21,799 bases of DNA, taken from IMG/VR virus record IMGVR_UViG_3300049617_000013, positions 1 through 21,799 of that record; one strand, 5' to 3'. The notes below the pieces were generated by a model. It saw only the letters and a list, made by a program, of their open reading frames with translations. It had not been told where the DNA came from and made no database searches. Below, piece by piece: positions 1 through 21,799 of this stretch. Every line of letters starts with the position of its first letter. Positions within the stretch are counted from its first letter, which is position 1. This DNA comes from a virus. Position numbers and translations under genes: made by a program.

Positions 1-1198
1 CGAGCGGAAAATCCTGCGTGACGCGGCCTTGCACAGCCTGCGCGGCCGTGTTGATCCACGATTGCGCCTGCTGCATCTGATAGTCCTGATCGACGTCGAC
101 ATAAGACGGGATCAGTTCGTTGTAGGCGGCGAGCGCATCATTGCCCTGCGCCAGCTTCCAACTGAGAATGTCCCCATCAGCGGCGTCGATCGCGACCGAT
201 GGCGCAGCCCAGGCGCCGCCGCGGATGGCGATGCGGCCAAGATTGTCCTCGTACAGTTCGGCATCGCCGGCCGCGACAGCACGGCGCAGGACGTCGGCCG
301 GGTCCTCGCTGAAATCATAGGAAAAGCCGCAGGCGTAGCGCGGTTCATTGCCGCCGGCTTTCAGTGGAACGGCCTCATCGCAACGATTGGCGTAATTGGT
401 GAACGACTCGACATTGATCCAGTCGAGCGGCTGATTCATGCCGTCAGGATGGTGAATATAATCGAGGATGCAGAGACTCAGATTCTGCGTCCAGGCCCAG
501 GTGCTCGAGTCGGTCGCCGATTGCACCTCGACCCGCGGGTCCCACACCAGCGCCGCGCGGATGACGGCGCGAACTTGCGTGTCATAGCTCTGCGGGTAGG
601 TGCTAAAGAAATTGGCTTGCGGCACCGAATTGAAAACCGCGACCAGATAGGCGATGCCTTTGAGCTGGTACGCCGCGCCCCAGACGTCCGACCAAACCGA
701 ACTGAGAATGCTCGACGCCGATTGCGTCGCTGCGCCAAGATGCGCCTCAAGAACAACCGCGCTCGGCGTGATCACATTGTACGGCGCCGATGTAACATTG
801 CCGCCGGCGGCGCCGGCGTCGGTCAGCACTTCCTGATCGGCGATCCAGAATTCCTCGAAAGCGTCGATCCGGTCGCTCATCATCATGATCGACTGATAGA
901 GATTGCCGTTGCGGCTATCCCAAAAGTTTCTCACGCCGCCGATCTTAACGCGGCCATAAGCGCGCACGCGCGGCGCGAGCGCCTGGCTGACTACGGCCTG
1001 TTCATTCTCATTGGCGGCGGCCGTCTGCGCCGTTTTCGGTTTCGGCTGCAGCATCGAGCCGAGCGCCAACGATGCAGCGATCGTGGCGGCGCCGACAACC
1101 GCAGTACCGACGACAGTTGCCAGCGTCAGGCTGCCGATCAGCGTCACGTCGGCAACATCGAAAGCCGACAGGATAGCGAGCCCGATGACTTCCGGCAT
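1..1198 (-). CDS. Phage tail-tip / central tail hub protein, 3' end cut by window
   Basis: The frame is open without interruption from an ATG at 1198 to the left edge, giving 399 residues of a longer protein. The N-terminus has a long hydrophobic, Ala/Val-rich stretch (about residues 5-50), a usual feature of these tail-tip proteins. It is followed by a segment on the pattern 'RAYGRVKIGG', then 'GIAYLVAVF', then 'VWDPR' and 'WTQNLSLCILDYIHHPDG' (about residues 230-260), and later 'GRIAIRGGAW'. This order matches the tip-attachment / J-like tail proteins of siphoviruses, which form the central hub and fibre base and contact the host cell. It is the last gene of the visible late operon, and its start overlaps the previous stop (TGATG). 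The receptor-binding portion would lie beyond the window. The family assignment is from recognised motifs; the exact subfamily is not certain. Confidence 0.85.
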   Translation of the reverse strand, partial: MPEVIGLAILSAFDVADVTLIGSLTLATVVGTAVVGAATIAASLALGSMLQPKPKTAQTAAANENEQAVVSQALAPRVRAYGRVKIGGVRNFWDSRNGNLYQSIMMMSDRIDAFEEFWIADQEVLTDAGAAGGNVTSAPYNVITPSAVVLEAHLGAATQSASSILSSVWSDVWGAAYQLKGIAYLVAVFNSVPQANFFSTYPQSYDTQVRAVIRAALVWDPRVEVQSATDSSTWAWTQNLSLCILDYIHHPDGMNQPLDWINVESFTNYANRCDEAVPLKAGGNEPRYACGFSYDFSEDPADVLRRAVAAGDAELYEDNLGRIAIRGGAWAAPSVAIDAADGDILSWKLAQGNDALAAYNELIPSYVDVDQDYQMQQAQSWINTAAQAVQGRVTQDFPL

Positions 1199-1599
1199 CA
1201 GACGCTCCAGGCCGCGCGCGCCGGATGACTCACCAGTGCGACGCCGAGATCGGCCTTGATCGCCCAGCCGCGCAGCAGCCGGATGGCGCCGACATAGCCA
1301 AAATCAGTTTTGACGAGGCCGATATCGCCGGGCAGCGGATCGTCGGTAAATGATAGCCCAACGCGGCGCGCCAGATCGCTGACCAGCGCCAACTCGCCGC
1401 CAGCACTATCGACGATGCGCTTGGCAGCCAGCGCGTTGCGATAGGCGCCGCGAAGCTCGCGTGCCGGATCAACGCCGATGCGAACAGAAACCCATTCGGC
1501 CATCCACAACAGGCAGTCGCACTCGCCCCATACAAAGCGCCGGCCGGCGCCTGCGCGCAGGAACGCGACGAGATCGGGGCAGTTCAAAAAGTCGGCCAT
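1198..1599 (-). CDS. NlpC/P60-like tail protein of the DUF6950 type
   Basis: A protein of 133 residues. Near the N-terminus the motif 'FVWGECDCLLWMAEW' places a Cys (residue 29) where NlpC/P60-like cysteine peptidases have their nucleophile. Further on are 'RGAYRN', a 'GGELALV' stretch and 'LPGDIGLV', the order typical of DUF6950 phage proteins. Where a papain-like enzyme would carry the catalytic His in an 'HVG' motif, this protein has 'GYVGAI', so it is probably not an active peptidase; this is inference. In gene transfer agents and related siphoviruses a peptidase-like gene occupies the same place, directly before the tail-tip gene, and is thought to act in tail assembly or cell-wall passage. 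The start overlaps the end of the preceding gene by 16 bp, and its stop overlaps the next start. Confidence 0.75.
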   Translation of the reverse strand: MADFLNCPDLVAFLRAGAGRRFVWGECDCLLWMAEWVSVRIGVDPARELRGAYRNALAAKRIVDSAGGELALVSDLARRVGLSFTDDPLPGDIGLVKTDFGYVGAIRLLRGWAIKADLGVALVSHPARAAWSV

Positions 1600-2153
1600 C
1601 GGATCGCTTTGTTGACCAGCGTTGCGACCTGCACCAAGCCGAGATCGCCGGGAAAGCGCGCCTCTTGATCGCGATCGGCATAGAGGCCGGAAATCGGCCG
1701 GCGCCGCGCCGTCCAGCGGCCCTCCACCGCAAGCGTGATGGTCCGCGTGTCGGCGCCGGTCGCCTCATGTGTCATGACATCCATCGCGCCAGTGCGCAGC
1801 GCATAAGGCATGTCGAGCGGCTGCCAGTGCGGATCGAAGAATTGCAGATAGATGGCGGCAGTGCGGCCTTTGACGTCCGCAGCGGAATTTGCCGCCTTAG
1901 CGACCATGTCGGGATCGACGCCGGATAGCGTCAGTTTCATCGGCGAGGCACTGGTACCGATCGAGGCGTCGAGGCCGCTCACCGTGCCGAATTCACCAAG
2001 CCCCGACCACTCATTACTGTCTGTGGTTTTCAGCACGCCGAAACCGCCCCACACGCGGCGTGGATCTCCAGCAAAATCGAGGAAGGCGAGCAGCGACGCG
2101 CGGACCGTCGAGCCGCCGAGCGCCGCGGCGATGGTGTCGGAGAAAAACGGCAT
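1584..2153 (-). CDS. Distal tail protein (siphophage tail component)
   Basis: A protein of 189 residues. The early part, 'VRASLLAFLDFAGDPRRVWGGFG', then 'GLGEFGTVSGLDAS', 'LTLSGVDPDMVAKA', 'GRTAAIYLQFFD', 'GAMDVMT' and 'LAVEGRWTARRRPISGLYADRDQEARFPGDLGL', is the conserved order of a small tail protein found in alphaproteobacterial siphophages between the tape measure and the peptidase-like gene. By position it corresponds to a distal tail or hub-ring component that joins the tail tube to the tip; that role is inferred from gene order. It starts 6 bp after the tape-measure stop, and its 3' end overlaps the next gene by 16 bp. No signal peptide, membrane segment or catalytic motif is visible. 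Confidence 0.75.
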   Translation of the reverse strand: MPFFSDTIAAALGGSTVRASLLAFLDFAGDPRRVWGGFGVLKTTDSNEWSGLGEFGTVSGLDASIGTSASPMKLTLSGVDPDMVAKAANSAADVKGRTAAIYLQFFDPHWQPLDMPYALRTGAMDVMTHEATGADTRTITLAVEGRWTARRRPISGLYADRDQEARFPGDLGLVQVATLVNKAIRWPTF

Positions 2154-2158
2154 GGCGC

Positions 2159-4081
2159 CTAACCGTTGCGGCGCTGCAGCTCGGCCAGACGGCCCGGCAG
2201 CGCCTTGTCATAGGCGCCAAGGCCCGCGGCAACGCCTCGATGCACCATCGACTGGACTTCCATGTTGCCGGTCGGATTGTTGACCGTGACATTGATATTT
2301 GCCGAGGATGACGACGAGGAATTCATGCGCGACACCGGGATCACGGTCGCCGGGCCGGTCACGATTTCCGGGCCGGCCTCGCCGGTCACGCCGAACTGGC
2401 CCGCCGGAATGTTGCCGCCGGCGGCGTGAAAACCAGAGAACATGGATGCGAAAGCGCCGAAAATGCCGCCAGTGGCACCAGGCGTCTGGCTGGCAAAGCC
2501 GAGCAACTGTGCAAACGGACCTGAGCCGGTAAAAACCGCCTGCAGCAAGTCCTTATTCAGCGATTGCAAGATGCTCTTGATTTCTTCACTGCCTTTCTTG
2601 GCATGCGTTTCCATGTTTTCGAACACGTCGGCCATATCCTGACCAAGCGCTTTGGCTGCATCCTGCACGGCGCGAAAGGCATATTGACTCTGCATCAGCG
2701 CCGTCGCTGCAGAATTCACGCGGCCCGTCACCTGCTCGAAGCTCGCCGCCTGGTCGGCATTCAACTTGATTCCGGCCGCGCTCAAGGCCTGCTGTGCGCT
2801 CATGGTCGCGCGGTATTTTGTGTAAGCCTCGATCTGCGCATTGGTGACGTTTTCGCCGTCACGTTCCGCAGCCTGCAGCAAGCCCAGCTCGGCGCGCAAG
2901 GTCTGCAGCGCCGCCTCGTTTTTACCTATGCCGAGCGTATCGGCCTCCATCGCCGCGACGTGCTTGTTGAGCGCGGCAACTTCGCGCTCATAGCGACTCG
3001 TCCCCTCATTCGGATCGGTATGGGCAAGCTTGGTCGGCGCGCCGGTCGGCTGCGCTTGCGGATGGATGGTGATCACGCCGGCGCGGCGGCCCATTTCATC
3101 CTGAATGCGCTGCACTTCGCCGAGATTGTGCGCGAGCTGGGCCGCGGCTTTCGCCGCCTCAAGCTCGTCATCGGTCATGCCCCTGAGGCCGCCGAAACTT
3201 CGCTCGATCGCGCCAGCAATGGCATCGAGGATGCCGCCGACATTGAGCGCGTCGTAAAGCTGCGGGCCGAGCTGGCCGATCAATTGGCCAATCTCGACGA
3301 TCGCACCCTTGAAACCGGCCTTGAAACGAACCGTCGACGCATCCCATTGACGGTCGAATTCCGCAGCCTCGGCGACCATGTCCTTATCGATGACGGCGCC
3401 GGCTTCCTGCGCGCCGGCGACGAGCGCCTCGAATTTAGCCGGCCCCTGGCCGAGAGCATCGGCGAAATTCTGCGACAGGCCGAGCGCCTGCGCCAATTGC
3501 GAGCGCACCGGCCCGATGGCGTTGGCAAACAGGCCAGCCAGCGACGTCAATAGCTGGCTCATGGAAACCAGTTTTCCGTTGCTGTCGGTCAGTGCGACGT
3601 TGTTGGCGTCGAATTCCTGTTTCAGGATATTATTGTTTGCCACGGCATCGGCGAGCAATTGCGACAGATGCTGCAGGCCGCCATTGGTGTCGCTGGCCGA
3701 AACGCCGGACACGTTGAGCGCAAATTGCTGCGCCTGCACCTGATCGGTCGATTGTCCCGTCCGGCTCGCCAGTTGCTCGATCTGCTGGAAACTATCGAGC
3801 AGCGCCTTCACTTTGTCGGCGACATAATCGATGCCCAGCGCCGCGGCGAGACTCTGCACCGGCGCGCCGGCAAATTTCAGAATGCCGTCGAGGCTCGACT
3901 TGACGCCCTGCATATCGCCGGCGGCTTTATCGCTCGCCGTGTGAATGCGGGCGATATTGTCCGACATATCCTGCGTGCGCTGGTCGACCAGCTTGGCGAG
4001 TTGCTCGACGGCATCGCCGAATTGCGACGTGTCGGCCTCAAACGAGGTCGACAGTGTCGGCATGCCGGTTGAATTAGCCAT
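2159..4081 (-). CDS. Tail tape measure protein
   Basis: A protein of 640 residues, the longest in the late operon and placed directly after the chaperone gene, as tape measure proteins are. The N-terminal half is Ala/Gln/Asp-rich helix with heptad-like character. A hydrophobic, Gly-rich segment near residues 240-300 ('FKGAIVEIGQLIGQLG') could insert in the host membrane. The C-terminus has the sequence 'FHAAGGNIPAGQFGVTGEAGPEIV', a pattern very common at the end of tape measure proteins, then a Ser run and 'INVTVNNPTG'. The protein sets tail length; at the usual rough 0.15 nm per residue it predicts a tail near 95 nm, so a fairly short siphovirus tail. Its ATG lies within the end of the -1 chaperone frame (8-bp overlap), coupling the two. 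Confidence 0.9.
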   Translation of the reverse strand: MANSTGMPTLSTSFEADTSQFGDAVEQLAKLVDQRTQDMSDNIARIHTASDKAAGDMQGVKSSLDGILKFAGAPVQSLAAALGIDYVADKVKALLDSFQQIEQLASRTGQSTDQVQAQQFALNVSGVSASDTNGGLQHLSQLLADAVANNNILKQEFDANNVALTDSNGKLVSMSQLLTSLAGLFANAIGPVRSQLAQALGLSQNFADALGQGPAKFEALVAGAQEAGAVIDKDMVAEAAEFDRQWDASTVRFKAGFKGAIVEIGQLIGQLGPQLYDALNVGGILDAIAGAIERSFGGLRGMTDDELEAAKAAAQLAHNLGEVQRIQDEMGRRAGVITIHPQAQPTGAPTKLAHTDPNEGTSRYEREVAALNKHVAAMEADTLGIGKNEAALQTLRAELGLLQAAERDGENVTNAQIEAYTKYRATMSAQQALSAAGIKLNADQAASFEQVTGRVNSAATALMQSQYAFRAVQDAAKALGQDMADVFENMETHAKKGSEEIKSILQSLNKDLLQAVFTGSGPFAQLLGFASQTPGATGGIFGAFASMFSGFHAAGGNIPAGQFGVTGEAGPEIVTGPATVIPVSRMNSSSSSSANINVTVNNPTGNMEVQSMVHRGVAAGLGAYDKALPGRLAELQRRNG

Positions 4082-4301
4082 CGGGATAAAGCTCTTTCAA
4101 TTCGTCCAGCTCATCGCGCGTCAGCGTGTCATCGTCGGGAACGCTGTTCGCTTCGATATAGCCGTCGACAGCCGCCGCGATCTCCGCGATCGTCGCGGAC
4201 CAAAAAGCAGTGGGCGTCCAGCCGAGCGCACCACAACAGACCTCAATGTAACGGCGCCAAGGGATCGGCCCGTCTAACTCGTCTCCCTTGCGCCGCTGTC
4301 T
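4074..4301 (-). CDS. Second tail assembly chaperone domain, reached by -1 frameshift
   Basis: An open frame of 75 codons (stop TAA at 4074-4076) lies one base back from the upstream chaperone frame. It contains no ATG, GTG or early TTG, so it can hardly be translated on its own. Its product contains 'WRRYIEVCCGALGWTPTAF' followed by 'WSATIAEIAAAVDGYIEAN', the Trp/Pro/Phe-Trp pattern of the small GTA/phage tail assembly chaperones (Phage_TAC_6, rcc01693-like). It ends in an acidic tail rich in Asp, Glu and Leu. Zero-frame codons GAA AAA AAA at 4309-4301 give a canonical A AAA AAA slippery heptamer; a -1 slip continues as AGA CAG. The fused product would be about 181 residues (GTG start at 4618). 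This mirrors the lambda gpG/gpGT arrangement. The frame and heptamer are seen directly; the frameshift is inferred. Confidence 0.75.
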   Translation of the reverse strand, partial: RQRRKGDELDGPIPWRRYIEVCCGALGWTPTAFWSATIAEIAAAVDGYIEANSVPDDDTLTRDELDELKELYPDG

Positions 4302-4618
4302 TTTTTTTCGGCTTCGCCGGTCAGCTCGAACATGATGGCGCGGGTCACGGCCGTTCCCGCTCTGATCAGATCGTGCGTGTTCAGCTTTTTGACCTTTTTC
4401 AAAGCCACGACCGGGTCAGAAACAGCCTTGTCCATGCACATCAGCGCCTGGCGCACCGTATGCAAACTTTGCCCCTCCAGCCGCCGCACGATCTCCTTGA
4501 AGCCGTAGGCACCGCTTTGCACTTCAAGCGCGGCAAGGTTTTCAGCCGTCGCGACCAGCACGAATTTCTGGCCGGCAGCCTCAAACGGCACTTCGCCGCG
4601 CGCCTGATTGATCTTCAC
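4274..4618 (-). CDS. Tail assembly chaperone, GTA family (Phage_TAC_11-like)
   Basis: A protein of 114 residues from a GTG at 4618. The N-terminal pattern 'NQARGEVPFEAAGQKFVLVATAENLAALE' is that of the 'gene transfer agent family protein' group, small helical chaperones that coat the tape measure during tail assembly and are absent from the finished tail. The GTG start is preferred to the ATG at 4642 because GGGAGG lies about 9 bases upstream and family members begin close to the RGEV motif; the ATG would add 8 residues. The C-terminus is charged (EAEKKDSGARETS) and carries the A8 run that probably lets some ribosomes slip into the -1 frame to make a longer form. It lies between the tail tube and tape measure genes, the expected position. 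Confidence 0.8.
   Translation of the reverse strand: MKINQARGEVPFEAAGQKFVLVATAENLAALEVQSGAYGFKEIVRRLEGQSLHTVRQALMCMDKAVSDPVVALKKVKKLNTHDLIRAGTAVTRAIMFELTGEAEKKDSGARETS
4301..4308 (-). promoter_or_regulatory. A8 slippery site for -1 programmed ribosomal frameshift
   Basis: Eight consecutive A on the coding strand, in phase as GAA AAA AAA GAC in the zero frame. The heptamer A AAA AAA allows both tRNAs to re-pair after a one-base slip back. The zero frame stops only 8 codons later, at 4274-4276, while the -1 frame stays open to 4074. No downstream pseudoknot was resolved by eye. Confidence 0.7.
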
Positions 4619-4775
4619 AATCCCGACCCTCCCGAAAGGCATCGCGCGTCGCCAGCGCGGCCAGCAATTGCGCCTCGACCGGCTCGCCCCGTTCCTGCCT
4701 GGCGCGCAGATTCCAAATCTGCCGCGACAAGGCCAGAACGAAAGGCGACGCCGGCGCGCACCGATCTAAAAACAA
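4581..4775 (-). CDS. Uncertain small protein between tail tube and chaperone
   Basis: A possible product of 64 residues starting at TTG 4775. The reading frame looks coding: high G/C at third positions and a helical, charged composition such as 'SRQIWNLRARQERGEPVEAQ'. Against it stand the rare TTG start, no clear ribosome binding site, and a 38-bp overlap with the chaperone gene. A competing 55-codon frame begins with ATG at 4782, overlapping the tail-tube stop, and ends exactly at the chaperone GTG (GTGA). It therefore has ideal translational coupling, but its product is Gly/Ala/Arg-rich and looks like a shadow frame. At most one of the two is likely to be real. No family is recognised. Confidence 0.35.
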   Translation of the reverse strand: MFLDRCAPASPFVLALSRQIWNLRARQERGEPVEAQLLAALATRDAFREGRDCEDQSGARRSAV

Positions 4776-4781
4776 GCGTCA

Positions 4782-5189
4782 TCAGGTCGCGTTGATGATG
4801 CCACTCGCCTCGATGGTGATGGAAAACGACAGCTCTTTCTGCTCGTCGCCGCTGCCCTCAAGCTTGGTGACATAGAGGGTTGAGCATTGCAGCGTTTTCC
4901 AGTTCGGCACGATGATCTCGCTGTCGACAGCGGTTTGCAGGCGCGCAGCCTCCATGACTGCAACGGCCGTGGCGTCGCTGTCGAAAAGGACCGTGCCGTC
5001 GACACTAAATTTCTGCACGCCCATTTCGATTTCCTGATTGAGGATGCCGGCATTGACCGAATCCTGCGACGTCACGTCGACCGTCGAATTATTGAGCGTG
5101 AACTTGCGCGACTTGAGGCCGCCGACGGTCACATAGACGCCGCCGACCTTTACTTTCCAGAGCATCGCGCGGCCGAGTTGCTTTGACAT
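4782..5189 (-). CDS. Major tail (tail tube) protein
   Basis: A protein of 135 residues that begins 'MSKQLGRAMLWKVKVGGVYVTVGGLKSRKFTLNN' and continues with 'VDVTSQDS', 'FSVDGTVLFDS' and a closing beta-rich segment 'LSFSITIEASGIINAT'. The start, a gly-rich beta hairpin, 'VDVTS' and the length match the small tail tube proteins of siphoviruses (TP901-1 / phi13-like group). These stack as hexamer rings to form the tail tube. An AAGGAG sequence sits about 9 bases before the ATG, stronger than for its neighbours, which fits a protein needed in many copies. It follows the neck genes and precedes the chaperone and tape measure, the standard order. Confidence 0.85.
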   Translation of the reverse strand: MSKQLGRAMLWKVKVGGVYVTVGGLKSRKFTLNNSTVDVTSQDSVNAGILNQEIEMGVQKFSVDGTVLFDSDATAVAVMEAARLQTAVDSEIIVPNWKTLQCSTLYVTKLEGSGDEQKELSFSITIEASGIINAT

Positions 5190-5222
5190 GACGTGTGTCT
5201 CCTTTTTCGCAGTTGAAGCGGC

Positions 5223-5639
5223 CTATTTCTCTGCCGCGATGACTCCGACGCGCACCGTGCCGGGATAGGTGATCCCGTCAGCGGGCTTGAACGTCACAAA
5301 GCCGACGAGCTGCGTGATGACGGTGCCAAAACCTTCGACCGTGAAGGTCTGCATGTGCAGCACCGGCCGCATCACGCCGAAAATCTGATGCACTTGTTTC
5401 TGGCCGCCACCGCGCGACCAGATGCGCAGCGTCAGCGTCGCGTCATAGCCATCCGACAGCGACGCATCCTCTTGCACCACCGACCACTCGCCGACCTCGA
5501 CGTAAGGAAAGCCGGTGTAATTTTCCGGAACATCATCCTTGATGCCGTTGGCGCCATCGGCCAGCAGCGCCGTCACGGCTTGCGCGCCGGCCAATGCCGC
5601 GACGATTGCGGCCTGAATGCCGCCGAGATCGGGAACCAT
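5223..5639 (-). CDS. Tail completion protein, DUF3168-like
   Basis: A protein of 138 residues. It opens with 'IQAAIVAALAGAQAVTALL', continues with 'GFPYVEVGEWSVVQED', 'YDATLTLRIWSRGGGQKQVHQIFGVMRPVLH' and 'ITQLVGFVTF'. This is the characteristic arrangement of DUF3168 (gp17-like) tail terminator proteins, which cap the tail tube and allow head joining. The ATG at 5639 is chosen because it lies just after the stop of the HK97 gp10-like gene (5644) and because the conserved helix follows it directly; an earlier in-frame opening only covers its neighbour. A 33-bp gap with a ribosome binding site separates it from the tail tube gene. Confidence 0.85.
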   Translation of the reverse strand: MVPDLGGIQAAIVAALAGAQAVTALLADGANGIKDDVPENYTGFPYVEVGEWSVVQEDASLSDGYDATLTLRIWSRGGGQKQVHQIFGVMRPVLHMQTFTVEGFGTVITQLVGFVTFKPADGITYPGTVRVGVIAAEK

Positions 5640-5643
5640 CGGG

Positions 5644-6114
5644 TCAGCCGACGGCTTCCGCCAGCGCCGATTTGGCGATGTCACCGAGAGCGGCATGCAC
5701 CTGGCCGATCGTCTGATGATAGGCCGGCCAGAAAAACGGATGCGGCGGCGTGCCTGGATGCGTGCGGTAGACCTTGCGCTTGCGACCCTTGCGATTGACG
5801 TAGCCCGCGCCTTTGACGCCTGCGCGCGTGCCAAATTCGACAAAGCGGCCGTAATAGGCGGCGCCGGCGCCGGCGACGACCTCGACATGAAACGCATTGC
5901 CACGATCGAGCGTGAACTTGACGTCGATGCTGGCGCGCAGTGTGCCAGGCGGCTCGTGAAATGGCGCGTCAACCTGCGTCGGACAAAGGCTTTGCGCGAC
6001 GGCGACCATCTGATAGGCGGCAGCGGAAAATTCGCCCTCGACGCGCGAATAGAGTGCCGGCGCACAATTGCGCGCGGCCGACAGCCACTCGGCTTTGCCT
6101 TTCCAACCGGCCAT
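5644..6114 (-). CDS. HK97 gp10-like neck / tail completion protein
   Basis: A protein of 156 residues. The signature is central: 'GTLRASIDVKF', then 'EVVAGAGAAYYGRFVEFGTR' and, after a basic linker, 'PHPFFWPAYHQ'. 'YYGRFVEFGT' followed by a 'HPFFRPA'-like motif defines the HK97 gp10 family, which acts in the head-tail neck. The ATG at 6114 overlaps the TGA of the head closure gene (TGATG), so the two are translationally coupled. A basic stretch 'NRKGRKRKVYR' between the two signature motifs is a little unusual but common in this family. The next start lies 5 bp upstream of its stop position on the coding strand, keeping the operon compact. Confidence 0.88.
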   Translation of the reverse strand: MAGWKGKAEWLSAARNCAPALYSRVEGEFSAAAYQMVAVAQSLCPTQVDAPFHEPPGTLRASIDVKFTLDRGNAFHVEVVAGAGAAYYGRFVEFGTRAGVKGAGYVNRKGRKRKVYRTHPGTPPHPFFWPAYHQTIGQVHAALGDIAKSALAEAVG

Positions 6115-6464
6115 CAGATTGCCACACCGCTTTCGACCGCCATTGAGATCAGGCCCGATCGGCGATCGAACGGATTGACCGAGCGGATATTCCAAAATTC
6201 GGTCACGCCGGCGAACGTGATCTCGACCGACCATTCCGGCGTCACTTGCATGGTTTGCGAGTCGCGCCGGACGGTCAGCGTCGCCATGCGCGGCGAGGCT
6301 TCGCGGCCGGCGTCGCGCGCTTCCTGGCCGCGCTCGGCGACCAGCTCGGCCCAACGCTCGAATTGCGGCGCCCAGGCGCGCTGCGCACGGCCGCCCATGC
6401 CGTCTCCGGTATCGGCGGCGAGCTGGCGAAACGTCGCGCGCTTGTCGAGCTGGCCGGTCCGCAT
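6114..6464 (-). CDS. Head closure protein (head-tail adaptor)
   Basis: A protein of 116 residues beginning 'MRTGQLDKRATFRQ', followed by 'ADTGDGMGGRAQRAWAPQFERWAELVAERGQE' and ending with 'EWSVEITFAGVTEFWNIRSVNPFDRRSGLISMAVES'. The opening 'G.LD.R.T...' and the closing 'W.IRSV.P.D.R...I...' with 'VES' are the marks of the SPP1 gp16 / head-tail adaptor family, a small beta barrel that closes the portal channel after packaging. It stands between the connector-side genes and the gp10-like gene, the normal place. The start is 10 bp past the preceding stop and its own stop overlaps the next ATG. Confidence 0.87.
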   Translation of the reverse strand: MRTGQLDKRATFRQLAADTGDGMGGRAQRAWAPQFERWAELVAERGQEARDAGREASPRMATLTVRRDSQTMQVTPEWSVEITFAGVTEFWNIRSVNPFDRRSGLISMAVESGVAI

Positions 6465-6473
6465 GTGTGGATA

Positions 6474-6992
6474 TCAGTTCGACGTGCCGAGCGCCGTGAT
6501 GCGGTATTTAACGGACGTGCCGGAACCGGAATTTGCGACCTTGAGCAGATCGCCGGTCGAAGGCGTCACCGCCCAGCCGGCCTTGCTGTAAACGACCATC
6601 CGGTCGCCAGGCCCCAGCGTCCAGCTATGGGTTGCACCGCCAAAGCCGGCGATAAACTGATTGGATGCCGTAGCGCCGACGATGACGCTATTGGTATTGC
6701 CGGCGTCGGCTTCGATCTCAAGCGCCTTGATATGACCAAAGGTCAACGTGTTGCCGAGATTGTCAGTCAGCGCGCCGGCAAAATCGAGATTTTCCGAAGC
6801 CGAGGCCGACAGCGTGCGCTCGCCGGTGAACAGCGTATCGGCCTGTCCGGTCGCCGTGCCGCTGTCGAGCGGAATCGGCGCCAGCGATTGCTTGGTGAAC
6901 GTCGTCAGGTCGTTTTGCGTGCTGTAGGCGCTAGCACCGGAATAGGTGCCCTCGATGCCAGCATGGATTTTGGAGACGAGATTGGTTGTCAT
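6474..6992 (-). CDS. Phage structural protein of unknown role
   Basis: A protein of 172 residues, rich in Thr, Ser, Gly and Ala, with alternating hydrophobic patterns that suggest beta structure and no membrane segment or signal peptide. A central stretch, 'LTFGHIKALEIEADAGNTNSVIVG', followed by 'GPGDRMVVYSKAGWAVTP', recalls proteins found near the neck genes of alphaproteobacterial phages. This pattern, in which an azimuthal surface or fibre-like domain is described by conserved hydrophobic strands, would suit a virion surface or neck-decoration protein, but no function can be assigned. It lies between the connector and the head closure gene, so a virion role is likely from context. Confidence 0.7.
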   Translation of the reverse strand: MTTNLVSKIHAGIEGTYSGASAYSTQNDLTTFTKQSLAPIPLDSGTATGQADTLFTGERTLSASASENLDFAGALTDNLGNTLTFGHIKALEIEADAGNTNSVIVGATASNQFIAGFGGATHSWTLGPGDRMVVYSKAGWAVTPSTGDLLKVANSGSGTSVKYRITALGTSN

Positions 6993-7016
6993 GTGTAGCC
7001 CCGATGTTTGCTTTGC

Positions 7017-7664
7017 TCAGAACCAAGACGCGCGGTACGGCGCCAGCAGACGCTCGACCGCAAAAGGCATTTCCGCGACGGCGACGCGGTTGTCGGCGAT
7101 GACGGCCTCGCGATGCTCGTACCAATGCGCAGCCAGCAGCATCGCCGCATGGCGGATCGGCGCTGGAACGTCGGCAGCGTCCTCGCCATAGCCTGCAGTG
7201 AATTGAACCTGCACCGCATCCATCTGGCCGCGCGGCGAAGGCCATTGGTTGCCATAGGAGGGCACGATCACGGCATGCCGCGTACCTGCCGGCACGAGCT
7301 GATAGATCGACGGGTCGACAATCTGCTGCACGCCGTTGACGTCGATGTATTTGATGGAATCGATCGCGATCAGCGGCGGCAACGGCACGAGGATCTGATT
7401 ATAGACACGGCCGATGATATCGGCGGCATAGAGATTGCCGAACGTGTCGAGCCGCATCAGCCAAGTTTGTTGCAATAAGGCGCGAGCAAGGATGCCGTCG
7501 GCGCCGTCCAAATGCGCCATCGCCGAGTCGGCCAGAAGCTGCAGCAGCGTGTCGTCATCGTCACTGTCGATGCGCGCCTGACTCTTGATGTCGGCGACCG
7601 CGATCAGATCGCCAGCAGGCGGCGTCACGACCGTCAGCGTCGTGCGGATATCGGCGGGCAGCAT
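7017..7664 (-). CDS. Head-tail connector protein (HK97 gp6-like)
   Basis: A protein of 215 residues. The N-terminal half contains 'LIAVADIKSQARIDSDDDDTLLQLLADSAMAHLDG', the conserved opening of gp6-like connectors, in which a helix begins with 'K.H.RID...DD..L..L...A'. Next come 'QTWLMRLD' and 'LPLPPLIAIDSIKYIDVNGVQQ', then 'VQVQFTAGYGEDAADVPAPIRHAAMLLAAHWYEHRE', also diagnostic (entry to the C-terminal helix). It forms the ring below the portal to which head closure proteins bind. The start lies 4 bp after the preceding stop. The next gene begins 25 bp further on. No irregularities were seen. Confidence 0.88.
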   Translation of the reverse strand: MLPADIRTTLTVVTPPAGDLIAVADIKSQARIDSDDDDTLLQLLADSAMAHLDGADGILARALLQQTWLMRLDTFGNLYAADIIGRVYNQILVPLPPLIAIDSIKYIDVNGVQQIVDPSIYQLVPAGTRHAVIVPSYGNQWPSPRGQMDAVQVQFTAGYGEDAADVPAPIRHAAMLLAAHWYEHREAVIADNRVAVAEMPFAVERLLAPYRASWF

Positions 7665-7667
7665 GAT

Positions 7668-7859
7668 CTAGCGCCGGCGCCGGCGACGGTTCGGCGCCGC
7701 ATCTGCGGTTTCACCAGGCGAGGCTATCGCATCCTCGACCTGCTCGGCACAGCCGCGCTCGATCATGTCGAACGCCTCGGCGCGATCGAGATCGACGATC
7801 GCGCCGGGCTCGGCGCTGCCTTGCGGTCCAGCCATACGGGTCAGCATGCGCACGCGCAT
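7668..7859 (-). CDS. Small phage protein with Arg-rich tail
   Basis: A protein of 63 residues starting with 'MRVRMLTRMAGPQGSAEPGAI' and continuing 'VDLDRAEAFDMIERGCAEQVED'. Proteins with a 'KVRML..MAGP....PGD..D......A..LI..GYAE' plan occur in many phage head-tail regions, usually just before the connector gene; their role is not known to me. The C-terminus ends in six arginines, which is odd and could bind nucleic acid or be a composition effect of GCG/CGC repeats. The ATG at 7859 is chosen for the upstream GGGAGTGAGG. The stop lies 4 bp ahead of the connector start. Confidence 0.7.
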   Translation of the reverse strand: MRVRMLTRMAGPQGSAEPGAIVDLDRAEAFDMIERGCAEQVEDAIASPGETADAAPNRRRRRR

Positions 7860-7879
7860 CGGCCTCACTCCCAATATCG

Positions 7880-8347
7880 TCAGGTTCCGATCGCAATCCA
7901 ATCGAAATTGATATTGTCGGTGAAATCGGACGCCGCGGTCGGCGTCACGTTGTTGTTTGCCGTCGGCGCAAAAGACTTGATCAGAAACGAGCCGGCAGCC
8001 GGCGCGCCGGCCTGGTCGCCGATGCTCGCGGTGACAAACATTTGCTTGACCGTCGGCGTGTCGCGGAAGGAAACGACGACGGCAACAACGGTCGCGAGGC
8101 CGCTGACGACGGTATCGCTTGCCGCGGCCTGCTGGTGCACGCCGCGGGCGATCTTGTAGCCGGCTGCCAAGCCAGCGCTGGGATTGGCGACAGCAGCGGC
8201 AAGCGCGGCCGTCTTGTCGACGCCAGCAACCTGTAACGCGCCGCCGGTATCGATATTGATCACGCCATTCGGGCCGACCGTTTCGGTCGTCACGCCGGCA
8301 GGCGAGGTTTGCCGGTAAAGCCCGACAGTTTCCGTAGCATCGACCAT
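7880..8347 (-). CDS. Hypothetical phage structural protein
   Basis: A protein of 155 residues that I do not recognise. It is rich in Ala, Thr, Val and Gly, has no Cys, and shows alternating strands such as 'VVSGLATVVAVVVSFRD' followed by 'KQMFVTASIGDQAG' and 'NINFDWIAIGT' at the end. The C-terminal part recalls beta-sandwich domains of decoration or fibre proteins, but this is an impression only. It stands between a decoration-like gene and the small Arg-tailed protein, in the head region of the operon, so a virion component is likely. AGGGAAA lies 8-14 bases before the ATG. A strong hairpin lies in the 84-bp gap upstream of it. Confidence 0.65.
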   Translation of the reverse strand: MVDATETVGLYRQTSPAGVTTETVGPNGVINIDTGGALQVAGVDKTAALAAAVANPSAGLAAGYKIARGVHQQAAASDTVVSGLATVVAVVVSFRDTPTVKQMFVTASIGDQAGAPAAGSFLIKSFAPTANNNVTPTAASDFTDNINFDWIAIGT

Positions 8348-8382
8348 GATGGTTTTTCCCTGACGAAATTATGGATGGCGAA

Positions 8383-8410
8383 ATGTGGCGCGGCTCGCAC
8401 CGCGCCACAT
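8383..8410 (-). terminator. Perfect 11-bp stem hairpin between structural genes
   Basis: The arms ATGTGGCGCGG (8383-8393 on the plus strand) and CCGCGCCACAT (8400-8410) are exact inverted repeats around a 6-base loop. The hairpin lies 22 bp downstream of the preceding stop at 8432. Only a short T run follows on the coding strand, so it may act as a weak terminator, an attenuator or an mRNA-stabilising end. Confidence 0.6.
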
Positions 8411-8431
8411 GGCGAATATCAACGCGCGGCC

Positions 8432-8887
8432 TTAATGACCGGGCGACTGCAGGAAAGTGATGGCACCGCCCTGCAGATTGGCGCCGACAGTCGGCGGCTG
8501 CTTGCGGCGGCCGTATTTCATCACCGTGATGAAATCGACGGTCGCATTCTGCGTGGCGCGGCTGGTCACAACGCGCAGATAGCGATTGACCGGCTGATAG
8601 ACGTCATAGATGACGACTTTATCGTCATCGCTGTCGGCAACCGTCACGGTCGAGCCGGCGAGAGTGACGGCATCGGTCAGCGACACGCCGTCATTGCCAT
8701 CCTGCAGTAAGGTCGATGTCACAGCGCCGGTCACGATCGCACCGAAGCCGATCATGATCAGCACGCCCTCGCACGTCGCGGTATCGATGATGTCGCTGTC
8801 CAGTGCCGTGGTGCCCGCGGCGCCCTCGAAATTCGTTCCATCGACCTTGATGCGGTCGATGAAAACTTCCTGCGAAAGATTGCGCAT
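8432..8887 (-). CDS. Head decoration-like structural protein
   Basis: A protein of 151 residues. It carries 'LIMIGFGAIVTGAVTSTLLQDGNDGVSLTDAVTLAGSTVTVADSDDDKVVIYDVYQPVNRYLRVV', an arrangement I associate with small proteins that follow the major capsid gene in alphaproteobacterial siphophages; many of them are thought to be capsid decoration or head fibre-like. The composition (Thr, Val, Asp, Gly) and repeated short strands suggest a beta fold. There is one Cys (residue 39) and no membrane segment. It is framed by two strong hairpins, one on each side, so its transcript may be processed separately from the capsid gene. The decoration role is inference from position. Confidence 0.65.
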   Translation of the reverse strand: MRNLSQEVFIDRIKVDGTNFEGAAGTTALDSDIIDTATCEGVLIMIGFGAIVTGAVTSTLLQDGNDGVSLTDAVTLAGSTVTVADSDDDKVVIYDVYQPVNRYLRVVTSRATQNATVDFITVMKYGRRKQPPTVGANLQGGAITFLQSPGH

Positions 8888-8929
8888 AGCCTTGATCCTT
8901 TGCGATCTGGAATGTGATTGAGGTTGGAT

Positions 8930-8955
8930 GCGCGCGACGCCAAAACGCCGCGCGC
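8930..8955 (-). terminator. GC-rich hairpin after the major capsid gene
   Basis: Read on the coding strand, GCGCGCGGCG (8955-8946) and CGTCGCGCGC (8939-8930) form a 10-bp stem with a single G-U wobble around the loop TTTTGG. It begins 23 bp beyond the capsid stop codon at 8979. No T run follows, so it is more likely an mRNA-stabilising or attenuating structure than a strong intrinsic terminator. Confidence 0.55.
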
Positions 8956-8978
8956 TGTTTTCTAGTGAGCTGCGCGAC

Positions 8979-10220
8979 TTACGCGAGCTTCACGCGGGCG
9001 AAGGCTTCCGCCAGCACCGGCATGCCGTCCGATTCCAGACGGGCAATGAAGCCGTCCTGATTGGTTTCGGCATAGAGCTCCTGCAGGCGCTGGACCTGCA
9101 TGTCGAGCGCATCGGCGATCCAATACCAGGAGTAATCGCCGAACATGCCGACATATTTGCCGGTCGTGAACGTGTTCGGCGCATATTCGCTGATATTGAT
9201 CGGCCGCTGCAGCAGCGTGTCGGGCTTGTCGGCAGCGATCGACTGCTGCCAGATATAGCGGCCTTCGCCGTCCTTGAGTTTCAGCAACTGGCTGATGGCG
9301 TCGCGGTGGAAAATCCACTCGCCCTTGTTCCAGTATTGCGCCTTCAGGCTCATCTTGGTGTTGATCAGCCCGTCGAACGTCATCGCCGTCGTGGTATTGC
9401 CAGTCGAGACGTCCTGCGACGTCGGGATGCCGTCATTCGACGCCGTGAACAGGCCAAGCGGCTGCTGCGCGCCGGTGCCGGTCATGTACGCCTTTTCCTG
9501 CGTCACGCCCATCTTGTAGGCGAAACGCTGCATGACGATCTGGTCGATCGGCAGGATCGACACGCGCAGCAGCTTCTTGGAAACCTTGATGCGCTTGGCG
9601 AGCGGATGCGGCACGAGTTCGCGCTTGCCGAACTTCATGCCGGCATCGTCAGCGCCGGTCGCGAGTTCCGTGGTCCACACGGCGTCATCGGTATCGGCAT
9701 CCAGGGACGGAATGCCGAGCGACGACGCGGTCGGGACCTGCAGCACATTCGCCTTGCTGCGAATGAACACGACATTGTCGACGAACTTGATGAGCTGCGC
9801 GACGAACTGCTGCGGCGCGACGATAAAGCCGCCCTCGGTATCCGTGCCGGCCTGGATATCGCGCAGTTCCTTTTCGCCGTCGCCGGCAATGGTGCCGCTG
9901 CGGAGATAACGCCGGAAGGCGGCGAGGCGCTTTTCCTCGATCACCTTGTCGTGGCCGGGCTGAGTATCGCCGCCGGCGCGGGCACGCGCTTCGGCGGTAC
10001 GGCCGGCTTCCTCGGCCTCCTGGCGCTCGATCTCGGCGGTGCGTTCCTCGGCCTCGATCTGCTTGCGCGCGGTTTCCGAACTGTTGAAAATTTCCTCGTG
10101 CTTCGCCAACTCGTCGGCCGTCATGTCGCGCTTTTCTTTTTCCGCCGCGGCGATGATGGCGCGCAGATCGTGGATCAGTTTGCCCCGCTTTTCGCGGAGT
10201 TCCTTCAGGCGATCGGACAT
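8979..10220 (-). CDS. Major capsid protein (HK97 gp5 family)
   Basis: A protein of 413 residues. Residues 1-90 form a charged coiled coil (Glu, Lys, Arg, Ala), the scaffold-like delta domain that the prohead protease removes. After a linker the HK97 fold begins near 'ELRDIQAGTDTEGGFIVAPQQFVAQLI', and 'SLGIPSLDADTDDAVWTTE', 'FGKRELVPHPLAKRIKVSKKLL', 'GTGAQQPLGLF' and 'TTGKYVGMFGDYSWYWIADALDMQVQRL' follow in the usual order. GGAGG lies 8 bases before the ATG (10228-10232), the best ribosome binding site in the late region, as expected for the most abundant virion protein. It follows the protease gene after an 89-bp gap holding short inverted repeats. A strong hairpin follows the stop. Confidence 0.95.
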   Translation of the reverse strand: MSDRLKELREKRGKLIHDLRAIIAAAEKEKRDMTADELAKHEEIFNSSETARKQIEAEERTAEIERQEAEEAGRTAEARARAGGDTQPGHDKVIEEKRLAAFRRYLRSGTIAGDGEKELRDIQAGTDTEGGFIVAPQQFVAQLIKFVDNVVFIRSKANVLQVPTASSLGIPSLDADTDDAVWTTELATGADDAGMKFGKRELVPHPLAKRIKVSKKLLRVSILPIDQIVMQRFAYKMGVTQEKAYMTGTGAQQPLGLFTASNDGIPTSQDVSTGNTTTAMTFDGLINTKMSLKAQYWNKGEWIFHRDAISQLLKLKDGEGRYIWQQSIAADKPDTLLQRPINISEYAPNTFTTGKYVGMFGDYSWYWIADALDMQVQRLQELYAETNQDGFIARLESDGMPVLAEAFARVKLA

Positions 10221-10309
10221 AGTCAGTCCTCCAGTGGAAAAAGACCGAGGCGCAAAGAATTTCGCAATTCGCGCGCACCGGCCGGGTTAACCCCGCGAGG
10301 GGATTGGTG

Positions 10310-11266
10310 TCAGGACACGCGTGCCAGCATGTCCTTGGCGCGGACCAAATTCGGAATTCCGCGCGGAACGTCTTGGCGAGCTGAGAGGAAGCCGCGCAAC
10401 TGGCGCACGGCGACGTCGGTTTGCGGATAGGCCGGGAACGTCACCGGCGCGACGTCGAACAGCCGAACCTTTTTCAGCGTGCGCACAACCGGCGCATTAT
10501 TGTTCTCGCCGCCATCCCACGCCTGATCGATGGCGCTGAACTGGAAACTCATTTGCGAGATATCGCCGCGCTCAATCGGCGCGACGACAAGATCGCGCAC
10601 GGTCTTGGTGTCCGGCATGTCGATCTTGATGGCGAGGCCGCGTGCATCCTCGGCCAGATCAAGCGTGCCGGACTTGTTGCGGCCGAGCACAAAATTCGGA
10701 TCGTGATTGAACAGCGCGCGGACGTCGTCGGTCTTGATGGCATCGGCAAAGGCACCCGGCGCGATCTGCTCGCGGAAGCCGCCGAGATCGGAAGACAGCG
10801 CATTGAAAACGGCGGCGTGGCCGATCAGCAGCGCGCCTTTGCCGGACCGGCGCTCGATGCGCATGATATCGGCGACGAAGCCGCGGCGCTCGATCTCGGC
10901 CGCTGCAACCGGCGCAGCGCGCGCGACATCGGCATTCTTACCGTCGATCTCGTCGATCAATCGGCCGGCGGCATTAAAGATCGCGCTATCGCCTTGCTGC
11001 GCCGCCCTATCGCGGATCGCGGTCAGCGCCGAGCGGTAAAGCTTGCCGCCCTTGGCGAAGGGATATTTGAAGTGGGCTTCCGTGTTGTCGGCTGCGGACG
11101 CGTCGACGCCCATGTGATTGCGCCCGTAATTGGCCCAATCGTTGCCGTCGCCGAGCAACGCCTTTCCATCCGCCGCGGTGAACGACCAGTCTGAGTCCTT
11201 GTCGACCTTGCCGGCGTCGATCAGCGAATGCGCGTAGGTCACGCCGGCATTATTCAGCGTCGTCAT
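10310..11266 (-). CDS. HK97-family prohead protease with extra N-terminal domain
   Basis: A protein of 318 residues. The protease domain spans about residues 130-300: 'GHAAVFNALSSDLGGFREQIAPGAFADAI' is its typical entry, His188 lies in 'LFNHDPNFVLGR' and Ser240 in 'ISQMSFQF', matching the His and Ser of the U35 serine protease family. 'RTLKKVRLFDVAPVTFPAYPQT' closes the domain. The protease cuts the delta domain of the capsid protein and then itself during maturation. Residues 1-110 are an added domain ('LIDAGKVDKDSDWSFTAADG', 'YGRNHMGVDASA', 'AHFKYPFAKGGKLYRSAL', 'AAQQGDSAIFNAAGRLIDEIDG') seen in front of some phage proteases and head proteins, with no known role. The start overlaps the portal stop (ATGA). 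Confidence 0.9.
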   Translation of the reverse strand: MTTLNNAGVTYAHSLIDAGKVDKDSDWSFTAADGKALLGDGNDWANYGRNHMGVDASAADNTEAHFKYPFAKGGKLYRSALTAIRDRAAQQGDSAIFNAAGRLIDEIDGKNADVARAAPVAAAEIERRGFVADIMRIERRSGKGALLIGHAAVFNALSSDLGGFREQIAPGAFADAIKTDDVRALFNHDPNFVLGRNKSGTLDLAEDARGLAIKIDMPDTKTVRDLVVAPIERGDISQMSFQFSAIDQAWDGGENNNAPVVRTLKKVRLFDVAPVTFPAYPQTDVAVRQLRGFLSARQDVPRGIPNLVRAKDMLARVS

Positions 11267-12597
11267 GCGACCAGCTCCAGTTTGCGGCCTTGATTAGCGG
11301 CGATGATTATCTCTGCGAGCATGCGCGTCAGCGCATCAGCATCGCGCGTGCCTGCACCGGGCTGCGGCGAGCGCAACAGCACGTCCATGATGCGTGTCGC
11401 AGGCACCATATTGAGTGGCGTCAGGCGCTCGTCGCCGCCTGGCAGCGGCGGCAGATTCATTTGCCGGCGGATTTCGTTCGCGGTCGCAAGGCCCCACTGG
11501 ACCATCAGCGCATAACCATCCATGCGCGACTTGAAATCGCCGCGCAGCAGGCCGTCGACGTTGAATTCAAAATAAAACTGCTTCTGCCGGGATTGCGACA
11601 TCAGCGCGCGATTGAGAGCCTGTTCCCATGCGACCAGTTTCGGCCGCATGTAATAGACGACGAAGCCGATCGACTGCTGCTCGATGCCGGCGCCAAAACT
11701 CGTTGAATTGGAAACGTCGCCGATCAGATGAGGCGGGATTCCCCAAATGCGTGCGATCTGCGAAACCAGTTTGGCATAGGCTTCGATGACCTGCGCCTTT
11801 TCGTTGTCGACGCCTATCGTCTTGATATCGATGCCGGCAGTCAGCGTGCCGATGCGGTGCGCGTTTTCGAGGCCGGCATGACGCCGCTCGAACTGGTCGC
11901 GCAGATCCTTTTTTTCCGGCTCGCTGAGATTTTGCCCTGGCGGCACCACAAGGAATGTTTTCGGCGTGGCGCCGTTGGCAAAAAAGCGCGCCAGATATTC
12001 GCCGGTCGCAAGCGCAGCGCCGATGGTTTCGCGATGGCGATCGACCTTCGACTCGCCGCGGATCAGATCGCGCCGGAACGGATGGTCGCGGATATGCAGA
12101 ACCTCGTCCGCGAGCAGCGTGACCGGCGACGTGCCGGGCGGCGACCAGCGATAGAGCACATTGCCGTTTTGCCGAAACGGCCAGACATCGAGCGGGTGCA
12201 TCGGCTCAAGCGCGCCGATGCCGGTGCCGCTCGGAATGATCTGCGAATAGGCATCGCCATAAGTCTGGCGATGGCCCTCCATCATCTGCCGCCACTCTGC
12301 CGACGTCTGCCAGGCATTCGGCCGATCATGCAGCAGGACATGCAGCGGATCGTCGTCGACGCGCTGGCGCTCGCCGTCGCCAGTGCGCTGGAAAAGATCG
12401 AGCGGCAGTGTCGCGACGGTATCCTCGATCAGGCCGACACAGGCATCGACTTCGGGACAGCGGCGTGCGGTTTCCGGCGTGACGGTGACGCCGGCCGACG
12501 ACATCGCCGAGTAGCCCCACAGCGACGCGAGCTGCGGATCACGCGGCGGAAACGGCTGCGCGACGGTCGCGCGGCGCTCTTTTGCTTTCGACAGCAT
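11263..12597 (-). CDS. Portal protein (HK97 family)
   Basis: A protein of 444 residues. Characteristic segments in order: 'CPEVDACVGLIEDTVATLPLDLFQR' (N-terminal stem), 'LHVLLHDRPNAWQTSAEWRQMMEGHRQTYGDAYSQI', 'LEPMHPLDVWPFRQNGNVLYRW', 'DEVLHIRDHPF', 'FFANGATPKTFLVVP', 'QIARIWGIPPHLIGDVSNSTSFGAGIEQQSIGFV' and 'WGLATANEIRRQMNLPPLPGGDE'. The combination is that of HK97 gp3-type portals, which form the dodecameric vertex ring through which DNA enters and leaves. The ATG at 12597 is chosen because it overlaps the preceding TGA (TGATG) and gives a normal family length; a longer opening in the same frame only shadows the terminase end. Confidence 0.94.
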   Translation of the reverse strand: MLSKAKERRATVAQPFPPRDPQLASLWGYSAMSSAGVTVTPETARRCPEVDACVGLIEDTVATLPLDLFQRTGDGERQRVDDDPLHVLLHDRPNAWQTSAEWRQMMEGHRQTYGDAYSQIIPSGTGIGALEPMHPLDVWPFRQNGNVLYRWSPPGTSPVTLLADEVLHIRDHPFRRDLIRGESKVDRHRETIGAALATGEYLARFFANGATPKTFLVVPPGQNLSEPEKKDLRDQFERRHAGLENAHRIGTLTAGIDIKTIGVDNEKAQVIEAYAKLVSQIARIWGIPPHLIGDVSNSTSFGAGIEQQSIGFVVYYMRPKLVAWEQALNRALMSQSRQKQFYFEFNVDGLLRGDFKSRMDGYALMVQWGLATANEIRRQMNLPPLPGGDERLTPLNMVPATRIMDVLLRSPQPGAGTRDADALTRMLAEIIIAANQGRKLELVA

Positions 12598-12755
12598 CAG
12601 GCGAAGACCGCAAGTGCGACCATGACGGTGCCCGGCACGATGAATGCCGCCGGCGGATAGATCAGAAAAAGGCCATAGCCGCCCAGCGCGAGGCCGAAGG
12701 CGCAAAGGACGTCGCGGCCGTCGATCCCCTTGATGAATTGTTTGATCGCGTTCAC
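12597..12755 (-). CDS. Small membrane protein between terminase and portal
   Basis: A protein of 52 residues from a GTG at 12755 that overlaps the terminase stop (GTGA), while its own stop overlaps the portal ATG (TGATG). This double coupling supports a real gene. After a short basic, amphipathic N-terminus ('NAIKQFIKGIDGRD') come two hydrophobic stretches, 'VLCAFGLALGGYGLFLIY' and 'AAFIVPGTVMVALAVFA', each long enough to cross a membrane, separated by a Pro-Pro turn. The role is unknown; small membrane proteins in this place occur in other siphophages, and lysis-related or superinfection functions are possible but not shown. Confidence 0.7.
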   Translation of the reverse strand: MNAIKQFIKGIDGRDVLCAFGLALGGYGLFLIYPPAAFIVPGTVMVALAVFA

Positions 12756-14518
12756 GAGATCGCTGTCCCCTCGGCAATCGCCTTGTGCAGATCGGCAGGC
12801 GGCGGCGGCGCAGCGATGCAAAGCGCATCGGCCATGACGGCCGTGACAATGCCATCGATGTTGAGCTTCGATGCCTTTTTTGCCGGCACGAAATTCATAT
12901 TTTCGTCGAAACGGACTGCGCAGTGACCTGCCATCCAATTGAGAACCGGATGCGAGCCGTGATCGAGATCGCCGGCATAAACACGGCGCTCCAGATCGGC
13001 GCTGGCCGTGCCAAGCGTGCGATGGCCCTGGCGAACCTCAGTCAGCCGATCGGTCGAAATGCCTTCCTTGACCAGATCGGTGTAGAGCTTTTGCGCGTTC
13101 CAAGGATCCCAGCCGAAAAGCTGCACATCGAAGGCTTTGAAATCCGCGACGACAGATTTCAGCACATAGTCGAGATCGATGACGCCGCCGGGTATTGGGA
13201 TGATCGCGCCCTGCTCGGCCCAGCGATCGAAGCCGATGCGCTCGCTCTTGCTGCGCGCGGCGATGGTTTCTTCGGGCAGCCAGAACTTGGAAAGAATTTT
13301 CGGCGCTTTCTCGCCCTCGATCGGCGGAAACCAGAACGTGGTCGCCGTGAAATCAAAATTCTTGGAGACGTCGGCGGCGCCGTAGCACTTGCGGCCGGCC
13401 AGTGCGGCGGCGAAGCCTTTCCAGGCATCCGGCCCGCTGCTGCAGGCTTCCCATTTTTTCCGGTTGAGCCAGCGGACAACCTGCTCGACCCACTGGTTTA
13501 GATGGTAGCGGCGGAAATGCGCCTCGCGGCGCGGATTGTCTTTTGCAAGCGACAGCTCGCGGCGGATGAAGGCGATGGTCGGCGACAGGCCGAGCGAGGG
13601 ATTGGCTTTCGCGATGACTTTTTCGTCGGTCCAATCTTCTTCCTCGCCGGCGGCGAAGATGACGACAAGCGTTGTCGGATCGTCAGTGCGGCCCTCGTCG
13701 ATCGCGAGGCTTTCGTCCCACATCTGCAGGCCGACCGCTTGCGTTTTTAGGCCCGCGGTCGACGCATAGAGTTCGATCGGCTGCAGGCGCGCGCCAGTGC
13801 CCTGGCGCAGATTGTTCATAACCTCCATCGTTTCCCACTCGTGCATTTCGTCGCCGAGGATGACTGTGGGAGATTTGCCGTGCTTGCCTTCGCCGCGGCC
13901 GGTCAGCAGCACGAAGGCGGCGCGCAGATCGGCAATCCAGATCGACTTTTTGTTGACCAGCGCGCGCTTGGCAATGCCCGGCGCATAACTGATCATCGCC
14001 TTCATGCGGGCGAAGGGGATGGCCGCCTGGTCCTCGTCGCGGGCGAAAACATAGCCCTCGCCTGCGACGACGCCCTCCAGCAGAAAGAACAGCAGCGCCA
14101 GCGCGGCGAGGAATTCCGTTTTGCCGTTTTTGCGCGGTATCCAAAGCCGCAATTGGCGAAACAGGCGGACGTGAACGATGACGGTTTGGCCGGAGTCCGG
14201 GTCCGTGACCTCGTTCGGCACTTTCCAGCCGATCAGGAGGCGCACGATCGCGTCCTGCCAGATACTGAGGCGGAACGGCTTCGATGCGAAGCGGTCGATC
14301 GTCAGTTTGAAGATGCGCGGCCACAGCGCGACGGTTTTATCGGCCTTCGCTGTATCGAACCATGCGCCGGGCACGGCAGCGGCGCGGCGCCAGTAGCGGC
14401 GCACCCAATCGAAGCCATGATCGTCGGCGGCAGCGCGCACCCATTCCGGTTCCGGGTGCAAACACTCTGGCGCGCCGACCGCAAGCGCCGCGGCGCTCGT
14501 CGCTGTCGGGGCATCCAT
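12752..14518 (-). CDS. terL: Terminase large subunit
   Basis: A protein of 588 residues, normal for the family. The ATPase has a Walker A-like 'IPRKNGKT' (residues 127-134) and Walker B 'VILGDEMHEW' (Asp223, Glu224), with the coupling motif 'LYASTAG' near residue 250. The C-terminal nuclease begins at 'CYGAADVSKNFDFTA' (Asp383), and a further acidic residue lies in 'SKLNIDGIVTAVMADAL' close to the end. The enzyme docks on the portal, drives DNA into the prohead and cuts the concatemer. It lies 10 bp after the small subunit, and its stop overlaps the next gene. Its neighbourhood to an HNH nuclease suggests cos-type cutting. Confidence 0.95.
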   Translation of the reverse strand: MDAPTATSAAALAVGAPECLHPEPEWVRAAADDHGFDWVRRYWRRAAAVPGAWFDTAKADKTVALWPRIFKLTIDRFASKPFRLSIWQDAIVRLLIGWKVPNEVTDPDSGQTVIVHVRLFRQLRLWIPRKNGKTEFLAALALLFFLLEGVVAGEGYVFARDEDQAAIPFARMKAMISYAPGIAKRALVNKKSIWIADLRAAFVLLTGRGEGKHGKSPTVILGDEMHEWETMEVMNNLRQGTGARLQPIELYASTAGLKTQAVGLQMWDESLAIDEGRTDDPTTLVVIFAAGEEEDWTDEKVIAKANPSLGLSPTIAFIRRELSLAKDNPRREAHFRRYHLNQWVEQVVRWLNRKKWEACSSGPDAWKGFAAALAGRKCYGAADVSKNFDFTATTFWFPPIEGEKAPKILSKFWLPEETIAARSKSERIGFDRWAEQGAIIPIPGGVIDLDYVLKSVVADFKAFDVQLFGWDPWNAQKLYTDLVKEGISTDRLTEVRQGHRTLGTASADLERRVYAGDLDHGSHPVLNWMAGHCAVRFDENMNFVPAKKASKLNIDGIVTAVMADALCIAAPPPPADLHKAIAEGTAIS

Positions 14519-14528
14519 GACAGCGCGG

Positions 14529-15206
14529 TCAATTCATCCGCGAGGGCGGCGGATCAGAATCGAATTGATTGAGAATACCGAGAGGGTCGCCTTCGGGCGC
14601 GGGCGCTGCAGGCGCGGCCGGCGGCGTATCATCTTGCGCCGGTGCCGGCGTTGCAGCCTTGGCCGCGGCGCGATCGACAAGGTCGCCTTCGCCGCCGCGA
14701 CGCGGCAACTGATCGCGCACCAGGAATTGATCCTTCATCAGCGCGTAACGATCAAGCGGCGTCAGGCCAAACCGCTTCGATAGCTCCATGACGAATTTTA
14801 CTGCAGCGTCACGGCGAGAGACGGCCGGGTTTTCGCGCAGCATCACATCCTTGGAAATCGTTTTGACCGCTTTGGAATAGCCGTTGCGCAGAATGTCGTC
14901 ATGGGCGGCAAGAAACTCGGCCATGTAGACGCAAAAGATCGCGAAGCTATGGCGATCGACGCTGTCGAGCAGATTGGAGCGTGAGAGCTGCGGCGCATAT
15001 TCGTTCCACACCGCGAGCGCCGGCTGCATGCGCTTATCGTTCACGTAAGCCGGCGGCGACAGCGGCGCGTCGCTCGATGCCGGCGCCGCGGCGAGCAGCT
15101 CGGCGAGCCGGCCGGCTTCCTCGATCGCGCGGTCGATCTTGCTCTTGCGCTTGCCGGGATAACCGCGCTGGCGCTGCTGCTGCGGAGATTGCCGGCGACG
15201 TCCCAT
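14529..15206 (-). CDS. terS: Terminase small subunit (P27 family)
   Basis: A protein of 225 residues. The N-terminus is basic ('MGRRRQSPQQQRQRGYPGKRKSK'), fitting DNA binding. The core has 'MQPALAVWNEYAPQLSRSNLLDSVDRHSFAIFCVYMAEFLAA', then 'ENPAVSRRDAAVKFVMELSKRFGLTPLDRYAL'; the final 'FGLTP..R' is a clear sign of the P27 family. The last 60 residues are an Ala/Pro-rich, disordered tail. The protein recognises the packaging site, usually near its own gene. The ATG at 15206 is chosen because the conserved region follows and GGAGG lies about 13 bases upstream; the reading frame extends further back but covers only the palindrome and A-tract region. Confidence 0.88.
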   Translation of the reverse strand: MGRRRQSPQQQRQRGYPGKRKSKIDRAIEEAGRLAELLAAAPASSDAPLSPPAYVNDKRMQPALAVWNEYAPQLSRSNLLDSVDRHSFAIFCVYMAEFLAAHDDILRNGYSKAVKTISKDVMLRENPAVSRRDAAVKFVMELSKRFGLTPLDRYALMKDQFLVRDQLPRRGGEGDLVDRAAAKAATPAPAQDDTPPAAPAAPAPEGDPLGILNQFDSDPPPSRMN

Positions 15207-15352
15207 AGCTGCGCGGCCTCCATGCGAGGTTAGGGCAAATTGCCCTAAGCTTTGACGCACCAAAAAAAATAATTTCGGCAAAAAATTTTGCGGCGGTTTG
15301 GATGATCTTAAGTGCCGGTCCGCGGCAGGCAGGCCGCAAACTTTTGACCCCC
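15207..15352 (-). other. Candidate packaging (cos/pac) region between HNH and terS
   Basis: A 146-bp non-coding gap. On the plus strand it holds a 19-bp palindrome (15230-15248), an A8 run (15262-15269), and an A6T4 element with arms GCAAAA/TTTTGC (15278-15291), the two A-tracts lying roughly two helical turns apart. At the HNH end a G-rich tract (coding strand GGGGGGTAGGGGGGTC) spans the HNH stop codon, next to a small GCGGC/GCCGC inverted repeat. Bent DNA and dyads beside an HNH nuclease and small terminase gene are typical of cos sites. The cut position cannot be given. Confidence 0.5.
15230..15248. repeat. 19-bp perfect palindrome upstream of terS
   Basis: TTAGGGCAAATTGCCCTAA has two 9-base arms around a single central base. 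It lies 24 bp before the terS start codon. It could be an operator for the packaging genes or a recognition site for the small terminase or HNH protein. No second copy was found in the window. Confidence 0.7.
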
Positions 15353-15700
15353 CTACCCCCCGCCTAATAGGCCGGAAGTCTTTTCGGCAGCTTGCAGCTC
15401 GCCGTCGTGACAGGGTTTGCACGCCGAGGCGTGGTTATTCGGGTCGATGAACAGCGCCCAATCGCCCTTGTGCGCGCGCTTGTGGTGAACAACAGTCGCC
15501 GCAGTGACGATCGACGGCGATTTAGCGAGGCAGGTTTCGCATAACGGCTGCCTGCCGAGTTGCATCAGCCGTAACCGTGACCAGATCGCGAGATTGTACC
15601 AGCCGCGCCACGGCTGTTCGGCCTTACGCCTTCGATCGAAGCTAGCACGATCGCCCGGACCAAGATGCTGCGGTCGGAAAACATTCGGCTTAGGTGGCAT
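15353..15700 (-). CDS. HNH endonuclease of the packaging module
   Basis: A protein of 115 residues from the ATG at 15700 (an ATG at 15727 would add 9). A CxxC pair (Cys54, Cys57 in 'LCETC') and a second one (Cys94, Cys97 in 'ACKPCH') form the zinc site, and the HNH core is 'VVHHKRAHKGDWALF' (His72/73), 'DPNNH' (Asn88/89) and His98. 'WYNLAIWSRLRLMQLGRQPLCETC' before it is the usual lead-in for phage HNH proteins beside terminases. Such proteins work with the large terminase in cos cleavage, and the gene stands directly before the small terminase. The stop lies inside a G-rich tract. The upstream gap carries four CGTCACG repeats. Confidence 0.88.
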   Translation of the reverse strand: MPPKPNVFRPQHLGPGDRASFDRRRKAEQPWRGWYNLAIWSRLRLMQLGRQPLCETCLAKSPSIVTAATVVHHKRAHKGDWALFIDPNNHASACKPCHDGELQAAEKTSGLLGGG

Positions 15701-15730
15701 TGCATCGTTTCGGGTGTGCGCGGCCATTCG

Positions 15731-15784
15731 CGTGACGGGCGCGTGGCAAGCGGCGTGACGATGACCGTGACGGCGAACGTGACG
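15731..15784. repeat. Four CGTGACG direct repeats, three with 12-bp period
   Basis: Copies of CGTGACG start at 15731, 15754, 15766 and 15778 on the plus strand. The last three are spaced exactly 12 bp apart, and the first is 23 bp away. They fill most of the gap between the NusG-like gene stop (15789) and the HNH start (15700). They could bind a regulator or a packaging protein, or be recognised on the RNA. Confidence 0.5.
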
Positions 15785-15788
15785 ACGC

Positions 15789-16472
15789 TTAGAGCTTTTG
15801 GATATCGGCCAGCGACAACTCAACCGGCACGTGGCCCCCGAACATCGCGACAAGCAATCTGATTCTCGTCGCATCGTCCAGTTCGCCGACAGCGACGTCA
15901 GGAAGCTCGTCAATGATGCCATCGTGCCCGCTAAACGGTCCGCTGTTGATCAGAACGCGCTCGCCGACCTTCCATTCCTCAACAGCAAGCTGCCGCGGCG
16001 ATGGCAGAATTTTGCCGATCTCTTTGATCGTTGCCTTCGATGGCAACGCGCCGTCGACTTCAAGCGCACGCAAGGCGTTCACGATTGCATCATCGATCGG
16101 CGCCGGCAGTGCACGCTCGCCATCGGCATCGCACAGCAGACCTTGAACGCCGATACGCTTGAATAACGCCGGCCATTGACCGTCATCAAGCGAGAAGCGG
16201 ACAAACGGATAGCGCGGCCACAACGGCCGCAGAACCGTCACTTTGCTCGGCAGCAGCGCGTTGCGCTTCGATGCTGTGAGCTTTCGCTTCGGAATGTCTT
16301 TCAGCTCGCGGACTTGGGTATAGCAAACCTCGTAGCCGGCATTACGCAAACCCTGGACCATCCGCGCATCGCTGGGATTAACCGAAAACGCCACGTGCCA
16401 TCGAGCGCCAGCCACACCGCTCATCGGAAAAGTGCCCGAATGAAGATCGGCGTCGTTTGATCGGATCAGCAT
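15789..16472 (-). CDS. NusG/RfaH-family transcription antiterminator
   Basis: A protein of 227 residues with both NusG domains. The NGN domain (about residues 22-120) starts 'GARWHVAFSVNPSDARMVQGLRNAGYEVCYTQ' and includes 'LRPLWPRYPFVRFSLDDGQWPALFKRIGVQGLL', the RNA-polymerase-facing signature 'PLFP.Y.FV'. The KOW domain (about 166-227) has 'WKVGERVLINSGPFSGHDGIIDEL' and 'RIRLLVAMFGGHVPVELSLADIQKL', as in host NusG. About 40 residues of linker lie between. AGAGGAA precedes the ATG at normal distance. Placed after the 400-bp non-coding region and before all late genes, it probably loads on RNA polymerase to allow read-through of the long late operon; that role is inferred. It could instead be a host-NusG competitor. 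Confidence 0.88.
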   Translation of the reverse strand: MLIRSNDADLHSGTFPMSGVAGARWHVAFSVNPSDARMVQGLRNAGYEVCYTQVRELKDIPKRKLTASKRNALLPSKVTVLRPLWPRYPFVRFSLDDGQWPALFKRIGVQGLLCDADGERALPAPIDDAIVNALRALEVDGALPSKATIKEIGKILPSPRQLAVEEWKVGERVLINSGPFSGHDGIIDELPDVAVGELDDATRIRLLVAMFGGHVPVELSLADIQKL

Positions 16473-16496
16473 TTGTTAGTTCCTCTTGTGCCCAGC

Positions 16497-16505
16497 TTGT
16501 CCACA
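16497..16505 (+). promoter_or_regulatory. DnaA-box-like site TTGTCCACA
   Basis: One mismatch from the TTATNCACA consensus, at the third base. A second candidate lies 23 bp away. Confidence 0.4.
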
Positions 16506-16519
16506 GCAAACGCGGTGAC

Positions 16520-16528
16520 TTATCCAAA
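16520..16528 (+). promoter_or_regulatory. DnaA-box-like site TTATCCAAA
   Basis: One mismatch from TTATCCACA, at the eighth base, in the same orientation as the neighbouring site; the starts are 23 bp apart, about two helical turns. Confidence 0.35.
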
Positions 16529-16613
16529 ACTCTCGCAAAGCATCGAATGTCCTACCTGTCCCACCTTGTTAAAAAGGTAGGTCAGTAAATCCGTGCCGAT
16601 ATGATGCGGCGTT

Positions 16614-16640
16614 GCCCCACCTGTCCGGCCTGCCCTACGT
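16614..16640 (-). repeat. Iteron-like repeat copy 1 (inverted orientation)
   Basis: Read on the minus strand it begins ACGTAGGGCAGGCCGGACAG and continues GTGGGGC. It shares the ACGTARGGCAGG core with the copies at 16760 and 16824, but in the opposite orientation. Its end resembles the GGGACAGGTAGG box near 16551-16562. Confidence 0.5.
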
Positions 16641-16759
16641 TTCGGCAAAGTCGACAATAAATTTCCGCACGCCTTTTGAGCGCGAGACACACGCGGCACG
16701 AGTCCAAAATGAAAGGCTCGACTCGCGCGCGCACGCGCACAGGAGTCCGCACGTAGGTC

Positions 16760-16778
16760 ACGTAAGGCAGGCCGGGCG
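16760..16778 (+). repeat. Iteron-like repeat copy 2
   Basis: ACGTAAGGCAGGCCGGGCG. It is identical to copy 3 over the first 12 bases and again over the last 5, and is spaced 64 bp from it start to start. A partial ACGTAGGTCACGT element directly precedes it. Confidence 0.55.
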
Positions 16779-16805
16779 AATGCCGATGGAATGCGGTAAA
16801 CTCCG

Positions 16806-16842
16806 CGCCCTACCTCGCGCGCGACGTAAGGCAGGTAGGGCG
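16806..16842 (+). repeat. Iteron copy 3 within a perfect 10-bp inverted repeat
   Basis: CGCCCTACCT (16806-16815) and AGGTAGGGCG (16833-16842) are exact inverted repeats around a 17-base spacer. The iteron ACGTAAGGCAGGTAGGGCG occupies 16824-16842. It starts 31 bp beyond the helicase stop codon, so it may also fold in the mRNA, but no T run follows. Confidence 0.55.
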
Positions 16843-16872
16843 ATTTTCGCCGATGTTTTTGCTGTTGACGGA

Positions 16873-18546
16873 TCAAAACGGCACTTGCTCGTCCATAGAA
16901 TCAGCAACCGGCGCTTGCTTTGCGTCGTCATCGAGCGGCCAAGTGACTGTTTGGTTGAGACTGCGCGCGAATGTGTCTCGCGCTTCCACAATGTCCGGCA
17001 TGATGTAGCACCATGTCCGCTTGGTGCTGGTGTTGCCTTGCTCGTCCTGCACATCGATCGTCCGTTTCTTGCGGTCGATCTGCGGCAACAGCTTGCCGAG
17101 TTTGATGCCGAAAACGGTTTCCTCTTGCTTTCGGCGCACGCCGATCTTTTCCGACGTCGCGATATAGTCGTCGAACAGCGCCGAACACGCGACCTCGCGG
17201 TTCCAGTTCACGCCATAGCGCAGCGTCGCGCCCGATCGCAACCGGCCGTACCACCAGCTTTCGACGCTATCGAGCGTCCTGATTTTCTGTTCAAGGAGCG
17301 CATCCGTGCGCGGTATCTTGCGCAGATCGATGCTGTTGAGATCGAACCGCAGCAGATCTCCGAGCAGATGCGCCAATCCGCCATCGGCGAGCAGCTCCTT
17401 ATCCATTTCGCCGAAATAATCATGGTTTTGCGCACAGCGCGGATCGACGTCGAGCACGGCAAAGCGCCGCTCGTCCTTGCCGGCCGGCACAACCCAATCC
17501 TCATTCGACGTCAGAATGAGCCGCACATAGTTTTTCAGCCGGATCGGATCGACGCCCTTGGCTTCGATCTGCTGGATCGGCGACGTCACCAAGCCCTTCA
17601 ATCGGCCTTCCGCCGCTTTGTCGCCCGCCCACACGGCCTCATCGGCCTGCAGCAAGAGACACGTCGCCATGTGCGCGTTGAATTGTCCGGTCACATAGCG
17701 CGGATCGTCGACCAGGAAATAATGCCGCGGAATGATCCAGCCGATCACTTCGCCGATTTTCGTTTTGCCGCTGCCCATGCGCCCGCGCAGCACCAGCGCC
17801 ACGCCCATGCGCTCGCGCGGCCGCTGCAGCATGTGCGCCAGGAAGCCGAACACCCATTTGAACAGCGCGTCGTCGCCGCTGCACACATTGGTCAAAAGAT
17901 GATCGCGGAACGTCTTATAGCGTTTGACGTCCGGTTCCTTAGCGGCTTCGATCGAGAATCCCGACCACAAATTGAGATAGCCGTCCGTGCCCGGCGCGCC
18001 GTCCGGGTTCGGATGAAATTCGATGCCCTTATAGCTGCGCCGCTTTTTCGACTGCAGCCAAGCGGTCGCCCATGTCACCGTCTTGATCTTGTCGTCGGCG
18101 CTCAGGCGTTCCGTGAAGCGATTGGCAAACCACGCGCGCAGCGCGTCAAGGCTGAGAACGCGCTTTTGATCCTCGATCGGCGCATCCGGCTGCTCAAGGA
18201 ATACGACCGCTTTGCTGCCCATCAGCACGAGCGCAAATTCCTTGTTCATCTGCTCGATCGAAAAACCGCGCGCCTTCGGCTGCGCCGGCTTGGCCTCGTC
18301 GTCGCCGGCGTCGCCTGTTTCGCTTGCTGGAGCGCGAGAGTGACCGTCGGCCGGGTTTTCTGCATCAGAGGCCGGCGAGGATGACGCGGCGTCGGCCGGT
18401 TTGTCGGCTGAAACCCCAGCCTTTTTCTCGCGCGCGCTCGCTTTGGCGGCAGACGACGCTTTAGGCACAAGCGCAATGACATTCGGTGCCGCGATCGGCG
18501 CCGCTGCATCGATGATGGCGACGATATTTTCCCAGCCCGCGATCAT
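16873..18546 (-). CDS. Phage primase-helicase (DUF5906-type P-loop ATPase)
   Basis: A protein of 557 residues from the ATG at 18546, 5 bp beyond the primase stop. Residues 28-92 are a low-complexity Ala/Ser/Pro/Asp linker. The ATPase domain carries Walker A 'GRMGSGKT' (residues 255-262), then 'FLVDDPRYVTGQFNAHMATCLLLQADEAVWAGD', with a Walker B-like 'LLLQADEA', and the sensor-like 'VRLILTSNEDWVVPAGKDERRFAVLDV'. This order is that of DUF5906 helicases of phages and plasmids, related to superfamily 3 / D5-like enzymes. It probably unwinds the phage origin. The C-terminal 150 residues, ending 'MDEQVPF', have a possible winged-helix segment ('CSALFDDYIATSEKIGVRRKQEETVFGIKLGKLLP'). Confidence 0.88.
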   Translation of the reverse strand: MIAGWENIVAIIDAAAPIAAPNVIALVPKASSAAKASAREKKAGVSADKPADAASSSPASDAENPADGHSRAPASETGDAGDDEAKPAQPKARGFSIEQMNKEFALVLMGSKAVVFLEQPDAPIEDQKRVLSLDALRAWFANRFTERLSADDKIKTVTWATAWLQSKKRRSYKGIEFHPNPDGAPGTDGYLNLWSGFSIEAAKEPDVKRYKTFRDHLLTNVCSGDDALFKWVFGFLAHMLQRPRERMGVALVLRGRMGSGKTKIGEVIGWIIPRHYFLVDDPRYVTGQFNAHMATCLLLQADEAVWAGDKAAEGRLKGLVTSPIQQIEAKGVDPIRLKNYVRLILTSNEDWVVPAGKDERRFAVLDVDPRCAQNHDYFGEMDKELLADGGLAHLLGDLLRFDLNSIDLRKIPRTDALLEQKIRTLDSVESWWYGRLRSGATLRYGVNWNREVACSALFDDYIATSEKIGVRRKQEETVFGIKLGKLLPQIDRKKRTIDVQDEQGNTSTKRTWCYIMPDIVEARDTFARSLNQTVTWPLDDDAKQAPVADSMDEQVPF

Positions 18547-18550
18547 GGTG

Positions 18551-19702
18551 CTATGCCGCGCCCCGCAGCGCGTCGTTGAAATCCATGCCATCAGGCGCCC
18601 AGGCGACGCGCACCACGCGCCCATCGCGCGTGAAACGCTGCGCGCCGCGCCATAGCGTGCAATGCGTCGTGAAGCGGTCGCTGTCGCCGTCGCCGAGCAG
18701 CACCACGTCCTGCACGCTGTCGGGGATGGCGATCGACACCGTGTCCGGCGCCGGCGCCAAGCCTGGCACGCGCCGCCTTTTGCCGCCGGCATCCTTAAGC
18801 GTCGGATGCGGCACGCTGTCGGCCGACTTGCCGCCGATATTGCCAAGATCGACCGATGACCAGAACGCAAAGCCCGACAGATCGCGGCCGGACCGCTGCA
18901 GCGCCAGCCAGACCGACAGCACGGTTTCGATGCCTTCGCCGAGGCAAAGCGAAACCGGCGCGTCGCTCGGCTGCGACAGCCGGATCACATGAGCGGCTTT
19001 CGAGCCGCGCACCTTTTTCGATGGCAGATAAGCGCCAGTTTCCGGCTCGCGGATGCCGGCTTTTCCTTTCAGCCGGTTCAGATCGAGCCATGTCATGTGC
19101 AGCGCGCGGAACGTGCCGCCGGCGTCGACGATCGGCGCCAGCATGCACGGCCCGCGATGCACGATCGTCGCATCCTTCGCGCCCGTTAAGTAGTACGGCA
19201 TGTCGTCGAGATAGCGCAGCCGCAAATCGGCCGGCAGCGTATGCAGGCCGCGCAGCTCCAGATAGTCTTGCACAGGCGTGCCGCGGAATGGTGTGCCGCG
19301 CCGCCATATCTCGAAAACGGTTTCCCGCTCGCGCTCGCGAAACGCATTATTGGCGACGGCGGCTTTTGTGCGCTTCGCCTGGCGCTCGCGCTCCAGCTCG
19401 GCGGCGCGCTCGGCGTCCGGCTCGGCCGCGCCGCCGAGCTGCTCAATCGCCGCACGGAAATCGATTGACTCGTGCATCATCAAAAGCTTGATGACGTCGC
19501 CACCTTCGCTGCACACGGCGCAAACCCAATACTTGGCGTCGCATTCAAACGCCGTCGAGTCGCGCGCGGCAGGATCGGGCGAATGCAGCGGACACGGCCC
19601 GATCATCATCTTGCCGTGCCGGCGCAGCGTCACCCAACGCGAAGCGACCGCGTCGCACGGATTGCGCTGTTTCAGTTCCTCGATCGCGGCATCGGAAATC
19701 AC
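18551..19702 (-). CDS. DNA primase (CHC2 zinc finger plus Toprim)
   Basis: A protein of 383 residues from a GTG at 19702, three bases after the preceding stop; an ATG at 19792 would overlap the previous gene by 88 bp and add an unlikely Arg-rich leader. The N-terminal zinc finger has Cys37-x2-His40 and Cys61-x2-Cys64 followed by 'SEGGDVIKLLM', as in CHC2 primases. A helical linker (about 85-140) follows. The Toprim part has Glu in 'LCLGEGIETVLSVWLAL', the acidic 'VVLLGDGDSD' and ends with 'APDGMDFNDAL'. It matches phage and plasmid primases of the DUF7146/Toprim_3 plan. It makes primers for phage replication together with the adjacent helicase, with which it is co-transcribed. Confidence 0.9.
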   Translation of the reverse strand: MISDAAIEELKQRNPCDAVASRWVTLRRHGKMMIGPCPLHSPDPAARDSTAFECDAKYWVCAVCSEGGDVIKLLMMHESIDFRAAIEQLGGAAEPDAERAAELERERQAKRTKAAVANNAFRERERETVFEIWRRGTPFRGTPVQDYLELRGLHTLPADLRLRYLDDMPYYLTGAKDATIVHRGPCMLAPIVDAGGTFRALHMTWLDLNRLKGKAGIREPETGAYLPSKKVRGSKAAHVIRLSQPSDAPVSLCLGEGIETVLSVWLALQRSGRDLSGFAFWSSVDLGNIGGKSADSVPHPTLKDAGGKRRRVPGLAPAPDTVSIAIPDSVQDVVLLGDGDSDRFTTHCTLWRGAQRFTRDGRVVRVAWAPDGMDFNDALRGAA

Positions 19703-19704
19703 TT

Positions 19705-20199
19705 TTAGGTTCCGACCTTGGGCCCTTCCGAGCCGTCGTTTTCGTACCAAGTGAATTCGCCAGCCTCGCCGACCGGGAAATGGCCGCGGCATGTGGTGCA
19801 GAATGTGCCGCTATAAAAGCCAGGATCGCGCGCGCAGGTTTCGGCAATGTCGCGGCTCATTGTTGTGATCTTGCCGCATTTCAAATGCCGATAGGCATCG
19901 CGCACCGGGCGCACAAAGCCCTTGCTGCGCTCGGCATTGGTCAGAACGACATAACCCTTTTGCTGACCGCTTTCCGGCTCGATCTCGCGATGATCATCCG
20001 TCACAGCACCGCCGCCAGAGAGTTGCCGTGCTGCTCGGTCGACGGGAATAGCCGCAGCCGCTTCGCGCTTCGCCGCGTCCAGACGCTGGCGCGCAGCCGT
20101 CAGCGAATTTCCCTTTTCGGCCACCGCATGCTGTGCGTCGGTGAGCTGCAAAACGGCGTCGTCATAGTCAGCTTGCGCGCGCTTAAGATTTTCATTCAT
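19705..20199 (-). CDS. Coiled-coil protein with Cys-rich C-terminus
   Basis: A protein of 164 residues. Residues 1-50 are a helical, probably coiled-coil stretch ('AQADYDDAVLQLTDAQHAVAE'). From residue 100 the sequence is conserved-looking: 'RDAYRHLKCGKITTMSRDIAETCARDPGFYSGTFCTTCRGHFPVGEAGEF' with Cys108, Cys122, Cys134, Cys137 and His140, able to hold a zinc ion. I know this C-terminal pattern, ending in a short acidic tail and 'KVGT', from small proteins of alphaproteobacterial phages and mobile elements, with no established role. GAGGGGC lies just before the ATG. It directly precedes the primase, so a part in replication or its control is possible; this is inference. Confidence 0.75.
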   Translation of the reverse strand: MNENLKRAQADYDDAVLQLTDAQHAVAEKGNSLTAARQRLDAAKREAAAAIPVDRAARQLSGGGAVTDDHREIEPESGQQKGYVVLTNAERSKGFVRPVRDAYRHLKCGKITTMSRDIAETCARDPGFYSGTFCTTCRGHFPVGEAGEFTWYENDGSEGPKVGT

Positions 20200-20206
20200 T
20201 TGCCCC

Positions 20207-20488
20207 TCAATGATGTTCCTGCGCCGATACGCCGCGCATTTGCTTGACGATATATTCGCTTAAGGCGACCTCGCTTGTGGCGCGGATGGTCGCCCACGGC
20301 ATTTCGATAGAGACAATCTTGTCATCCATCGCGATGGCAAATTTCACCTGATCGCGCGAACGCGCAGCAGCGATCTTGCCGCCTGGATCATGTGCGATCG
20401 TTTCGCCGCGCTCGGCCGCTTTCAACGCCGCAGCGATGCGGTCGGCCTGATTTTTCACAACGCGCAGTGGCGACTTTGCTGTGGTCAT
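20207..20488 (-). CDS. Hypothetical early phage protein
   Basis: A protein of 93 residues, not recognised as a named family. The start has 'RIAAALKAAERGE', a helical segment, and the middle 'GGKIAAARSRDQVKFAIAMDDKIVSIEMPWATIRATSEVALSEYIVKQM', which alternates strand and helix and reads like a compact globular fold. No Cys and no membrane segment. The ATG overlaps the preceding stop (ATGA), and the next start lies 8 bp past its stop. Small proteins with this middle motif accompany replication genes in alphaproteobacterial phages, but no function is known to me. Confidence 0.7.
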   Translation of the reverse strand: MTTAKSPLRVVKNQADRIAAALKAAERGETIAHDPGGKIAAARSRDQVKFAIAMDDKIVSIEMPWATIRATSEVALSEYIVKQMRGVSAQEHH

Positions 20489-20700
20489 GTCAGCGCCTCA
20501 TCGGCCTGATCCATCAGCGCGACAAAGGCGGTCAGCCGCGCCACGGCGTTTTGCGCGTCGTCATCGCCGGGAATGCGTTCGACGCCATCGAACCGCGATT
20601 GCGTCGCCGGCCGCAGCGCGTCGATCTCGCGCGACGCTTCCTTGCGCATCCGCGCGACGCGACGGCGCATCAAAGCGAGTGCATCGCCGCCGGCGGTCAT
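20485..20700 (-). CDS. Hypothetical small helical protein
   Basis: A protein of 71 residues, almost wholly helical by composition (Ala, Arg, Asp, Leu), beginning 'MTAGGDALALMRRRVARMRKEASREIDALR' and ending 'AVARLTAFVALMDQADEALT'. The basic first half and acidic second half could make a small dimeric bundle. No family is recognised. Both ends overlap neighbours as ATGA, so it is translated with the ASCH and 93-residue genes as one unit. Confidence 0.6.
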   Translation of the reverse strand: MTAGGDALALMRRRVARMRKEASREIDALRPATQSRFDGVERIPGDDDAQNAVARLTAFVALMDQADEALT

Positions 20701-21089
20701 GACGCACCGCCTAATAGATCAGCGGCGGCCGGACGATCTGCCAGCATCCAGCGCGCAGGCGCAGGCACGATCGATGGCGCCGCCGCCTGCCATCTGAAAT
20801 AACCGAGCGCGCCGACCGCGGGCACGAAGGCGCACGGCTTCGGATCGCGCATCACCAGGGCGCGCGGCCCGAAAAACCATTTGCTGTCGCTCTTGCTGAT
20901 CGAGCCTGTGACCTCGACCGAGCCGATGATGCCGCCGCGCTGCAGCTCGGCCGCCGGCGGGCAATCGATGCCGTGATTTTTCAGGAATTCGCTGGCAAGC
21001 CAATACTCGTCCTTGCCGCCATAGATCACGGCCCAAGCCCAAGGCTGCCGGATCGAGATCGCGATATCGGGCAGATCGAGCGTCGTCAT
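20697..21089 (-). CDS. ASCH-domain protein, core segment apparently missing
   Basis: A protein of 130 residues from the ATG at 21089, which overlaps the preceding stop (ATGA). The start 'IAISIRQPWAWAVIYGGKD' (residues 9-27) is the classic ASCH opening, and 'LQRGGIIGSVEVTGSISKSDSKWFFGPRALVMRDPKPCAFVPAVGALGYFRW' is the classic ASCH end as found in phage proteins. ASCH domains belong to the PUA-like superfamily and bind RNA or modified nucleosides. In usual members the 'GKD' is followed by 'IENRxW' and an 'RGPxLIHA' strand; here Asp27 runs straight into 'EYWLASEFLKNHG', so about 20-30 residues of core are lacking. The frame is intact, so this may be a reduced variant. The last 30 residues ('APARWMLADRPAAADLLGG') are extra. 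Confidence 0.8.
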   Translation of the reverse strand: MTTLDLPDIAISIRQPWAWAVIYGGKDEYWLASEFLKNHGIDCPPAAELQRGGIIGSVEVTGSISKSDSKWFFGPRALVMRDPKPCAFVPAVGALGYFRWQAAAPSIVPAPARWMLADRPAAADLLGGAS

Positions 21090-21229
21090 CCGGCGACTTT
21101 CTGAAAAAGCCAGTCGACCCACTGGACGAGGTCCATGAGAAACCACGCCATCACGACGACGCCGGCGATGCGCAGTTCACGCTTGGAAAGCGTCTGACCG
21201 GAAAGGATGCGATGCAGCGTGTCGAACAT
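21086..21229 (-). CDS. Small single-span membrane protein
   Basis: A protein of 47 residues. A charged N-terminus ('MFDTLHRILSGQTLSKRELR') precedes one hydrophobic stretch, 'IAGVVVMAWFLMDLVQWVDW' (about residues 21-40), long enough to cross the inner membrane, and a short end 'LFQKVAG'. The start overlaps the preceding stop and its stop overlaps the ASCH gene start (ATGA), which supports its reality despite its size. The role is unknown; early-expressed small membrane proteins of phages may act in superinfection exclusion or host takeover, but nothing here shows it. Confidence 0.65.
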   Translation of the reverse strand: MFDTLHRILSGQTLSKRELRIAGVVVMAWFLMDLVQWVDWLFQKVAG

Positions 21230-21549
21230 CACGCGCGCTCCTTTCCATGCGTCTGGGCAAAACGCTGCACGAGCCGGCCGATCGCCAGGAATTCCATCGC
21301 CTTGCGCAACTGCTCTTGATCGGGACATTTGCGGATGCCGGATTCGACCAAAGCGCGCTGTGTTTGCTCGATGCGCTCGGCTTCCGCGACGGCCGTGTCG
21401 TACAGCCGCGCATAAGTCGTCCGTAGGCACGCCGGCGGCTTGTCGCCGTCGATCCAGGCCAGCGCGCAGCGGTCGCAATTCCAGCGCCCTGCGCCGTCGA
21501 GCAAGGCTTGGCATTCCGTCGCTGCAGTCTTTTCCGTAACGGCACTCAT
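21229..21549 (-). CDS. Zinc-ribbon-like early phage protein
   Basis: A protein of 106 residues from the ATG at 21549, which overlaps the preceding stop (ATGA). The N-terminal third has Cys13 in 'ATECQALL', a CxxC in 'WNCDRCALAWI' and a fourth Cys in 'DKPPACL', spacing that could bind zinc, with a conserved-looking 'W.C..C...W...D.PP.C' plan. The rest is helical and charged ('TAVAEAERIEQTQRALVESG', 'EQLRKAMEFLAIGRLVQRFAQ'). The function is unknown to me. An in-frame extension upstream to the window edge is Arg-rich and only shadows the neighbouring gene, so it is left out. Confidence 0.7.
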   Translation of the reverse strand: MSAVTEKTAATECQALLDGAGRWNCDRCALAWIDGDKPPACLRTTYARLYDTAVAEAERIEQTQRALVESGIRKCPDQEQLRKAMEFLAIGRLVQRFAQTHGKERA

Positions 21550-21799
21550 GCGCGCGCCCTTTGGATCAACTCGGGATCGACCAGGATCGTCACGCCGGCG
21601 TCGTCGCGATCGAGCACGCCGAAGCCGCGCAGCATGCCGTTGACCTGTTCCGCGATCAGCCGGCGCGCTTCCTCGATCGACGCCGCCGGCTGATGCTGCA
21701 GACGATGCCGCGCTTCCAGATAAAACGACCACAGCGCCGTCTTGCTGCTTTGCCCCGGCGGCTCGACGGCGCCGACCAGCCGATCGCCAAGCCACGCCG
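21546..21799 (-). CDS. Partial gene, start beyond right edge
   Basis: The last 83 codons of a gene whose start lies outside the window. The visible part reads 'AWLGDRLVGAVEPPGQSSKTALW' and then 'SFYLEARHRLQHQPAASIEEARRLIAEQVNGMLRGFGVLDRDDAGVTILVDPE'. It looks soluble, with a helical middle and a strand-like end. Its TGA overlaps the next ATG. I do not recognise a family. Confidence 0.6.
   Translation of the reverse strand, partial: AWLGDRLVGAVEPPGQSSKTALWSFYLEARHRLQHQPAASIEEARRLIAEQVNGMLRGFGVLDRDDAGVTILVDPELIQRARA

Follow-up and report, generated by a model that had tools for sequence, protein, structure and literature searches.

The window, by which we mean the whole 21.8-kb stretch of DNA analyzed here (positions 1 to 21,799 of IMG/VR record IMGVR_UViG_3300049617_000013), has its genes on the minus strand, as are all features located below. 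In reading order, small genes are followed by two replication genes recognized by profile matches, a Zn-ribbon/Toprim DNA primase (18551..19792) and a DUF5906/P4-type primase-helicase (16873..18870, start uncertain). After a non-coding stretch of about 400 nt (16473..16872) comes the gene for a 227-amino-acid NGN-KOW protein, a NusG paralogue (15789..16472). It is followed by an HNH endonuclease starting with MPPKPN (15353..15700; profile matches and sequence), the terminase small subunit TerS (14529..15206; profile matches, start codon taken from the sequence), the terminase large subunit TerL (12752..14518; profile matches), the portal, and other late genes. A previous, sequence-only reading had correctly named the NGN-KOW gene as the first after the non-coding stretch. 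It had also placed the gene at an early/late boundary. This boundary exists as a change of gene content and not as a change of strand, since the upstream replication genes are also on the minus strand. A consensus search revealed no promoter.

The open reading frame of the NGN-KOW gene is intact, and both profile searches and a confident structure model confirm that it encodes a complete NGN plus KOW protein. Residues 24 to 134 matched Pfam NusG (E value of 3e-4, just under the curated cutoff), and residues 169 to 189 gave a weak match to KOW. The best-fitting profile was PHROG 6386, "transcription antiterminator" (E value of 1.1e-10). The scores against NCBIfam profiles were far below the cutoffs: nusG matched at 2e-9 with 37.7 bits versus an equivalog cutoff of 135.7, RfaH with 28.8 bits versus an equivalog cutoff of 144.5, and LoaP with only an E value of 0.14 and 12.3 bits versus 125. 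The AlphaFold2 model had a mean pLDDT of 84.5, with most of residues 19 to 227 confident. Residues 1 to 18 were modeled with low confidence, and Met17 (about 16424) may therefore be the true start. In the predicted model, the NGN domain (residues 22 to 139) superposes on the NGN domain of RfaH, its closest solved structure (Z of 11.3, 2.5 Å, 101 residues). The KOW domain (residues 162 to 227), modeled as a beta-barrel, superposes on the C-terminal domain (CTD) of Escherichia coli NusG (Z of 8.6, 2.0 Å, 59 residues). The window protein belongs to the NusG superfamily, with an NGN domain followed by a KOW beta-barrel.

A scan of viral contigs with the NGN-KOW protein of the window found no close relative. 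For this reason, we used TerL as the bait to fetch related prophages and viral contigs, mostly from Alphaproteobacteria, and then sought NGN-KOW proteins in them by an iterated profile. Six aligned terminases were 49 to 57% identical to the window TerL. In about 49 non-redundant related alphaproteobacterial phage and prophage loci, an NGN-KOW gene occupies this slot, flanked by replication genes and HNH-TerS-TerL, with an identity of only 16 to 37% to the window protein. All 48 aligned NGN-KOW proteins (the window and 47 others) matched PHROG 6386, indicating that the protein family is already annotated; the literature that we found describes no mechanism for it. In a tree of 76 proteins, the host housekeeping NusG proteins formed one clade (100/99) without any phage sequence. 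The window protein grouped with those of L003, L035, and L097 (97/99; L numbers denote loci of our set), and E. coli RfaH grouped with plasmid RfaH-like sequences (100/96), apart from the window protein. The outcome that would have spoken against a specialized paralogue, a place within the host NusG clade and no phage relatives, did not occur, as the relatives are many and the window lies outside that clade. The gene is a divergent, specialized phage NusG paralogue and not a housekeeping NusG. A test of whether all phage NGN proteins share one origin gave a p value of 0.175, which allows for one or several. Among the fetched loci, nine contigs (L005, L006, L007, L024, L030, L031, L061, L072, and L081) end 530 to 750 nt before TerL, within or just before TerS, perhaps at a packaging (cos) end.

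The position of the gene can be compared with that in sister phages lacking NGN-KOW. In these, the slot is filled by DUF6362/PHROG 6836 proteins, by DUF6456/PHROG 21451 proteins (GafA family), by PHROG 9306 proteins, or by orphans. DUF6456 is the annotation of homologues of GafA, which directly activates gene transfer agent (GTA) genes through RNA polymerase (PMC9638019). That sister phages exchange the occupant of the slot, a GafA relative included, argues that the slot houses late regulators that succeed one another by non-orthologous replacement. This bears out the suggestion that the NGN-KOW protein stands in the place of a late regulator. Individual occupants include DUF6362/PHROG 6836 proteins in L023 (6101-6625), L029 (5950-6417), L080 (6133-6663), and L094 (6093-6596), which are candidate late regulators; a DUF6456 protein of the GafA family in the window-related phage L105 (5861-6682), with a similar-looking protein in L087; and members of the uncharacterized family PHROG 9306 in L073 (2436-3398), L093 (5644-6447), and L100 (5999-6724).

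The sequence-only reading had suggested a search for a recruitment element in the 5′ leader, and the leader (16473-16872) does carry a repeat array of a conserved kind, made of CCTACC/GGTAGG words in both orientations. However, such arrays accompany the helicase and not NGN: among loci with a helicase, an array follows it in 28 of 30 that lack NGN and in 11 of 13 that have it, but only 2 of 33 NGN loci with no detected helicase carry one. Since the repeats track the helicase, this stretch is probably a replication origin, and recruitment of the protein through the leader is hardly credible; the element linked to NGN sits on the 3′ side of the gene. Arrays of a 7-mer, repeated 4 to 11 times with copies in either direction and with a word that varies by lineage, lie downstream of SF3/P4-type helicase genes in the window, L016, L022, L029, L080, L084, L093, L104, and others, and are probable phage replication origins. 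A palindrome shared by the regions before NGN and before TerS was rejected as a candidate, being present only in L003 and L004. This 25-bp palindrome, CACTGTGGGGAATTTCCCC.CAGTG, is found in L003 at about -53 of NGN and -729 of TerL, and likewise in L004.

Directly behind the NGN stop codon of the window, a tandem array (15731..15783) consists of five units, four GTCACG and one GCCACG, at a spacing of 11 to 12 nt. It is a candidate element for recruitment (or for the loading of Rho). At this place, 12 of the 12 known members of the window clade have a tandem RYCAC[C/G] array whose units are spaced at 11 to 13 nt. Using this hexamer pattern, which is our own definition and was fixed after the clade had been seen, we counted 44 units in the clade, versus a mean of 4.5 and a maximum of 11 in shuffled sequences and none on the reverse strand; in 45 other NGN loci, the count was at most one. 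A first periodicity test, which ignored changes of spacing, gave the window array a p value of 0.026 and showed no signal in L035 or L097; it was replaced by a test that allows spacings of 11 to 13 nt and was devised after the wider clade had been seen. Five members use GTCACG or ATCACG as the array word and seven use GCCACC; one is mixed. The array is closed in the window by a terminal motif, GCGAATGGCCGCGCACACC (15713..15731), which by eye resembles AGUGC-N3-GCAUG of other clade members and the 3′ (last) hairpin of the RNA found in phages of Rhizobiaceae. The HNH gene starts at 15700, about 30 nt past the last unit.

This array could instead load Rho, which is the main alternative to a role in recruitment. 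It would then be a rut site that ends the early transcript together with the intrinsic terminators of the relatives, and NGN-KOW would be an anti-Rho protein or a competing NusG, without sequence-specific recruitment. In all 12 members, C exceeds G in the array and a C recurs every 11 to 13 nt, as in the published definition of a RUT site (78 nt, C > G, C every 11 to 13 nt; PMC6407284), and the YC chain and C excess of the window array rank within the top 0.3% on the window minus strand. The loose form of this definition, however, is passed by 28% of the window strand. Moreover, conservation extends beyond YC to the full hexamer, the array word roughly agrees with the NGN tree, on which it needs 2 changes (a number as low was reached in 17 of 500 shuffles), and a conserved-looking motif closes the array. 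The Rhizobiaceae relatives, in turn, have a structured RNA instead, which is unlike a rut site. Taken with these observations, a Rho-loading array is an unlikely explanation.

In the Rhizobiaceae phages, a conserved, covarying RNA of about 100 to 160 nt lies directly behind the NGN stop codon. In an alignment of 42 sequences, which was fitted to the model and thus leans towards it, 95.6% of the cells were paired, 23 of 30 pairs had a compensatory change, and the covariation was 0.386 versus 0.134 after shuffling. An unfitted alignment of 13 sequences gave 95.0% paired and 14 pairs with a compensatory change. The RNA matched no Rfam family at the gathering threshold and is not described in the literature that we found, whose coverage leaves out most subscription journals. 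The covariance model R1, built without protein data, was convincing in 14 loci with NGN and in none of those without. Applied to 297 genomes of one family, it gave strong new matches, and all of those read adjoin an NGN-KOW open reading frame at 15 to 19 nt behind it, except in L223 (about 50 nt). Among 2.9 million viral contigs, a 24-nt motif of the RNA occurred in 64, at least six of which were already in our locus set, and NGN-KOW was found upstream in 61 of the 61 with enough DNA. An intrinsic terminator follows the RNA within 150 nt in 57 of 63 cases (0 of 63 on the reverse strand). As several contigs come from related phages, our counts are not of independent events. Five of five named phages, phi2LM21, phi3LM21, Rivra, PPF1, and Nsp-JY10, have the RNA. 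Some of the late operons behind the RNA have lambda gpA-type terminases and others are HK97-like, placing the RNA module ahead of unrelated operons. The R1 and R2 models found no such RNA in the window, even with filters off, and R2 did not reach into other NGN clades. A related-looking motif, GYGCG-(N)-AAGC, is present in the NGN gaps of other clades (15 of 35 loci, versus 1 of 35 on the reverse strand). In the Methylobacterium-type loci L036, L037, L038, and L104, NGN is followed by a hairpin, GTTGCAAA.CTGCAAC, and then by an CGTGCGTTAGCTTTG-like sequence and a GC-rich hairpin.

We scored intrinsic terminators by a definition of our own. Their density in the gap between NGN and HNH was 2.68 per kb, versus 0.16 to 0.26 per kb in control regions, with up to three in series. 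A terminator follows the array in 9 of the 12 members of the window clade; the window itself has no intrinsic terminator of scored strength from NGN to HNH. Terminators before HNH are not specific to NGN, because phages lacking NGN also carry them there (0.82 per kb; 11 of 26 loci). Behind NGN in L027, L028, L086, L102, L106, L107, L111, and L116, two serial terminators (one scored in L107) surround a conserved segment (GGGTGTGCGGT...CCCTCCTTGGGCGTTTCCTCC), which is partly common to L033, L297, L299, and L300.

The 3′ element nearly always starts no more than about 20 nt from the stop codon of NGN, as it might if the element regulated NGN-KOW itself, as an autoregulatory 3′ untranslated region or attenuator with no role in late genes. 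Yet a terminator and then the late operon lie downstream on the same strand, and the element is found ahead of unrelated late operons. Both observations fit control of the downstream genes, and we regard autoregulation as quite improbable. The protein might also have its target in the host and not in the late operon, working in trans by taking the place of host NusG and lifting Rho silencing from the phage genome. The KOW domain retains an FG motif, which reads FGG in the window and FGR in many relatives, at the position of the loop by which E. coli NusG binds S10 and Rho. The fixed genomic slot and the cis elements linked to the gene argue instead for a target nearby and leave an action in trans very little probability.

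Together, these results make it likely that the phage NusG paralogue is a late-gene antiterminator with a linked 3′ recruitment site. According to our model, host RNA polymerase would first transcribe the NGN-KOW gene along with the replication genes, and would next reach a stop region ahead of the late genes. Newly made NGN-KOW would load on the elongating polymerase at the signal directly behind its own gene, with its NGN domain sitting on the polymerase clamp and the protein touching the signal as nascent RNA or exposed DNA. The modified polymerase would pass the stop region and run through the long packaging and structural operon, and these genes would be expressed late. The signal would vary by clade, being the folded RNA in Rhizobiaceae phages and the tandem RYCAC[C/G] array in the window clade, and we infer that the window works like its relatives. 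The missing scored terminator and Rhizobiaceae RNA in the window, the pre-HNH terminators of phages without NGN, the lack of a consensus promoter, and the fit of the array to the Rho-loading definition all count against antitermination. We give even chances to the broader proposal that these phages represent a class of late-gene control where the signal that recruits a NusG paralogue adjoins the gene of that paralogue. The signal would have diversified, giving a large structured RNA in one lineage and a tandem RYCAC[C/G] array in another as the protein co-evolved, and the pair would form a portable module before unrelated late operons.

If true, a family derived from NusG and paired with a linked signal would reveal how target specificity arises among NusG paralogues and would offer many natural protein-signal pairs for testing this. 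The covarying RNA lies outside Rfam and is accessible in isolated phages. The slot also flags DUF6362, PHROG 9306, and PHROG 6386 as unstudied candidate late-regulator families.

To our knowledge, the phage antiterminators known so far are small unrelated proteins (N, Q, and P7) or RNA (put). RfaH promotes the transcription of long operons; it recognizes the DNA element ops, and its CTD is alpha-helical and autoinhibited. The window protein shares the NGN fold with E. coli RfaH, but its CTD is predicted to be a KOW beta-barrel rather than alpha-helical. The PHROG 6386 label that it matches is a family name only, to which the literature that we found attaches no mechanism, RNA element, or array. 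In phiLM21-like prophages, a gene beside HNH, where the early region ends, has been annotated as a "transcription antiterminator"; phi2LM21 and phi3LM21 carry NGN-KOW and the RNA, whereas the passages found of that report give no NusG identity, RNA, or mechanism (PMC12429752). A NusG-like gene of a Helicobacter pylori prophage was proposed, on the basis of annotation, as a late or lysis regulator (PMC11321410). By analogy, the layout resembles that of lambda Q with pR′ and tR′ and that of GafZ, which antiterminates a GTA cluster (PMC11150451): a regulator gene lies beside a terminator before one long late operon. These proteins are unrelated to NGN-KOW, however, and use promoter-embedded DNA elements (PMC6606751, PMC11150451). 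LoaP of Bacillus velezensis, also a specialized NusG paralogue, is alike only in genomic layout, with an RNA signal and an intrinsic terminator before a long operon, and the proposed antitermination would follow a similar logic: LoaP needs a leader RNA hairpin to suppress the terminator (PMC12691694). LoaP differs in controlling antibiotic operons; in the phages, the signal takes the form of a multi-helix RNA or a tandem array and immediately follows the NGN gene.
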